Of a stretch of DNA of 64,000 nt, positions 1-64,000 are shown one piece after another. This stretch comes from Chitinophagaceae bacterium IBVUCB2 (GTDB lineage: Bacteria > Bacteroidota > Bacteroidia > Chitinophagales > Chitinophagaceae): positions 868,001 through 932,000 of the forward strand of contig NFUV01000001.1 in the NCBI GenBank assembly GCA_002127295.1, read 5' to 3'. The position numbers and the translations under genes were made by a program. Numbering within the stretch: position 1 is the stretch's first letter; every line of letters starts with the position of its first letter. Under the pieces are notes generated by a model, which was not told the DNA's origin, made no database searches, and was given only the letters and a program-made list of their open reading frames with translations.

Positions 1-171
1 ACAAAAAAGAAGAAGAAAAGTATATATTTCATGCTGACTGATTATGAAATGAAATTATCAAATTCAGGTGGTAATCTTGGTATTAATAATTGCTGATCTA
101 AATATGATCTGCTGTTTTATTTTAGGAGCTTATTAATTGATTAAGAAAGCCTTGCCTCTTCCATCACCGCC
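1..171. other. Left-edge intergenic sequence
   Basis: No gene can be supported here. One frame stays open from the first base to a TGA at 94-96 and contains an ATG at 31, so it could be the last 31 codons of a gene cut by the window edge or a 21-codon peptide. The other two forward frames also stay open for 11-13 codons, so the choice is arbitrary. The rest is AT-rich and leads into the promoter of the first complete gene. Confidence 0.3.
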
Positions 172-202
172 TTTGCTAAAAGGGTCTAAACCCTTACCTT
201 TG
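172..202 (+). promoter_or_regulatory. Bacteroidota housekeeping promoter of the alpha-oxoamine synthase gene
   Basis: TTTG at 172-175 and TACCTTTG at 195-202 are separated by exactly 19 bases. This matches the known Bacteroidota primary-sigma consensus TTTG-N19-TAnnTTTG at every defined position. Transcription would start near 207-210, giving an untranslated leader of about 25 nt before the ATG at 234. It is the best promoter match in the window. Confidence 0.8.
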
Positions 203-233
203 CGCCATTCTTAAAAGGTAATAATTACTTGAT

Positions 234-1535
234 ATGGCAGATATTTTTGATCGTTTATTAAAGAATGCGGGACCCCTGGGTCAGCACCGTGAAAGAGCTC
301 ATGGCTATTTTGCTTTCCCAAAATTAGAGGGGGAAATTGGTAGCCGCATGATATTCCGTGGACAGGAAATGATTGTATGGAGCCTGAATAACTATCTCGG
401 TCTTGCTAATCATCCGGAAGTTCGTAAAGCAGATGCTGATGGTGCTGCGCAATACGGTCTTGCTTTACCAATGGGTGCAAGAATGATGAGTGGGAACAGT
501 AATCTGCATGAACAACTGGAAGCAGAGTTAGCCGCATTTGAAGGAAAAGAAGATGCCGCCCTTCTCAACTTTGGTTACCAGGGAATGGTAAGCATCATCG
601 ACGTTTTATGTAGTCGTCATGATGTGATCGTTTATGATTCAGAAAGTCATGCCTGTATCATTGATGGCTTACGTTTACATCCCGGTCATCGCTATGTGTA
701 CAAGCACAACGATACAGAAGATTTCGAAAAACAATTACAAAGGGCAACTGCATTAATAGAAAAACAAAAAGCAGGTGGCATTTTAGTTATTACAGAAGGT
801 GTGTTTGGTATGGCTGGCGACCAGGGTAACCTGAAAGACATTGCTGCCTTAAAAGACAAATATGAATTCCGTTTATTGGTAGACGATGCACATGGCTTTG
901 GTACATTAGGAAAAACAGGGGCCGGTGCCGGTGAAGAACAAGGCATCCAGGATAAGATAGATCTTTACTTCTCTACGTTTGCAAAATCAATGGCATCTAT
1001 CGGTGCATTTGTTGCCGGCGATAAAACTATTATTGATTATATCAGGTACAATATCCGCAGCCAGATATTTGCAAAGAGTTTACCAATGCCATTGGTAGTT
1101 GGTAACTTAAAAAGATTAGAGTTACTGAGAACACAACCTCAATTAAAAGATAAGTTGTGGGAGAATGCCAGAAAACTACAAGCCGGTTTAAAAGAAAGAG
1201 GATTTGATATTGGCAAAACAGATTCAGTGGTTACACCTATCTACATGAAAGGCGATGTACCTGAAGCAACCGCCATGGTAATGGACATTCGTGAAAATTA
1301 TCATATCTTCTGCTCGATCGTGGTGTATCCGGTTATTCCAAAAGGGCATATCATTTACCGTCTTATTCCTACTGCCGTACATACAGATGAAGACATTCAA
1401 AAAACATTGGAAGCATTTTCTGCTACCAAAAAGAAACTGGATGCCGGCGAGTACAAATCAGAAGCAATACCTGATATGGCCGAAGTAACAGGCAAACGTT
1501 TTGATTATATGAACGACAGACCAAAAAATAAATAA
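234..1535 (+). CDS. PLP-dependent alpha-oxoamine synthase (serine palmitoyltransferase or cysteate acyltransferase type)
   Basis: This is a fold-type I PLP enzyme of 433 residues in the alpha-oxoamine synthase family, whose members condense an amino acid with an acyl-CoA or acyl-ACP and release CO2. The DDAH motif (217-220) supplies the PLP-contacting Asp and His, and TFAKSMAS holds the Schiff-base lysine at K251. The N-terminal SLNNYLGLANHP block and the S-H-A-x-I-x-D-G segment near 137-145 are typical. In Bacteroidota such proteins are serine palmitoyltransferases (sphingolipids) or cysteate fatty acyltransferases (capnine sulfonolipids); 8-amino-7-oxononanoate synthase or 2-amino-3-ketobutyrate ligase are less likely because no biotin or threonine genes are near. 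It is longer than most family members by an N-terminal extension. It stands alone between its own promoter and terminator. The family is certain, the substrate is not. Confidence 0.85.
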   Translation: MADIFDRLLKNAGPLGQHRERAHGYFAFPKLEGEIGSRMIFRGQEMIVWSLNNYLGLANHPEVRKADADGAAQYGLALPMGARMMSGNSNLHEQLEAELAAFEGKEDAALLNFGYQGMVSIIDVLCSRHDVIVYDSESHACIIDGLRLHPGHRYVYKHNDTEDFEKQLQRATALIEKQKAGGILVITEGVFGMAGDQGNLKDIAALKDKYEFRLLVDDAHGFGTLGKTGAGAGEEQGIQDKIDLYFSTFAKSMASIGAFVAGDKTIIDYIRYNIRSQIFAKSLPMPLVVGNLKRLELLRTQPQLKDKLWENARKLQAGLKERGFDIGKTDSVVTPIYMKGDVPEATAMVMDIRENYHIFCSIVVYPVIPKGHIIYRLIPTAVHTDEDIQKTLEAFSATKKKLDAGEYKSEAIPDMAEVTGKRFDYMNDRPKNK

Positions 1536-1552
1536 GAGGTCAAGTACTTTGT

Positions 1553-1582
1553 AAAAAGCTCCCGCTAAATGGGAGCTTTTTT
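1553..1582 (+). terminator. Intrinsic terminator
   Basis: AAAAAGCTCCC and GGGAGCTTTTT form a perfect 11-bp stem around a 7-nt loop, ending in a T-run. It lies 18 nt after the stop codon of the oxoamine synthase. Confidence 0.9.
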
Positions 1583-1782
1583 ATTAGGCATTTTGAAAAA
1601 GTTGGATTTTATTGTAATCCCTTTCAATATTCCTTTTTCCCTTTTTGATTTTTTAACTTCTGGCTAACGGTTCCCGTTTCTTCCTTCACAACCATACACT
1701 CCTTTACACCGACTATTACATGTACGGCACCCCATTTTTGCTATGATTCCAGTACATTTACCACTCATAAATTATTTCAGAT

Positions 1783-3948
1783 ATGCGTAAGATTTTCTTC
1801 TTTTTATTCTTGCTCCCGCTGATGGCAATTGCCCAGCAAAAACAAATTACTCTTGAAGACATTTACAAGAAAGGAACTTTCCGGGGTGAGTTTGTACCCG
1901 GTTTTGCCGGCGAAACAATGGATAGCCTCTTAATAGCTGCCAACATAAAAGAGCAGGATAAAAAACTGTCGTTGTCAGATTATCAACCTAGTGATGATAA
2001 AAAGAGAGTCCTGATTTTTACCAACCGGGAAAGTATCTATCGTCATTCATCCAAGGCATACAGCTATGTGTATGATTTTGCCAATAGTAAATTATTGAAA
2101 TTAGATACCGGTAAAATAATGCATGCAAGTTTCTCTCCTGATGGCAGCAAAGTTGCCTATGTAAAAGATAATAACCTGTATGTATATGATATCGCTGCAG
2201 CAAATGCAAAAGCGATTACTACCGATGGCAAATGGAACCAGATCATCAATGGTAATTGCGATTGGGTATATGAAGAAGAGTTCAGCTTTACCAAAGCATT
2301 TCAATGGAGCCCAAAAGGAAATTACATCGCTTACTATCGTTTTGATGAAAGCAAAGTAAAAGAGTACCAGTTTACACAATTCGATAATGAGCATAACAAA
2401 CAATATGTCTATAAATATCCAAAAGCCGGCGATGGCAATTCTACGGTGGACATATACATTTACAATGTAGCAAGTGGTAATAAAGCAAAAGCTCAATATG
2501 AGCAGGGTGATATTTATATTCCCCGCATTAAATGGACACAGGATGATAATGCACTGGTTGTATTCTGGATGAACCGTCACCAGAATGATCTGAAATTATT
2601 ATTGACCAATGCACAAACAGGAGCTGCTACTACCTTGTACCAGGAAAAAAATAAATACTACGTTGACATTAACGACGACTGGCAGTTTTTAAAAGATGGT
2701 AAAAATTATTTGCTGACCAGCGAAATGAATGGCTTCAACCATATTTACCTCTACAGCCTTGATGGAAAAACAAAAACACAAATAAGCAAAGGCAATTTTG
2801 AAGTAACAGGCATTAATGGAGTGGACGAAAAGAACCGCAGAATTTATTATACCATGGCTTTCCCCCGCCCTATGGACAGGAACTTATTTGTTACAGATTT
2901 TGATGGCAAGAAAACTTACCAGTTAACGCAAGGCGAAGGATGGCACCGTGCAGAAATGAAAGATGACTTTACACAGTTCATGGATTACAAATCGGATCTC
3001 AATACGCCGCAATCTGTGACCCTCCATAATATTATTATCGATAAAAAGAAAAATATAACTACAGCTCTTGTAAAAACAATTAATGAGAACAATAAATTGA
3101 AAGCAAAGACTGAGGAATATGGTTATGGTAAGGCGGAGTTCATAAAAGTTCCCAACAGCAAAGGCGACACATTGAATGGCTGGATGCTGAAGCCTGCTAA
3201 TTTTGACCCAACAAAAAAATATCCGGTGCTATTTTGTAACTATGGCGGACCAGGTTCTCAACAAGTGGGAAACCGATTTGGCGCAGTAAGTTCATGGCAC
3301 CAGATGCTGGCGCAAAAAGGTTTTATTGTGGTGAGTGTTGACAATACCGGTACAGGTTACCGTGGAGAAGAGTTTAAAAAGAAAACGTATTTGCAATTGG
3401 GCAAATTTGAAATTGAAGACCAGATAGATGCTGCGAAATATATTGGCAACATGCCGTTTGTTGATAAAAGTAATATCGGCCATTGGGGATGGAGCTATGG
3501 TGGATTTATGAGCTCTTTGGCCATTACAAAAGGAAACGATGTGTTTAGCGCCGCTGTAGCAGTTGCACCCGTTACATCCTGGAGATACTACGATAATATT
3601 TACACGGAAAGATATATGCGTACACCGCAGGAGAATCCTAAAGGGTATGATGACAATTCACCCATCAACCATACGGATAAAATAAAAGGGAAATATTTAA
3701 TTATACATGGTACAGCAGATGATAATGTACATTTTCAAAATGCTACACAGATGATAAGTGCATTGGTAAAAAGTAATATTGATTTTGAGAGTGCTTACTA
3801 TCCCAACAAAAATCACGGCATTTCCGGTGGATTAGATAATACAAGTTTTCATCTCTGGAGCAAAATGACCAATTGGATAATGGAAAATATGGGTAATGAG
3901 AATACACAGAAACCTGCTGAACCAGCAAAACAACCAAAAGGTTTCTAA
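1783..3948 (+). CDS. Dipeptidyl peptidase IV-type S9 serine peptidase
   Basis: This 721-residue exported prolyl peptidase should remove X-Pro or X-Ala dipeptides from peptide N-termini. A signal peptide (about 1-17, ending A-I-A-Q) directs it to the periplasm or surface. A beta-propeller domain (about 40-460) contains the DWVYEEEF signature near residue 160, whose paired glutamates bind the substrate amino terminus in DPP4 enzymes. The C-terminal alpha/beta hydrolase domain carries GWSYGG with nucleophile S571, an Asp in TADDNVH and a His in NKNHGI. It is monocistronic, with a terminator 3' of it. The protein ends in a Pro/Lys-rich tail with terminal KGF. The DPP4 subgroup is well supported because the EE signature is intact; strict specificity is inferred. 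Confidence 0.93.
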   Translation: MRKIFFFLFLLPLMAIAQQKQITLEDIYKKGTFRGEFVPGFAGETMDSLLIAANIKEQDKKLSLSDYQPSDDKKRVLIFTNRESIYRHSSKAYSYVYDFANSKLLKLDTGKIMHASFSPDGSKVAYVKDNNLYVYDIAAANAKAITTDGKWNQIINGNCDWVYEEEFSFTKAFQWSPKGNYIAYYRFDESKVKEYQFTQFDNEHNKQYVYKYPKAGDGNSTVDIYIYNVASGNKAKAQYEQGDIYIPRIKWTQDDNALVVFWMNRHQNDLKLLLTNAQTGAATTLYQEKNKYYVDINDDWQFLKDGKNYLLTSEMNGFNHIYLYSLDGKTKTQISKGNFEVTGINGVDEKNRRIYYTMAFPRPMDRNLFVTDFDGKKTYQLTQGEGWHRAEMKDDFTQFMDYKSDLNTPQSVTLHNIIIDKKKNITTALVKTINENNKLKAKTEEYGYGKAEFIKVPNSKGDTLNGWMLKPANFDPTKKYPVLFCNYGGPGSQQVGNRFGAVSSWHQMLAQKGFIVVSVDNTGTGYRGEEFKKKTYLQLGKFEIEDQIDAAKYIGNMPFVDKSNIGHWGWSYGGFMSSLAITKGNDVFSAAVAVAPVTSWRYYDNIYTERYMRTPQENPKGYDDNSPINHTDKIKGKYLIIHGTADDNVHFQNATQMISALVKSNIDFESAYYPNKNHGISGGLDNTSFHLWSKMTNWIMENMGNENTQKPAEPAKQPKGF

Positions 3949-3970
3949 AATTGAATTCAAATAATTAAAT

Positions 3971-4002
3971 AAAATGCCCCGGTTATTAGCCGGGGCATTT
4001 TT
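3971..4002 (+). terminator. Intrinsic terminator of the DPP4 gene
   Basis: AAAATGCCCCGG and CCGGGGCATTTT form a perfect 12-bp stem with loop TTATTAG, followed by more Ts, 22 nt after the stop. Confidence 0.92.
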
Positions 4003-4044
4003 ATAAAGACAGAGTTTCGAAACCAACAGGTACAAAAAAAAGAA

Positions 4045-4064
4045 CCCCGACTCGAGAGTCGGGG
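4045..4064. repeat. GC-rich palindromic hairpin
   Basis: CCCCGACT and AGTCGGGG pair perfectly over 8 bp with a CGAG loop, in otherwise AT-rich intergenic DNA. There is no T-run, so it is not an obvious terminator. The overlapping GGGCCC adds a second small palindrome. The function is unknown. Confidence 0.6.
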
Positions 4065-4433
4065 GCCCTAATCAAAAACCATTAACCATTAAACCTTATC
4101 CTATGAAAATTCAAAGCTAATATCGTTAATAATACCATAACACAAAACATTTGGCTGTCATTTTTTGACTTATTTATTCATATAATGTACATAAAACACA
4201 ATTTATTGATTGCACTCAATGTGACAACAATGATCATGTAGTAGTACGACTACAACCATGGCGGTCGCAACCGTTTGCGCAAATTTTTCTATCTTTCAAA
4301 TACCTTCCACAATTTTTGCCAGCGGCCATAGAATAAATACCATTTTGAAGAACAATATTTGCCGGAAATTGTTGGATGATTGATTTAATTATTTGCCGTT
4401 AAATTTATTACCCTCCTTTGTTATTATTGAAAT
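4065..4433. other. Intergenic region before ubiX
   Basis: About 370 bases without a supported gene. It holds a small hairpin (GTAGT/ACTAC near 4240), a CGCAA-CCGT-TTGCG dyad near 4265-4280 that could be a repressor site, and a five-codon ATG frame at 4103-4120 judged too short to call. A weak TTTG...CTCCTTTG pair with 17-nt spacing just before the ubiX ATG may be its promoter. Nothing else stands out. Confidence 0.4.
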
Positions 4434-4991
4434 ATGAAAAAAATAGTCGTTGCGATTTCGGGAGCCAGTGGTTCTATTTATGCAAAAAATTTATTGGAGA
4501 AACTACTGGCTGCAAAAAACCAATTGGCTGAACTTTCTGTTGTAATGACAGAAAATGCCAAACAAGTTTGGGAAACAGAGCTTGCTGAGAAATCCTATTC
4601 GGAACTACCTGTGAAATTTTATAGCACAAAGGACTTTATGGCTCCATTTGCGTCTGGGTCTGGTCAATATGATACAATGATCATTATCCCCTGCTCGATG
4701 GGAACATTAGGACGCATTGCTGGCGGCATTTCCAATGATCTTATAACAAGGGCTGCGGATGTCGTATTGAAAGAAAGAAGAAAACTGATCTGCGTAGTTC
4801 GGGAAACACCTTATAGTTTAATACATATCCGCAATATGGAAACAGTAACATTAGCTGGTGGCATCATTTGTCCCGCAACTCCATCTTTCTACAGCCGTCC
4901 TGCAAGTATTGAAGAAGTGGCTGCAACAGTTGTTGACAGGGTACTGGATTTAGCAGGGATTGATATTTCAACTTTTCGGTGGGGGAAATAA
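4434..4991 (+). CDS. ubiX: Flavin prenyltransferase UbiX
   Basis: UbiX-type enzymes attach a dimethylallyl group to FMN to make prenylated FMN, the cofactor of UbiD decarboxylases. The 185-residue length and the opening KIVVAISGASGSIYA are diagnostic, as are the central PCSMGTLGRIAGGISNDLITRAADV block and the following RRKLICVVRETPYS segment. No UbiD-like decarboxylase is in the window, so its partner is encoded elsewhere. The gene stands alone and converges on the sigma-factor operon through a shared terminator. Confidence 0.93.
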   Translation: MKKIVVAISGASGSIYAKNLLEKLLAAKNQLAELSVVMTENAKQVWETELAEKSYSELPVKFYSTKDFMAPFASGSGQYDTMIIIPCSMGTLGRIAGGISNDLITRAADVVLKERRKLICVVRETPYSLIHIRNMETVTLAGGIICPATPSFYSRPASIEEVAATVVDRVLDLAGIDISTFRWGK

Positions 4992-5039
4992 AATCATTTG
5001 ATATTGAAAAAGTCTTCTAAGGACTAATTGAAAGAAATA

Positions 5040-5061
5040 GGCCGCTAATAATTTAGCGGCC
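5040..5061. terminator. Shared hairpin between convergent genes
   Basis: GGCCGCTAA and TTAGCGGCC form a perfect 9-bp stem with a 4-nt loop between ubiX (+) and the SprB-repeat lipoprotein (-). The T-runs on either side are poor, so termination may be weak or Rho-assisted. Confidence 0.55.
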
Positions 5062-5088
5062 TCGAACTAACACACTTATGGAACAACA

Positions 5089-6420
5089 CTAATTGGAAAA
5101 CCTACCACCTGCATTTATCCAATCAGTTATTTTTTGTTTGTCAGATGTTGACAGTGCTCCTGTTGGCGGCATCACCGAAGGATTTGCATCTACAGCCCTG
5201 GCTTTTATTCTTTCCTTAAATGTCACAATATTACAATCCACTGTCCAGTTCATTCCACCTTCTGCTTGTGAGTTATTATGACAACCTACACAGTTATTCT
5301 GCAACACAGTTCTTACTGCCGAAAATAATGCTCCTGCTGGCAAATTACTTACTGCAATGCTGCCACTTGTACCCGTACAGCCATTTGCATCTTTTGCAGT
5401 AATGGTATAATTACCAGGTCCGAGACTTCCGAAAATATTTGATGTTTGAAATGCACCGCCATTCAAACTGAACGTATAACTGGCAGCGCCGCCGGTTGCA
5501 GTTGCTGAGATAGAACCATTATTGGGTTCACACGGTGTGTTGTTAGTAGTTGTATTGTTTACGGTAATGTTTACACCGGCACAAGGATCAGGATTTGTCA
5601 ACGTAAATGCATTTGAACCAGTACATCCATTTGCATCTTTTGCAACGATTGTATAAGTACCTGCAGCAAGATTATTAAAAATGCCTGTAGCCTGGAAAGC
5701 TCCGCCATTAATATTAAAAGTAAAACCAGTACTTCCTGTTCCAATTGCTGCAATACTTCCATTAGTACCGCCAACAGTTGTGGGATTCGTTGTAGTTGCT
5801 GTTACATTAATCGTAACTCCTGCGCATGGATTGGGATTTACTAATGTAAATGTTGCGGTGCCTGTACATCCATTAGCATCTTTAGCAATAATAATGTATG
5901 CTCCCGCTGCTAAATTATTAAATATTCCGTTTGGTTGGAAAGCTCCTCCATTGATATTAAAAGTAAGACCAGTACTTCCGGTTGCTGATGCTACGATGCT
6001 ACCATTGGCACCACCAACAGTAGTAGGATTAGTAGTTACTGCCGTTACATTTATGATAACTCCTGCACACGGATTTGGAGCACCGGATACGGTAAAGCTT
6101 CCGCTTCCTGTACAGCCATTACTGTTTTTTGCAATTACGGTATAAGTTCCTGCAGCCAATCCTGTAAAGGAACCAGATGCCTGGAAGGCGCCTCCATTTA
6201 TATTATAAGTGAAACCTGAACCTCCGGTTGCAGTAGCCGTAATACTTCCATTTGTTCCTCCAATAGTTGTTGGGCTTACAGTGGTTGCTGTAACTGCAAC
6301 GGTAACCCCGCTACAAGGATTGGGCGGTGTAGGTGTGCTTGTTTTACCACAAGAACCGCTGATCAAAAGAAACGAAGCGAAAATTGCAACCAGTTGTGCA
6401 ATCACACTAAAGATTTTCAT
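5089..6420 (-). CDS. Lipoprotein with four SprB-type repeats and a C-terminal cytochrome c domain
   Basis: The 443-residue product starts with a lipoprotein signal peptide whose lipobox ends S-G-S-C near residue 23. Four repeats of about 80 residues follow (roughly 35-360). Each opens with (N/D)PC-(A/S)-GV and contains an NGSI motif, N-(I/L)-NGGAFQ and an NGCTG close, as in SprB-type surface repeats. The last 85 residues form a small c-type cytochrome domain with CVGCH for covalent heme and SVMPPTG with a likely axial Met. The conserved cysteine pair in each repeat may form disulfides. It lies 64 bp after the sigma/barrel gene pair on the same strand and may be controlled by that sigma factor. 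A surface or periplasmic electron-transfer or adhesive role is inference. Confidence 0.8.
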   Translation of the reverse strand: MKIFSVIAQLVAIFASFLLISGSCGKTSTPTPPNPCSGVTVAVTATTVSPTTIGGTNGSITATATGGSGFTYNINGGAFQASGSFTGLAAGTYTVIAKNSNGCTGSGSFTVSGAPNPCAGVIINVTAVTTNPTTVGGANGSIVASATGSTGLTFNINGGAFQPNGIFNNLAAGAYIIIAKDANGCTGTATFTLVNPNPCAGVTINVTATTTNPTTVGGTNGSIAAIGTGSTGFTFNINGGAFQATGIFNNLAAGTYTIVAKDANGCTGSNAFTLTNPDPCAGVNITVNNTTTNNTPCEPNNGSISATATGGAASYTFSLNGGAFQTSNIFGSLGPGNYTITAKDANGCTGTSGSIAVSNLPAGALFSAVRTVLQNNCVGCHNNSQAEGGMNWTVDCNIVTFKERIKARAVDANPSVMPPTGALSTSDKQKITDWINAGGRFSN

Positions 6421-6484
6421 ACGCAGTTTTTCTTTTCAATCGCTGAAAATCTATTATGGGTTGCCTTTGGTGCTAACCTGGGGC

Positions 6485-7870
6485 TTATTTTTCCTTTGTA
6501 TTCTTTTGAAAAGGTTTTATAGCTAATGTCATCAGTACTCCTCCACTATTCAATTTTACTTTACCGTAACCAACCCCGCTTAGTGGAAGCTTGACATAGG
6601 GCTCAAACATCAACGAAACAGAATTATTAATTTTTCTCTGGTAACCACCTGAGAAAGTAACTACAGAAAAAAGATGTTTATTTTCATCTTGTATAGTCCA
6701 CTTTGCATTTAGTGTAGGAGTGTTAGGTGTGTATTTATAATAATAGTTGTAAACTTCTTTCTTCATGATATAAGAAGAAATACCCGCAGAAGCGAACCAA
6801 TTATATTTAGTTGATCTGCCAAAGTTGTAACTTATTGACAATGGTATTTCGTACACTTTACAATCAGCTTCAACTTTTTCTAAGTAAGGATAATAACTCC
6901 AGAACTCAGGTGGTGGATTATACGCATCCGGGGAAGCTACATATATTTTTCTACCTGAATAAAACCCGGTACGTATTGTCAATTTCTCTTTGAAGGTATA
7001 ACCAAAACCCAGACCAGCTAATAGTTTTGTTTTCCCTGGCTTCTCTCCGCCTGCTGCACTTACATCGGGTCCTGCAGATAATGAAAAGAAGAAAGCATTT
7101 GATTTGGTTGATTTGGGTTTCTCTTTCTTTTTATTTTCCTGTTGAGTTAATTCTTCTTTATTCGTGCCTGGTTCTATTACCGGATTTGCGCTGCTCGTCT
7201 TTTCCATTGCTACCGGAGGATTGCTCACTTCATTGTTAGTTATTACAGTATTACTTGCATTTAAAGAGTTATAATTTTTTTTATTGGTAACAGTTGTTAC
7301 TGGTTGATCATTGTTATCTGCACTAACTATCGGATCTGCAGTATTTTTTATATTCTTATTTTTCTCAGCAACACTTTTACTTTCAATAATTGATGATGCA
7401 ATAGTTTTCTCAGCATAAACTACTGAACTGAGTTGACTATTTTTTTGTTGAATATTAATTACACTGCGACTGTTTATTTTAGATTGAGTACTGTTTTGCG
7501 GTTGAATATTCCCGGGAACTGCTTCAACTTTTGGTAAGACAATTTCATTGGTAGAAATATGGGGCATCTTTGTTTCTGCATTTTTTGGAGCAGGTTTTTG
7601 TGCTGAAGTATTATCAATTGATTCTTTAGCCACTTGCTCTTTTGCTGCGATTGATTTGCTACTGCTCCATGGTTTTGCAATTAACAACACAGCTCCGCCC
7701 AGCAACAGAAAAAACAATAAAAAGAAAATGAATATTCTTCTATCCTCTTTTTCCACTGGCATATGCTTATCCAGCAGGTTCTCCATCTTTCCCCAGGCTT
7801 GTTCGTCATAAGCCGGATGATGATTGTCTGCCGCATCTCTTATTTTCTTATCAAAATCTTCATACTGCAT
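6485..7870 (-). CDS. Trans-envelope protein: cytoplasmic segment, TM helix, long linker and outer-membrane beta-barrel domain (putative anti-sigma)
   Basis: From the ATG at 7870 the product is about 461 residues. Residues 1-45 are cytoplasmic and charged, and 46-66 form one transmembrane helix rich in F and L. Residues 67 to about 265 are a Ser/Asn/Lys-rich low-complexity linker. The last 200 residues look like a PorT/OmpA-like beta-barrel of alternating aromatic strands, opening with FFFSLSAGPDV. The start overlaps the sigma gene stop by 11 bp, suggesting translational coupling. A longer frame to 7990 exists but runs through the sigma gene and was rejected. The position right after an ECF sigma gene and the small cytoplasmic N-terminus suggest an anti-sigma role, with the barrel as sensor. 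No recognised anti-sigma domain could be named by eye. Confidence 0.7.
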   Translation of the reverse strand: MQYEDFDKKIRDAADNHHPAYDEQAWGKMENLLDKHMPVEKEDRRIFIFFLLFFLLLGGAVLLIAKPWSSSKSIAAKEQVAKESIDNTSAQKPAPKNAETKMPHISTNEIVLPKVEAVPGNIQPQNSTQSKINSRSVINIQQKNSQLSSVVYAEKTIASSIIESKSVAEKNKNIKNTADPIVSADNNDQPVTTVTNKKNYNSLNASNTVITNNEVSNPPVAMEKTSSANPVIEPGTNKEELTQQENKKKEKPKSTKSNAFFFSLSAGPDVSAAGGEKPGKTKLLAGLGFGYTFKEKLTIRTGFYSGRKIYVASPDAYNPPPEFWSYYPYLEKVEADCKVYEIPLSISYNFGRSTKYNWFASAGISSYIMKKEVYNYYYKYTPNTPTLNAKWTIQDENKHLFSVVTFSGGYQRKINNSVSLMFEPYVKLPLSGVGYGKVKLNSGGVLMTLAIKPFQKNTKEK

Positions 7871-8462
7871 TTCTGGCAACTTGTATTTGATGATGTTTGA
7901 ATAATATTTTCTGCAATTGTCGTCTTGCTTTTGACAAATTAGATTTAGAAGTACCTGTAGAAATTCCCAGGTGATTGGCAATTTCTTCATGACTCAGTCC
8001 TTCTACTACAAAAAGATTAAAGACTGTCCTGTAACCGGGTGATAATTCCTGTACTGATCGGATAATTTCGTCATACGAAATTTTGTCCAGCGCAGTATCG
8101 TTCACACCCGGCACCTCATACACCACAGTTTCCATCGATGAAACAAGGTGATGTTTATGGTTTTTTCTGAAATGGTCAATGGCGGTATACACCATAATTT
8201 TTCGCAGCCATCCCTTAAAAGAACTGGCTACATCGGCATACGCAGGTTCATAGCGATGTATTTCTTTAAAAATTTTAAGAAACCCGTCATTTAATATCTC
8301 AACAGCATCTTCCTGCTTATTTGCATAACGGTCGCAAACGGCCATAGCATATCCATAGAAAGAGCTGTAAATAATTTTCTGGCTCTCCCTGCTGTTCTGG
8401 GCGCAAGCCCTAACATGGTAGGTCAATTCATCTGCTGATAGCAATTGTGTGTTGTGTTTCAT
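7860..8462 (-). CDS. ECF-family RNA polymerase sigma factor
   Basis: This sigma-70 family extracytoplasmic-function sigma factor has about 200 residues. Region 2 includes DAVEILNDGFLKIFKEIHRY and GWLRKIMVYTAIDHFRK (core binding and -10 recognition). Region 4 includes SPGYRTVFNLFVVEGLSHEEIANHL followed by a helix-turn-helix with STGTSKSNLSKARRQL. The ATG at 8462 is preferred because the only upstream alternative, at 8525, is a TTG. It is the first gene of a likely three-gene operon with the barrel fusion and the cytochrome lipoprotein. Targets are unknown; self-regulation of this operon is the usual pattern and is inferred. Confidence 0.92.
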   Translation of the reverse strand: MKHNTQLLSADELTYHVRACAQNSRESQKIIYSSFYGYAMAVCDRYANKQEDAVEILNDGFLKIFKEIHRYEPAYADVASSFKGWLRKIMVYTAIDHFRKNHKHHLVSSMETVVYEVPGVNDTALDKISYDEIIRSVQELSPGYRTVFNLFVVEGLSHEEIANHLGISTGTSKSNLSKARRQLQKILFKHHQIQVARNAV

Positions 8463-8536
8463 TGCTATATCGGGTTTGCCTTCACCAGGGTTGCCTTCGC
8501 ACAATAAATCTTTATGCCTTGGCAATCCGGTAAGTT

Positions 8537-9631
8537 CTAATCAAGCCATTTGTGTTGGCTTAACAAGGTAAACACATTATTACGAATTTCTATAATGGGT
8601 TTTGGCGTATTACACAGAAGTACATAAAATACCTTTTGGGTGGGTAGCCAGCAATAGTCGCTGATAAAACCTCCCTGTGAGCCGGTATGACCAATCATGT
8701 TCATATTCATTTCTTTAGTGAGGAACCAACTCAGCCCCAGACGCTGCGGCACTGCATCCTTCCAATTTAAAAAAGGGTAAATTGTTCTGGAGACAGTTAT
8801 CCAATCACTACTGATAAAACTACTTTTCTGAATAGCTTGTTCATATAGCCATAACTCTTCAACACTGCTCCATACACCACCATTACCAGCTGCTGCAAAT
8901 GTGGGCTCTTCCCCATAATCCAATTCTTTAAACTTGCCTTTGTTATTTTTTATATGGCCATGTGAAACTCCGGTTGCGGGATGAGATCCATCAGTGATAT
9001 CAGATGTTTTCATCCCTGCAGGATTAAAAATATTTTGTTTGATAAAGTCCTGCCATTTCATCCCGCTTACTTTTTCAATAATCAATGCAAGGCCATTAAA
9101 GCAGGGGTTTGAATATTTATATTTTGTGCCGGGTTCAAAATCCAGGTTGGTTGTTGCTTTCAATGGTGCAAAGTTTTCCTCATCTTTTGCAATAAGATAA
9201 AAATCATTCTCCTCTTTTACTTTTCGGCTATCCGGGATACCGGAAGTATGCGTAAGCAAATGATAAATTTTTACTTTTTCTGCGATTTCCCTGCTTCTAA
9301 AATCTGGAAAATACTTATATAAATTATCATCCAATGAAAGCTTTTTTTCAGCAGCCAATTTTAAAATTCCATAGGCCACTACTGTTTTACTGATAGAGCC
9401 TACATTAAAAAGAGTATTCGTTGTTACTTTTTCTTTTGTTTCAATATCTGATACTCCATAACTTCTTTTCCATACTACTTTATTATCCTTTAGTAACAAC
9501 ACTGCGCCACCCGGTTCATCGTTTTTAAAATAGGATCCAAACAGAGAATCCAGTTGATTATCCAGCATAGTCTTGGATTGTGCATTTATAGTTACAGAAA
9601 ATAATAAAAAAGATACAAGAATATATTTCAT
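8537..9631 (-). CDS. Serine hydrolase of the beta-lactamase class C / penicillin-binding family
   Basis: The product is 364 residues from the ATG at 9631, which begins a clear signal peptide (MKYILVSFLLFSVTINAQ). A frame reaching back to 9721 would overlap the next gene and was rejected. The family SxxK motif is present as GSISKTV, and a YSN motif (KYKYSNPCFNGL) is the second catalytic element. HTGSQGGF near the C-terminus replaces the KTG box. Family members are D-alanyl-peptidases or esterases and rarely true beta-lactamases. It follows the small hypothetical gene at 9651-10076 with a 19-bp gap and is probably cotranscribed. Confidence 0.85.
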   Translation of the reverse strand: MKYILVSFLLFSVTINAQSKTMLDNQLDSLFGSYFKNDEPGGAVLLLKDNKVVWKRSYGVSDIETKEKVTTNTLFNVGSISKTVVAYGILKLAAEKKLSLDDNLYKYFPDFRSREIAEKVKIYHLLTHTSGIPDSRKVKEENDFYLIAKDEENFAPLKATTNLDFEPGTKYKYSNPCFNGLALIIEKVSGMKWQDFIKQNIFNPAGMKTSDITDGSHPATGVSHGHIKNNKGKFKELDYGEEPTFAAAGNGGVWSSVEELWLYEQAIQKSSFISSDWITVSRTIYPFLNWKDAVPQRLGLSWFLTKEMNMNMIGHTGSQGGFISDYCWLPTQKVFYVLLCNTPKPIIEIRNNVFTLLSQHKWLD

Positions 9632-9650
9632 ACTGTAAGAATAGTAATTA

Positions 9651-10076
9651 TCATTTAAGCATTTTTCTGAACTTTTGTAATTCTGCAATTTCTGCGGGTA
9701 ATAAAACTTCATTGTTTTCATACTTGGATAAAAAGAATAATACTCTTTTATGTTCCGGGTATTTTTCCAGTATTGCTTTTATCATCTCTCCGGCTTGTTG
9801 GTCCTTTTCGTATAAAGGTTTATTAGCAGGTAATTCAGATTTATACCTATTAGGCCTTTTCAATATCACCGCTTCCAGCGTTGCCAGTTTACCCACCGGT
9901 ATAGTTTTCACTTTTTGAGCTTTTTGATAAAGACCTTCGAGTTGCTTTTTACTCAGGCCACCCCGTTCAATATACTGATGGTTTAGACTATGAACAAAAG
10001 TGGAATCTGGATATGCCTCCATTGAAAGTTTGAGTATGTCGCTGATAATATCTACGTCTGGTTTTTTTCGTTGCAT
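9651..10076 (-). CDS. Hypothetical 141-residue cytosolic protein
   Basis: Not recognised. It has no signal peptide and is rich in Lys, Leu and Glu. Two segments (about 5-45 and 95-140) look like helical hairpins with the spacing of TPR-like units, for example AYPDSTFVHSLNHQY and KYPEHKRVLFFLSKYE. The ATG at 10076 fits the start. It lies 19 bp upstream of the serine hydrolase gene on the same strand, and the two could form a unit. It is probably a real gene because codon use and spacing look normal, but no function can be given. Confidence 0.6.
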   Translation of the reverse strand: MQRKKPDVDIISDILKLSMEAYPDSTFVHSLNHQYIERGGLSKKQLEGLYQKAQKVKTIPVGKLATLEAVILKRPNRYKSELPANKPLYEKDQQAGEMIKAILEKYPEHKRVLFFLSKYENNEVLLPAEIAELQKFRKMLK

Positions 10077-10150
10077 TTGTACAAATTTCTTTTAATTCAC
10101 ACTGAATCTCCTTGAATAAAATATTGGTAATTTTAGTAAAACCAACTGAC

Positions 10151-10627
10151 ATGAAAATTAAATTCCTAACAACACTCATATTTTTTTTGATAGCCACCCT
10201 TGTTACAGGGCAGGTAAACTTACAAAACAAACCTCTTACAAAAGCCGATGCAGCAGTATTTTCAAAAGCAGAACCCGAATACCAGCAGGTACAAAAAGAG
10301 TTGCAACAACTGGAGCAACAGAAAAAACAGTTGCTTGCCATGATGGCTGCTTATAACGAACAACAGAAAAAGCTAATTATAAGGATGGAAAAGCTTGAAA
10401 CAAGTTATGACGACCTTACTAAGAAACAAGCCTCTGCAATAGGAAATTCACAACCCCAGTTATTGGATGCTACTAAACAAATGCAGGAAACACAAATGGC
10501 TTTTAACCTGCAGTACCTGCAATTGCAAAGCCAGATGCAACATGAAAACCGGAGCTACACTGCTATCAGTAATATTATGAAGACAAAACATGATACCGTG
10601 AAAAACAGTATTTCCAACGTTAGGTAA
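10151..10627 (+). CDS. Secreted coiled-coil protein
   Basis: From the ATG at 10151 the product is 158 residues with a signal peptide (MKIKFLTTLIFFLIATLVTG). After it comes an almost uninterrupted Gln/Lys/Glu-rich helix (about 45-140) with leucines in heptad spacing, as in QQLEQQKKQLLAMMAAYNEQ. It is probably a periplasmic coiled-coil protein. An in-frame start at 10112 is ignored because the signal peptide begins at 10151. No family recognised; an OmpH/Skp-like chaperone is conceivable but no specific motif supports it. Confidence 0.65.
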   Translation: MKIKFLTTLIFFLIATLVTGQVNLQNKPLTKADAAVFSKAEPEYQQVQKELQQLEQQKKQLLAMMAAYNEQQKKLIIRMEKLETSYDDLTKKQASAIGNSQPQLLDATKQMQETQMAFNLQYLQLQSQMQHENRSYTAISNIMKTKHDTVKNSISNVR

Positions 10628-10720
10628 AATAAATTGGGATGCCATATGTCAAGCTACACCTGCTTTTCGTCAAACGAATTCCGTGCTGCTCCTAAAACTA
10701 CTTTCCTTTGTGTTGACAAT

Positions 10721-10737
10721 GAAGTTTAATAAACTTC
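10721..10737. repeat. Perfect dyad GAAGTTTA-A-TAAACTTC
   Basis: A 17-base palindrome with one central base, followed by TTTTATT. It sits between the coiled-coil gene and the next start codon at 10768. It could be a weak terminator of the first gene or a repressor site for the second. Confidence 0.45.
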
Positions 10738-10767
10738 TTTTATTGTAAACTCAAAAAAGTATTGGTT

Positions 10768-11217
10768 ATGAAATCAATGATCATCAAAAGCCTGGTGTTG
10801 GCAGTTGCCAGCATCGCTTTTTTTTCTTTTACCAACAAACCCGGTGGCGAAGGTTTTGAAATTTACCTCAATAACAAAGTAGTACTACAACAATTTGGCA
10901 GTAAGATGGATGATATTAAAAGCCTTCGTGTAGATCAAGGCTCTGCCGATCAATTATCCATTAAATATCATCATTGTGGAAGAGCCGGAAAAAACAGGAC
11001 TGTTACTGTAAAAGACAGTCAAAATAAAATATTAAAAGAATGGAAGTACGCTGATGTCAAAGATGCTTATGCTGCTATGAATTGTAATGTAAAAGATATT
11101 ACGGTCTTGAAAAAACAAAATGGTGCATTAAAGCTTTATTATTCTTCCAGCGAATTACCCAATGGACGTTTGCTGGCTTTAATAGAAGTGAGAACTGGTG
11201 TAACAACTGCACCGTAG
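10768..11217 (+). CDS. Small exported hypothetical protein
   Basis: 149 residues from the ATG at 10768; a TTG two codons earlier is the only alternative. A signal peptide (MKSMIIKSLVLAVASIAFFSFT) is followed by a small, probably beta-rich domain with two cysteines (in YHHCGRAGK and AMNCNVKDI) that could form a disulfide. No family recognised. It has its own intergenic region upstream and a strong hairpin terminator downstream. The periplasmic location is inferred from the signal peptide. Confidence 0.65.
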   Translation: MKSMIIKSLVLAVASIAFFSFTNKPGGEGFEIYLNNKVVLQQFGSKMDDIKSLRVDQGSADQLSIKYHHCGRAGKNRTVTVKDSQNKILKEWKYADVKDAYAAMNCNVKDITVLKKQNGALKLYYSSSELPNGRLLALIEVRTGVTTAP

Positions 11218-11227
11218 TGCAAGATTG

Positions 11228-11266
11228 AATAGCCTCCGGGGTGATTTAATCCGGGAGGCTATTTTT
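11228..11266. terminator. Bidirectional terminator between convergent genes
   Basis: AATAGCCTCC and GGAGGCTATT form a 10-bp stem extended by GG/CC with one bulged base, followed by TTTTT on the plus strand. It overlaps the last codons of the minus-strand NTF2-like gene. Confidence 0.8.
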
Positions 11267-11693
11267 CATACATGGTATAATGTGATAAAAGCTGCCAGCG
11301 ACCTTTTCTCATTGCAAATAACCTGATATATCTGCGATAAGGTACTGCAGCAACTTCTCCTCCTGCCTTATGAACTAGCATACTGCCTTTTACAATTGCA
11401 ATATTTGTATGCAGTTCTACTTTTACTGAATCATGTTGCCGCACACTATAATTTGATTTTCCTACTGCTACAAGCCACGCAGATTTTGTGTCTCTCCGAC
11501 CATCACCATGTGTCATGATAAAATCCTCTGCGTATATACTATCGAGTAAAGCAACATTTCGTTTCACTACGTTATTATCAATTTCCTGGTTTAATTGAAT
11601 AATATAAATGCTATCGCTATTATTAGTTGATTGGGCAGTTACTAAAAAATTAAAAAAAAGTAGGCCAGCCAGCACTGTAGTTATCTTTTGCAT
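11259..11693 (-). CDS. Exported NTF2-like (DUF4440/SnoaL-type) protein
   Basis: 144 residues from the ATG at 11693, which starts a signal peptide (MQKITTVLAGLLFFNFLVTAQ). The mature part shows the DUF4440/NTF2-like pattern: a helical start with NVALLDSIYAEDFIMTHGDG, a TKSAWL segment, then strands ending RLFAMRKGRWQLLSHYTMYEK. Such cone-shaped domains bind small molecules or act as minor enzymes; no substrate can be assigned. It is monocistronic and divergent from the amidase gene. Confidence 0.75.
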   Translation of the reverse strand: MQKITTVLAGLLFFNFLVTAQSTNNSDSIYIIQLNQEIDNNVVKRNVALLDSIYAEDFIMTHGDGRRDTKSAWLVAVGKSNYSVRQHDSVKVELHTNIAIVKGSMLVHKAGGEVAAVPYRRYIRLFAMRKGRWQLLSHYTMYEK

Positions 11694-11759
11694 CTTGTAA
11701 AAATAAAACAAAAAGAATACAGCGAAATTTTTTAGTAGTAAAAGAGTTAATTTAGTAAG

Positions 11760-12353
11760 ATGAAGAATTGCCTTGCTATTATTCTTATACTCCTGCTTTC
11801 CTGGAATTGCTCACCGCCAAAAAAAGCAACCAAACTTCCTGATATTTCAATTACTCCCCGAACGGGTTGGAACGCCGCTGAACCAAAACCTTATAAAACA
11901 CATGTGCCGGTTCAAATAACTATTCATCACGAAGGAACCAAATTAGAAATGACAGCCGATGCTGCACGCAAAATAAAAAACATTCAAACCTGGGGTATGG
12001 GCCCTGACCGTAAATGGGCCGATATCCCTTATCATTTTCTAATTGCACCGAATGGAACAATTTATGAAGGGAGGAATGTGTTTACTACGGGTGAAACGGC
12101 CACTGAATACGATCCTACCGGGCATTTATTAATTACCTGTTTGGGCAACCTGGAAGAACAGGAAGTGCCAGAACAACAACTAACATCACTTATAAATTTG
12201 ATCGCTTATTGTAGTAAAAAATACAAGTTGCCCTATGAAACGCTTGCTTCGCATAAAGATTACTCAAAGCAAACAACCTGTCCCGGAAAGAATTTATACA
12301 AGTACTTAGAGAATGGATATATAAAAGCAGCAGTAAAAAAAGTATTGCGGTAA
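11760..12353 (+). CDS. N-acetylmuramoyl-L-alanine amidase, PGRP/amidase_2 lipoprotein
   Basis: This 197-residue lipoprotein (lipobox L-L-S-W-N-C, Cys17) belongs to the zinc-dependent amidase_2/PGRP family that cuts the lactyl-amide bond of peptidoglycan. The first zinc-ligand region is TIHHEGT, substrate positioning is seen in YHFLIAPNGTIYEGRN, and the second His and Cys ligands lie in SHKDYSKQTTCPGKNLYKYL. The length fits one catalytic domain with no cell-wall binding modules. It is probably anchored in the outer or inner membrane facing the periplasm and takes part in wall recycling or remodelling. Confidence 0.88.
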   Translation: MKNCLAIILILLLSWNCSPPKKATKLPDISITPRTGWNAAEPKPYKTHVPVQITIHHEGTKLEMTADAARKIKNIQTWGMGPDRKWADIPYHFLIAPNGTIYEGRNVFTTGETATEYDPTGHLLITCLGNLEEQEVPEQQLTSLINLIAYCSKKYKLPYETLASHKDYSKQTTCPGKNLYKYLENGYIKAAVKKVLR

Positions 12354-12391
12354 TAAAATAAATAAAATTTTCATTCAGCTAAAATCATCTT

Positions 12392-12478
12392 ATGCCAGTA
12401 AGTTATATAGTCTATAGTTCGCTTGGATTTATTGTAGCGGCATTATTGATCTTTGCCTATAATAGAAGAAAGAAATAA
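12392..12478 (+). CDS. Possible 28-residue single-TM micropeptide
   Basis: ATG at 12392 opens a 28-codon frame encoding MPVSYIVYSSLGFIVAALLI followed by FAYNRRKK. That is one hydrophobic helix with a positively charged C-terminal end, a typical small membrane-protein layout. It fills most of the gap between the amidase and the converging cyanophycinase-like gene. No clear ribosome binding site is visible, but those are weak in this phylum. It could be chance. Confidence 0.35.
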   Translation: MPVSYIVYSSLGFIVAALLIFAYNRRKK

Positions 12479-12499
12479 TGTGAATTAATGCCAGGTTTA

Positions 12500-13357
12500 C
12501 TATTGCTTGATCGCAAAACTTTCTCCTGCGATATATACCGACAACTGCACTGATGAAACTGCAAATGCATTATCCTTGCCTGTATGGATATCTTTTGGAT
12601 TTGAAAATACAAGTACCTGGCTCTCTCCTACCACTTTTGCCATACCATCATGTACGATCACTGCTGTTGATTCATCAATACCAAAGCATTGGTAGGCCGG
12701 AAATTCCATTATAGCTGATAGCATTCTGCTATATCGGCTACGGACAACAAAATGCTGATCGATAATAACAGAGTCCAATAAACCGAGTCCGGTTAATAGT
12801 TCCAGGTTTCCTTTTTGCAAGATCTTAAATGTTGAAGCATACGCTGTATCCCGCAAACCATTTCCTGTTAGCATTTTTTTACTCATTACTGCTGCACCCG
12901 CACTGGTACCTCCAATTACTGCACCGTTATAATAAGCCTGAAGTATTATCTGCTGTACATTAGTTCCTTCTATCAACTCCATAAACCTGCTTTGACTTCC
13001 TCCACCCAGGTAAATGATCTTTGCTTTGCTCAATGAATCAAGTTTCTTTGGATCATGTACAGCACCAGAATCAAATTTTACGCATGTTTCACCGGTAAGT
13101 CGATTGAATGCTTTATTGGCCGCGGCAAATGATTCTTCACTCACTCCACTGGCTAATGTAACCGAAACAATCATATCTCCTTTTTTCCAATTAGCCGAAC
13201 GCAGCAATTCCATTCTTAATGAATCACTGATAGATCCACCACCAATGATAAATAATTTGCCTTTGGCCTTTTTCCCTTGTGCATAAGAAAAAGAATAGCT
13301 GGACTGTAGAAAAACAAATAGGAGAAATAGAATACTATATCGGGCTGTAATTCGCAT
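12500..13357 (-). CDS. Cyanophycinase-like S51 family peptidase
   Basis: The 285-residue product carries a signal peptide (1-27) and the S51/class I glutaminase-like fold of cyanophycinases. It has an opening GKLFIIGGGSI, then IIYLGGGSQSRF and the nucleophile elbow GGTSAGAAVM with catalytic Ser. A later IDQHFVVRSRYSRM block and FGIDESTAVIV match the family. Known members cut beta-Asp-Arg dipeptides from cyanophycin or act as isoaspartyl dipeptidases. The signal peptide indicates action outside the cytoplasm, so scavenging of external cyanophycin-like or isoaspartyl peptides is plausible. No cyanophycin synthetase is nearby. Confidence 0.88.
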   Translation of the reverse strand: MRITARYSILFLLFVFLQSSYSFSYAQGKKAKGKLFIIGGGSISDSLRMELLRSANWKKGDMIVSVTLASGVSEESFAAANKAFNRLTGETCVKFDSGAVHDPKKLDSLSKAKIIYLGGGSQSRFMELIEGTNVQQIILQAYYNGAVIGGTSAGAAVMSKKMLTGNGLRDTAYASTFKILQKGNLELLTGLGLLDSVIIDQHFVVRSRYSRMLSAIMEFPAYQCFGIDESTAVIVHDGMAKVVGESQVLVFSNPKDIHTGKDNAFAVSSVQLSVYIAGESFAIKQ

Positions 13358-13411
13358 GTGATAATTTTTGGGATTATTTACGGTCTTAAAAATATAACCT
13401 AATCTGTTCCC

Positions 13412-13445
13412 AAAAAAATATCCCGGAATATAATCCCGGGATATT
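13412..13445 (-). terminator. Intrinsic terminator of the DUF4476 gene
   Basis: AATATCCCGG and CCGGGATATT form a perfect 10-bp stem; read on the minus strand it ends in seven Ts. It lies 25 bases after the DUF4476 stop codon. Confidence 0.85.
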
Positions 13446-13469
13446 CAAATTCATCTATAAAAGAAAAAA

Positions 13470-15422
13470 CTAATTATTGGTATAAGAATTCTTACTTATA
13501 TAATCTGCTAGTTCATCTTTACTGGCCTGGCTGGCTAACACATCATATATCTGTGTGAAGTTTAGCGGATCTGTTAAGTTATTATATGACAGTTTTGCGA
13601 GTTCCAACCTGTTGGATTCTGCGCTAACCATTTCTATTAATCGTTTGGTCTGCTCAACCGTAAAATAATTAGTTTCCTCATTAAAAATCTTAGTTAGTGC
13701 ACTCATTTTGGCACCGATACCAAAAGTGAACTGCAAATTCCGTAAAAGAGAATTATAATCACTTTCTGACATGGGAGTTCTAACAACCACTGATCCTCCA
13801 TTTTCCATATCCGCCGCAAACCTTACCAGTGCATCCCTGTTAGCTGCTGTAGGGAATAAATCATACAATTGGCTGAAATTATTTCTATCAACAATATTGT
13901 CATAAGAACTCTTCGCCATATTGAATTTGTCATTTTCACTATTCAGCAAAAGTAGTAACTGACGTACCTGGTAAACAGTGAAGAAGTTTGTGCCTGATTG
14001 AAAAGCTTCAGTAACAATTTTAAAACGGGTAGTTGGACTCCAGGTGTCGCTTACACTTTTAAGTAACTTGTTATACTCCACATCACTCATTACGATACCT
14101 GCTCCGTTATCATAAATATTATTGAAAGTGGAAACATAATTATTAAAATCATTTTTACTGGCAGTAGAGTTCAACAGCTCGTTCAGCAATGCATAGTTTG
14201 CCCGATCTGTCAATACTTTATAGGCCGTTTTTGAAAGAGCTAAGCGACTACTTTCACTATTTACCAATTGTATCAATTGCTTTGCCTGAGCCGCTGTAAA
14301 ATAATTTCCAATAGTTGTAAGAGCTGTATTTATGGAATTATACCTGCCTGTAGTACTGGTTTGATAAGAAGCAGACTGGTAAATTTTATTAAACTCTGCA
14401 GCGGTCATCGCTGTTCTTACATTGGTATTGTTATAGGAATTTATATAGGCCAGTAAATCTGCCCTGTTAGAAGAATTACGCAATAGCTGGTATACCTGGC
14501 TATAATTTTCCCGGTCAATAACTCCCCTGTAAGCAGTCTTAGCAAGGTTGAAACGCTCCGCTTCCAGGGTGGTAAGCTGTATTAATTGGCTTACCTGGGA
14601 AGAAGTATAATAATTATAATCCTTGCTGAAAAAATTTATAAGGTAATAATTCCTGTCGTTGATAATATTTTCAGCACTTACCTCATTATAAATGGTTTTA
14701 AATCGCTCATTTGTAATTGGAACAATACCTACAACATCTTCATCGTCTTCATCGTTCTCCTCATCCAGCAAAGCAGTATAATTATTTAATTCTGTCCGGT
14801 TTGCAGTGCTGTTTAATAAAGACACAACCAATGAAAAATTCTGCCTGTCGGTTATTTGTGTATACACTTGTTTAGCTAAGCGTAATCGTAAACTTTCTGT
14901 ATTAACTAACTGTATCAGTTTACTCGCCTGGCTGGATGTGTACATTTTAGAAGTGTTAGCGAATTCAGTTTCAAGAAAACTTGTTCTGGAAGCGGAAGTA
15001 GTTTTCGCTTTGGTTGCCGCATATACTTTATTATACACCGCTGTAGAAATTGGTCGCTTAACTCCTGAGGTTGTATTAACAATTCGCTTTTCAGTCGAAC
15101 TTACACTACCATTCTGATTGATTGTAATGTTTAAATCATAGCCTTCACGAAGAGTAAAACTTGTTCGGGTAGTTGTTGTTCGATTGTTATTATTCAATCT
15201 CACTATTTCTAATGGATGTTGGCCATTTACCATGTTATTAACAACAACTACCTGTTTTTGATTAACTGAAGTGTTATTGATTGTATAATTCTGATTATTT
15301 ACTACTATTTGTTTGTTGCGGTTGCCTGCAACATTGATTGTAACTGTTCCTGCAGGTTCTGTTTGCGAAAACGCAAAACTTGTTACCATGAACAGGGCTA
15401 AGAAAGAAAATATAGTTTTCAT
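13470..15422 (-). CDS. Exported protein with five DUF4476 repeats
   Basis: The 650-residue product has a signal peptide (1-19) and an N-terminal beta-rich, Asn/Thr-rich domain (about 20-115). Five related helical units follow, each about 95-100 residues, together filling the rest of the protein. Each unit opens with an MxxxxYNKxY-type helix and contains (Y/F)(F/Y)T-xx-Q-xx-(K/Q)LI-x-L, then ES-x-(R/K)LxLAK-xxY and (I/T)DR-xN(F/Y)-xx(L/V). This is the DUF4476 pattern, present five times instead of the usual once. An acidic run (DEENDEDDEDVV) separates units 1 and 2. Function unknown; the periplasmic or surface location is inferred. Confidence 0.8.
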   Translation of the reverse strand: MKTIFSFLALFMVTSFAFSQTEPAGTVTINVAGNRNKQIVVNNQNYTINNTSVNQKQVVVVNNMVNGQHPLEIVRLNNNNRTTTTRTSFTLREGYDLNITINQNGSVSSTEKRIVNTTSGVKRPISTAVYNKVYAATKAKTTSASRTSFLETEFANTSKMYTSSQASKLIQLVNTESLRLRLAKQVYTQITDRQNFSLVVSLLNSTANRTELNNYTALLDEENDEDDEDVVGIVPITNERFKTIYNEVSAENIINDRNYYLINFFSKDYNYYTSSQVSQLIQLTTLEAERFNLAKTAYRGVIDRENYSQVYQLLRNSSNRADLLAYINSYNNTNVRTAMTAAEFNKIYQSASYQTSTTGRYNSINTALTTIGNYFTAAQAKQLIQLVNSESSRLALSKTAYKVLTDRANYALLNELLNSTASKNDFNNYVSTFNNIYDNGAGIVMSDVEYNKLLKSVSDTWSPTTRFKIVTEAFQSGTNFFTVYQVRQLLLLLNSENDKFNMAKSSYDNIVDRNNFSQLYDLFPTAANRDALVRFAADMENGGSVVVRTPMSESDYNSLLRNLQFTFGIGAKMSALTKIFNEETNYFTVEQTKRLIEMVSAESNRLELAKLSYNNLTDPLNFTQIYDVLASQASKDELADYISKNSYTNN

Positions 15423-15570
15423 TAAAATAATTTTTGGTGTAACAACCCTGTAGAAACAACTACTATACCAAGCTTTAGATGGCCATTACTATACAGTTAC
15501 GTCCAAAAAATGAACAAAAAATCTATTATAACATGATTGTGTAGAAAAAACACCCCGCTTTACTGCAAAT

Positions 15571-15598
15571 AAAAAAGGGTTTGCAACATGCAAACCCT
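15571..15598 (-). terminator. Intrinsic terminator of the aconitase gene
   Basis: AGGGTTTGCA and TGCAAACCCT form a perfect 10-bp stem with a 3-nt loop; on the minus strand it runs into six Ts. It lies 24 bases after the aconitase stop codon. Confidence 0.9.
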
Positions 15599-15622
15599 AC
15601 AAACATATTTTATGATGGAAAA

Positions 15623-17890
15623 CTATTTGGCAAATTCTCTTCTAATTACATTTAATGCACCACCAGCTTTAAACCACTCAATCTGCTGTTGGTTGTAGCT
15701 ATGATTTACAGTAATTGTTTCGCTGCTTCCATCTGCATGATGTAATACCAATTGCAATGGAGTGCCGGGAGTGAAATTAGTTAAGCCAATCACATCAATG
15801 GTATCATCTTCCTGAATTTTGTTGTAATCTTCTTTGTCGGCAAATGTAAGACCCAGCATTCCTTGCTTTTTCAGGTTCGTCTCATGGATACGGGCAAAAG
15901 ATTTTACCAATACAACACGAACTCCCAAATGTCTTGGCTCCATCGCCGCATGTTCTCTTGATGAACCTTCACCATAGTTTTCATCACCTACTACAATGGT
16001 TCCAACACCTGCGGCTTTGTAAGCTCTTTGTGTGTTGGGAACTGTTCCGTATTCACCTGTCAACTGATTTTTTACATTATCCGTTTTCTCGTTGTAAAAA
16101 TTCATTGCACCGATCAGCATGTTGTTGCTGATATTGTCTAAATGGCCACGGAACTTCAACCATGGACCCGCCATACTGATATGATCCGTTGTACATTTTC
16201 CTTTTGCTTTAATAAGCAGTTTCAATCCTTTTAGATCAGCTCCTTCCCATGGAGCGAAAGGTGCCAACAATTGTAAACGCTTACTATCTTCTTTTACGTC
16301 CACCTGCACTTTGCTTCCATCTTCTGCGGGAGCCTGGTAACCTGCATCCTCCACAGCAAATCCCCTTACTGGCAGTTCATCCCCTGTTGGTGCATCTAGT
16401 TTTACCTGTTCTCCTTTGTCATTGGTTAGTGTATCCGTTAATGGATTAAAATTCAAATCGCCTGCAATTGCTAATGCTGTTACCAATTCCGGTGAGGCAA
16501 CAAAAGCCATTGTGTTAGGATTTCCATCAGCTCTCTTGGCAAAATTTCTGTTGAAAGAGTGAACGATGGTGTTGCGTTCTGCCTTTTCTGCACCTACTCT
16601 ATCCCACATACCAATACAAGGACCACAAGCATTGGCAAAAACTGTAGCACCAATTTTTTCAAACACACCTAAGAAACCATCTCTTTCAATAGTATAACGA
16701 ACCTGCTCACTACCGGGAGTAATAGTAAATTGAGATTTTAATTTCAATCCTTTTTCTGAAACCTGTTTAGCCAGGCTAACTGCACGGCTGATATCTTCGT
16801 AAGAAGAATTGGTACAGCTACCGATCAAACCAAATTCAATTTTGGTAGGCCAGTTATTAGCTGCCGCTGCCGCTTTCATTTGAGAAATAGGAGTTGCAAG
16901 GTCTGGAGTAAATGGCCCGTTCAAATGCGGCTCCAGTTCACTCAGGTTAATTTCAATTACTTCATCAAAATATTTTTCAGGATTGGCATACGCTTCAGCA
17001 TCACCCGTTAAGTATTCTTTTATTTTATCTGCTTCAGCAGCTACTTCTGCACGGCCCGTTGCAGCAAGATAGCGGCTCATGCTTTCATCATAACCAAACG
17101 TAGAGGTTGTTGCGCCTATTTCAGCACCCATGTTACAGATCGTTCCCTTGCCGGTGCAACTCATGGCAACAGCACCTTCACCAAAATATTCTACAATAGC
17201 ATTTGTTCCACCTTTCACGGTAAGTATACCTGCTACTTTAAGAATAACATCTTTTGGTGCAGTCCAGCCACTCAGTTTACCTGTCAACTTCACGCCGATT
17301 AACTTTGGCATCAATAATTCCCAACTCAATCCTGCCATTACATCGCATGCATCCGCCCCACCCACACCAATAGCCACCATTCCAAGGCCACCGGCATTCA
17401 CCGTGTGACTATCTGTTCCGATCATCATGCCACCTGGGAATGCATAATTTTCCAGCACCACCTGGTGAATGATACCAGCACCCGGTTTCCAAAAACCAAT
17501 GCCGTATTTATTAGAGATCGTTGATAAAAAATTAAATACCTCTTCATTATCCGTTTTAGCTTTCGCTAAGTCAGCCTTACCTTCTGTTTTTGCTACGATC
17601 AGGTGATCGCAATGTACCGTACTTGGCACAGCCACTTTTTTACGACCTGTAGTATCAAACTGCAATAAAGCCATCTGCGCTGTCGCATCCTGCATTGCTA
17701 CACGGTCCGGTGCAAAATCAACATAGGATTTACCACGGGGAAAGTCCTTGATCTCTACACCTTTCCAAAGATGGGAATACAAAATTTTCTCGGCCAATGT
17801 AAGAGGGCGGCCCAATGCTTTACGGGCAGCATCCACTTTGGCAGGCATTTCAGCGTAGAGTTTCTTGATGAGATCGAGGTCGAATACCAT
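15623..17890 (-). CDS. acn: Aconitate hydratase
   Basis: Aconitase isomerises citrate to isocitrate in the TCA cycle. The 755-residue length and order of domains match the mitochondrial-type aconitase A. The [4Fe-4S] cluster cysteines are in [10 protein letters not shown] and in [31 protein letters not shown] and, in the swivelling C-terminal domain, [22 protein letters not shown] supply substrate-binding residues. The gene is monocistronic with its own terminator. The upstream region (17891-18094) shows no full consensus promoter, although a GGCAATTTGCC dyad lies there. Confidence 0.96.
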
Positions 17891-18094
17891 AGAATTTGAT
17901 AGTTTGGCTATTTGATAATGAACAATGTGTTACTAAAAGCAATTGCGTCTTTTTTGAGATGCCTCGGAGAGAATCGTTGGCAAATAGGCAAATTGCCGAA
18001 TTGACACATTGAAAAGTGCTGCGAATTTACGAAAGTTCAGGCGGTTTATACGGCCGAATTGTCTTAAATTGAATAGATTTTATAAATTAGCAAT

Positions 18095-18316
18095 ATGAAC
18101 AGGTTCAAAAGCTTTGTAGAATGGAATGCCTTTGGTGTTTGTTCAGCTATCGGAAACCGCATGGGCATTGCTACCAGCCGCATCCGGCAGTATTTTATGT
18201 ATACTTCGCTACTTACACTCGGCTCCCCTATTATTATTTATATGGTACTTGCTTTTTGGCGCAATATGCGCAAATATGTAACCGCTGCTAAACGCAATCC
18301 CTGGTATTATTTGTAA
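18095..18316 (+). CDS. Small PspC-like membrane protein
   Basis: 73 residues. The pattern GVCSAIGNRMGIATSRIRQYFMYTSLLTL followed by a hydrophobic helix (PIIIYMVLAFW) and a basic C-terminus resembles the single PspC domain of envelope-stress proteins, in which a small amphipathic part precedes one or two membrane helices. In this phylum such short proteins are common and their role is not known. It sits alone between the aconitase promoter region and the converging BlaR1-like gene. Confidence 0.65.
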   Translation: MNRFKSFVEWNAFGVCSAIGNRMGIATSRIRQYFMYTSLLTLGSPIIIYMVLAFWRNMRKYVTAAKRNPWYYL

Positions 18317-18352
18317 GAACTTTTGTAACTGGCCTGTTACATAAATTCTATT

Positions 18353-18398
18353 AAAAAAAATGGTCAACAGCGAATACCGTGTATTCTCCATTGACCAT
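18353..18398 (-). terminator. Two-tier intrinsic terminator of the blaI-blaR1-like operon
   Basis: Outer arms ATGGTCAA and TTGACCAT (8 bp) enclose an inner 6-bp stem GAATAC/GTATTC with a CGT loop. Read on the minus strand the structure ends in eight Ts. A second copy of the right arm, CTGTTGAC at 18402-18409, could pair instead with GTCAACAG at 18363-18370. Confidence 0.85.
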
Positions 18399-18416
18399 AT
18401 ACTGTTGACTTGCTGA

Positions 18417-20372
18417 CTAAATAACTACTTTTCTATCCGTTGTACTTACTTTAAAATAAGTATGCTCCCCATCTTTTACCATTGCAAGAATAAGTTTTCC
18501 AAAATCAAGAGCATTGAAATTACTATGACCATCTTTTGATTTCATTTGTCCACTGAGTTCCACTAACAACCCTTTATCGTCATATTTAATTTCATCATAG
18601 GTTAATTCAATTCCTTTCTCTTTCATTTGTTGTTTGTATTGCTCCAATTGCTGCCGTGTAGTTTTGTGGGTGATCGTAATCAGTACATCCTCTTCTCCGT
18701 TAATCACATAGCTACTTTTGTCGATCATCATTACTCCGCCGGCTATTCTTGCAGCATTGCTCATAGGGGCAATGACTGTTTGTCCTGAGACATCATGCAC
18801 CATTGCTACCGGTGTGGGTGCAGACAAATCCGAATGATCTCTATCTATATGAATGATCTTTCCGAATTTTTTTTCAAAATCTCTGCGTTGCTCAATATTG
18901 GTAAGATCGTATTCTTCCGTCTTGCCATTTTTGAGATGCATAGTTGCTTTGTTATTGGTTATCTCATACTCTTCACAAAGCAATGCAAGATTATCTACAC
19001 CATTGATTTTTGCAATAGCCATACCTTTTACGGGTGCAGCCGGAGTTGCTGGTGATCCTGGGGTTACAGGTGTGGGTGGCGGCGGGCCATATTTTTTTTC
19101 AAATTTATTTTTCTCACCCAGTTTATCCAGGTCATACTTTTCTATTATGCCATCTTCCAATATAACAGTAGCTTTATTGTTATTAATTCTTACGCTTCGA
19201 ACGTTATCAGGCAAGTCAGATTTAACAGGTGCATCGGGAGGTGCTGGTGGAGCAGGTGGAGGAGGTAAAATTTCTCCATACGACTCATCATCCTTTTCTG
19301 TCCAGTCATTCATTAATATTCTTTTTACTTCCTTCCCTTTTTTATCCTTTACAACAATAGTGCAGTTTCCTTTTACATCAATTACATCAATTAAATAGCC
19401 TTTGCTATTAGGCTTTGTAACTTTTGGAACTGAGTCTGTACCGGCAACAGGAGCCGGAGTCTGCAATTGGTAGTCGTTACTTCCATTGAATGAGTCTCCA
19501 ATTTGTTCTCTAAAAGAAACAAGGATGACCGCCAGCAACGGTAATACAAAGAGAAACCTGAGGAGGTTAACTCTTGCTGATTTGATTTTGTTCATCATGG
19601 CTATACGTTTTTTTAATGAAGAAAAATTGAACTTTTGGGCTATACTAAAATGATTATTACCTATAACTTTTAAAAGGAGATACTGATACTGTTTTCTATC
19701 TACTCCATTTTCTAATACTTTATTGTCTGCAATAAACTCCAGGTTCTGGCGAATGGATCTCCTGATCAACCATACAAAAGGGTTATACCAGTTGAGCAGG
19801 CAAAGAATTTCACTCCATATAATATCTATACTGTGCCGTTGTTTTACATGTACAAACTCATGCAGGATAATTTCCTGTAATTCATTTTCACTATGCAGGT
19901 GGCGATTGATAAAAATGGAATTACCAAAAGAGAATGGAATTATCTTTTCATTGACCTGGTAAATCTTCATTCCCTCATCCGATATAAATTCTGCTTTCCC
20001 CATCATTCTTTTGAAAGAAAATAATTGAATAAGTAAACGAATGAACATGATGGCCATACCGGCTACCAATAAAAAACTGATCATTTTCCAGGCAGATAAA
20101 GAATTGGTGGCATCTGTTGCTATTGAAACATTTCCCTGGTAATTATCAATTGCCGGTACCCATCTTACAATAGTTGCTTCGTTCCAATTATTATCTGCTA
20201 AAACAAATGATATATCTATAAATGGAATAAAGAAACAGAAGATGGTATAACTAATAAGATACCAGCGATTCCAGTTATAGAAAGTCATTCGCTGTAATAC
20301 AAAATGATAAAACAGGTAAACAACAGAAAGACTTATCGAAAGTTTTAATAAATAGGTTATGAGCAATGGCAT
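18417..20372 (-). CDS. BlaR1-like M56 family membrane metallopeptidase
   Basis: The 651-residue sensor protease has N-terminal membrane helices (about 5-25, 37-58, 96-118) and a zinc HEFVH motif at 171-175 in the M56 peptidase domain. A further hydrophobic segment follows near 270-285. The C-terminal half is periplasmic, with Pro-rich linkers (PPPPAPPAPPDAP) and two related blocks of the type NNKAT-(V/M)-xL-(E/K)-(D/N)G-x-xE-(K/E)YDL. BlaR1 relatives cut their BlaI repressor after sensing a ligand. Here the sensor domain is not a penicillin-binding domain, so the signal is unlikely to be a beta-lactam. It follows blaI by 24 bp in one operon. Confidence 0.88.
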   Translation of the reverse strand: MPLLITYLLKLSISLSVVYLFYHFVLQRMTFYNWNRWYLISYTIFCFFIPFIDISFVLADNNWNEATIVRWVPAIDNYQGNVSIATDATNSLSAWKMISFLLVAGMAIMFIRLLIQLFSFKRMMGKAEFISDEGMKIYQVNEKIIPFSFGNSIFINRHLHSENELQEIILHEFVHVKQRHSIDIIWSEILCLLNWYNPFVWLIRRSIRQNLEFIADNKVLENGVDRKQYQYLLLKVIGNNHFSIAQKFNFSSLKKRIAMMNKIKSARVNLLRFLFVLPLLAVILVSFREQIGDSFNGSNDYQLQTPAPVAGTDSVPKVTKPNSKGYLIDVIDVKGNCTIVVKDKKGKEVKRILMNDWTEKDDESYGEILPPPPAPPAPPDAPVKSDLPDNVRSVRINNNKATVILEDGIIEKYDLDKLGEKNKFEKKYGPPPPTPVTPGSPATPAAPVKGMAIAKINGVDNLALLCEEYEITNNKATMHLKNGKTEEYDLTNIEQRRDFEKKFGKIIHIDRDHSDLSAPTPVAMVHDVSGQTVIAPMSNAARIAGGVMMIDKSSYVINGEEDVLITITHKTTRQQLEQYKQQMKEKGIELTYDEIKYDDKGLLVELSGQMKSKDGHSNFNALDFGKLILAMVKDGEHTYFKVSTTDRKVVI

Positions 20373-20396
20373 AAAAGAAGTTGAACGTTTAGAAAT

Positions 20397-20759
20397 TTAT
20401 TTATTTCCGCCCTTTTCGATCATACTGAGGATCTCTTTTAATTCTTTTGCAGAAAGCTTTTTTTGCTCCACAAAAAAGTTGACCAACTCTTTATAGGAGT
20501 TGTCGAAATACTCTTTTACTACACCATTCATAAATTTTTTCTTATACTCTTCTTCACTTACGGCAGGTTTATATAAATACGCATTACCAACAAGACGGCT
20601 GCTGAGATAACCTTTCTTTTCTAAATTTTTAATAATACTTGCCACCGTGGTATAAGGAATTTCTTCATCAAGATGTTCCATAAAGGCTTTTACATTGCCT
20701 TCACCGGTGCGCCATACTGCCTGCATAGCTTCCTCTTCTACATGGGTTAATTTTTCCAT
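20397..20759 (-). CDS. BlaI/MecI/CopY-family transcriptional repressor
   Basis: The 120-residue winged-helix repressor contains HVEEEAMQAVWRTGEGNVKAF and the recognition region PYTTVASIIKNLEKKGYL, both typical of BlaI. The C-terminal part (about 75-120) is the dimerisation and cleavage region. It heads an operon with the M56 protease, which in this family relieves repression by proteolysis. Two inverted repeats lie immediately upstream of its ATG and are likely its own operators. The target genes beyond this operon are unknown. Confidence 0.92.
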   Translation of the reverse strand: MEKLTHVEEEAMQAVWRTGEGNVKAFMEHLDEEIPYTTVASIIKNLEKKGYLSSRLVGNAYLYKPAVSEEEYKKKFMNGVVKEYFDNSYKELVNFFVEQKKLSAKELKEILSMIEKGGNK

Positions 20760-20762
20760 TTC

Positions 20763-20796
20763 TACGAAATTTTCGTAAATCTACGATTTTTTCGTA
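20763..20796. promoter_or_regulatory. Tandem BlaI-type operator dyads
   Basis: TACGAAA-T-TTTCGTA at 20763-20777 has perfect 7-bp arms, and TACGATTTTTTCGTA at 20782-20796 has 5-bp arms. The centres are 19 bp apart and the first dyad begins 4 bp upstream of the blaI ATG. On the minus strand a possible promoter (TTTTG, 18 nt, TTTATTTG) lies just upstream, so bound repressor would cover the transcription start. The arrangement resembles BlaI/MecI autoregulation, though the half-site TACGAA differs from the TACA of staphylococcal sites. Confidence 0.7.
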
Positions 20797-20910
20797 ACCA
20801 AATAAATTTATTTTGGTAAAAGGCAAAATAGAGGGAAGACTGGCGATTGGGAAGCAAGTCTTAATGAGCAGATTATGCTATTGATCTGAGAGTTTGCCAA
20901 TAAGTAGACG

Positions 20911-20927
20911 CTGTCAGCAGGCAGGTT
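20911..20927. repeat. Decayed copy of dispersed palindromic repeat
   Basis: CTGTCAGC followed directly by AGGCAGGTT matches the copy at 57770-57788 except for a 4-base deletion in the loop. See the complete copy at 50873-50904. Confidence 0.45.
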
Positions 20928-20960
20928 ATCGGACGAAAAAGATTTTTTTTCTGACTTCTC

Positions 20961-22091
20961 CTACACCAACTCTTTCAACTTCGCTATCACCGTATCTACT
21001 TCTTCTTTTGTATTGTGCTTGCTGAAAGAAAAACGTACAGTAACTAAATTGGGATTATTGTTGATAGCACGGATTACATGGCTGCCAACATCTGCACCAC
21101 TGCTGCAGGCACTGCCGCCGGATACACAAATACCACTCATATCCAGGTTGAAAAGTATCATTTCTGATTTTTCTGTTTTTGGGAATGCCGCACTTAATAC
21201 CGTGTACAGACATTTGCCATCCTGGTCGCCATTGAAATGAACGCCTTTGATATGTTTGGTGAGTTGTTCTTTCATGTATGTTTTCAGCGATTGGATATAT
21301 TGGCTGTCTGCTTCATGATTGGCCATTGCCAGCTCCAATGCTTTTGCAAATCCTATGATACCATACAGGTTTTCTGTACCGGCCCGCATGTTGCGTTCTT
21401 GTCCGCCACCGTATATAAAAGGTTTTATTTTGATATTATCATTGATATATAAAATACCAACGCCTTTTGGCCCATGAAATTTATGTCCTGCACCAGAAAT
21501 AAAATGAACCGGTGTTTTTCTCAGATCTAAATGATAATGTCCCACTGTTTGCACACAATCAGAATGAAAAATAGCATTGTACTTTTTGCAAATATTTCCT
21601 ACTGCATCAATATCCAATATATTCCCAATTTCATTATTCGCATGCATGAGTGTAACAAGGGTACGATTTTCTCCTTGTGCAGCTAATTGCTCTTCGAGAT
21701 CTTCCAGGTCTACATGACCCGATGGAAATAACTTTACATGACTGCTGGTTACCTCATCACCGCAATCATAATGTTCCACTGTATGCAACACCGCATGATG
21801 TTCGATGGGTGAGGTAATAATATGTTTGCAACCCAAATCCCTGATGGCTGAAAGAATAGCCGTGTTATTACTTTCTGTACCACCACTGGTAAAGAAAATT
21901 TCACCGGGATGGGCATTCAATAATTTTGCTACTGATTTCCGGGAGCTTTCAATGGCCATTCTCGATTCTCTTCCATAAGAATATATAGAGGAGGGATTGC
22001 CAAAATTAGTAGTCATATAGGGCAGCATTGCATCCAGCACCTCTTTATCAAGTGCGGTCGTTGCTGCGTTATCAAAGTATATCCGGTTCAT
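20961..22091 (-). CDS. Cysteine desulfurase (NifS/IscS family)
   Basis: This PLP enzyme takes sulfur from cysteine to supply Fe-S cluster, thiamine, tRNA or molybdenum cofactor assembly. Starting at the ATG (22091) it is 376 residues. It opens with MNRIYFDNAATT, has the FTSGGTESNN cofactor loop, the PLP lysine K204 in GAGHKFHGPKG, and the mobile catalytic-cysteine loop CVSGGSACSSGADVG. The SSG extension points to the NifS/IscS group I, not SufS. It stands alone rather than with iscU. It is divergent from molybdenum hydroxylase genes that need Fe-S clusters and sulfurated cofactor, which makes a supply role plausible. Confidence 0.92.
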   Translation of the reverse strand: MNRIYFDNAATTALDKEVLDAMLPYMTTNFGNPSSIYSYGRESRMAIESSRKSVAKLLNAHPGEIFFTSGGTESNNTAILSAIRDLGCKHIITSPIEHHAVLHTVEHYDCGDEVTSSHVKLFPSGHVDLEDLEEQLAAQGENRTLVTLMHANNEIGNILDIDAVGNICKKYNAIFHSDCVQTVGHYHLDLRKTPVHFISGAGHKFHGPKGVGILYINDNIKIKPFIYGGGQERNMRAGTENLYGIIGFAKALELAMANHEADSQYIQSLKTYMKEQLTKHIKGVHFNGDQDGKCLYTVLSAAFPKTEKSEMILFNLDMSGICVSGGSACSSGADVGSHVIRAINNNPNLVTVRFSFSKHNTKEEVDTVIAKLKELV

Positions 22092-22120
22092 GCCCAAGAA
22101 GCTTAGTTTTTAATAGTCTG

Positions 22121-22128
22121 CAAAGATA
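22121..22128 (-). promoter_or_regulatory. -7 box of the cysteine desulfurase gene
   Basis: On the minus strand this reads TATCTTTG, a full match to TAnnTTTG, about 30 nt upstream of the ATG at 22091. No good TTTG is found 19 nt further upstream, so the promoter may need an activator. Confidence 0.5.
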
Positions 22129-22145
22129 AGTAAACCGCTTTTGCA

Positions 22146-22179
22146 GCGTTGATTCTAAAGCAAATCAACGCAAACGTTG
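22146..22179. repeat. Overlapping inverted repeats in the divergent nifS/paoA promoter region
   Basis: GCGTTGATT (22146-22154) and AATCAACGC (22163-22171) are perfect 9-bp arms. CAACG (22166-22170) also pairs with CGTTG (22175-22179), so two alternative hairpins or operator dyads share one arm. They lie between the cysteine desulfurase and the molybdenum hydroxylase genes. Confidence 0.55.
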
Positions 22180-22268
22180 GACGAAAAGCAATTACCGCTG
22201 CCACTATTCAATATTCATTTTTTTAATAGTGCCCGAAGGTTTAAATTTAATTACATATTGAATGAACT

Positions 22269-22874
22269 ATGGATACAACTAACAAAAACGAAGGCCGGCG
22301 AGATTTTCTAAAAAAATCAACGGCTTTAGCTGCTCTTACGATTGCTTCCCCGGCTTTAATTAAAGCAGGCGATAACGATGAAAAAATTGCTGCTTACTTT
22401 GAAAAAGTACCCCTGGAGCTGGAAATAAACGGGCAGGCATATAAACTGTCTGTTGAGCCAAGAGTAACGCTGCTTGATCTGCTCCGGGAACAATTGGGAT
22501 TAACAGGAACCAAAAAAGGTTGCGACCATGGACAATGCGGATGCTGCACAGTACATGTAGATGGCAAACGTATTAACTCCTGCTTATCATTGGCGGTAAT
22601 GAGCCATGGAAAAAAAGTGACCACTATTGAGGGGCTTGCCAAGGGAGAAGAATTGCATCCCATGCAGGAAGCGTTTATGAAACATGATGGATTTCAATGT
22701 GGCTATTGCACACCCGGACAAATCATGTCGGCCATCGGATGTATAAGAGAAGGGCATGCAAACACGGCAGAAGATGTGCGGGAATACATGAGTGGTAATA
22801 TCTGCCGCTGCGGTGCTTATCCCAATATTGTTGATGCTATTATGGAAGTAAAAAAAGGAGGAAAGCAGCTATGA
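22269..22874 (+). CDS. paoA: Tat-exported [2Fe-2S] subunit of a PaoABC-type aldehyde oxidoreductase
   Basis: 201 residues. The N-terminus has a twin-arginine signal (RRDFLKKSTALAALTIASPA), so the folded complex is exported to the periplasm. The plant-type ferredoxin domain has cysteines in GCDHGQCGCCTVHVDGKRINSC, and the C-terminal four-helix domain binds the second cluster through CGYCTPGQ and GNICRCGAYPN. It overlaps the next gene by 4 bp (ATGA), showing tight coupling. The three-gene order FeS, FAD, Mo matches E. coli paoABC (yagTSR), which oxidises aromatic aldehydes. Here no dedicated PaoD chaperone is adjacent. Confidence 0.9.
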   Translation: MDTTNKNEGRRDFLKKSTALAALTIASPALIKAGDNDEKIAAYFEKVPLELEINGQAYKLSVEPRVTLLDLLREQLGLTGTKKGCDHGQCGCCTVHVDGKRINSCLSLAVMSHGKKVTTIEGLAKGEELHPMQEAFMKHDGFQCGYCTPGQIMSAIGCIREGHANTAEDVREYMSGNICRCGAYPNIVDAIMEVKKGGKQL

Positions 22875-23845
22875 TAAACTTTGAATACACAAGAGTAAAT
22901 TCAGCAAAAGCTGCTGTTGCTGCAAAGTCAAAAAATGTAGCTGCACAATTTATTGCCGGCGGCACAAACCTGGTTGACCTCATGAAAAAGGGAGTGACCG
23001 CACCGCAACGCCTAATTGATATTAATGCGTTGCCTTTAAAAGATATCAGCAGCGATGCAAAAGGATTAAGCATCGGCACATTGGTACCTAATAGTGTGGC
23101 GGCAGAAAACAAATTGGTACTCGAAAAATATCCTTTGCTGGCAATGGCATTGAATGCAGGTGCTTCAGCGCAATTGCGCAATATGGCCACGGTGGGTGGT
23201 AATATCATGCAGCGTACAAGATGTCCCTACTTTTATGATATAACGATGCCTTGTAATAAACGTATACCGCAAAGCGGATGCGGTGCAATGGAAGGCTACA
23301 ACCGTATGCATGCCATCTTTGGTGCAAGTGACAAATGCATTGCAGTTCATCCCAGTGATATGTGTGTAGCATTAGCCGCACTGAATGCAACCGTAGTTAT
23401 AAGTGGTACAAAAGGTGAAAAGAAAATTCCGTTCGCCAATTTTCATCGTCTCCCGGGTGATACACCGGAGCTGGATAATAATTTGCAAACTGGTGAATTG
23501 ATCACCGCTGTACATATACCTGCTAATCGTTTTAACAGATCTTATTATTTAAAAGTTCGTGACCGCTTATCTTATGCATTTGCACTGGTATCTGTAGCTG
23601 TGGCTTTGGAAGTAACGGATGGGAGTATAAGATCAGCCAGTATTGCCATGGGTGGTGTGGCACATAAACCCTGGCGGCTAACAGAAGTGGAAAAATATTT
23701 AATTGGTAAGAGCATTACAGCCAATGTTTTTAAAGAAGCTGCAGAAATTGGAATGAAGAATGCAAAAACTTATCAGCATAATCAATTTAAAGTGAAGATG
23801 GGAAAGTCGGCGATCGTTGAAGCGTTAACAAAAGCGACGAGTTAA
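22871..23845 (+). CDS. paoB: FAD and [4Fe-4S] subunit of the PaoABC-type oxidoreductase
   Basis: 324 residues of the CO-dehydrogenase flavoprotein family. FAD pyrophosphate binding is seen in AQFIAGGTNLVDLMKKG and NMATVGGNIMQRTRCPYF. Four cysteines (TRCPYF, MPCNKR, SGCGAMEGYNRMHAIFG, DKCIAVHPSDM) match the extra [4Fe-4S] cluster found in PaoB and in 4-hydroxybenzoyl-CoA reductase but not in ordinary xanthine dehydrogenases. This cluster is what makes the Pao assignment firm. It starts inside the paoA stop codon and is followed by paoC after 40 bp. Confidence 0.9.
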   Translation: MINFEYTRVNSAKAAVAAKSKNVAAQFIAGGTNLVDLMKKGVTAPQRLIDINALPLKDISSDAKGLSIGTLVPNSVAAENKLVLEKYPLLAMALNAGASAQLRNMATVGGNIMQRTRCPYFYDITMPCNKRIPQSGCGAMEGYNRMHAIFGASDKCIAVHPSDMCVALAALNATVVISGTKGEKKIPFANFHRLPGDTPELDNNLQTGELITAVHIPANRFNRSYYLKVRDRLSYAFALVSVAVALEVTDGSIRSASIAMGGVAHKPWRLTEVEKYLIGKSITANVFKEAAEIGMKNAKTYQHNQFKVKMGKSAIVEALTKATS

Positions 23846-23885
23846 TTCAAAAAAAACTGTTTTTAATTTTCAAGCATTTAATTCT

Positions 23886-26099
23886 ATGGACAAGAATAAT
23901 CTCTCCGAAACATTTTTTGCAGATGACGACCGGGTAGACGGTCTTGCAAAAGTTACCGGTAAAGCAAAGTTTACGGCGGAGTTCAAACCTGCCGGCCTTA
24001 CCCATGCTGTTTTTGTTTGCAGTACGATTGCCAAAGGTGCTATTAAGCACATGAACATATACGAAGCAAAAAATGCTCCTGGAGTAATTGATATTATTTA
24101 CTATCTCAATTGCCCGGCAGTACCGGGTTATAAACCCGTTGACAGGATCGCCAATCCGAACGCCAGGGATTTTACCGGCCTGAAAGTTTTTCATAACAAT
24201 ATGGTGGTAAGTAATGGACAGCCGATCGCATTGGTGATTGCAGATACTTATGAAAGAGCTGTGCATGCTGCTTCATTGGTAAAAGTGGAATACATAAAAG
24301 AAAAATCTGAAACAGATTTCGACAAAAATAAATTCAACGATAAGTTATTAAAGCCCCGCCCCGAATATGTACGCAATCAAAAAGACGCCTGGAAGAATGC
24401 TGAGGTTTTTTTAGAAGAAGAATATACGATGCCGGTTGAAACGCATAACCCGATGGAAATGCATGCCACCATTGCTGTGTGGGAAGGAGGCAAACTAACG
24501 GTGTATGATAAATCGCAGGGACCAAAAAATGTACAAGGGGAACTGGGAAGAATTTTTGCCATCGATGAAAAAAATGTGCAGGTGATCACTGAATTTGTAG
24601 GTGGTGCATTTGGCAGCAGTTTGCGTAGCTGGCCGCATGTACATGCAGCAGTGATCGCTACAAAAAAGCTAAACCGCCCTGTAAAAGTTACACTCAACCG
24701 GGAGCAGATGTTTACTATGGTAGGCTACCGTCCGCAATGCTGGCAAAAAATTGGGATTGGTGCCAGTAAAGATGGTAAGTTAACCGGCATTGCCCATCAT
24801 GCAGTTAGCAACACTTCTTCCTACGAAGATTTTACCGAAGGCATTTCAAGTGTGTCCCAATATTTATATGATTGCCCGAATGTGTTTACCACTTACAAAA
24901 TATTACCGCTGGATATAAACACTCCCACCTGGATGCGTGGCCCCGGCCCCGGTACCGGTTGTTTTGCATTGGAAAGTGCATTGGATGAATTAAGTTATAA
25001 ATTAAATATTGACCCGATTGAACTGCGACTAATCAACAATGCAGAAGTACATCCGCAAAGTAAATTACCATGGACCACAAAATTTTTAAAAGAGTGTTAT
25101 GCGTTAGGGAAAGAAAAAATTGGGTGGCATAAAAGACCAACTACACCGGGCAGTTTAAAAGAAGATGGAATGCTGGTAGGTTATGGAATGGCGGTAGGTG
25201 TGTTTGGTGCAGGCAGAAATCCCGCCACTGCTAAAGGAATTTTAAAAAATGATGGAACCCTTTTATTACAAAGTGCTGTAAGCGATATGGGACCGGGTAC
25301 TTCAACTGCCATGGTAAAAATTGGCAGCGAACAAATGGGACTGGAAGAGAAAAAAGTAAGATTTGAATTAGGTGATACCGATTTTCCTACCGGGCCTACA
25401 CAAGGTGGTTCTGGCTCTGCTACTGCAGTTGGTTCTGCTGTAATAGCGGTATGTGATGCTATTAAACTAAGCCTTAAAGAAATAGCCATCGAAAGTATTG
25501 CAGGCTTTAAAAATGTGAAACCCGAGAATATAAAATATGAAGCAGGAAAATTAATTGCTGCTAATAATGTCTCTATTCATTTTATGGACCTGCTGAAAGA
25601 AACTGGTAAGCCTGAAGTACAGGTTTCTAAAAGCTCCAGTAGCTTTGCACAGCGGGATAAATATGCTACCAATTCTTTCTCGGTACATTTTGTAAAACTG
25701 CATGTGCACCCTGTTACGGGTGTGATAAAATTAAAACATATGGTATCCGCTGCCGATGCGGGAAAGATCATCAGTGAAAAAACAGCCCGCAGCCAGATGG
25801 TGGGTGGCGCCGTAGGTGGTATTGGTATGGCGATGACAGAAGAATCATTGATCGATCATCGCTATGGCCGGTATATCAACAGCAACTTTGTGGACTACCA
25901 TGTACCCGTACACGCAGATGTACCACCGATGGATATTGTATTTCCGAACCAACCGGATTATATCATCAGCCCTACAGGGGCAAAAGGTATTGGAGAAATT
26001 GCGTTGGTGGGTGTGGCTCCTGCTATATTGAATGCGGTGTATAATGCTACGGGGAAAAGAGTGAGGGATTTACCGGTTACACCGGATAAATTGATTTAA
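23886..26099 (+). CDS. paoC: Molybdenum cofactor-binding catalytic subunit of the PaoABC-type oxidoreductase
   Basis: 737 residues with the two-part xanthine-oxidase fold: an ald_xan_dh_C domain near the N-terminus (DGLAKVTGKAKFTAEF) and the Mo-binding domain after it. Mo cofactor contacts are visible in EFVGGAFGSS, TWMRGPGPGTGCFALESALDEL and TQGGSGSATAVGSAV. The catalytic glutamate is in GAKGIGEIALVGVAPA near the C-terminus. The enzyme hydroxylates aldehydes, probably aromatic, to acids. It has no signal of its own and would be carried out with PaoA by the Tat system. Confidence 0.9.
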   Translation: MDKNNLSETFFADDDRVDGLAKVTGKAKFTAEFKPAGLTHAVFVCSTIAKGAIKHMNIYEAKNAPGVIDIIYYLNCPAVPGYKPVDRIANPNARDFTGLKVFHNNMVVSNGQPIALVIADTYERAVHAASLVKVEYIKEKSETDFDKNKFNDKLLKPRPEYVRNQKDAWKNAEVFLEEEYTMPVETHNPMEMHATIAVWEGGKLTVYDKSQGPKNVQGELGRIFAIDEKNVQVITEFVGGAFGSSLRSWPHVHAAVIATKKLNRPVKVTLNREQMFTMVGYRPQCWQKIGIGASKDGKLTGIAHHAVSNTSSYEDFTEGISSVSQYLYDCPNVFTTYKILPLDINTPTWMRGPGPGTGCFALESALDELSYKLNIDPIELRLINNAEVHPQSKLPWTTKFLKECYALGKEKIGWHKRPTTPGSLKEDGMLVGYGMAVGVFGAGRNPATAKGILKNDGTLLLQSAVSDMGPGTSTAMVKIGSEQMGLEEKKVRFELGDTDFPTGPTQGGSGSATAVGSAVIAVCDAIKLSLKEIAIESIAGFKNVKPENIKYEAGKLIAANNVSIHFMDLLKETGKPEVQVSKSSSSFAQRDKYATNSFSVHFVKLHVHPVTGVIKLKHMVSAADAGKIISEKTARSQMVGGAVGGIGMAMTEESLIDHRYGRYINSNFVDYHVPVHADVPPMDIVFPNQPDYIISPTGAKGIGEIALVGVAPAILNAVYNATGKRVRDLPVTPDKLI

Positions 26100-26144
26100 C
26101 GGAGGTCCGTATATTGGATTAACTAAATTCTAATAATAATAACA

Positions 26145-26549
26145 ATGGGCAAATTAGCAGAAATTAAAACGAAGCAAACATCATCCAGTGTAGTTGGTTT
26201 CATTGACAGCCTTCCTGATGAACAAAAAAGGAAAGACAGTCATGTTATACTTAAAATGATGCAGAAGGCCACCAAAGAAGAACCAAAAATGTGGGGTAGC
26301 TCCATGATAGGTTTTGGGAACGTAAGATATAAAAGCCCTACCAGTGGCAGGGAAGTAGATTGGTTTAAAATTGGTTTTTCGCCCCGCAAAACAAATTTTT
26401 CTTTACACCTGATCGACCTCCAGCGACATGCCGATGCATTGACCAAATTAGGGAAACATAAAACAGGTGTTGGTTGCCTTTATATCAATAAACTGGACGA
26501 TGTTGATAGTAAAGTTTTAGAAAAGATGATCATCGCAGCTGCGAAATAA
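26145..26549 (+). CDS. DUF1801 family protein
   Basis: 134 residues. The features KRKDSHVILKMMQKATKEEPKMWGSSMIGFGNVRYK, then WFKIGFSPRKTNFSLHL and HKTGVGCLYINKLDDVD, match the DUF1801 (YdhG-like) fold seen in small cytosolic proteins of unknown role. It begins 45 bp after paoC on the same strand and may be read through from that operon, but no functional link to molybdenum enzymes is known. Confidence 0.85.
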   Translation: MGKLAEIKTKQTSSSVVGFIDSLPDEQKRKDSHVILKMMQKATKEEPKMWGSSMIGFGNVRYKSPTSGREVDWFKIGFSPRKTNFSLHLIDLQRHADALTKLGKHKTGVGCLYINKLDDVDSKVLEKMIIAAAK

Positions 26550-26615
26550 AATAATGCGCTATAATTGTTGGAAAGCTGTAGCTGATCGTTTGATGCTATG
26601 CTGTCAAACTACTAT

Positions 26616-26679
26616 CCAAACTCTTTTATATCCCGCATTAACTGCAACGCTATATTATTGAGTGTTATTTCAAAATAAC
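26616..26679 (-). pseudogene. Remnant of the glmM 3' end (left direct repeat)
   Basis: This 64-base stretch matches 30342-30405, the last codons of glmM, at 57 of 64 positions. On the minus strand it decodes to YFEITLNNIALQLMRDIKEFG followed by TAG, compared with the glmM ending NFETTANNMALQLMRDIKEFG. No glmM similarity is seen beyond its edges. The two copies are direct repeats flanking the iorB-iorA-cytochrome segment. Confidence 0.8.
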
Positions 26680-26857
26680 ATTTTCCCTTTGCTGGTTTTC
26701 CTAACTTTCAATAGGCTTCTTCTCACTTGTTGGTTTACCTAAAACTATCAACAACTTTTACCAGCGTTTAAAATTTATCAAAAGAATACTTTGATAAATT
26801 TCGTAGATTTAGTTTCACTTGTATCGGCAATAGTGCTTCAAAAATAAATTCTTCCAA
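26680..26857. other. Upstream region of the iorBA cassette with a 12-bp inverted repeat
   Basis: Together with the glmM remnant this makes a gap of about 308 bases. Its main feature is a perfect 12-bp inverted repeat, AAATTTATCAAA (26771-26782) and TTTGATAAATTT (26790-26801) with a 7-nt loop, lying 57 bases before the iorB ATG. The right arm is followed by TAGATTTA (26804-26811), which resembles a -7 box. The repeat is a plausible operator for iorB. No other gene seen. Confidence 0.6.
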
Positions 26858-29113
26858 ATGGCCAATCCAAAAACATCCATGCAAAGAAGATCGTTTCTAA
26901 AAGCCACTGCAATTGTTGGCGGCGGGCTGATGATCAATTTCTCCTGGTTGCCTTCTTTCGGACAGATCAACAATAATAAAACTGGGCTTCCTGAAGATTG
27001 GATTGAGATAAACGGGTTTATAAAAATTACTCCCGACAACGTTATTAAGATCCTCAATCCTAATCCGGATTTCGGGCAAAATGTAATGACCTCATTACCT
27101 ATGATCGTGGCGGAAGAACTGGATGCCGACTGGAAAAATGTAGTGGTGGAAATGGCTCCGCATAATACTAAGTTAGGCCCTCAATTTACAGGAGGCAGCA
27201 ACTCAGTAAGAATGTACTGGAAACCATTACGAGAAGCTGGTGCCACGGCCAGGTATATGTTGATGCAGGCTGCGGCACAAAACTGGAATGTGCCTGTTGA
27301 AGAAATTACAACGAAGGCTTCTATACTTTACCATAAAAAAAGCGGAAAGTCTGCCACCTATGGAAGCGTTGCAACAAAAGCTGCAACGTTGCCCGTTCCT
27401 AAGAATGTAAAATTGAAAGATGTAAATGATTTTAAAATTGTAGGACACTCACAGGAAAATGTAGAAGGTTTAAAAATAGTGACCGGCGCTTCTCTTTTTG
27501 GTATGGATTATAAACAGGAGGGAATGCAAATTGCGATGATCGAACATCCACCGGCCTTCGGCAAGAAACTGAAATCGTTTGATGCATCGGAAACGTTGAA
27601 AATGCCCGGCATCACTAATGTCTTTTCATTAAAATTATACGAAGATGGTTTTGAACAGGGTGGTTTTGATACAAGATCATTTAACGATCTGTTGGTAGTG
27701 GTTGGCAAAACCACCTGGGAAGTGATGAATGCCCGAAAAAAATTAAACGCCATCTGGGAGAATGCCGGCGACACAAAAGATACCATATCAGGCAGGAGTG
27801 GAAAAACAGAAGTGGTAGTACCCGGCACACTTGAAAGTACAAGCAAGCAACTGGAAAAAATGCAGGAGTATGCTTCAAAACCTGCTCAATTACTAAGAAA
27901 AGATGGCGACCCTGAAACAGCATTTAAGAATGCGGCACAAATTATTGAACGTACTTATACAGCACCGTTCTTAGCACATAACTGCATGGAGCCAATGAAT
28001 TTTTTTGCACATGTTACGGATGAAAAAGCTTTACTGGTTGGTCCTTTGCAGGCACCCGGATGGATACAACCTACACTGGCTAAAATTTTAAATTTGCCTG
28101 CTGATAAAATTGAAATTCAGATGACCCGCATGGGTGGTGGTTTTGGTCGCAGGGCTTACGGACATTATCTCACAGAAGCTGCACTGATCTCTAAAAAAAT
28201 AAATGCTCCTGTCAAACTCGTTTATACCCGTGAGGACGACATGACCTATGGCATCTATCGCCCAATGTACACCGCTACCTACCGTGCTGCGTTGGATGCG
28301 AATAAAAATCTTATCGCATTTCATGTAAAAGGTGGTGGAATTCCTGAACATCCTGTTCATGCAAACAGGTTTCCAGCGGGTGCAGTTGAAAATTATCTGG
28401 CCGAAGGCTGGCAGATCTCGTCTAATATAACTATTGGAGCATTCAGGGCACCAAGATCAAACTTTAATGCTGCTGCCGAACAATCTTTTTTAGATGAACT
28501 GGCAGAAGCAATGGGTAAAGACCCCATTGATTTCAGATTAGAGCTATTAAAAAAAGCAAAGGAAACTCCTGTTGGAAAAAACAATGACTATAATGCGGAG
28601 AGGTATGCTGCCGTTCTGCAATTAGTGAAAGAAAAATCTGGATGGGGCAAACCCGAGAATAAAAAATATAGCCGGGGTGTTGCCGCTTATTTCTGTCATA
28701 ATTCTTATGCAGCTCATGTGGTGGACATGGTAATGAAAGACGGGCAACCTTATGTGGAAAGAGTGTTTAGTGCTATTGATTGCGGCATTGTTATCAATCC
28801 TGATGCAGCAACCAATATGGTACAGGGTGCAGTAGTTGATGGAATAGGAAATGCTTTTTATGGTGGATTGACACATATAGATGGTGCTGTGCAGCAAACC
28901 AATTTTCATCAGTACAGAATGATACGAATGAATGAGTCACCAAAAAAGATAGACGTTTCTTTTGTAGATAATGATATTGATCCAACCGGTTTGGGTGAAC
29001 CACCATTTCCCCCGGTGTTTGGTGCTGTTGCCAATGCATTATATAAATTGGAAGGCAAACGAAATTATAAACAGCCTTTTGGTGTGCAACTTTTAACTCC
29101 CAGGGCTTTTTAA
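26858..29113 (+). CDS. iorB: IorB-like molybdenum cofactor-binding subunit (isoquinoline 1-oxidoreductase type)
   Basis: 751 residues with a twin-arginine signal (MQRRSFLKATAIVGGGLMIN) at the start, the usual layout in the IorB branch of the xanthine-oxidase family, where the catalytic subunit itself carries the Tat signal. The Mo-binding fold is seen in TGGSNSVRMYWKPLREAGATARYML, MTRMGGGFGRRAYGHY and IGAFRAPRSNFNAAAEQSFLDELAEAMGKDP, and the catalytic Glu in TGLGEPPFPPVFGAVANAL. It forms a cassette with the [2Fe-2S] subunit and a diheme cytochrome. The substrate is unknown; family members hydroxylate N-heterocycles or aldehydes. Confidence 0.88.
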   Translation: MANPKTSMQRRSFLKATAIVGGGLMINFSWLPSFGQINNNKTGLPEDWIEINGFIKITPDNVIKILNPNPDFGQNVMTSLPMIVAEELDADWKNVVVEMAPHNTKLGPQFTGGSNSVRMYWKPLREAGATARYMLMQAAAQNWNVPVEEITTKASILYHKKSGKSATYGSVATKAATLPVPKNVKLKDVNDFKIVGHSQENVEGLKIVTGASLFGMDYKQEGMQIAMIEHPPAFGKKLKSFDASETLKMPGITNVFSLKLYEDGFEQGGFDTRSFNDLLVVVGKTTWEVMNARKKLNAIWENAGDTKDTISGRSGKTEVVVPGTLESTSKQLEKMQEYASKPAQLLRKDGDPETAFKNAAQIIERTYTAPFLAHNCMEPMNFFAHVTDEKALLVGPLQAPGWIQPTLAKILNLPADKIEIQMTRMGGGFGRRAYGHYLTEAALISKKINAPVKLVYTREDDMTYGIYRPMYTATYRAALDANKNLIAFHVKGGGIPEHPVHANRFPAGAVENYLAEGWQISSNITIGAFRAPRSNFNAAAEQSFLDELAEAMGKDPIDFRLELLKKAKETPVGKNNDYNAERYAAVLQLVKEKSGWGKPENKKYSRGVAAYFCHNSYAAHVVDMVMKDGQPYVERVFSAIDCGIVINPDAATNMVQGAVVDGIGNAFYGGLTHIDGAVQQTNFHQYRMIRMNESPKKIDVSFVDNDIDPTGLGEPPFPPVFGAVANALYKLEGKRNYKQPFGVQLLTPRAF

Positions 29114-29146
29114 TAAAATCAATTCTTCAACATTTACATATCAATC

Positions 29147-29611
29147 ATGATCACACTAAATATCAATAAAAAAACTTACGACGTAGATGTGGACCCAGAG
29201 ACACCTTTGCTGTGGGTACTAAGAGATAATCTAAACCTAGTGGGTGCAAAATATGGTTGCGGGCTGGCCCAGTGTGGTGCCTGTGTTGTTCATTTGAATG
29301 GTGAGGCGGTTCGTTCCTGTGTTACAAAAGTGAGTCGGGCTGTTGGACAAAAAGTTGTAACGATTGAAGGTTTGTCAGAAAAAGGCGATCATCCATTACA
29401 AAAAGCCTGGATTGAACTGGATGTTGTACAATGTGGCTATTGCCAGGCCGGGCAAATTATGTCGGCCGCTGTTCTACTCCGTGAAAACAAAAATCCAACT
29501 GACGCAGATATTGATGATGCGATGGCAGGCAACATTTGCCGCTGCGGAACTTATTTAAGAATTCGCCATGCCATTAAGCTGGCAGCAGAGAATCAACGTA
29601 AGGGAAAATAA
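29147..29611 (+). CDS. iorA: IorA-like [2Fe-2S] subunit
   Basis: 154 residues with two [2Fe-2S] sites: [22 protein letters not shown] in the ferredoxin domain, then CGYCQAGQ and [12 protein letters not shown] in the helical domain. It has no signal peptide and would be exported together with IorB as a folded dimer. It starts 33 bp after iorB and is followed after 24 bp by the cytochrome gene. There is no FAD subunit, as expected for the Ior type, in which electrons leave to a cytochrome. Confidence 0.9.
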
Positions 29612-29635
29612 CATAGTTCATTCAATTTTTTTGAC

Positions 29636-30271
29636 ATGAAGAAAAATATAGAACAATACGAAATGCCTAAAAAAACCATCACTGTTTTAGCCATCATGAT
29701 TTCAGTAGTGGTATTGATGAGTTTTGTTATGAAGAATTCACCAGGTACCGAAAAATTAAGTAATGAGTATGTGAATAAGGATAGTGTTGAATCGGTAAAG
29801 GCTTTCATGAACGTTTATACAGTTTTGATGAGTCCCCGTTGCATGAATTGTCATCCTTCCGGTGATATACCATTGCAGGGAGACGACAGCCACCTGCATG
29901 CAATGTTACCAAGAAGAGGAAAAGATGGCAAAGGCGTTTATGCCATGAAATGTGCCAACTGTCATCAACCCACAAACCTGGAAGGATTAGGCAAACCTCC
30001 GGGACATCCTGATTGGCACTTGCCACCTGCTAATATGAAAATGATTTTCCAGGGAAGAACACCCAATCAATTGGCTAAACAATTAGTAAATCCCAAAACG
30101 AATGGTAATAAAACGTTGCAACAATTGAAGGCACATGCAGATGATGGCTTAGTGATAGCTGGTTGGAATATGGGTGAAGGCCGTACACTGCCGCCAATGT
30201 CCCACGAAGATTTTAAAAAAGCATGGATCACCTGGATTGAGAAAGGAGCTTATGCACCAAAGCCGAAGTAA
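29636..30271 (+). CDS. Membrane-anchored diheme cytochrome c-like protein
   Basis: 211 residues. One N-terminal hydrophobic helix (about 14-32) serves as signal anchor. Two heme-attachment motifs follow: CMNCH (in SPRCMNCHPSGD) and CANCH (in AMKCANCHQPTN). HLPPANMKM and HLHAM supply possible axial ligands. Position and content suggest it is the electron acceptor of the IorBA enzyme, passing electrons to the respiratory chain. That is inference from context, supported by the absence of an FAD subunit. Confidence 0.82.
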   Translation: MKKNIEQYEMPKKTITVLAIMISVVVLMSFVMKNSPGTEKLSNEYVNKDSVESVKAFMNVYTVLMSPRCMNCHPSGDIPLQGDDSHLHAMLPRRGKDGKGVYAMKCANCHQPTNLEGLGKPPGHPDWHLPPANMKMIFQGRTPNQLAKQLVNPKTNGNKTLQQLKAHADDGLVIAGWNMGEGRTLPPMSHEDFKKAWITWIEKGAYAPKPK

Positions 30272-30337
30272 TCTGTCAACAAAACTTTAAATCCGAATAA
30301 TTTTTGAAAAAAAAGTTGATTGCTTTTATTAAATCTC

Positions 30338-31717
30338 TCACCCAAACTCTTTTATATCCCGCATCAACTGCAACGCCATATTATTGGCGGTTGTTTCAAA
30401 ATTACTTTCGGCATAAATGCGGATGATAGGCTCTGTATTGGAAGTGCGCAGGTGCACCCAATCATTTTCAAACTCTATCTTTAACCCATCTTCTGTATTG
30501 ATAGGGTTCTTGGCATATTTCTTTTGTATTTTTTCAAAGATGGCTTTTACATCCACTCCTTTTTCTAATTCTATCTTATTCTTCGAAATATAATAATCAG
30601 GATAATTGCTGCGGAAAGACTTCATGCCATTTTTCTGGTTGGCGAGGTGACTTAAAAACAAACCAATACCAATCAATGCATCACGGCCATAATGAAAATC
30701 AGGAACGATGATACCGCCATTGCCTTCACCCCCAATTACTGCATCCACTTCTTTCATTTTCTTTACCACATTCACCTCTCCCACTGCTGAAGGAAAATAT
30801 TCGCCACCATGCTTCAGCGTAATTTCTTTCAGGGATTTGGTGCTGCTCATATTGCTGACCGTATTACCCGGTTTCTTACTTAATACATAATCAGCTATGG
30901 CTACCAGGGTATATTCTTCGCCAAACAAACTGCCATCCTCATTTACAAAACAAAGACGATCCACATCCGGGTCAACAGCAATTCCTAAATGAGCTTTTTG
31001 TTGAACCACCTCACTGCTTAATTGTGATAAATGCTCCGGTAATGGCTCTGGATTATGCGCAAATTTTCCATTTACTTCTCCATTCAATACTATCACATCC
31101 TTTACTCCCAATGCATTTAATAAAGCCGGTACAAAAGTGGCCCCGGTAGAATTGATAGCATCCACCACCACTTTAAAATTCTGTTTGGCAATGGCTTTTG
31201 CATTTACCAACGGATATTTTACAATAGCTGCAATATGTTTTTCCATATAGCTATCGTCAACTGTTACGGTTCCTAACTTATCAACGGAAGCAAAACAAAA
31301 ATCTTCGTTGGCAGCCAACTCCAATACCGTGGCTCCTGTTTCTGCGCTGATGAATTCACCTTCATTGTTCAGTAATTTCAATGCATTCCATTCTTTGGGA
31401 TTATGGCTGGCTGTTAAAATGATACCGCCATCTGCTTTTTCCTCTTGTACTGCAAACTCAACGGTGGGTGTGGTGGATAAGCCAAGGTCGATCACATTAA
31501 TACCTAACCCGATCAATGTATTTACAACAAGGCCTTGTACCATGCTGCCGCTAATACGGCCATCACGGCCAATTACTACTGTTGCATTTTTCTTTGTATC
31601 GAGCAAAATACTGCCAAAAGCGGCGGCGAATTTTACCACATCTACAGGTGTAAGGTTATCTCCCGGTTGTCCGCCGATCGTCCCACGAATTCCAGATATA
31701 CTCTTTATTAAAGCCAT
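30338..31717 (-). CDS. glmM: Phosphoglucosamine mutase
   Basis: This phosphohexomutase converts glucosamine-6-phosphate to glucosamine-1-phosphate for peptidoglycan and LPS precursors. The 459 residues show the SGIRGTIGGQPG start, the phosphoserine loop ILTASHNPKEWNALK, the metal-binding loop DPDVDRL, the sugar-binding GEGNGGI, and the phosphate-binding RTSNTEPIIRIYAES near the end. GlmM rather than a phosphomannomutase is the usual assignment in this phylum, but a related sugar specificity is not excluded. Its last 20 codons are duplicated 3.7 kb downstream. Confidence 0.88.
   Translation of the reverse strand: MALIKSISGIRGTIGGQPGDNLTPVDVVKFAAAFGSILLDTKKNATVVIGRDGRISGSMVQGLVVNTLIGLGINVIDLGLSTTPTVEFAVQEEKADGGIILTASHNPKEWNALKLLNNEGEFISAETGATVLELAANEDFCFASVDKLGTVTVDDSYMEKHIAAIVKYPLVNAKAIAKQNFKVVVDAINSTGATFVPALLNALGVKDVIVLNGEVNGKFAHNPEPLPEHLSQLSSEVVQQKAHLGIAVDPDVDRLCFVNEDGSLFGEEYTLVAIADYVLSKKPGNTVSNMSSTKSLKEITLKHGGEYFPSAVGEVNVVKKMKEVDAVIGGEGNGGIIVPDFHYGRDALIGIGLFLSHLANQKNGMKSFRSNYPDYYISKNKIELEKGVDVKAIFEKIQKKYAKNPINTEDGLKIEFENDWVHLRTSNTEPIIRIYAESNFETTANNMALQLMRDIKEFG
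30342..30405 (-). repeat. Right 64-bp direct repeat (intact glmM 3' end)
   Basis: This is the intact partner of the remnant at 26616-26679. The two copies are in the same orientation, 3,726 bp apart from start to start, and 89% identical. They enclose iorB, iorA and the cytochrome gene. Confidence 0.8.
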
Positions 31718-31759
31718 TGTCAGGTTATAAGGTTTGCTGTTCTTAAGGTTTGGGACGGC

Positions 31760-31767
31760 AAAAATAC
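31760..31767 (-). promoter_or_regulatory. -7 box of glmM
   Basis: On the minus strand this reads TATTTTTG, a match to TAnnTTTG, 43 nt upstream of the glmM ATG. The -33 element is not evident. Confidence 0.45.
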
Positions 31768-31942
31768 GCTTTTCGACCCCAATGAATTAGTAAAAATTAT
31801 TACCAGTTGAAGATTGTTTTTAAACTCCGGAGACAGGGAGCAAACAAACTATCACGGAGATAAACGCTGTATATCACTGTGTCGCAGTGTCTACCTAGCC
31901 GTGTTTTACCAGCATTCATTTTTGCTTGCTTATTTTTGCTTT

Positions 31943-32749
31943 ATGGCACAAAAGGCATGGTACAAAGATTGGTTCAACTCTCCTTTCTATCACAAATTAT
32001 ATTTTGAAAGAGATGAGAAAGAGGCTGAAATTTTTATTAAGAAATTAATCGGTCTTTTAACTCCCGCCGCAGGCAGCCGGATGCTGGATGTGGCCTGTGG
32101 AAAAGGAAGACATAGCAAAACACTGGCCTCTCTCGGATTTAATGTAACAGGCATTGATATTTCGTTTGACAGTGTCAACTATGCCAAGCAATTTGAAAAA
32201 GATAATCTTGATTTTTTTGTACATGATATGCGGTTGCCATTTTGGGGTAACTATTTCGATTATGCTTTTAATTTCTTTACCAGCTTTGGATATTTTAATA
32301 CCAGGAGAGAACATGATGATGCCATACGCACCATTGCCAAAAGCCTGAAGCCCGGCGGCAAATTAATTATTGATTACCTCAATGTTCATTATGCGGAAGA
32401 CCATCTTACGCATAATGAAGTAAAGGAAATAGATGGCACTATTTACACCCTTCACCGCTGGGATGATGAAACACATTTCTATAAAAAAATCACTGTCACC
32501 GATTCCTCATTAAAAGAACCCCAGGAATACACAGAGAAAGTGGCTAAGTTTTCTTTAGGTGATTTTACCGATATGCTCAGTTTCCAGGGTATGCAGGTGC
32601 AGCAAGTTTTTGGTGACTACCAATTTGCCGGTTATGATGTTCGGAAAACACCCCGTTTAATAATTATTGCTGAGAAAAAACGGCTGGAAAAAGGCGATAA
32701 AGAAAAAAGGATCTATAGCGATGGGAGAACGACCGATGCATTGACCTAA
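31943..32749 (+). CDS. Class I SAM-dependent methyltransferase
   Basis: 268 residues from the ATG at 31943, which gives the normal start MAQKAWYKDWF; the frame extends upstream to 31814 without similarity to the family. Motif I is LDVACGKGRHSKTL, with the acidic end of strand 2 in VTGIDIS and motif IV-like LPFWGNYFDYAFNFFTSFGYF. The C-terminal half has beta-strands typical of small-molecule methyltransferases. The substrate is unknown. The stop overlaps the converging sulfatase gene by 4 bp. Confidence 0.85.
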   Translation: MAQKAWYKDWFNSPFYHKLYFERDEKEAEIFIKKLIGLLTPAAGSRMLDVACGKGRHSKTLASLGFNVTGIDISFDSVNYAKQFEKDNLDFFVHDMRLPFWGNYFDYAFNFFTSFGYFNTRREHDDAIRTIAKSLKPGGKLIIDYLNVHYAEDHLTHNEVKEIDGTIYTLHRWDDETHFYKKITVTDSSLKEPQEYTEKVAKFSLGDFTDMLSFQGMQVQQVFGDYQFAGYDVRKTPRLIIIAEKKRLEKGDKEKRIYSDGRTTDALT

Positions 32750-34722
32750 TCTTTTTTGTTATGCATTATCAGGTACTTTGCCGTTTCAAAAAATGCATTC
32801 GTAAATTCCGATAATTTTTTTCGAATCGAATCCTGCTGTTGTTTGCTATACTGCACGGCACCTTTGTGCATCGGGCTCAGTTGCTCATCCGGAAAATTAA
32901 TATTGCGGGTAAAATAAAAATCATCTGTTACCATTCCAATACCACCAGCAGTATTAGTAATAAACGCATAATTATTTTTCTTGGCCGGGTCAAGTAAGTC
33001 TCTGCCCAATGTAGTATTTACATAAGGCTGGTGCATCAACCCGGCGATCGTTGGTAAAATATCAATTTGCGAAACCACTTCTCCCCTTCTTTGTGGTGAT
33101 ATCAATTGCGGCGCATAAAACAACAATGGCACATGTTCGTCTGTAAGCCGTTGTTCCGTCCATACCTGCGGATAGATGGCTTCTGCATTTCCCGCTACCC
33201 CATGGTCGCCAATAAAAACAAAAATGGTATTATGAAAATAACTTTCTTTTTGTGCGGCTTCGATAAATTTTTTAAAACAATAATCAGAATAGCGAAAGGC
33301 GTTAAATTCTTCCTGCGATTCAAATCCGTATTTTTTTAGTTGCTCTTCAGAAGCCACTTCTATTTTAAAATCAGCAGTATCTGTCTGTGGTACCATATAG
33401 GGACGATGGTTCCCCGATGTTTGTATAAATGCAAAGAACGGTTTTTGCTCCGTCCGCATTACTTTGTTTGCTTCCAGGAAAAGATCCTTGTCGCTAATGC
33501 CCCACACATTTATTTTAGGAGAAGTAAAATTTTCTTCGGTGTGCATCTGCAATCCATCAATATTTTTCAGCAACCCCTCAAAGTTGTTGAACTCAGCACT
33601 TCCACCGAGAAAGTAATGCTTGCTGTAACCTTCAAAATTATCAATGATGGTGTGTTGTGCTATTGCTTCCGGGTTGCGGCTCGAGAATTTAAACAATTGT
33701 GCATCCGGTATGCCCGTTAAAATAGCAAACAGTCCCCTTGCCGTAGAAAAATGTGGCGTAAAACATTTATCAAAAAAAATTCCATTCTTGCTTAATGAAT
33801 CAAAGTAGGGTGTTGTGTTAAGTGGATTTCCACTCATGCTGCTTTTATACATGCTGAAGGATTCACACTGCACCAGCACAATATTAGGACGACTTTCTAA
33901 TGCACCACTTCTTGGGGCAATTTCCCGGCGATAAGAAAATTTATTCGCATCAGGCAATTGCATCCATTCAGCCATTACAGGAAATGCCGCTCTTGCTTTC
34001 TGTTCATTAAAATCAGGTTTGCGCAAACGCAGGGTAGCAAAAAAATTCTGCAAGGGGTTAATAGCGAGATAGGATTTAAAACTGTTTTTGAATTTGAAAC
34101 TATCGTTCCTGCTTAATGGCGGCCATGTGAAGCTGCCATATGCTACTATCCCCAATAATAAAGCGGTGATGATAAAAAATTTTCTGCGATACGGAATACG
34201 AAGACCCTCCGTTCTGTTGATCACCTGCCAGTGGCTGCGATGATACATCCACCGGAAAATGAGCATCCCCACCACTAATCCCAATATCATCCATACCATC
34301 GGGTAGGTTTGAAACATCATTTTCAACGAAATACCCGGGTCTTCTACAAAGTTCATAGCACCGGCATCCAACCTTGTCTGGTTATACGAGAAGCTGCCAA
34401 AGTCGGCTGCAAAAAAGAAGAATACAATAAATGTAACAATGGCTAAATACCATGTCCACCATTTTTTATTGCGGGAGGAATAAAATGGTGAGAGCCGTGG
34501 TGTCATACTCAACAAAACAACAGGTAACAATATAAAAGCTATCCAACGCAAATCATACCGAATACCCATTAGAAAAGATGGGATAACATTACCTAAAGAA
34601 AGACTCTTGGGTTTAAATGCAAAAAAAGTGGCCAGCCTGAAGATGGTAAATATTAATAGAAAGATTAGTAGCAGGTTTATTACCCACAGTATAGTCTTTG
34701 GTATTTTATATTTTACAAGCAT
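32746..34722 (-). CDS. LTA synthase-like membrane sulfatase / phosphoglycerol transferase
   Basis: 658 residues. Five transmembrane helices fill the first 200 residues, then an alkaline-phosphatase/sulfatase domain faces the periplasm. It starts with RPNIVLVQCESFSMYKSS, has the likely nucleophile in HFSTARGLFAILTG, and further metal ligands in FIGDHGVAG and DEHVPLLFYAP. This layout matches LtaS and the OpgB/MdoB group. In a Gram-negative organism it may transfer a phosphoglycerol or phosphoethanolamine headgroup to glycans or lipids. Substrate unknown. Confidence 0.87.
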   Translation of the reverse strand: MLVKYKIPKTILWVINLLLIFLLIFTIFRLATFFAFKPKSLSLGNVIPSFLMGIRYDLRWIAFILLPVVLLSMTPRLSPFYSSRNKKWWTWYLAIVTFIVFFFFAADFGSFSYNQTRLDAGAMNFVEDPGISLKMMFQTYPMVWMILGLVVGMLIFRWMYHRSHWQVINRTEGLRIPYRRKFFIITALLLGIVAYGSFTWPPLSRNDSFKFKNSFKSYLAINPLQNFFATLRLRKPDFNEQKARAAFPVMAEWMQLPDANKFSYRREIAPRSGALESRPNIVLVQCESFSMYKSSMSGNPLNTTPYFDSLSKNGIFFDKCFTPHFSTARGLFAILTGIPDAQLFKFSSRNPEAIAQHTIIDNFEGYSKHYFLGGSAEFNNFEGLLKNIDGLQMHTEENFTSPKINVWGISDKDLFLEANKVMRTEQKPFFAFIQTSGNHRPYMVPQTDTADFKIEVASEEQLKKYGFESQEEFNAFRYSDYCFKKFIEAAQKESYFHNTIFVFIGDHGVAGNAEAIYPQVWTEQRLTDEHVPLLFYAPQLISPQRRGEVVSQIDILPTIAGLMHQPYVNTTLGRDLLDPAKKNNYAFITNTAGGIGMVTDDFYFTRNINFPDEQLSPMHKGAVQYSKQQQDSIRKKLSEFTNAFFETAKYLIMHNKKD

Positions 34723-34836
34723 CTGTTACGTTGTCTTCTTTCGAAAGACTACAAAAGAATTGAATTTACTTGATTATAACAATAGCAGCTCCTCTATTTA
34801 AACACAATATTCTGACTCCTATTAGCCAGCATGGGT

Positions 34837-34844
34837 TACTTTTG
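34837..34844 (+). promoter_or_regulatory. -7 box directly at the PAP2 start codon
   Basis: TACTTTTG matches TAnnTTTG exactly and ends 5 nt before the ATG at 34850. A weak -33 (TCTG, 34811-34814) lies 22 nt upstream. A start site about 5-7 nt after the box would fall at the ATG itself, so the mRNA may be leaderless. Confidence 0.55.
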
Positions 34845-34849
34845 CAGCA

Positions 34850-35461
34850 ATGATTTTCGCAGCAGTAAAGTTTTGGGAAAGATTGGTAGAAATAGACCAG
34901 TGGTTGTTTGTAAAAATAAACAGCGATTGGGCCAATCCTGTTTTTGATGCGGTGATGCCTTTTTTTAGAAATGGAACTAATTGGGCACCACTCTATCTTT
35001 TTATGCTGGTATTGGTGTTGCTGAATTTTAAAACCCGTGGCATCTGGTGGGTGGTATTTTTTATTTCTACCGTGGCCTTAATAGATATGACAGGCAATTA
35101 TGTTTTCAAACATGGGTTTGAGCGGTTGCGGCCTTGCAATGATCCTGGCTTCAGTTCACAGGTACGACTGTTGCTCGAACATTGTGGTGTAGGTTACAGT
35201 TTTACCTCTAATCATGCAGCTAATCATTTTGGAATGGCCACTTTTTTTATTGTCACTTTCCGCCATATTTTCAAAAAATGGGTATGGATTGGGATAGTTT
35301 GGGCTGCTCTCATTGGTTATGCGCAGATCTATGTTGGTGTACATTATCCTTTTGATGTTCTTTGCGGAGCTTTGCTGGGCATGGCTTTCGGCATTACTAC
35401 CGGCTCCTTATTCAATAAGCGGTTTGGATTTGCTATCTTTGATAATCAACCCGCTGCATAA
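34850..35461 (+). CDS. PAP2 family phosphatase
   Basis: 203 residues, an integral membrane phosphatase of the PAP2 superfamily. The three signature blocks are KHGFERLRPC (KxxxxxxRP), TSNHAANHF (the PSGH-like block, here with S replacing P and N in place of G) and GYAQIYVGVHYPFDVL (the final His/Asp block). Six hydrophobic segments are visible. Likely substrates are undecaprenyl pyrophosphate or phosphatidic-acid-type lipids. It ends one base before the start of the CNNM-type gene, so the two are cotranscribed. Confidence 0.88.
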   Translation: MIFAAVKFWERLVEIDQWLFVKINSDWANPVFDAVMPFFRNGTNWAPLYLFMLVLVLLNFKTRGIWWVVFFISTVALIDMTGNYVFKHGFERLRPCNDPGFSSQVRLLLEHCGVGYSFTSNHAANHFGMATFFIVTFRHIFKKWVWIGIVWAALIGYAQIYVGVHYPFDVLCGALLGMAFGITTGSLFNKRFGFAIFDNQPAA

Positions 35462-36757
35462 ATGGAGATTGTTATATTGCTGGCGCTGATTTTTGTAAAC
35501 GCCTTATTTGTTATTTCTGAAATTGCACTGGTTTCGGCCCGCAAATCAAGACTGGAAAGCCAGGCGGAAAGAGGCGATGAAAGAGCCCGGAGAGCTTTGG
35601 AACTCTCGAATAACCCCGAAAAATTTTTATCGGCTGCGCAAATTGGTATTACACTGATCGCCATTCTTACGGGGGTGTACTCCGGCGAACGTTTTGCCCG
35701 CTACCTGCAACCATCTATTGAGCAAATAGAAACACTGAAGCCTTATGCAGATGCCATCGCTACTACAATTATCGTTATCATCGTAACCTTTTTATCAATC
35801 ATTTTTGGAGAGTTAATTCCAAAAAGAATTGGTTTGCTCCGTGCTGAATATATTGCCAAAGCAGTAGCCGGGCCGATGAATACCTTTGCCCGGTTCACTC
35901 ACCCCTTTGTATGGTTGCTGAATAAAACAAGCAATCTTTTCTTTCGCATTTTCAACATCAAACGTTCAAAAGATGATGCAGTAACGGAAGAAGAAATTAA
36001 AACCCTGATCGGGGAAGGCACCGAAGCCGGTACGATTGATGAAGCAGAACAGGAAATCATTGAACGGGTATTTCATTTGGGGGACAGGAATATTACATCA
36101 CTGATGACGCATCGCAGCGACATCATCTGGTTCAACCTGGATGATAATGAAGATCTGATCAAAGAAAAGATAATGGGAGAACCACATTCGGTGTACCCAA
36201 TCTGTGATGGTGAAATTGATAATCTGAAAGGAGTTGTATCAATAAAAGATCTGTATGTAAGCCCGGATAATACTTTGTTCAAAGATTTGATGCAGCCGGC
36301 ATTGTTCGTCCCGGAAAATAATTCACCTTACCAGGTGTTGGAAAAATTTAAAGAATCAAGATTACATTCTTGTTTTATCGTAGATGAGTACGGAAGTATT
36401 TTAGGGTTAATAACATTGAATGATATACTCGAAGCGATCGTTGGTGATATGCCACAACCGGATGTTCCGGATTATGAAATAAGAGAACGGGAAGATGGCA
36501 CCTTCCTGGTAGACGGGCAAATACCTTTTTATGATTTTCTTACCCGTTTTGAAAAAGCCGAATGGATGAACGAAGGTGAACATGATTTTGATACGCTGGC
36601 AGGTTTCATCTTACATCAATTGGAACGTATTCCCAAAACAGGTGATAAACTAAGCTGGAAAGGATTTAAGATTGAAGTGATCGATATGGATAGTCACCGT
36701 ATAGATAAAGTATTGGTGACACTTAGTGATGAGTTGAAAGAGGATATGGAAGACTAA
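35462..36757 (+). CDS. Hemolysin/CorC-type membrane protein (DUF21-CBS-CorC_HlyC)
   Basis: 431 residues in three parts: a DUF21/CNNM transmembrane domain (about 1-195, with ALVSARKSRLESQAERGDERA and FGELIPKRIGL), a CBS pair (about 205-330, with MTHRSDIIW and VDEYGSILGLITLNDILEAIVGD) and a C-terminal transporter-associated CorC_HlyC domain (about 340-425). Relatives transport Mg2+ or Co2+ or affect membrane repair; the name hemolysin is historical. It abuts the PAP2 gene. Confidence 0.9.
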   Translation: MEIVILLALIFVNALFVISEIALVSARKSRLESQAERGDERARRALELSNNPEKFLSAAQIGITLIAILTGVYSGERFARYLQPSIEQIETLKPYADAIATTIIVIIVTFLSIIFGELIPKRIGLLRAEYIAKAVAGPMNTFARFTHPFVWLLNKTSNLFFRIFNIKRSKDDAVTEEEIKTLIGEGTEAGTIDEAEQEIIERVFHLGDRNITSLMTHRSDIIWFNLDDNEDLIKEKIMGEPHSVYPICDGEIDNLKGVVSIKDLYVSPDNTLFKDLMQPALFVPENNSPYQVLEKFKESRLHSCFIVDEYGSILGLITLNDILEAIVGDMPQPDVPDYEIREREDGTFLVDGQIPFYDFLTRFEKAEWMNEGEHDFDTLAGFILHQLERIPKTGDKLSWKGFKIEVIDMDSHRIDKVLVTLSDELKEDMED

Positions 36758-36815
36758 TTCTCCCTTTAGTGAATAGGAAAATTCATAATAAGGAAAGGGT
36801 CGCAGGGAGTTGTTT

Positions 36816-37331
36816 CTAAAAACTAATCGATGTCTGTGTAGCAGGATAATCCATTTTATTACTTTTCCTGTTTCCTGCAATTGTTACATGTATAATATTC
36901 ATCTGATCATCGAACAGATCATGCATGAGGTTGGTGGCGACCTCGATCTTCTTTACCGTAGCAACATTTTCTACTTCAATATAACTGTAAGCTGCTTCTC
37001 CTTCATTTTCAAAACCAAGATAGTTTAATACAACAGGTTTTCCATCCGCTTTTATTTCCAGGTGAGACAGAACATATCGCTTTACCAAAGAATCCATGGC
37101 AGCTTTATTAGGAGGATTAATCAGGTCCACTTTTGCTTTATAGTTTTTGGTCAATATCTTCTCAAAATCATCCGTAAAGATTTTGCAGCTTATCTCTAAA
37201 GTTTTATCAGCTGCATTATGGTTTATTTCCACCACACTTACATGAAAAGGATGAACCTCCGGATTTTTGCCCGCCATCAATACCCCGCCCAGCAGGGGGA
37301 ACAATAACCATTTAAAAACAGATGCTGCCAT
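36816..37331 (-). CDS. DUF6702-type exported protein
   Basis: 171 residues from the ATG at 37331; a GTG two codons upstream is possible. A hydrophobic signal (1-22) precedes HPFHVSVVEINHNAADKTLEIS, the recurrent opening of a small family found next to M1 peptidases and HupE-like proteins in Bacteroidota. The rest looks like an all-beta domain. It is divergent from the HupE-like gene, 106 bp away. The family association is from memory; the function is unknown. Confidence 0.7.
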   Translation of the reverse strand: MAASVFKWLLFPLLGGVLMAGKNPEVHPFHVSVVEINHNAADKTLEISCKIFTDDFEKILTKNYKAKVDLINPPNKAAMDSLVKRYVLSHLEIKADGKPVVLNYLGFENEGEAAYSYIEVENVATVKKIEVATNLMHDLFDDQMNIIHVTIAGNRKSNKMDYPATQTSISF

Positions 37332-37437
37332 TGACACAATAATTTTTTCAGTTACAAAAGTCTGGCTTATTTTGAAGACTTTATCGCCTGAATCGTTAAA
37401 ACTTAGCGGTCAAAGGACGGACATAATTACTAATTAG

Positions 37438-38109
37438 ATGCAGGATTTCGGTTTTTATTTTGGTTTTGGCTGGGAACACATTATAAGCAAGGATGCATTA
37501 GATCATCAGTTGTTTATTGCTGCACTGGCCGCCATCTATATAATAAAGGACTGGAAACAGGTTTTGATCTTAATTACCGCCTTTACCATCGGCCATTCCA
37601 TTACCTTAGCATTAAGTGTGTTTGATATAATTCGGTTGAACAGTAAGTGGGTGGAGTTTTTGATCCCAGTAACCATCGTAATTACAGCATTGAGTAATTT
37701 ATTCCAGAAAAAATTTACTCCCCGCTCAATCCGTATCAATTATTTTTTAGCCTTGTTCTTTGGATTGATACATGGAATGGGTTTTGCAAACACTATCCGT
37801 TTTTTACTGGCCGAAGATCAGAATATGGCATGGAGTCTGTTTGCATTTAATGTGGGACTTGAAGTGGGACAGATCGTAGTAGTGACTATTTTATTGTTAG
37901 TGGCACATTTTATTACCACTGCTTTCAAAATCAGTCGCCGTGAGTGGGTTATATTTTTATCGGCTGCTGTATTCAGCCTTGCTTTAAAAATGTCTTTAGA
38001 ACGTTTACCTATAACAAAAAAAGAAACAACAAATGAAGAAACAGTTATTACTGTGCAGCCTGCTACTAACTATAGCATCTATACTGCAGGCACAAAATAT
38101 TCAGAATAA
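37438..38109 (+). CDS. HupE/UreJ-type membrane protein
   Basis: 223 residues with about six hydrophobic helices. The segments GWEHIISKDALDHQLF, LITAFTIGHSITLALS and LFFGLIHGMGFANTI place conserved histidines in helices, typical of HupE/UreJ proteins linked to nickel or cobalt uptake. The last 25 codons overlap the signal-peptide region of the following M1 peptidase by 77 bp in another frame. The C-terminal tail in this overlap is polar and may be dispensable. Metal specificity is unknown. Confidence 0.82.
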   Translation: MQDFGFYFGFGWEHIISKDALDHQLFIAALAAIYIIKDWKQVLILITAFTIGHSITLALSVFDIIRLNSKWVEFLIPVTIVITALSNLFQKKFTPRSIRINYFLALFFGLIHGMGFANTIRFLLAEDQNMAWSLFAFNVGLEVGQIVVVTILLLVAHFITTAFKISRREWVIFLSAAVFSLALKMSLERLPITKKETTNEETVITVQPATNYSIYTAGTKYSE

Positions 38110-40417
38110 TCCAAGCTCAGGACATGCCAACAAGTTTGAGCAATTAGGAACTATACTTCCTACGCCAAATGAACAACGTACTGCCAGTGGCACACCCGGT
38201 CCTAAATATTGGCAACAAAGAGTGGATTATGATATTAAATGTGAATTAGATGAAGTGAATAATAAATTAACGGGTAGTGAGACAATCACTTACTTTAATA
38301 ATTCGCCGGAAACGTTGACCTATTTCTGGATGCAATTGGACGAGAACCAACACAGTACCGTTAACAATGCAAACTATCAAAATCAGAATACGTTGCCAAT
38401 GCAAACTACTGACAAGGTATTGGACAGGTATGATGAACGCAAAACTGATAATGGCTACGGTATCAACATTACTAAACTAACAGATGCTGCCGGCAAATCC
38501 ATCAACTACACCATTAATAAAACAATGATGAAAGTTGATCTGCCTGTGCCATTAAAACCAGGACAAAAATTTGTTTTCAAAGTTGACTGGAATTATAAAA
38601 TTGCTAATCGTGGTGATTTCATTCGTTTTGGTGGTGCAAGAGGTGGTTATGAAAATTTTCCGGAAGACAACAATAACAATTATACCATGACACAATGGTA
38701 TCCCCGTCTTTGCCGCTATAGCGATGACCAGGGATGGCAGAATCACCAGTTTACGGGCACCGGTGAGTTTACTCTAAATTTTGGAAACTTTAAAGTACAA
38801 ATGACGGTTCCTGCCGATCATATTGTTGGTGCAACAGGTGAGTGCCAGAATTATGCACAAACATTAACGCCAACACAAATGGCCAGATGGAACAAAGCAA
38901 AAACTGCAAAAGAGCCATTACAGATCGTAACATTAGATGAAGCTCTAAATGCATCTAAAACAAAAAGCAAAGCAAAAAAAACATGGATATACAAAGCAGA
39001 TAATGTTCGTGACTTTGCATGGACCTCTTCCAGAAGATTTGTATGGGATGCAATGGCTACCAATGTGGAAGGAAAGAATGTAATGTCGATGAGTTACTAT
39101 GCGAAAGAGGCCTACCCGATTTATAGCAAGTTCTCTACGAAAGCGGTAGCACATACTTTAAAAACCTATTCGAAATTTTCATTCCCTTATCCATACCCTG
39201 TTGCAATTAGTGTAGAGGGTAACCAGGGAATGGAATACCCGATGATCTCTTTCAATCCGGGCCGTGCCAATAAAGATGGCAGTTATTCAGAAGGTTCGAA
39301 AAATGCAGCTATTCTTGTGATCATACATGAAGTAGGACATACATTCTTCCCGATGATCGTAAACAGTGATGAAAGACAATGGACATGGATGGATGAAGGG
39401 CTGAATTCTTATTTGCAATACCTGACACAAGAATTATGGGACAATAAATATCCCTCGGATGGTGGCGTTCCTTCTGCAATTACAGATTATATGAAATTGC
39501 CGAAAGAACAATTGGAACCTATCATGACCAACTCTGAAAACATCAACAACTTTGGAGCAAATGCGTATGATAAAGTTGCAACTGGTTTAAATATGCTACG
39601 AGAAACAATTGTAGGCAGAGAATTATTTGATAATGCCTTCCGTGAATATTCAAGAAGATGGGCTTTTAAATCTCCAACACCAGCTGATTTCTTCCGCACT
39701 ATTGAAGATGCAACGGGTGAAGACCTTGATTGGTTCTGGAGAGGCTGGTTCTATGGAACCGATGCCGTTGATATTTCTATTGACACAGTTAAACATGCAA
39801 AGCCTGATGTAAACGCTGTACCAAACCAGGTGAATGATACTGTAGTTTACAGACCCCTGGCTAAACCAGCAGTAAATGAATTTGAAGACCTTTCGAAGAT
39901 CAGAAATAAAACAGATAAGAGTATTGTATTTGAAACAGATAAAGACACTACACTCCGTGATTTTTACTGGCGGTATGCAAGAGATATTGAAAAATATGAT
40001 ACCGCTAAATATCCAATTACTGTAAAAGCACAAACAGAAAAATTAGACGCCGAAGGGCAGGCAAAATATGGCAACAAAAATTTATACGAAATTACTTTCT
40101 CTAATAAAGGAGGCCTGGTAATGCCGATCATCCTGGAGTGGACCTTTAAAGATGGCACCAAAGAAATTGAAAGAATACCGGCACAGGTATGGCGCAAGAA
40201 TGAAAAGAAAGTGATCAAGACATTTATGAAGGATAAAGAAGTAGCATCCGTAAAACTTGATCCGTATAAAGAAACGGCTGATATAGACGAATCTAATAAT
40301 ACGTATGGAGATATTAAACCGCCAAGTAAGTTCAGATTGTTCAAACAAAAGCAAAATGTAACTCCAACAGAGGGTATCAACCCAATGCAGAAAGCACAGG
40401 AAAAGAAAGGATTTTAA
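38033..40417 (+). CDS. M1 family metallopeptidase, copy 1
   Basis: 794 residues. A signal peptide (1-20, ending LQAQ) precedes an N-terminal beta domain and the M1 catalytic domain with HEVGH at 432-436 and the third zinc ligand E455 in WMDEGLNSYLQ, exactly 18 residues after the motif. The substrate-binding region is NQGMEYPMISF in place of GAMEN. The C-terminal 200 residues form a beta domain ending EKKGF. It probably trims oligopeptides in the periplasm or at the surface. Its start lies inside the HupE gene, and a near-identical layout follows in the next gene. Confidence 0.92.
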   Translation: MKKQLLLCSLLLTIASILQAQNIQNNPSSGHANKFEQLGTILPTPNEQRTASGTPGPKYWQQRVDYDIKCELDEVNNKLTGSETITYFNNSPETLTYFWMQLDENQHSTVNNANYQNQNTLPMQTTDKVLDRYDERKTDNGYGINITKLTDAAGKSINYTINKTMMKVDLPVPLKPGQKFVFKVDWNYKIANRGDFIRFGGARGGYENFPEDNNNNYTMTQWYPRLCRYSDDQGWQNHQFTGTGEFTLNFGNFKVQMTVPADHIVGATGECQNYAQTLTPTQMARWNKAKTAKEPLQIVTLDEALNASKTKSKAKKTWIYKADNVRDFAWTSSRRFVWDAMATNVEGKNVMSMSYYAKEAYPIYSKFSTKAVAHTLKTYSKFSFPYPYPVAISVEGNQGMEYPMISFNPGRANKDGSYSEGSKNAAILVIIHEVGHTFFPMIVNSDERQWTWMDEGLNSYLQYLTQELWDNKYPSDGGVPSAITDYMKLPKEQLEPIMTNSENINNFGANAYDKVATGLNMLRETIVGRELFDNAFREYSRRWAFKSPTPADFFRTIEDATGEDLDWFWRGWFYGTDAVDISIDTVKHAKPDVNAVPNQVNDTVVYRPLAKPAVNEFEDLSKIRNKTDKSIVFETDKDTTLRDFYWRYARDIEKYDTAKYPITVKAQTEKLDAEGQAKYGNKNLYEITFSNKGGLVMPIILEWTFKDGTKEIERIPAQVWRKNEKKVIKTFMKDKEVASVKLDPYKETADIDESNNTYGDIKPPSKFRLFKQKQNVTPTEGINPMQKAQEKKGF

Positions 40418-40450
40418 AGACGGGCTAAATAGTATTTTTATCTTTTTCAT

Positions 40451-40489
40451 AAAAGAGAAAGCACCCTTCAAAAGGTGCTTTCTCTTTTT
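40451..40489 (+). terminator. Intrinsic terminator between the two M1 genes
   Basis: AAAAGAGAAAGCACC and GGTGCTTTCTCTTTT form a perfect 15-bp stem with an 8-nt loop and trailing T. It separates the two peptidase genes into different transcripts. Confidence 0.93.
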
Positions 40490-40687
40490 ACCAACGGTAC
40501 ATTTTTTAAAGCCGTTTGCTTTATCTTAGCCGAAACAGATTTTCCGCACACAATGGAAATATCTGCATAATGCTGAGTAGTGAACTGGACGTACAAGTGT
40601 GCGACGCAACAGAAGATAATAGTAGTAATAGTGGTTGCTAAATAAAATTCTTTACGGCTTTGATTTATTAATAAATAACATTCACAC

Positions 40688-43096
40688 ATGAGAAAAGTAA
40701 TTTCTTGCTTATTGTTTAGCATTTTCTGTTGTACCATAGTGATGGCACAGAATATCAACAACAATCCCGGTAGCAACCATGGTAATAAGTTTGAACAAAT
40801 GGGTGGAACTCTTCCTACTCCTAATGAATATCGTTCTGCCAGCGGTGCACCCGGTACAAAATACTGGCAGCAAAGAGTGGATTATGATATTAAGTGTGAG
40901 CTGGATGAAAAAAACCAGAAGCTGACAGGAAGCGAAACCATCACTTATTTTAATAACTCCCCGGATGTGCTTACATTTTTATGGATGCAGTTGGATGAGA
41001 ACCAGCATAGCACTGTAAACAATGCCAACTACCAGACGAGTAACGCAATGAGTAAGCAAACAAGTCCGCAGCAATTGGACAGAGCAGCTGATTCGAAAGT
41101 GGACAATGGAATGGGCTTTAATATTTTAAAAATTACGGATGCTGCAGGCAAACCATTAAAATATACTATCAACAAAACCATGATGCGGGTTGAATTGCCT
41201 GCGCCATTAAAGGCAGGTCAGCGTTTCGTTTATAAATTGGATTGGAATTATAAATTGAGCAATCGTGGTGCCGGCGGCGGTGGCCGTGGTGGATTTGAAT
41301 TTTTTCCGGAGGACGGCAATCATCTTTTCACATTGTCACAATGGTACCCCCGTTTATGTGTGTACAGCGATTTCCAGGGATGGCAAAATCACCAGTTTAC
41401 CGGTCGTGGAGAATTTGCATTAACATTCGGAAATTTTAAAGTGGCCATGACGGTTCCTGCTGACCATGTTGTTATGTCAACAGGCGAATGTCAGAACTAT
41501 GCAGCGGTACTTACACCTGCACAAATGACTCGTTGGGCTAAAGCGCAGCAATCATCAGAGCCTATTGAAGTAGTAACGCTGGATGAAGCAAAAGCTGCAG
41601 AAAAAAATGGCCCAGCAATTATTGCTGCAGGCTCACCCAAAAAGAAAACCTGGATCTTTAAAGCAGATAATGTTCGTGACTTTGCATGGGGTTCTTCCCG
41701 CAAATTTATCTGGGATGCATTAGCAACAAAAGTTGCGGGTAAAAGAGTGATGTGTATGAGCGGCTATGCCAAAGAAGCTTATGGCTTATATCGTAAGTTT
41801 TCCAGCAAAGCTGTTGAGCATACGGTAAAAACATATTCTGATTTCACCATTCCTTATCCCTACCCCGTTGCACAAAGTATAGAAGCTTCTAACGGAATGG
41901 AATACCCGATGATCTGTTTCAACTTTGGAAGAACAGAGAAAGATGGTACTTACAGCGAAAGCACAAAGAACGGAATGATCGGTGTTATCATACATGAAGT
42001 AGGTCACAACTTCTTCCCGATGATCATTAACAGCGACGAACGCCAATGGAGCTGGATGGATGAAGGCTTAAATACTTTCGTTGAATATTTAGCAGAAGAA
42101 TTATGGGACAATAAATTTCCCAGCCGCCGCGGTCCTGCTGCCTATATTACGGATTACATGAAATTGCCAAAAGATCAACTGGAACCTATCATGTCGAACA
42201 GTGAGAATATTGTACAATTTGGACCAAATGCATATTCTAAACCAGCAACGGGTTTAAATATTTTGAGAGAGACTATTATGGGTCGTGAATTATTTGATTA
42301 TGCATTTAAAGAATATGCAAGACGCTGGGCTTTCAAACATCCTGAGCCGGCAGATTTCTTCCGTACGATGGAAGATGCCAGCGGTGAAGATTTGGATTGG
42401 TTCTGGAGAGGTTGGTTTTACAGCACTGAAGTTTGCGATATTTCTTTGGACTCGGTTAAACATGCAAAACCGGATTTAACGGCTACACAGGAAGCAACAA
42501 AAGAAACAAAACAACTGCGGGCCATTGCAAAACCATTGGTTCCAACTTTTGATGATATTTCAAAGATCAGGAACAGAGAAGATAAGAATATCAAATTCCA
42601 AACAGATGTTGATACCAGTATCCGTGATTTTTATTGGAGATATGCCCGCAACCAGGAACCGTATGACACTAATAAATATGAAGTAACAATACCGGGAAGT
42701 CAACCCGACCCGCTTACAGAGGCAGAAAAAGCAAAATATGCCAACAAGAATATGTATGAACTTACATTAAGTAATAAAGGCGGATTAGTAATGCCGGTCA
42801 TTGTGGAATGGACCTATAAAGATGGTACGAAAGAAATCGATCGCATACCTGCACAGGTGTGGAGATTGAATGAGAACAAAGTGGTAAAAACTTTTATTAA
42901 AGATAAAGAAGTGGCTTCTGTAAAACTAGATCCTTACCGGGAAACGGCTGATATTAATGAAAGCAATAACAGCTGGAATACGATAGCAGAGCCATCTCGT
43001 TTTAATATTTTTAAAGCAAGACAAACTGCACCAAGAGCAGCAGGTAGCCAGGCTGGGAACCCCATGCAAAAAGCACAGGAGAAAAAAGGGTTTTAA
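40688..43096 (+). CDS. M1 family metallopeptidase, copy 2
   Basis: 802 residues, paralogous to the preceding gene over its whole length. They share the start NNPGSNHGNKFEQ-type block, YWQQRVDYDIKCELDE, the HEVGH motif (436-440), the third ligand E459 in WMDEGLNTFVE, and the end NPMQKAQEKKGF. Differences cluster in a Gly-rich insertion (GAGGGGRGGFE) and in a loop around residues 300-320. A signal peptide ends at VMAQ. The pair arose by tandem duplication, and a terminator between them suggests separate expression. The 270-bp gap contains nothing else recognisable. Confidence 0.92.
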   Translation: MRKVISCLLFSIFCCTIVMAQNINNNPGSNHGNKFEQMGGTLPTPNEYRSASGAPGTKYWQQRVDYDIKCELDEKNQKLTGSETITYFNNSPDVLTFLWMQLDENQHSTVNNANYQTSNAMSKQTSPQQLDRAADSKVDNGMGFNILKITDAAGKPLKYTINKTMMRVELPAPLKAGQRFVYKLDWNYKLSNRGAGGGGRGGFEFFPEDGNHLFTLSQWYPRLCVYSDFQGWQNHQFTGRGEFALTFGNFKVAMTVPADHVVMSTGECQNYAAVLTPAQMTRWAKAQQSSEPIEVVTLDEAKAAEKNGPAIIAAGSPKKKTWIFKADNVRDFAWGSSRKFIWDALATKVAGKRVMCMSGYAKEAYGLYRKFSSKAVEHTVKTYSDFTIPYPYPVAQSIEASNGMEYPMICFNFGRTEKDGTYSESTKNGMIGVIIHEVGHNFFPMIINSDERQWSWMDEGLNTFVEYLAEELWDNKFPSRRGPAAYITDYMKLPKDQLEPIMSNSENIVQFGPNAYSKPATGLNILRETIMGRELFDYAFKEYARRWAFKHPEPADFFRTMEDASGEDLDWFWRGWFYSTEVCDISLDSVKHAKPDLTATQEATKETKQLRAIAKPLVPTFDDISKIRNREDKNIKFQTDVDTSIRDFYWRYARNQEPYDTNKYEVTIPGSQPDPLTEAEKAKYANKNMYELTLSNKGGLVMPVIVEWTYKDGTKEIDRIPAQVWRLNENKVVKTFIKDKEVASVKLDPYRETADINESNNSWNTIAEPSRFNIFKARQTAPRAAGSQAGNPMQKAQEKKGF

Positions 43097-43129
43097 CCCC
43101 CTCTAAAGAATATAAACTCTTATAACATC

Positions 43130-43165
43130 CATAAAGCCATTCCGAAAATCAGGAATGGCTTTATG
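43130..43165 (+). terminator. Hairpin after M1 copy 2
   Basis: CATAAAGCCATTCC and GGAATGGCTTTATG form a perfect 14-bp stem with an 8-nt loop. The following T-run is short, so it may terminate or protect the 3' end. Confidence 0.75.
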
Positions 43166-43211
43166 CTTTACGTATAACAGGCTTGGTTTTATTTAATTCT
43201 TACTTTTAGAA

Positions 43212-44027
43212 ATGATTAGAAAAATATTATTCGCTATCGCTCTTCTTTTTTCACTACAATCCTTTGCTGCAACGGTTGATACTGTATCTATTTACAGCAG
43301 CGCCATGAAAAAGGCATACAAATGCGTAGTGATAAAACCCTCTTCGTATAAAAAAAGGAAAGAAGCTTTTCCGGTAGTTTATTTATTGCATGGACATGGC
43401 GGCTGGTATGCCAACTGGATAATCCGGGTAACTGAATTAAAAGAACATGCTGATAAATACCAGTTAATGATTGTTTGTCCTGATGGCGGATTTAATAGCT
43501 GGTATCTGGACAGTCCTGTTGATTCAACTGTACGATTTGAGACCTATGTGGGTAAAGAAATTCCAGATTATATAGATGCGAATTATAAAACCATAAAAGA
43601 CAGAAAAGGGAGAGCCATAACTGGTTTAAGTATGGGCGGACATGGTGGTTTGTTTTTAGGCTTTCGCCATGCAGAACGATTTGGTGCCTGTGGTAGTATG
43701 AGTGGCGGCGTAGATTTAGCACCGTACAAAAAGAACTGGCAAATATCTCAAAAGGTTGGTGATACTATTTTACATGCTGACAACTGGAAAAATTATTCTG
43801 TTATAAATTTAATTGAGAAACCCACAGATTCACTGGCCATCATTATTGATTGCGGAACAGAAGATTTCTTTTTTGCAGTTAATAACAATTTGCATCAAAA
43901 AATGCTGAAGTTAAAAATCCCGCATGAGTATATTGAAAGACCGGGACAACATAACTGGCCGTATTGGAAGAATGCGGTGCAATACCAGTTATTGTTTTTC
44001 AGGAATTATTTTACTGCAATGAAATAA
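43212..44027 (+). CDS. Exported esterase (alpha/beta hydrolase, esterase D-like)
   Basis: 271 residues with a signal peptide (1-19). The alpha/beta hydrolase fold is visible: FPVVYLLHGHGG for the oxyanion hole, nucleophile elbow GLSMGGHGG, an Asp in IIDCGTEDFFF and the final His in RPGQHNWPYW. It belongs to the putative esterase family (PF00756) that includes S-formylglutathione hydrolases and acyl esterases of polysaccharides. The export signal and absence of glutathione genes favour a sugar-acyl or peptide ester substrate. Confidence 0.88.
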   Translation: MIRKILFAIALLFSLQSFAATVDTVSIYSSAMKKAYKCVVIKPSSYKKRKEAFPVVYLLHGHGGWYANWIIRVTELKEHADKYQLMIVCPDGGFNSWYLDSPVDSTVRFETYVGKEIPDYIDANYKTIKDRKGRAITGLSMGGHGGLFLGFRHAERFGACGSMSGGVDLAPYKKNWQISQKVGDTILHADNWKNYSVINLIEKPTDSLAIIIDCGTEDFFFAVNNNLHQKMLKLKIPHEYIERPGQHNWPYWKNAVQYQLLFFRNYFTAMK

Positions 44028-44032
44028 GGGGA

Positions 44033-44749
44033 CTACGGCTTCGGCACATTTCCCGTATTACCATCCCTGGTTTTTACTTTTTTCTTACCCGCATTTTTCT
44101 TTTCGTAATCAAGTATCGCCTGTGGTTTGGAAATAGTTTTTTTACCTGCTGTGTCTGATTTTGCTTTGGCAGAGCTAATATCTATTGGTCGCAGATCATC
44201 ATCCCCAATCATTATATTATCATCTGTTTGCAGTTTATTCATCACATAGTATTCACTGGCTTCTATTCTTCCTTCACGGGGATCAAAATATAACCATTTA
44301 CCATGTTTAACTGCAACACCCTCATTTTTTACTACAACTTGCCCAATTTCTTTTGTTGGATCTTTTAAATCATATACAGATACTGTATCATATGCAATAG
44401 CCGGATCCATTGCCCGCCAGCTTTCTTCCCGCATTAAACCTCCATTGAATGTATAGTATTGTTGTCTGCCATTGAGCTTTCCCCACCGATAATTTTCTTC
44501 TGCGATCTTCACTCCTTCTAATGAATATTTTTTCCAGGTGCCTTCTTTCGCATCATTCTCATAATATCCTTCTTCCTCATAGCCTCTTTCGCCACGTAAA
44601 TCCGGTATACGAACAGACCATGGTCCTTGCTTCTTTCCTTTCATATCCACCCGGTTAAGTGTATCGCCTTTTGGACTTATTATAAAATTTTTCCATTGGC
44701 TATAACCGCTGGTAGAAATAAGCAAGGCAATCAGTACAATGAATCGCAT
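44033..44749 (-). CDS. Exported MORN-like repeat protein
   Basis: 238 residues with a signal peptide (1-17). The middle contains short repeats of the MORN_2/YwqK type: KKQGPWSVRIPD, GYYENDAKEGTWKKYSLEG, YRWGKLNGRQQYYTFNG and VKHGKWLYFDP. The C-terminus is Lys-rich. Such repeats form beta-hairpin stacks; the YwqK name refers to a supposed toxin-antitoxin role that is not supported here. It converges on the esterase gene, with only 5 bp between the stops. Confidence 0.75.
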   Translation of the reverse strand: MRFIVLIALLISTSGYSQWKNFIISPKGDTLNRVDMKGKKQGPWSVRIPDLRGERGYEEEGYYENDAKEGTWKKYSLEGVKIAEENYRWGKLNGRQQYYTFNGGLMREESWRAMDPAIAYDTVSVYDLKDPTKEIGQVVVKNEGVAVKHGKWLYFDPREGRIEASEYYVMNKLQTDDNIMIGDDDLRPIDISSAKAKSDTAGKKTISKPQAILDYEKKNAGKKKVKTRDGNTGNVPKP

Positions 44750-44834
44750 AGTTTAGTAAGTTTGATGAGAGACAGCAGGTTATCTGCGCCTCGTTACACA
44801 CACTGCAATTTACTAACGAAAATTAACTGTTTTT

Positions 44835-47489
44835 ATGTCCCAGTTGTTAAAAAAAACCTCCCGCCAATATAAAGTGGCAAGAAGGGTTATTTCCACACTT
44901 GCTTTGCTACACATTGGTGCATTGGTATTTGCACAGATAAATCCCACTCCTGCAGCAGAAAGAATGCAGGCCATTGAACAACGTAAGAAGTTAGAAAGTG
45001 CTTCTGTTGTTAATGATGTTAAATTTCGCAATATAGGGCCAACAATTATGAGTGGCCGTGTATCAGATATTGATGCTAACCCGGAAGATCCTACTGAATT
45101 CTACGTAGGCTATTCAACAGGCGGATTGTGGCATACTACCAATAATGGACAAAGCTTCACTCCTATCATGGACAATCTTGATGTATTGTTCATTGGAGAT
45201 ATAGCAGTGAACTGGAGCAACAGAACCATATGGGTTGGTACAGGTGAAGTAAATAGCAGCCGTTCTTCTTATGCAGGTATCGGTATCTATAAATCTACAG
45301 ATAATGGTAAGAACTGGGAATACCTGGGTCTTCCGGAATCACACCATATTGGTAAAATCCAATTGCATCCAACTAATCCAAATATTGCATGGGTAGCGGC
45401 ATTAGGACATTTATATTCTGCCAACAAAGAAAGAGGTGTTTATAAAACAACCGATGGTGGTAAAACATGGAAACAAACTTTGTTTATCGATGATAATACC
45501 GGTGCTGTTGATATTGACATCAATCCCTCGAATCCAAACGAAGTTTATGCAGGTATGTGGTATCGTGTACGCCGTGCCTGGAAATTTGAAGAAAGCGGAA
45601 AAACAAGTGGTATTTATAAAAGTAATGATGGTGGTGAAACATGGAAGTTAGTTTCAGGTGCCGGTTCTGGTTTTATGACGGGTGATAAAATTGGACGTAT
45701 TGGAATAGCTGTGTATCCAAAAAATCCAAGTATTGTATATGCAGTTGTTGATAACAATACACCTTTAGCTACCGATAATAAGGTTGACACTAACTATAAG
45801 AAAGACCAGTTTAAAGCGATAAGCAAAGAAGAATTTAAAAACCTGGATGATAAAAAACTGAATTCGTTTTTAAGAGCTAATCGGTTTCCTGCTAAATACA
45901 CTGCCGGAACTGTAAAAGAAATGGTAGCAGCAGATAAAATACAACCTGTGGCTTTGTGGGATTATTTAGACAGTGATGATGGATTTCAAAATACCGGTAT
46001 TGCTGGTTGCGAAGTATATCGCAGTAATGATGGCGGACAAACATGGAAAAAAACACATGATAAACCAAATGCCAACTTCAGCACATATGGTTACTATTTT
46101 GCCAAGATCTATACTTCACATACCAATCCTGATAAGATATTCTCCATGGGTTATATCGCACAGGTATCAACGGATGGTGGTAAAACATTCAAGACGATGG
46201 ACAAAGGAAATGTTCATGCTGACCATCATGCACTGTGGGTAAATCCAAAAAAAGATTCGCATGTTATCAATGGTAATGATGGTGGCGCCAATATTACCTA
46301 TGATGATGGTGATAATTGGTTTAAAGCAAATACTCCTCCATTGGGTCAGTACTATAGTATTACCGTTGATGATGCCAGACCTTACAATGTGTACGGTGGC
46401 TTACAGGATAACGGAAGCTGGTGGGGACCATCCAATCACCGGGATGATATTGGCTGGATAGATAATGGTCAATACGGTTTCAAAGGCATCAATGGTGGTG
46501 ATGGTATGCAGGCGCAGGTTGATACAAGAGATAACGCTACAATTTATTCCGGTTCTCAGTTTGGTGCATATGCCCGTTACAATAAAAATATGCAGGAAAG
46601 AAGAGGTTTTCAAAAATCACTTCGGCCAACACATGACCTGGGTGATAAACCACTTCGTTTTAACTGGCAAACACCAATCCTGCTAAGCAAACATAACCAG
46701 GATGTATTTTATTACGGTAGCAACCGCTTGTTCCGTTCATTGAATAAGGGTGATACACTTATTGCTATGAGTAGCGATCTTACCAGTGGAAAAGTAACAG
46801 GCAATGTACCATTTGGCACATTGGTTACATTGACAGAATCGCCATTACGTTTTGGCTTATTATATACCGGCAGTGATGATGGTAACATTTATGTTTCTAA
46901 AGATGCAGCATATAGTTGGGAACAATTAAACCACACCGCTGCTGCACCGGCCAAAAAAGGAGCTAAACCTGCTGCAAGTGCAAAACTTCAGACCAATGGT
47001 TTATATGTTAGTCGTGTTACAGCATCACAACACAAAGTAGAAAGAGTATATGTTTCGTTGAATGGTTATCGTAATGACAACTTTGCTCCTTACTTATATA
47101 TGAGTGAAGATTATGGTACTACCTGGAAACAAATTGGAAAAGACTTGCCGTTTGAACCGATCAACGTAATAAAAGAAGATCCAAAAAGCGATAGCATTTT
47201 ATATGTAGGAACAGATGGTGGTTTATATGTAAGCTTCGACCAGGGTAATTCATTTATGATGTGGAATGGTGGTTTACCTAAATCAGTTCCTGTTCATGAT
47301 ATTGCTATACAGCAAAGAGATAATGAAATAGTTCTTGGAACACATGGCCGCAGTTTGTACGTCACCAAATTAGATGATGTACAAAAACTACGAAAAGACC
47401 CAAAGTGGATGGAGAAGAAACCAAAAGAAAAACCCCAGGAACCAGCAAGACAGTTTAATGAGCCGGAACCAGAGCCGGAAAGAGATTAA
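44835..47489 (+). CDS. Exported BNR/sortilin-type beta-propeller protein
   Basis: 884 residues. A signal-like N-terminus (16-34, ending VFAQ) is followed by a large propeller with many Asp-box (BNR) motifs, such as STDNGKNWEYLG, TTDGGKTWKQTL, SNDGGETWKLVS, STDGGKTFKTMD and SKDAAYSWEQLN. The overall pattern matches VPS10/sortilin-like glycosyl-hydrolase-related proteins that are common secreted proteins of this phylum. The C-terminus is a Pro/Glu-rich tail without a type IX sorting domain. No active site could be assigned; binding or carbohydrate processing are both possible. Confidence 0.85.
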   Translation: MSQLLKKTSRQYKVARRVISTLALLHIGALVFAQINPTPAAERMQAIEQRKKLESASVVNDVKFRNIGPTIMSGRVSDIDANPEDPTEFYVGYSTGGLWHTTNNGQSFTPIMDNLDVLFIGDIAVNWSNRTIWVGTGEVNSSRSSYAGIGIYKSTDNGKNWEYLGLPESHHIGKIQLHPTNPNIAWVAALGHLYSANKERGVYKTTDGGKTWKQTLFIDDNTGAVDIDINPSNPNEVYAGMWYRVRRAWKFEESGKTSGIYKSNDGGETWKLVSGAGSGFMTGDKIGRIGIAVYPKNPSIVYAVVDNNTPLATDNKVDTNYKKDQFKAISKEEFKNLDDKKLNSFLRANRFPAKYTAGTVKEMVAADKIQPVALWDYLDSDDGFQNTGIAGCEVYRSNDGGQTWKKTHDKPNANFSTYGYYFAKIYTSHTNPDKIFSMGYIAQVSTDGGKTFKTMDKGNVHADHHALWVNPKKDSHVINGNDGGANITYDDGDNWFKANTPPLGQYYSITVDDARPYNVYGGLQDNGSWWGPSNHRDDIGWIDNGQYGFKGINGGDGMQAQVDTRDNATIYSGSQFGAYARYNKNMQERRGFQKSLRPTHDLGDKPLRFNWQTPILLSKHNQDVFYYGSNRLFRSLNKGDTLIAMSSDLTSGKVTGNVPFGTLVTLTESPLRFGLLYTGSDDGNIYVSKDAAYSWEQLNHTAAAPAKKGAKPAASAKLQTNGLYVSRVTASQHKVERVYVSLNGYRNDNFAPYLYMSEDYGTTWKQIGKDLPFEPINVIKEDPKSDSILYVGTDGGLYVSFDQGNSFMMWNGGLPKSVPVHDIAIQQRDNEIVLGTHGRSLYVTKLDDVQKLRKDPKWMEKKPKEKPQEPARQFNEPEPEPERD

Positions 47490-47492
47490 AAG

Positions 47493-47526
47493 AAAAAGCC
47501 CCCGATTGTATAACGGGGGCTTTTTT
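47493..47526. terminator. Bidirectional intrinsic terminator
   Basis: AAAAAGCCCCCG and CGGGGGCTTTTT form a perfect 12-bp stem with a 9-nt loop, with Ts on both strands. It serves the BNR gene (+) and the protease gene (-). Confidence 0.93.
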
Positions 47527-47536
47527 AATTTAATAA

Positions 47537-48898
47537 TCAGACTTTCTTTTTCTTACGTAACAATAAGACCAAAATCAATATCAACAGCAATGCCCCACCA
47601 CCAATGAAATAATACAACTTCATATCCTTCGGTTCCTTATCCAATCCTTTTTCAATATTCTTTTCAGTGCTGGTTATCATTTTATCAATAAAAGGAAAAG
47701 AAGCATTCATTGACTTTACTTCATCAAATTTTTCCAACGCTTTTTTATAGCGGGATTTATCATACAAACTCAAGGCTTCTTCGTACAGCAATGAAATATC
47801 ACTCATGGCCGGTTTTACATTTACTTCATCAATAAACTCATCGACAATCGTACTCGGAACTATAAAGTTCATACCCTGTACTTCTGCCTGCCGCTGGTAA
47901 TCTATACTGCCAAAAGTTGCAAGTCCAATTACTTCACCGTACTCATTCATTACCGGGCCGCCACTGTTACCGTGAGTAATAGCAGCATCGATCTGTAATA
48001 CTTCCCAGCCATCTTTCATATTCTTTTTGGCACTTACCAATCCCCTGGTAAGTGAAGCTTCTGAAATAGATTCTTCTGAAATCAACGGGTGAAAAGTTGC
48101 AACGGCAGGATAGCCTAATACATATACCTGGTCACCTACTCGCATTTCCTGGTCATTTCCCATTCTTATTGTTGGGTAAGTATGTTTTTTAGTTAGTTTA
48201 AGAATAGCCACATCTTTTCCCGGTATTGCTGAACCCTTGGTTATCAAATTTGCCGGTATGGTCATCGGTATAATCTTTCCGTTATCGCCTGAGATGCCCA
48301 TCACCACACTAAATTCTTTTTTGATATTCCCTACCTGCATGGTTTGCGTAAAGTACCAGCTGTTTGCATCCGTTAAAGCTTTAGCTTCTTCTTCGGTTAA
48401 CTTACGTCCCATGGTAGTCTCAATTTCTTTTGCATCTGAATCCAATATTTCCTGGAAAGCCTGCTGCGCAAAATTCTGCTTGGTGGTTTCATCATTCTCA
48501 TCCACCACATGTGCATTGGTGATAACGTAACCATCTGGAGTTACAATAAATCCGGAACCAATCATCGTAGTATTAAGTTCCTTGCTTAATGTTTCCGTTC
48601 CTTTCAGCATATATTTCTCAATGCTTGCACAGAAGGATCGGATGTAAATGTTCCAGAAAAGATCTGTATTAAATTTGCCTTCGTTCTCCAGTTGTTGCTT
48701 TACCTGCAACGCCAATGCCTCCAATGCAGGTTCATCAAACTCTGGTTTTATAGCACTAACAGTTCCTTTAAAGGTAGCCTGTATCATTACTGTTCCGGGC
48801 TTATTCCTTTCGGCAATCTGTACCGGTGACATAACGGTTTGCTGCGCAAAAAAAGTAGTAGGTAAAAAGAGAGATAGGAATAGTAATATCTTATTCAT
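47537..48898 (-). CDS. Trypsin-like serine protease with C-terminal membrane anchor
   Basis: 453 residues. A signal peptide (1-18) precedes an S1C-like protease domain with His in VITNAHVVDEND, Asp in GKDVAILKL and Ser in THGNSGGPVMNEYGEVIG. No PDZ domain follows; instead a helical, TPR-like region (about 365-420) and one transmembrane helix (YYFIGGGALLLILILVLLLR) close the protein with a basic cytoplasmic tip. So the catalytic domain faces the periplasm while tethered to the inner membrane. It may act in envelope quality control. An unusual insertion between residues 150 and 205 separates His and Asp. Confidence 0.87.
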   Translation of the reverse strand: MNKILLFLSLFLPTTFFAQQTVMSPVQIAERNKPGTVMIQATFKGTVSAIKPEFDEPALEALALQVKQQLENEGKFNTDLFWNIYIRSFCASIEKYMLKGTETLSKELNTTMIGSGFIVTPDGYVITNAHVVDENDETTKQNFAQQAFQEILDSDAKEIETTMGRKLTEEEAKALTDANSWYFTQTMQVGNIKKEFSVVMGISGDNGKIIPMTIPANLITKGSAIPGKDVAILKLTKKHTYPTIRMGNDQEMRVGDQVYVLGYPAVATFHPLISEESISEASLTRGLVSAKKNMKDGWEVLQIDAAITHGNSGGPVMNEYGEVIGLATFGSIDYQRQAEVQGMNFIVPSTIVDEFIDEVNVKPAMSDISLLYEEALSLYDKSRYKKALEKFDEVKSMNASFPFIDKMITSTEKNIEKGLDKEPKDMKLYYFIGGGALLLILILVLLLRKKKKV

Positions 48899-49069
48899 GT
48901 CAGTCAGGTTTATGGTTGTACTAAAGATAGTTTACCTATACAATATTTCAGTAGTGTACAGTTTCAATTTTTTTGCTGGAAGTAGAAGTCCTTGAACAAA
49001 TCAATGCAACATTGAAAAACCTAAACTGGCTATAACGCCTTTGCGTCTTTTTATTATTGTGGGGAATTT

Positions 49070-50353
49070 TTAAAAACGATGAAATCTTTCTATACAGGCT
49101 TTTTCCAGCATTTCCCTGTCATCAGGATGAGCAATATCAATTAATGATTTGGCTCTTTGTCGAAGGTTCTTACCAAATAAATAAGCTGTTCCATATTCTG
49201 TAACTACATAATGAATATGACCACGGGTAGTTACTACGCCGGCCCCGGGTTTTAAAAATGGTACAATGCGATTAATGCCTTTAGCAGTACGACTCGTTAA
49301 AGCAATGATGGGTTTGCCTCCTTCGCTTAATGCTGCACCCCGCATAAAATCCATTTGCCCCCCAATACCACTGTATTGTAATGACCCAATTGAATCTGCA
49401 CATACCTGCCCGGTAATATCCACTTCAATGGCACTGTTGATAGCAACCACCTTTGGATTACGACGGATTACATGCGGATTGTTTACATAATCAATATCTA
49501 AAAAAGCAAAAGCAGGATTATCATCCACATAATCATACAAGCGACGGGTACCAATAGCAAAGCCGGTAACTGTTTTATTCGGGTGAATTGTTTTTTGCGA
49601 ATTATTGATAATATCCTTATCAAACAAATCAATAATACCATCGCTGCACATTTCTGTATGCACCCCTAAATTTTTATGGTTATACAATGATTTCATCACC
49701 GCATCAGGAATTGTACCGATGCCCATTTGCAGGGTGCTGCCGTCTTCAATGAGCCCGGCAATTAATTTCCCGATCGTCAATTCATTTTCGCCTACTTTAA
49801 CACCATAGTCAACTTCAGGAAGTTCCTCCTGGTGATAGACCATTGAAGTAAATCTTGACGTATGAATAAGGCTATCACCATGGGTACGGGGGACTCTTGG
49901 ATTTACCTGTGCAATAATATGCCGGGCGGTATTAACTGCACTACGGGCAATATCCACCGATACGCCTAATGAACAATAACCATGAGCATCCGGCGGAGAT
50001 ACCTGTACCAATGCGACATCTAACTTTAATTCGGTGCGGAACAGGTCCGGAATATCACTTAAAAAAACAGGAATAAAATCAGCCCTGCCTTCGTTCACTG
50101 CTTTACGTACTGAACCGGATACAAACATGCAATTGATATGAAAGGATTGGGCATACTCTGGTTTATCCAATTCTATATCACCCTGTACAGTTATAAAAGT
50201 CAATTCCACATCTTGCAAACGGGAAGCCTGTTTACCTAACTCCCGTAATAAATACAGTGGAGTTTGAGCACTTCCCTGCACAAAAACCCTGTTCCCGGAT
50301 TGAATAACTGATAATGCTTCTTCAGCAGTTTTATAAATGAAAGGTAATTTCAT
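49070..50353 (-). CDS. Acetyl-CoA hydrolase/transferase family CoA-transferase
   Basis: 427 residues in the class I CoA-transferase group of 4-hydroxybutyrate or succinyl-CoA:acetate CoA-transferases. QVSPPDAHGYCSLGVS, the glutamate in HTEMCSDGIIDLF, and the C-terminal GIGGQMDFMRGAALSEGGKPIIAL with RGHIHYVVTEYGTAYLFGK are diagnostic. It moves CoA between short-chain acids, probably acetate and another acyl group. The start codon lies 4 nt after a perfect -7 box. No catabolic partner genes are adjacent, so the exact acyl group is open. Confidence 0.88.
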   Translation of the reverse strand: MKLPFIYKTAEEALSVIQSGNRVFVQGSAQTPLYLLRELGKQASRLQDVELTFITVQGDIELDKPEYAQSFHINCMFVSGSVRKAVNEGRADFIPVFLSDIPDLFRTELKLDVALVQVSPPDAHGYCSLGVSVDIARSAVNTARHIIAQVNPRVPRTHGDSLIHTSRFTSMVYHQEELPEVDYGVKVGENELTIGKLIAGLIEDGSTLQMGIGTIPDAVMKSLYNHKNLGVHTEMCSDGIIDLFDKDIINNSQKTIHPNKTVTGFAIGTRRLYDYVDDNPAFAFLDIDYVNNPHVIRRNPKVVAINSAIEVDITGQVCADSIGSLQYSGIGGQMDFMRGAALSEGGKPIIALTSRTAKGINRIVPFLKPGAGVVTTRGHIHYVVTEYGTAYLFGKNLRQRAKSLIDIAHPDDREMLEKACIERFHRF

Positions 50354-50357
50354 GCGG

Positions 50358-50365
50358 CAAAACTA
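50358..50365 (-). promoter_or_regulatory. -7 box directly at the CoA-transferase start codon
   Basis: On the minus strand TAGTTTTG matches TAnnTTTG and ends 4 nt before the ATG. GTTG at 50384-50387 (minus strand), 18 nt further upstream, serves as -33. The predicted start of transcription falls at or next to the ATG. Confidence 0.6.
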
Positions 50366-50427
50366 TAGCTCTTAAATCTATTGCAACTGACTACGATTAT
50401 AAACCAGGTTGAGAAGAATCAGTATGA

Positions 50428-50847
50428 TTAACGGGAAGCCAACCAGTCAATAGCCAATTCATACCCTTTTAATCCTAACCCCACGATGCTGCCCACCACT
50501 TTGGCACTGAGATAAGAAAATTTTCTGAAATCTTCCCGAGCATGCACATTGGAAATATGAACTTCGATAACCGGCGTTTTTATGGCGGCCACCGCATCGC
50601 CAATTGCAATGGAGGTGTGAGTGTAAGCTCCTGCATTTAATACAATACCATCATAATCGAAACCTACCCGTTGCAGTTCGTTCACTAATTCGCCTTCCAC
50701 ATTACTTTGAAAATAGGTGATATCGATAGTGGCATACTTCTTTTTTAGTGCCGCTAAAAACTCTTCGAAAGAGGTACTACCATAAATGCCGGGTTCTCTT
50801 TTCCCAAGCAGGTTCAGGTTTGGGCCGTTGATGATGGCGATCTTCAT
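50428..50847 (-). CDS. aroQ: Type II 3-dehydroquinate dehydratase
   Basis: This enzyme dehydrates 3-dehydroquinate to 3-dehydroshikimate in the shikimate pathway. The start at 50847 gives 139 residues and MKIAIINGPNLNLLGKREPGI, the classic N-terminus with catalytic Arg and Tyr (in GIYGSTSF). NAGAYTHTSIAIGDAV supplies substrate contacts, and EVHISNVHAREDFR holds the catalytic His region. The other shikimate genes are not in the window. Confidence 0.94.
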   Translation of the reverse strand: MKIAIINGPNLNLLGKREPGIYGSTSFEEFLAALKKKYATIDITYFQSNVEGELVNELQRVGFDYDGIVLNAGAYTHTSIAIGDAVAAIKTPVIEVHISNVHAREDFRKFSYLSAKVVGSIVGLGLKGYELAIDWLASR

Positions 50848-50872
50848 ACCCCGAATATAAAAGAAAATTTCC

Positions 50873-50904
50873 CGCAAACCTGCCTGTCTGAAGGCAGGTT
50901 TGCG
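50873..50904. repeat. Complete copy of dispersed palindromic (REP-like) repeat
   Basis: CGCAAACCTGCCT and AGGCAGGTTTGCG form a perfect 13-bp stem around GTCTGA. Related partial copies lie at 57769-57793 and 20911-20927, all in intergenic DNA. It could also act as a terminator of the minus-strand gene at 50936-51409. Confidence 0.75.
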
Positions 50905-50935
50905 AAAAAATATTTATGAAGCTTACTTATCTTCT

Positions 50936-51409
50936 CTAATATACCCAAACAATCGGCACTGTTCTTACCAATATATTATCGTGATAGAAATTTATCTTTT
51001 TAATACCCTGGTTCTTTTGAAGGGTAGCTAATGATAATGGACCGTTCCCGTGGTTTGCAGGCCCTGCCTTTCTTACAGAAAAATACACATTCATCTCATC
51101 ACCTTTCGTAAGAATAGTTTTAAATTTTAAACGATAAGTATAATTAAGCGTTTCTACTTTTCCGGCAATTACTAACTCTGCATTAAAATCCGGACGAGCT
51201 GCCTTTTCTGTTTCGGCAATAAATGTTTTATCAAATGCTACGCTGTGTGTAATAACCCATAGGTTAAAATCGCTGGGGTCAAAGTCTTTTTCTTTTAACG
51301 TATAACCGTAAAGTTCTTTTACATTTTCTACAATGTTATCAACCCTTTTTAATGTGGTAAATGCTGTAAGAAATCCTGCCAGCATTACAATGATTGTTAT
51401 CTTTTTCAT
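50936..51409 (-). CDS. Exported hypothetical protein
   Basis: 157 residues with a signal peptide (MKKITIIVMLAGFLTAFTTL). The mature part alternates short hydrophobic strands and ends VRTVPIVWVY, suggesting a small beta domain. Not recognised. It is monocistronic, bounded downstream by the palindromic repeat and upstream by a cluster of three inverted repeats at 51478-51548. A periplasmic or surface location is inferred. Confidence 0.6.
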   Translation of the reverse strand: MKKITIIVMLAGFLTAFTTLKRVDNIVENVKELYGYTLKEKDFDPSDFNLWVITHSVAFDKTFIAETEKAARPDFNAELVIAGKVETLNYTYRLKFKTILTKGDEMNVYFSVRKAGPANHGNGPLSLATLQKNQGIKKINFYHDNILVRTVPIVWVY

Positions 51410-51477
51410 ATCCGATCTGGTTTAATACCATAAAGGAACGACTGCAATTTCGCAATAGAAACAGCTGCATGTATCAA

Positions 51478-51548
51478 CTGTTATATAACAGTATGGATTG
51501 TAGAAAAAGAATATAACTAACAATAGTTAGTAAAACATCTGTTAACAG
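51478..51548. repeat. Cluster of three inverted repeats
   Basis: Within 71 bases lie CTGTTATATAACAG (51478-51491), ACTAAC-AATA-GTTAGT (51516-51531) and CTGTTAACAG (51539-51548). The first and third share the half-site CTGTTA/TAACAG with different spacing. They lie between the carA stop and the start of the hypothetical gene at 51409, so they may be operators of that gene. Confidence 0.5.
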
Positions 51549-51561
51549 GAAAAGAAATAAA

Positions 51562-52668
51562 TTAATTCTTCTGTTCCTTTATCAACGCAATAAACTCATC
51601 AAATAAATACCGGCTATCATGCGGGCCCGGTGTAGCTTCCGGGTGATATTGTACAGAGAAAGCAGGTTTACCTTTTACCCGTATGCCTTCAATAGATTGA
51701 TCATTCAAATTGACATGAGTAATTTCTATATGATCTGCTTTTTTCACCGCTTCGGGATCAACACCAAAGCCATGATTTTGTGTAGTAATTTCGGCACGGC
51801 CAGAAATAATATTTTTAACCGGGTGGTTCAATCCTCTATGACCATGATGCATTTTAAAAGTAGGAATATCATTTGCCAGTGCCAGTAACTGGTGACCCAA
51901 ACAAATTCCAAACACCGGTTTTTCTTCTTTTAATATTTGTTTCAGTGTAGCCACTGCATAATCCATCGGTGCAGGATCACCAGGACCGTTAGAAATAAAA
52001 TATCCATTGGGTTGAAATTTCTTTACTTCCTCCAGCGAAGTTTTTGCTGGAAACACTTTCACATACGCCCCTCTTTCTACCATGCAGTTCAAAATATTTC
52101 TCTTCACACCATAATCCATCACTGCTATTCTGATAGCAGCATTCGCATCACCCATTTCATACGTTTCCTTTGTACTTACTTTAGACGCCAGCTCCAGTCC
52201 ATCCATATTTGGTGTTTCTGCCAGTTTCTTTTTCAATATTTCTATATCTGTTGTATCCGACGAAATGATGCAGTTCATAGCACCTTTGGTACGTACATGG
52301 GCCACCAAAGCTCTTGTATCTACTCCTTCAATCGAAACAATATTATTGTTTCTCATGTATTCATTCAGCGAACCATTTGCCATTTTTCTAGAATACTGAT
52401 CTTCGAGGTTTCTGCCGATCAACCCGTTTATTTTTACACTGTCACTTTCCACATCTGCTTCCTTTACGCCGTAGTTACCAATATGGGCACTATTCATGAT
52501 CAGGATCTGGCCAAAATAACTCGGGTCAGTAAACACTTCCTGGTAGCCCGTCATACCGGTATTAAAACAGATCTCACCGGTAGTAGTACCAATGGCTCCA
52601 AATGCAAAACCATGAGCAATAGTTCCATCAGCTAATAATAAAACGGCGGGAGTTTTTTTGTCAGACAT
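51562..52668 (-). CDS. carA: Carbamoyl-phosphate synthase small (glutaminase) subunit
   Basis: CarA frees ammonia from glutamine and passes it to CarB to make carbamoyl phosphate for pyrimidines and arginine. From the ATG at 52668 the product is 368 residues; the frame extends further but with unrelated sequence. The N-terminal domain has GEICFNTGMTGYQEVFTDPSY, and the class I glutaminase domain has the nucleophile in FGICLGHQLLALA and the His/Glu in QYHPEATPGPHDS. CarB is not next to it. A -7 box lies about 32 nt upstream. Confidence 0.95.
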   Translation of the reverse strand: MSDKKTPAVLLLADGTIAHGFAFGAIGTTTGEICFNTGMTGYQEVFTDPSYFGQILIMNSAHIGNYGVKEADVESDSVKINGLIGRNLEDQYSRKMANGSLNEYMRNNNIVSIEGVDTRALVAHVRTKGAMNCIISSDTTDIEILKKKLAETPNMDGLELASKVSTKETYEMGDANAAIRIAVMDYGVKRNILNCMVERGAYVKVFPAKTSLEEVKKFQPNGYFISNGPGDPAPMDYAVATLKQILKEEKPVFGICLGHQLLALANDIPTFKMHHGHRGLNHPVKNIISGRAEITTQNHGFGVDPEAVKKADHIEITHVNLNDQSIEGIRVKGKPAFSVQYHPEATPGPHDSRYLFDEFIALIKEQKN

Positions 52669-52699
52669 TCTTTGTGGGTTTCTATATAAACAAATTGCG

Positions 52700-52707
52700 C
52701 AAATGTA
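52700..52707 (-). promoter_or_regulatory. -7 box of carA
   Basis: On the minus strand TACATTTG matches TAnnTTTG, 31 nt upstream of the ATG at 52668. No good -33 TTTG is visible at 19 nt. Confidence 0.5.
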
Positions 52708-52866
52708 GGGCAGAAAAAGGGATTTTAAGGAGAGAATTTTGCAGGGTTTATGCACAGAACAGGAATATTGTCTTGCCAACGCAAGAGACATATTTTATTT
52801 ATATCCAGCTGCATTGCTAGTAGCACTTTACTAAGCCTTTAATCTTACTTACTTTCCTTTTTTTAT

Positions 52867-52874
52867 TAAATTTG
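52867..52874 (+). promoter_or_regulatory. -7 box of the hydrolase-DinB operon
   Basis: TAAATTTG matches TAnnTTTG and ends 10 nt before the ATG at 52885, so the leader is only a few bases. No -33 element is evident. Confidence 0.45.
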
Positions 52875-52884
52875 GAATACCTAA

Positions 52885-53895
52885 ATGAGCGGTATGAAAA
52901 AGCAAGTCCTGCTGAGCAAAAAATCAGCAAATATAATTGCCATATCCGCATTGCTAATACTATCATCCTATTATTATAGCACAGCACAAAATGTAAAAAG
53001 CTTTACCAACGGCTCCGTAAAATTATATTATGAAGAGTATGGTAAAGGGCCTGCTCTGTACATTTTATCCGGCGGGCCGGGAGAAGCACCGGAACATCCC
53101 TACCTGCAGATTATTGACAGTCTAAAATCGTTTTACACTTGTGTGCTGCTGCACCAGCGGGGTTCAGGGAGATCAAAAGATCTGCCAATCAATGAAACAA
53201 CCATCACTATTAACAACTACCTCCAGGATATTGAACAACTGCGAAAAAAACGAGGCGATAAAAAAGTTACGTTATTAGGTGTTTCCTGGGGCGGCTTGCT
53301 GGTTATGAATTATGCAGTGCTATACCCTGCATTTGTGTCGGAACTGGTACTGGTTTGTTCTGCTCCGCCTTCTTATAAAGTGTGGAATGTATTATACGAT
53401 AATCAATATGCTAGGCGATCTGCCGCAGAGTTGGATTCTATGAATATGTTGCAAAAAATATTTTCCACCAAAACAGAAAAAGAGTTAGACTCTCTCAAAA
53501 GAGCTGACCCGCTAAGCAAAGAGGTTGTTGCGTATAAGGCATTTATAGCAATACATATCCGGGCTATGTACTATGACCGTATTAAAATATCACAACAAAA
53601 CTTTGAAACGCTTTTTACGAATTTCAATTTTCAACCTATCCCCTACATTGATAAAGAAGTGATGGAAACCAAATGGGATATTACCAACGAACTAAAAAAA
53701 TTAAAAATACCAGCACTGATTGTTTATGGTAGGCAGGATGACCAGGGTGAATCTACTTTCTATTTACAAAAAGAAAGCCTGCGATTTAGTGAAACTCATG
53801 TAATAGAGCAATGCGGGCATGAAATTTTAGAAGAACAACCCACTGCATTTTTTAAAATATTAATGCCCTATTTAAAAAAGAAAAGAAAAATATGA
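52885..53895 (+). CDS. Alpha/beta hydrolase, proline iminopeptidase-like
   Basis: 336 residues. An N-terminal hydrophobic stretch (about 17-33, ending TAQN) looks like a signal peptide; an alternative start three codons in is possible. The fold has YILSGGPGEAPEHPYLQ (oxyanion HGGPG-like), LLHQRGSGRS, nucleophile elbow LLGVSWGGLLVMNYA, Asp in VYGRQDDQ and His in IEQCGHEI. This is the proline iminopeptidase pattern, though exported relatives often have other esters as substrates. Its stop overlaps the DinB gene start (ATGA). Confidence 0.85.
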   Translation: MSGMKKQVLLSKKSANIIAISALLILSSYYYSTAQNVKSFTNGSVKLYYEEYGKGPALYILSGGPGEAPEHPYLQIIDSLKSFYTCVLLHQRGSGRSKDLPINETTITINNYLQDIEQLRKKRGDKKVTLLGVSWGGLLVMNYAVLYPAFVSELVLVCSAPPSYKVWNVLYDNQYARRSAAELDSMNMLQKIFSTKTEKELDSLKRADPLSKEVVAYKAFIAIHIRAMYYDRIKISQQNFETLFTNFNFQPIPYIDKEVMETKWDITNELKKLKIPALIVYGRQDDQGESTFYLQKESLRFSETHVIEQCGHEILEEQPTAFFKILMPYLKKKRKI

Positions 53896-54368
53896 ATTCC
53901 GCAGCACAGATAGCTAAACATTTCAGAGATGTTCTTTTCGGCGGCAATTGGACCTCAGTAAACCTGAAAGAAACGTTGGGAGGTATAACATGGGAACAAG
54001 CCACTACAAAAGCCTATTCGTTCAATACTATTGCCATTTTGGTGTACCATATGAATTATTATGTAGGTGTAATTACAAAAGTTTTACAAGGCCAGCCCCT
54101 TGATGGTAAGGATACCGATAGTTTTAACTGTCCGCCTGTTAACTCAGCAGATGATTGGGAAAAACTAGTACAGAAAACCTGGGAAGAAGCAGAAATATTT
54201 GCGAAACTCATAGAACAATTACCAGAAAATAAACTGGAAGAAACATTTATTAGTGAGAAATATGGAAACTATTACCGCAACCTGCACGGGGTTATTGAGC
54301 ACTATCATTATCACTTAGGACAAATAGTACTGATAAAAAAAATAATTAACAATTCTATTGCCCAGTAA
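53892..54368 (+). CDS. DinB-like four-helix protein
   Basis: 158 residues. The DinB/YfiT fold is suggested by the helices and three metal-ligand histidines in ILVYHMNYY and HGVIEHYHYHLGQIVLIKK. Family members bind Zn2+ or Ni2+ and some are thiol-dependent transferases. It overlaps the hydrolase gene by 4 bp, so the two are translated together; a joint detoxification role is possible but unproven. Confidence 0.82.
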   Translation: MNSAAQIAKHFRDVLFGGNWTSVNLKETLGGITWEQATTKAYSFNTIAILVYHMNYYVGVITKVLQGQPLDGKDTDSFNCPPVNSADDWEKLVQKTWEEAEIFAKLIEQLPENKLEETFISEKYGNYYRNLHGVIEHYHYHLGQIVLIKKIINNSIAQ

Positions 54369-54381
54369 TATTGGCAGCAAA

Positions 54382-54789
54382 TTAGTTTTTCCGCTCAAAA
54401 ACCATATAAGCCTTATCGCTATAGAAAATATTTATTTTCAATAGTGTATCTGATAGTTCGATAATTGAAAATTTATCATCGGGCCGACCCGTATTTTTCA
54501 GGATAACGGTTTTTTTATCTTCCGTCAATTCATAAGGTTGTTCCGCTACAAATTCTTCCGGCTTGTCCGTTTTTACATGAGTAACTTTAAAAATATTTTT
54601 CTTGTCGAATGAAAATGTCCAACCTTTTTGGTCTTCATGTAGTTTATTAATGGTCGGGTTTGCAAGGTCAATCGGCTCACCACTATAGGTCTCCATTTTT
54701 TGGTATTCCCATTTCCCTACAATAGAAACTTCTTTGTCTTTCTGTTTGCAGGAAGCGAGAAAGAATAAAACATAGATCAAGTATTTCAT
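54382..54789 (-). CDS. Small lipocalin-like lipoprotein
   Basis: 135 residues with a lipobox in LFFLASC (Cys14). The mature part has IVGKWEYQKMET and a run of beta strands (GWTFSFDKKNIFKVTH, KTVILKNTGR, LLKINIFYSDKAYMVFERK) resembling the lipocalin-like domain common in this phylum. Function unknown. It follows the 517-residue gene at 54817 by 27 bp on the same strand. Confidence 0.7.
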   Translation of the reverse strand: MKYLIYVLFFLASCKQKDKEVSIVGKWEYQKMETYSGEPIDLANPTINKLHEDQKGWTFSFDKKNIFKVTHVKTDKPEEFVAEQPYELTEDKKTVILKNTGRPDDKFSIIELSDTLLKINIFYSDKAYMVFERKN

Positions 54790-54816
54790 TATGACAAGTT
54801 AATGGTTACAAACGAT

Positions 54817-56370
54817 TCAAACCCTACCTCTCCTTCCCAATAAAAATTTCTCCCGGATCACATCCTGTACATTCACCCCGCTGATCTTACTTTCAAGCCA
54901 GGATATAACATCAAGATAAACAAATGCACGGCTCTCCAATGGATTGCCTTCATATTTTTTAAGTTTTGCTAATAATTTTTGAAATTCTGGTTTTAATGCA
55001 TGTGCTCCTACATGAAAAGATCGGCGGAGAAAAGTAAACATCTCTACTTCTACTTTTGTTAAACTTTCCATCTTGGCCATGTAGCGATAGACAGACTTAA
55101 TTAATGATTCGAGTATTTCAAAATTTCCCAACTCATAATGTGCAATCAAATGCAACAGGCGGGAATAACATTGTAAATCAGTTCTCAGGTCACCTTTCTG
55201 GTTAATGATGCGATTTAAATAATCAATGGCTTTTTCATTATTACCACTCCCGAAATACAAACAGGCAATCTTATAATAAAATACCAACACCCGATGCGTA
55301 TCTAAATACAAATTGTATTCCTTCAGCATATCTTCCAAAAAAGGTACCATGCGAAGCCCTTTTGTGAATGTGCCTTGCAAAAAGTAAAGGTTTATCCTGG
55401 CTGCATATAAATATTGATAAGCCAGTATTCGATTGTTCTCATTCTCTTCTAAATGCTTTTGCTTAACAAATTGCTCAAACTGGCGGATACTCTTTGCCAG
55501 TTTCTCCTGGTTCATCAGGCTAAAATGCGCCCCCATCAAGTTATGCATTCCCTTTATATAGCTTGCTGTTTCTACTTTTAGTAACCCGGGATAAGCAGAA
55601 AAGAGATCGACCCATTTTTGTGAGTACCGATAGTATTGCAAAAAATCCTGCCGGATAAAAGCATACCAGACATGACTCTGATATAAATACAACTGCTCAT
55701 AAAAACCTTTTGCTTTTCCTGCTTCAGCAGGAAGATGCTTTTCATAAAATGAGGCCAGGCTTTTCAGATCCTTTTCATTTCTTGCATGCCCATTCTGTAT
55801 ATACCAGCTGTATAACTGCAAGGCCAAGTTTGATAATTGATTCACCAACGAAAGCTGTGCATTTACGGCATCCGATTCAGCTGCCAGTTTATCTGCACGG
55901 TCCTGCATACTGCGGGTAATAAATAATGTCTCTATCTTTTTTTCAAAAAATAATGCTTGTTGCAAATAGGTGAGCTGTTGGTAGGCCTTCGCCGTTTCTT
56001 TTAACCGCTCCAGTACTTTCAGACTTTGCAGGTAAAGCCCTTTATTAAATAAAATGCGGGCATGGTCCATTTGCTCATGCAGGTGTATATCTATATTATC
56101 TTCATCTTTTATCAAGCGCAGACTGGAAAGGATCTGTTTGTATAAATTGGCCTTTATATTGGATAACTGTAGTTTGCTTATCCCTTTAGCTTTTTTCAGC
56201 AATTGTTTCTCGTCGTAGTCTGCTATTTTATCTAGCGCATCAAAAAGCTGGATGATCTTTAGATCTTCCGTGGCGGTATTTCGCTTCACATAAAGCTTAA
56301 AGTTTCGTTTTTCACTCTTTTCCAGCGACTTAACCAGTTGAAATAAGGCATCTGTTGAACGGTTGGCCAT
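54817..56370 (-). CDS. Large helical hypothetical protein (TPR-like)
   Basis: 517 residues with no signal peptide or membrane segment. The N-terminus MANRSTDALFQLVKSLEKSEKRNFKLYVKR is followed by helical pairs throughout, with TPR-like repeats near 115-150, 350-400 and 400-440 (for example IACLYFGSGNNEKAIDYLNR). I do not recognise a named family. It is a cytosolic scaffold candidate. It heads a possible two-gene unit with the lipocalin-like lipoprotein and is divergent from the leucine operon. Confidence 0.65.
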   Translation of the reverse strand: MANRSTDALFQLVKSLEKSEKRNFKLYVKRNTATEDLKIIQLFDALDKIADYDEKQLLKKAKGISKLQLSNIKANLYKQILSSLRLIKDEDNIDIHLHEQMDHARILFNKGLYLQSLKVLERLKETAKAYQQLTYLQQALFFEKKIETLFITRSMQDRADKLAAESDAVNAQLSLVNQLSNLALQLYSWYIQNGHARNEKDLKSLASFYEKHLPAEAGKAKGFYEQLYLYQSHVWYAFIRQDFLQYYRYSQKWVDLFSAYPGLLKVETASYIKGMHNLMGAHFSLMNQEKLAKSIRQFEQFVKQKHLEENENNRILAYQYLYAARINLYFLQGTFTKGLRMVPFLEDMLKEYNLYLDTHRVLVFYYKIACLYFGSGNNEKAIDYLNRIINQKGDLRTDLQCYSRLLHLIAHYELGNFEILESLIKSVYRYMAKMESLTKVEVEMFTFLRRSFHVGAHALKPEFQKLLAKLKKYEGNPLESRAFVYLDVISWLESKISGVNVQDVIREKFLLGRRGRV

Positions 56371-56455
56371 CGTAATTCCAAAAATTTAAAATTCAATACA
56401 GTAAAGGGTTTCAGCCAAATTCAACCTCTTTGCAAGGTGTAAAATTGACTTCATT

Positions 56456-56550
56456 ATGATTTCTATTGCCCTCTTATTCAAGGTAATTTAGTCGGGCAGG
56501 TTGTTTATTGACTGAATTACTAGCAAGCAATACAAAAATAAGCAGCCTGC
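56456..56550 (+). promoter_or_regulatory. Possible leader peptide and hairpin before leuA
   Basis: ATG at 56456 opens an 11-codon frame, MISIALLFKVI, ending in TAG at 56491; three Ile, two Leu and one Val codons fill over half of it. Five bases after the TAG starts GCAGGTTG (56496-56503), which pairs with CAGCCTGC (56543-56550) over 8 bp with one G-U. There is no T-run, so this is not a classical terminator. A leader-peptide control of the leu genes is plausible but less convincing than the ilvE attenuator. Confidence 0.35.
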
Positions 56551-56582
56551 ATTCTTATCTAATCTAATTTATCTACTTAATT

Positions 56583-57752
56583 ATGGCAGAAGGCAAAGTT
56601 CACATTTTTGACACCACCCTTCGTGATGGAGAACAGGTACCCGGTTGTAAATTGAATACAAACGAGAAACTGGAATTGGCTTTACAGCTCGAAGATTTGG
56701 GAGTGGATATTATTGAAGCGGGTTTCCCTATATCCTCTCCCGGCGACTTTGAATCGGTAACACAGATCTCAAAAGCAATAAAGAATGCAACGGTATGCGG
56801 ATTGAGCCGTGCAGTGCAAAAAGATATTGAAGTAGCGGCACAGGCATTGAAGTATGCCGTTCGTCCACGCATACACACCGGAATTGGCACTTCTGATTTT
56901 CATATTAAATCAAAGTTCAATTCTACAAGAGAAGATATTTTACAACGAGCTATTCAATGTGTGAAATGGGCAAGGAACTTTACCGATGATGTAGAATTTT
57001 ATGCAGAAGATGCGGGAAGAACAGATAATGATTATTTAGCACAGGTTATTGAAGCGGTCATTAAAGCGGGGGCAACTGTAGTGAACATCCCTGATACAAC
57101 CGGCTATTGTCTTCCTTATCAATACGGTGAAAAAATTGCCTACCTGGTAAACAATGTATCAAATATTGATAAAGCAATTATTTCGTGTCATTGCCATAAT
57201 GATTTGGGCTTAGCCACTGCAAATTCTATTGCAGGTGTAATCTCCGGGGCAAGACAAATCGAATGTACGATCAATGGTCTTGGTGAAAGAGCAGGAAACA
57301 CTTCATTAGAAGAAGTAGTTATGATCATTAAACAACACAGGCATTTGGGATTATATACCAATATCAATGCGAAACAATTGAATCCGCTTAGTCGTATTGT
57401 ATCTGATACGATGCGTATGCCGGTACAGCCGAATAAAGCAATTGTTGGCAGCAATGCATTCTCTCATTCATCCGGTATTCACCAGGATGGATTTTTGAAA
57501 GATGCTTTGACCTATGAGATCATCAATCCGGAAGAAGTTGGTGCTGACAGTTCAAAAATTGTACTGACAGCAAGAAGCGGACGCAGCGCACTGGCTTATC
57601 GTTTTCAAAAACTCGGTTTCCAGTTTGACAGGAACGACGTGGATGTTTTATATAATGAATTTTTAATAGTAGCAGATAGTAAGAAAGAAGTAGAAGATGG
57701 TGATTTGCAAACAATGGGAAAGCAACATCAATCTAACGCAGTAGTAGCATAG
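56583..57752 (+). CDS. leuA: 2-isopropylmalate synthase, short form
   Basis: LeuA condenses 2-oxoisovalerate with acetyl-CoA, the first committed step to leucine. The catalytic HMGL-like domain is complete, with [16 protein letters not shown] (metal and active site), [13 protein letters not shown] and the metal-binding [13 protein letters not shown]. At 389 residues it ends after the linker and lacks the roughly 130-residue C-terminal LeuA dimer domain that senses leucine in long forms. Control of flux therefore likely rests on gene expression. Citramalate or homocitrate synthase are possible on fold alone, but the leuCDB neighbours settle the role. Confidence 0.93.
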
Positions 57753-57768
57753 AACAAAATGTTAGCAT

Positions 57769-57793
57769 CCTGTCAGCCGACAGGCAGGTTTGC
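57769..57793. repeat. Half copy of dispersed palindromic repeat
   Basis: CCTGTC-AGCC-GACAGG is a perfect 6-bp hairpin, followed by CAGGTTTGC, the same right flank as the complete copy at 50873-50904. The left outer arm is missing. It lies in the leuA-leuC gap. Confidence 0.6.
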
Positions 57794-57811
57794 ATGAAAA
57801 ACAAAAACAAA

Positions 57812-59212
57812 ATGCCGAAAACATTATTCGAAAAGATTTGGGATACGCATATCGTTAAAACAATTGACGATGGCCCATCTGTTCTATACATTGATAAACA
57901 TTTTATTCATGAAGTAACCAGCCCGCAGGCATTTACCGGTTTGAATAAAAGAGGGATAAAAGTATTACGACCACAACAGGTAGTTGCTACCGCAGATCAT
58001 AATGTACCTACGCTCAATCAGCACTTACCTATTAAAGAAGAACTGAGCCGAAAACAGGTAGAAGCGTTGATCCAGAATTGCGCAGAACATGGTATTGAAT
58101 TGTATGGCCTTGGACATCCGTTCCAGGGCATTGTTCATGTTATAGGGCCTGAGTTAGGATTGACACAGCCCGGCATGACGATTGTTTGTGGTGATAGTCA
58201 TACTTCCACACATGGCGCATTTGGTGCCATTGCTTTCGGAATAGGCACCAGTGAAGTAGAAATGGTTTTTGCATCGCAATGTTTGTTGCAGAGCAAACCA
58301 AAACTAATGCGCATTAATGTTGATGGTGAACTGAATAAAGGTGTAGTATCAAAAGATATTGTACTGTATATATTATCGAAGATCACAGCAAGTGGTGCAA
58401 CGGGTTATGCAGTGGAATTTGCAGGTTCTGCTATCCGATCATTAAGCATGGAAGCAAGAATGACCATTTGCAATATGAGTATTGAAATGGGTGGCCGTTG
58501 TGGATTGATAGCACCGGATGAAACAACATTCGAATATATCAAAGGCAGAAAGTTTGCACCGCAGGGAGCTGAATGGGATAAGAAATTAGCCACCTGGAAA
58601 GAATTGTATTCAGATGCCGATGCAAATTTTGATAAAGAGATTCATATCAAAGCAGAAGATATTCAACCGATGATAACTTATGGCACCAACCCGGGAATGG
58701 GAATTGCTGTATCAGAAACGATCCCGACAACAGTAACCATCAATGAGAATGACAGATCAGGTTTAGCAAAATCGCTGACCTATATGGGATTGGAACAAGG
58801 GGCAAATATTAAAGGACAGAAAGTTGACTATGTGTTCATCGGCAGTTGTACCAATTCAAGAATAGAAGACCTGAGAATGGTAGCATCGTTCGTAAAAGGA
58901 AAAAAGAAAGCAGCTGATGTTGAAGTATGGATCGTTCCCGGAAGTAAACAGGTAGAAGCACAAGCTATTAAAGAAGGCATTGATAAGATATTTGAAGAAG
59001 CAGGATTTCAATTGCGACAACCCGGTTGCTCTGCTTGCCTGGGAATGAATGAAGATAAAATACCCGCTGGTAAATATTGTATCAGTACAAGCAACCGAAA
59101 TTTTGAAGGAAGACAAGGTGCAGGAGCAAGAACATTATTGGCAAGTCCGTTAACAGCAGCAGCAGCAGCAATCACAGGATTTGTAACAGATGTAAGAGAA
59201 TTATTAAATTAA
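57812..59212 (+). CDS. leuC: 3-isopropylmalate dehydratase large subunit
   Basis: LeuC with LeuD isomerises 2- to 3-isopropylmalate using a [4Fe-4S] cluster. From the ATG at 57812 it is 466 residues and begins [13 protein letters not shown], the usual N-terminus; a frame start at 57794 lies against the palindromic repeat and was not used. Cluster ligands are in [14 protein letters not shown] and [35 protein letters not shown] is the aconitase-family signature. It lies 59 bp after leuA. Confidence 0.95.
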
Positions 59213-59298
59213 AAAGTAAAAAATCAAAAATAAAAAAAGGGAACCCATGCTTTAAGCTTCTCCTTTTGAATTTTGATTTTAGAATTTTGACTTATAAC

Positions 59299-59883
59299 AT
59301 GAAGGCATTAACAACCATAAAGTCCCGTTTTGTTCCGATCAATATCGAAAACATCGATACCGACCAGATAATACCTGCCCGTTTTTTGAAGGCGACAACA
59401 AAAGATGGTTTTGGTAAAAATCTTTTCCGTGACTGGCGATATTATAATGATGACGAATCAAAAACAAGAGCTGATTTTCCTTTGAACATGTCGCAGTTTG
59501 ATGGGGAAATATTAGTGGCGGGAAAAAACTTTGGTTGCGGGTCTTCGAGAGAACATGCTGCCTGGTCAATCCTGGATTATGGTTTCCGTGTAGTAGTATC
59601 AAGTTTTTTTGCGGACATTTTTAAGAACAATGCATTGAATAATGGCGTATTGCCGATACAAGTGAGTGATGAATTTCTGAAAAGCATTTTTTTACAAGAC
59701 AATAATACAGAACTAACAGTTGACCTGGAGAAACAAACCATTACGATCAATTCCACAGGAGAAAGCGAAGGTTTTTATATTAGTAGTTACAAAAAAACAT
59801 GCTTGCTAAACGGCTATGATGATATTGATTATTTAATTAGTATAAAAGACGATATACAACAATTCGAAACCCAAAGAGCATAA
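59299..59883 (+). CDS. leuD: 3-isopropylmalate dehydratase small subunit
   Basis: 194 residues from the ATG at 59299; the open frame upstream to 59266 encodes no family sequence. [16 protein letters not shown] and [21 protein letters not shown] are the swivel-domain motifs that complete the LeuC active site. It follows leuC by 86 bp and is only 6 bp from leuB. Confidence 0.95.
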
Positions 59884-59889
59884 ACTACC

Positions 59890-61017
59890 ATGAAAAAGAA
59901 AATTGCAGTAATAGAAGGTGACGGGATAGGCCCGGAAGTAACACAACAGTCTATTCGTATTTTAGATTCGATAGCTGAACATTTCAATCATGAATTTGAA
60001 TATACTTATTGTTTGATGGGTGCTGATGCTATTGATAAGACCGGCAATCCATTGCCGGATGAAACCATTGAAGTTTGCCTGAACAGTGATGCAATATTGT
60101 TTGGTGCGATCGGTCATCCTAAATATGATAATGACCCCACCGCTAAAGTAAGGCCTGAACAGGGTTTACTGAAACTCCGTAAATCTTTACAGCTTTATGC
60201 GAACATCCGCCCGGTAAGTACTTATGCTTCGCTACATCATTTATCTCCACTAAAAAGTAAGTATATCGAAGGAGTTGATTTCATCATCTTCCGTGAACTG
60301 ACCGGTGGAATTTACTTTGGGAAAAAAGAAATTAGTGTAGATGGCACTCAGGCAAGTGATGATTGTGTTTATACAAAAGCAGAAATTGAACGCATAGCAG
60401 GACTAGCTTTTCATTTTGCTCAAAAACCAAACAGGAGAAAAAAACTGACATTGGTTGATAAGGCCAATGTACTGGAAACATCAAGACTATGGAGAAAAGT
60501 AGTGCAGGAGATGGCACCACAATATCCTGATGTGACAGTAGATTATATGTTTGTTGACAATGCGGCCATGCAGATCATCGTGAACCCAAAACAGTTTGAT
60601 GTAATTCTTACAGAAAATATGTTTGGCGACATCATCAGTGATGAAGCCAGTGTGATAAGTGGTTCGCTGGGACTATTGCCTTCTGCTTCTGTTGGAATAA
60701 ATGAAAAAATTGCTTTGTTCGAACCTATTCATGGCTCTTACCCGCAGGCTGCCGGAAAAGATATTGCCAACCCGATTGGTTCTATTCTTTCTGCTGCAAT
60801 GATGCTGGATTTTCTGAGTATGGAAGAAGAAGCCAAATTGGTAAGAGATGCAGTGAACTGGACATTGATGAATTCCTTTGTAACAAAAGATATTGACCCC
60901 GTTAATTTTTATTTCACTTCTACCATAGGGGAATTGATCAGTGATTTTGTAAGTGGAAAGGTTTCAGGCTCTGTTAATTCCGAAAATATTGAGTTAAGAA
61001 AATCGACTATTATATAA
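59890..61017 (+). CDS. leuB: 3-isopropylmalate dehydrogenase
   Basis: LeuB oxidises and decarboxylates 3-isopropylmalate to 2-oxoisocaproate using NAD+. The 375 residues show IAVIEGDGIGPEV, the substrate arginines in LLKLRKSLQLYANIRP and FRELTGGIYFG, the Lys in LVDKANVLETSRLW, and the metal-binding TENMFGDIISDEASVISGSLGLLPSAS. It is the last leu gene before the 288-bp attenuator region. Confidence 0.96.
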   Translation: MKKKIAVIEGDGIGPEVTQQSIRILDSIAEHFNHEFEYTYCLMGADAIDKTGNPLPDETIEVCLNSDAILFGAIGHPKYDNDPTAKVRPEQGLLKLRKSLQLYANIRPVSTYASLHHLSPLKSKYIEGVDFIIFRELTGGIYFGKKEISVDGTQASDDCVYTKAEIERIAGLAFHFAQKPNRRKKLTLVDKANVLETSRLWRKVVQEMAPQYPDVTVDYMFVDNAAMQIIVNPKQFDVILTENMFGDIISDEASVISGSLGLLPSASVGINEKIALFEPIHGSYPQAAGKDIANPIGSILSAAMMLDFLSMEEEAKLVRDAVNWTLMNSFVTKDIDPVNFYFTSTIGELISDFVSGKVSGSVNSENIELRKSTII

Positions 61018-61118
61018 GCAACATTAACTAACGAAGGTTCGCTTATTCGAAAATAAAATTGCTTGCTGAGTTCTTTTTTTGAAACGGCGGGTGTATATTT
61101 ACAAAACATACATCCTTC

Positions 61119-61214
61119 ATGTTGAAGAATAATATATATAATGTCATCGCCAGCGTAGCTACAATTATTATTGTGGTTGTCATTATTATATCTTCAAATG
61201 GAGGTGGTGCATGA
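61119..61214 (+). CDS. Putative Ile/Val-rich leader peptide of ilvE-ilvD
   Basis: The 31-codon frame opens at the ATG at 61119 with MLKNNIYNVIASVAT, continues with IIIVVVIII (codons 16-24, 61164-61190) and closes with SSNGGGA and TGA. In all it has 8 Ile, 5 Val and 1 Leu codons. It lies directly upstream of an antiterminator/terminator pair and of the branched-chain aminotransferase gene. The unbroken run of regulatory amino acid codons is the hallmark of an ilv-type attenuation leader. A small transmembrane protein would look similar, so the RNA structures are what favour a leader role. Confidence 0.8.
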   Translation: MLKNNIYNVIASVATIIIVVVIIISSNGGGA

Positions 61215-61242
61215 TTATAAAAAGTTAACAACAAAATATCAG

Positions 61243-61276
61243 CGACCCGCCTCCAAAAAGGCGGGTCGTTTTTTTT
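61243..61276 (+). terminator. Attenuator terminator upstream of ilvE
   Basis: CGACCCGCCT and AGGCGGGTCG form a perfect 10-bp stem with loop CCAAAA, followed by eight Ts (61269-61276). It lies 30 nt before the ilvE ATG and not directly after leuB, so a conditional role fits better than simple termination of the leu genes. Confidence 0.92.
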
Positions 61277-61305
61277 ATACCCGCAATCAGAACAAAAACA
61301 AGATT

Positions 61306-62202
61306 ATGTATTACACCGACAACACAGTTATCTATTTCAATGGAGAGTTTGTAAAAGCTGCAGAGGCTAAGACTGACCTCTACAGCCAGTCATTACATTA
61401 TGGCTATGCCGTATTTGAAGGCATCCGCTCCTATCCTATTAACGGCGGCACAAAAATGTTCAAAGGAAAAGAACATTATGATCGCCTGCGCCATTCAGCC
61501 AAAGTAATGAGAATACCATTTGAATACACAACGGAGAAATTAGTTGAGTTGACATATGAAGTGTTGAAGAGAAATAATTTCACAGATGCGTATATCCGTC
61601 CGATCGTTCTGTGTTCTCCTAACATGGCTTTATCAAAAGGAAAAGAATCCTATCTCGCCATTGAAGCATGGCAATGGACAAATGGATACATGACTAATAA
61701 GATGAAGATCATGACATCTTCGTATCGTCGCCCCAACGCAGATGCATTTCATGTGGATGCAAAAGTGAGTGGCCATTATGTAAATTCTATTCTTGCCTGC
61801 CAGGAAGCAAAAGACAATGGATTTGATGAGGCCCTGGTACTTGATAGTAATGGATTTGTAGCAGAAAGCAGTGGTGCAAATATTTTTTATGAGAATGACG
61901 GAGTGTTGTACACGGCACCAAAAGGAAATATTCTTCCCGGTATTACAAGAGCAACAGTAATTGAAATATGCAAGGAGTTAAATATACCTGTTGTAGAAAG
62001 ATTCTTTATGCCTGACGAGATGAAAGGTGCTGATGCAGGTTTCTTCTGTGGTACGGCTGCTGAAGTAGTAGCACTGAGTTCACTGGATAATGTTGACTTT
62101 AAAAAGAATTGGGAAGATTCATTGAGCTATGTGATACAGCAGGCCTACAAATGTAAAGTATTGGAGAAACCATTTCGATTAGAAGAGCAAGCAGTTGCTT
62201 AA
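61306..62202 (+). CDS. ilvE: Branched-chain amino acid aminotransferase
   Basis: This fold-type IV PLP enzyme makes the last step to Ile, Val and Leu. The ATG at 61306 gives 298 residues and MYYTDNTVIYFNGEFV; longer frames upstream run through the terminator. Motifs include SLHYGYAVFEGIRSY, the PLP lysine region in DAKVSGHYVNSILACQEAK, EALVLDSNGFVAESSGANIF and LPGITRATVIEI, and ends with FFCGTAAEVVAL. It is the first gene after the attenuator. Confidence 0.94.
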   Translation: MYYTDNTVIYFNGEFVKAAEAKTDLYSQSLHYGYAVFEGIRSYPINGGTKMFKGKEHYDRLRHSAKVMRIPFEYTTEKLVELTYEVLKRNNFTDAYIRPIVLCSPNMALSKGKESYLAIEAWQWTNGYMTNKMKIMTSSYRRPNADAFHVDAKVSGHYVNSILACQEAKDNGFDEALVLDSNGFVAESSGANIFYENDGVLYTAPKGNILPGITRATVIEICKELNIPVVERFFMPDEMKGADAGFFCGTAAEVVALSSLDNVDFKKNWEDSLSYVIQQAYKCKVLEKPFRLEEQAVA

Positions 62203-62233
62203 TGATGAATAATGATATATAGCACAAGAGTGA

Positions 62234-62266
62234 TTATTCTTTCCTTTCACTGAAAGAAAAGAATAA
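62234..62266. repeat. Long hairpin in the ilvE-ilvD gap
   Basis: Two 15-base arms, TTATTCTTTCCTTTC and GAAAGAAAAGAATAA, pair with one mismatch around a 3-nt loop. There is no T-run, so it may be an mRNA processing or stability element between the two genes. Confidence 0.55.
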
Positions 62267-62325
62267 CAGAACAAGTTCGCAAGGGACGATTATAGTAGTA
62301 CAAAAGCCGGTAACAAAAAATAAAA

Positions 62326-64000
62326 ATGACGGAATTAAATAAATATTCAAAAACATTAACGCAAGACCCGACACAACCTGCGGCACAGGCGATGTATTAT
62401 GCTATTGGTTTTAAAGAAGAAGATTTTAATAAAGCTCAAGTAGGCATTGTAAGTATGGGCTGGGATGGCAATCCCTGTAATATGCACTTGAATGATTTGT
62501 CGGATAATGTTAGAAAAGCTGTGAATGCAACAGATGGTTTGTTGGGTTTACGATTTTATACCATTGGTGTGAGTGATGGCATCAGCATGGGTACGGATGG
62601 AATGCGGTATAGTTTAGTGAGCCGTGATGTAATAGCTGACAGTATTGAAACAAATGCTGGTGCACAATATTATGATGGCATCATTGCTATTCCTGGTTGT
62701 GATAAAAATATGCCGGGTGCAGTAATGGCAATGGGAAGATTGAACCGCCCTTCTATTATGTTATATGGTGGAACAATTGCTCCGGGTCATTATAAAGGTG
62801 AAGACCTGAATATTGTAAGTGCATTTGAAGCATTGGGCCAAAAAATAGCAGGCAATTTAAGTGAAGCAGATTTTAAAGGCATCGTTAAGCATTCTTGTCC
62901 GGGTGCTGGTGCATGTGGTGGAATGTACACCGCTAACACAATGGCTGCTGCAATTGAAGCTTTGGGAATGAGTTTGCCGAATTCTTCTTCCAATCCTGCA
63001 TTGAGTGAAGAAAAACAAAAAGAATGTGCTGCAGTTGGGGAAGCAATAAAAATATTGTTGCAAAAAAATATTACACCGAAAGACATTATGACTTTCAAAG
63101 CATTTGAAAATGCTATTACAGTTATTATGGTGTTGGGTGGAAGCACTAATGCAGTTTTGCATTTGATAGCAATGGCAAAGAGTGTGGATGTAGAATTGTC
63201 ACAAGACGATTTTCAAAAGATAAGTGACCGTATTCCTGTATTAGCTGATTTTAAACCATCGGGAAAGTATTTGATGGAAGACCTGCACAAACATGGCGGC
63301 GTTCCTGCAGTGATGAAATACTTATTGAGCAAAGGTTTATTACATGGCGATTGTATAACAGTAACAGGAAAAACGGTGGCTGAGAATTTAGCAACTGTTG
63401 CTGATCTTGATTTTGATGCGCAAAAAATAATCATGCCTTTGGAAACTCCTTTGAAAGCAACGGGACACTTACAAATTCTCTATGGCAATCTTGCAGAAAA
63501 AGGAAGTGTTGCAAAAATAAGTGGCAAAGAAGGTGAACGATTTGAAGGAACAGCCAGAGTTTTTGATGGTGAAAAAGATCTCATAGCAGGCATACAATCA
63601 GGTAAAGTGCATGCAGGTGATGTAGTGGTGATACGTTATATCGGACCAAAAGGTGCGCCGGGAATGCCAGAGATGTTGAAACCAACCGGTGCTATCATTG
63701 GAGCAGGATTAGGAAAATCTGTAGCATTAATAACTGACGGAAGATTTAGCGGCGGTACACATGGTTTTGTTGTTGGTCACATTACTCCCGAAGCATTTGA
63801 TGGCGGATTGATAGGACTCGTAGAAGATAATGACATCATTGAAATTGATGCAGTGAATAATACATTGACATTAAAAGTAAGAGATGAAGTAATTGCTGAC
63901 AGAAGAAAAAGCTGGAAGCAACCAGCATTGAAAGCAACAAAAGGAATTCTATTCAAATATGCAAGATCTGTTAAGCCGGCTAATGAAGGCTGTGTAACAG
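62326..64000 (+). CDS. ilvD: Dihydroxy-acid dehydratase (3' end cut by window edge)
   Basis: IlvD dehydrates dihydroxy acids to the 2-oxo acids of valine and isoleucine. The frame opens at the ATG at 62326 ([20 protein letters not shown]) and stays open for 558 codons to the edge, so only a few codons are missing compared with the usual 560 or so. Fe-S ligands and metal sites are in [20 protein letters not shown] and [35 protein letters not shown] is the signature near the end. It follows ilvE by 123 bp; ilvB, ilvN and ilvC probably follow beyond the edge. Confidence 0.95.

Follow-up and report, generated by a model that had tools for sequence, protein, structure and literature searches.

The window (the whole 64-kb stretch that was analysed, positions 868001-932000 of contig C1 in genome G000) contains a leuA-leuC-leuD-leuB cluster followed on the plus strand by ilvE and ilvD. 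The genes ilvB, ilvN, ilvC and ilvA come next in the same genome, and ORFs resembling gltB and gltD (names taken from their translations) lie 3' of ilvA. The gap between leuB and ilvE holds a short leader ORF, a putative promoter and several predicted RNA segments:

59890-61017, plus strand: leuB, the upstream gene and end of leuA-leuC-leuD-leuB
61070-61102, plus strand: putative promoter, with GTTCTTT at 61070-61076 and the -7 box TATATTTAC at 61094-61102 (consensus TAnnTTTG)
61111-61128, plus strand: segment 1, predicted protector, reaching from the 5'UTR through the start codon into the first codons; partner strand 61191-61206
61119-61214, plus strand: leader peptide ORF MLKNNIYNVIASVATIIIVVVIIISSNGGGA, 31 sense codons and TGA, located between the end of leuB (61017) and the start of ilvE (61306)
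61164-61190, plus strand: control codons, nine for Ile/Val including the rare GTC at 61179-61181, from sequence and codon counts
61191-61207, plus strand: segment 2, with segment 1 as its partner or, via GGAGGTGG (61200-61207), segment 3
61247-61254, plus strand: segment 3, CCGCCTCC, 3' arm of the antiterminator; overlaps the left arm of the terminator
61241-61276, plus strand: predicted intrinsic terminator, stem 61241-61251/61260-61270 and T-run 61269-61276; its right arm is segment 4
61306-62202, plus strand: ilvE, class IV aminotransferase (PF01063), first gene of the proposed controlled unit
62326-64000, plus strand: ilvD, which continues beyond the window end
G000:C1:932023-936865: ilvB, ilvN, ilvC and ilvA

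Pfam assigns only HMGL-like and HCS_D2 domains to LeuA (E<=1e-5) and no C-terminal regulatory domain, consistent with the earlier observation that this enzyme lacks its feedback domain. Neither a Leu-rich leader nor a run of leucine codons was seen upstream of leuA.

The product of the leader ORF is hydrophobic. The nine consecutive Ile/Val codons originally read in its 31-codon frame are present and occupy codons 16-24 (ATT ATT ATT GTG GTT GTC ATT ATT ATA); this is the sole instance of at least nine Ile/Val codons in a row when all six window frames are considered, and nine genes of the window (3647 aa) contain Ile/Val runs of at most four. One other Ile/Val run of at least seven codons occurs in the six frames, IIVVIVV at 40616 on the plus strand.

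A search with IlvE returned 22 loci, comprising seven Chitinophagaceae, eight Ferruginibacter/Sediminibacterium, one Chryseobacterium and the rest with other Bacteroidota labels. An Ile/Val leader precedes ilvE in 17 of these, among them that of the culturable Sediminibacterium goheungense (L016), and a leader of this kind is missing in five (L012, L018-L021), with a TTG-start ORF at L012 left out of the leader count. A covariance model built on 12 leaders (R1, cut-off E<=0.01) yielded 93 matches in 92 of the 396 genomes of the order, representing 43 of 165 genera, and no match at this cut-off in the other 304 genomes. Ninety matches were examined (G333, G389 and G110 were left out), four of which are training leaders. 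The gene 3' of the match encodes IlvE in 56 cases, IlvD in 25 and another protein in nine, and 80 of the 81 matches ahead of ilvE or ilvD contain four or more Ile/Val codons in a row. Among the remaining nine, Phe/Tyr-rich leaders precede prephenate dehydratase (L054 in the same genome as the window, L104, L105) and prephenate dehydrogenase (L108), and an Ile/Val leader at L045 precedes an ORF with an ACT domain; L099, L102, L111 and L113 have no assigned explanation. The 81 ilvE/ilvD-linked leaders and L045 constitute the test set of 82 leaders (within L024-L112) used below.

The use of Val codons distinguishes the leaders from the genes behind them: GTC makes up 141 of 397 Val codons in the leaders (36%) versus 106 of 1510 in downstream genes of the same loci (7%), an odds ratio of 7.3, and at least one GTC is present in 75 of 80 leaders. 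Such rare control codons would sharpen the sensing of amino acid supply. The motif GGAGG is read in frame, encoding Gly-Gly, in 63 of the 82 leaders, lies off frame or past the stop in four and is missing in 15, and the in-frame majority leaves some room for a coding constraint. GGAGG is present in 67 leaders, a striking constancy given that its pairing partner could covary.

A conserved and structured 5' leader ahead of a biosynthetic operon could also represent an RNA switch that works independently of translation (riboswitch, T-box or protein-binding leader) and acts on the same terminator. This is extremely unlikely, as conservation from promoter to terminator falls on the reading frame, its codon run and short helices, and none of the 4227 models of Rfam release 15 reached its gathering score in the window, at L017 or at the his, trp, phe and thr loci of the same genome; the best sub-threshold leader match between 56300 and 64000 was Phe_leader (32.6 bits versus 55 needed).

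The RNA of positions 61119-61290 folds at -46.9 kcal/mol (z -4.2), and none of 200 shuffled sequences was equally stable. The predicted 8-bp pairing between the last leader codons and the strand shared with the left arm of the terminator was confirmed, with one G-U among its pairs: GGAGGTGG (61200-61207) pairs with CCGCCTCC (61247-61254), and U61199-A61255 alongside adds a ninth pair. The terminator had been described as a perfect 10-bp stem with eight Ts. The eight Ts are there, but the tenth pair is G-U; the stem is 11 bp long, consisting of nine Watson-Crick pairs, then G-U, then A-U, or 12 bp if U61252-A61259 is counted. A complement of the right arm of the terminator lies just past it (in the window ACCCG, behind the T-run) in seven of the 82 leaders versus 2.9 expected.

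Ribosome positions were considered together with these folds. With GTC (codon 21) in the A site and the 3' footprint edge assumed at +13, the unoccupied RNA as far as 61266 adopts the antiterminator fold (-19.7 kcal/mol), and with a ribosome on the stop codon the terminator alone forms (-22.8 kcal/mol). Once the RNA is made to 61270, the terminator is preferred even with segment 2 free (-23.2 versus -19.7 kcal/mol), so that the switch must be kinetic. Under assumed footprint edges, segment 2 is free in all 82 leaders when the first codon of the run is in the A site, and is covered by the stop-codon ribosome in 73 of 82. The computed ribosome positions and folds fit the classical attenuation geometry put forward in the original prediction.

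A lack of conservation of the leader frame and of the two competing stems in relatives had been named as grounds for refutation. Frame and stems are kept in relatives, and their pairs covary or coevolve. The alignment of terminator and antiterminator (87 rows, one of them from the wrong strand) was fitted to the terminator stem, in which each of the ten modelled pairs has changed on both sides; paired cells make up 95.5% of the terminator compared with 78.2% in shuffles, and both-side changes affect 145 cells compared with 26. In the antiterminator, both-side changes occur in seven of eight pairs (2.6 in shuffles) and in 13 cells (4.7 in shuffles), and none of 500 shuffles scored as high. When the antiterminator was slid by one to three columns, both-side changes were found in 2-15 cells and one to five pairs; the cell count alone therefore cannot single out the antiterminator, whereas the covariation score does (0.110 versus 0.018-0.054 when slid). 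Exchanged pairs include GGAAGTGG with CCACTTCC (L086, L097) and AGAGGAGC with GCTTCTCT (L094). In an alignment-free count, an antiterminator helix of at least 6 bp was present in 72 of 82 leaders, and the antiterminator was matched by at most 5% of shuffles in 62 leaders and by more than 5% in 20. The terminators of L037, L059 and L093 were misplaced; these leaders were kept in this count and dropped from the partner-swap test below, which covers 79 of the 82.

The original model comprised two stems, both of which stand, and missed a third helix at the leader start codon. This helix appears in the ribosome-free fold of the window RNA, where 61111-61128 (segment 1) pairs with 61191-61206 in segment 2. 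A 1:2 duplex of -10 kcal/mol or lower was found in 63 of the 82 leaders, and bases of the start codon are paired in 59 of these 63. Column by column the signal is weak: 59.5% of cells are paired versus 57.0% in shuffles and 40-50% when slid, and both-side changes occur in six pairs versus 6.3 in shuffles, which we ascribe to a shifting register. The protector was absent from the RNAalifold consensus of 40 of the 82 leaders, which contained the terminator and a small hairpin spanning the Ile codons instead. An earlier test of 12 UTR bases against segment 2 (16 of 82 leaders at p<=0.05) was superseded by a partner swap, in which the duplex energies of each leader's own segments were compared with those of permuted partners. 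Own partners paired better than permuted ones for 1:2 (-13.3 versus -10.2 kcal/mol), 2:3 (-15.1 versus -13.6 kcal/mol) and 3:4 (-21.0 versus -15.4 kcal/mol), and for each helix none of 5000 permutations was as low. When each genus label contributed a single leader (39 labels, eight draws), z was about -6.6 (1:2), -6.7 (2:3) and -13.4 (3:4). Control pairings gave z -1.0 for segment 1 with the 24 nt past the stop and +1.9 for segment 1 with segment 3; segment 2 paired with codons 5-13 was low as well (z -2.4; 27 of 5000 for all leaders tested). The antiterminator search partly determined where segment 2 begins and ends, which slightly favours 2:3, and relatedness between genera remains in these comparisons.

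The predicted segment 1 of the window element (61111-61128) lies off the control codons (61164-61190). In enteric, trp-type attenuators, segment 1 is located on the control codons and is covered by the stalled ribosome, so the arrangement at the start codon would be a variant. A stalled ribosome would lie inside the 1:2 loop and would not physically cover segment 1; we infer that the stalled ribosome, ribosomes queued behind it and new initiation together hold 1:2 open.

The putative promoter recurs among the relatives. TAnnTTTG is the -7 consensus of Bacteroidota (PMC9723704; this and the other articles cited by PMC number are drawn on for the portions covered), and 74 of the 82 leaders have a match to at least five of its six defined positions in the 45 nt preceding their start, compared with 31% of shuffles. 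The -7 box ends 15-18 nt upstream of the leader start in 51 of these 74, and GTTCTTT is present in 65 of 82 leaders versus 1.7 expected. This recurrence suggests that most leaders have their own promoter and a very short 5'UTR, and in the window transcription probably starts at about 61107-61112. Upstream of the promoter, a palindrome-like AACGN2-5GTT (61029-61050 in the window) is found at nine of 82 loci versus 2.4 expected, and is possibly a repressor operator. A leuB-like sequence was detected within the retrieved 0.4-1.5 kb upstream of 69 of the 82 leaders, making a location behind leu genes the rule in this set. The element had been described as placed inside a leu-ilv cluster and as controlling ilvE-ilvD. 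Its position behind leuB and both target genes hold, but with its own conserved promoter it functionally heads a unit, and this unit is longer, ilvE-ilvD-ilvB-ilvN-ilvC-ilvA.

The hydrophobic ORF product and the presence of leuB upstream would also suit a terminator that merely ends the leu operon, the ORF then being a chance frame or a separately selected small hydrophobic membrane peptide. We consider this very improbable. A promoter motif separates leuB from the ORF, ilvE or ilvD is the next gene in 81 of 90 matches, and segments 2 and 3 coevolve across the stop codon. Among relatives, the N-terminal residues and the stop position vary while the Ile/Val run is kept; GTC is enriched in the leaders as given above. 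Furthermore, His- and Trp-rich counterparts in the same genome and Thr-rich ones in the class lie ahead of other amino acid operons.

Sequence, conservation, coevolving helices and geometry together identify the element, with high confidence, as a ribosome-mediated (leader-peptide) transcription attenuator for Ile and Val that heads ilvEDBNCA; the transcription start, ribosome stalling, termination in vivo and response to Ile/Val are predicted parts of the model. RNA polymerase would start at the element's own promoter near 61107-61112, and a ribosome would translate the leader. With ample charged Ile- and Val-tRNA, this ribosome would get to the stop codon and cover GGAGGTGG, leaving segment 3 to build the terminator, and the RNA would end near 61276. 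If Ile or Val is scarce, the ribosome would stall within the nine-codon run, and the free GGAGGTGG would pair with CCGCCTCC before the right arm of the terminator is synthesised, allowing transcription into ilvEDBNCA. Where the leader is not translated or the ribosome has been released, segment 1 would pair with segment 2, which would keep the terminator on and hide the leader start. The proposal that this Bacteroidota genome uses the attenuation logic of enteric bacteria is supported by the conserved frame, the competing stems, covariation and geometry.

The same genome encodes further leaders of this type. L054 (G000:C1:772261-772394, minus strand) contains the Phe/Tyr-rich MTTTSTYFGFYFYYFFNKRPGMLLLKTN directly 5' of prephenate dehydratase (pheA), with the antiterminator-terminator pair GGCCGGGA/TCCCGGCC. 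The hisG leader L161 (ORF start L161:1348) encodes the His-rich MIKHTHNHHHFLLPTSRL, and the trpE leader L164 (minus strand) encodes MIKHSNNIWWWHTTLRGL with a GTG start and three Trp codons; in both, a G+C-rich terminator-like hairpin with a T-rich tail follows. At L185 (minus strand), an ORF upstream of thrA closes on eight consecutive Thr codons; the hairpin behind it lacks a T-run, which may point to attenuation of translation instead of transcription.

The thrA leader, which indicates that not every such leader needs termination, would be compatible with a reading in which attenuation is real but the ilv leader serves chiefly to adjust basal expression or translation coupling, or responds to the overall speed of translation, instead of to Ile/Val. 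The regulatory domains that Pfam detects in IlvA (Thr_dehydrat_C) and IlvN (ACT) point the same way, in that feedback control probably operates too. As the codons fit the pathway product in the ilv, his, trp, phe/tyr and thr leaders alike, this reading is nevertheless unlikely, and sensing of Ile and Val remains preferred.

Attenuators of this design are well known for the ilv and leu operons of enteric bacteria. Like ilvGMEDA (with ilvL) and ilvBN of E. coli and Salmonella, the window element combines a short leader ORF containing an Ile/Val run with a terminator and an antiterminator that share one strand. It differs from these enteric systems in belonging to another phylum, in the position of segment 1 at the start codon, in a run made up of Ile and Val only, in having its own promoter behind leuB, and in lacking a match to any Rfam leader family at gathering score.

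Outside the enterics, attenuation of an ilv operon by an upstream ORF is also represented by the ilvBNC attenuator (ilvB-II uORF) of Corynebacterium, an actinobacterial system likened here by its description in the portions covered (PMC11857589, PMC10272879). A 2013 survey suggested that the amino acid attenuators in Rfam may stem from gamma-proteobacteria (PMC3766115, portions covered). Within Bacteroidota, sORFs of B. thetaiotaomicron have been called reminiscent of leader peptides (PMC7366714, portions covered), and the Bacteroid-trp RNA motif (RF01692) is a Bacteroidetes motif named after trp (PMC2864571, portions covered); the ilv element and the trpE leader of its own genome score below every Rfam gathering threshold. 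The closest parallel is F. psychrophilum, a member of the same phylum, for which structured 5' regions with strong clues for leader-peptide attenuation have been reported before amino acid biosynthesis operons, those before pheA and hisG being among the elements conserved in its family (PMC9723704, portions covered). The ilv element, unlike these, occurs mainly in other families of the phylum. The main text of PMC9723704 contains 'ilv' 0 times, and the parts covered include no three-helix model. No report of an ilv attenuator in Bacteroidota was found among the matches listed from the open-licence literature (titles and abstract openings), which falls short of proving novelty. Leader-peptide attenuation appears hardly described in Bacteroidota and already hinted at for Flavobacterium (PMC9723704, portions covered), and the ilv element would add a new example that is well supported at the level of sequence.

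The conservation of an ilv attenuator with coevolving helices across 39 genus labels of one order, and the presence of his, trp and phe counterparts in the window's own genome, speak for a device of general use in Bacteroidota, and the covariance model is usable for annotation. We tentatively suggest, as a possibility that could well prove wrong, a phylum-wide attenuator repertoire (ilv, his, trp, phe/tyr, thr, ilvA) whose structure departs from the enteric form. In it, segment 1 would be the leader's own translation start, so that without a ribosome both termination and leader initiation would be locked, and initiation by the next ribosome would help to hold the switch open; some lineages would have two ilv attenuators stacked in series. 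Translation starts in Bacteroidota (F. psychrophilum and its group) have been reported to use non-Shine-Dalgarno features (PMC9723704, portions covered), and for a phylum that initiates translation in an unusual way, the attenuator raises the question of transcription-translation coupling. The predicted overlap of segment 1 with the start codon and the tandem arrangements described below are unusual features of interest to specialists.

Across the class, a second model (R2) matched 67 of 395 genomes with 78 match rows, 71 of them outside the order. Of these, 45 were read, with Pfam applied to L121, L123, L125, L131 and L136 and the other genes named by BLAST to window proteins or from their N-termini. 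The downstream genes were ilvE/ilvD-like in 18 cases, encoded an ACT domain or ALS small subunit in two, were aspartokinase-like in seven, hisG in two (with His runs) and threonine dehydratase genes in two (with Ile runs), and 14 matches were unexplained or due to chance. The seven leaders before aspartokinase-like genes (L123, L124, L126, L128, L133, L134, L137; one family, f61) are Thr/Ile-rich (e.g. MTINNTTIITIITTGKYFGGK) and are followed by terminators, a design similar to that of E. coli thrL.

Whereas the window element is single, Ile/Val leader-terminator modules stand in tandem ahead of ilvE or ilvD at L017, L112, L122, L146 and L166. The tandem at L017 (L017:2709-2971) is from Chryseobacterium potabilaquae, and that at L166 precedes an IlvE-like gene. 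An automatic scan, which included 17 of a further 19 loci, detected L017, L122 and L166 among 145 loci and missed L112 and L146, which were found by eye. Two leader ORFs in series are also known from Salmonella mgtCBR, where the attenuators sense two different signals (PMC3641672, portions covered); in the tandem ilv loci, in contrast, both leaders carry Ile/Val runs and appear to sense the same amino acids.
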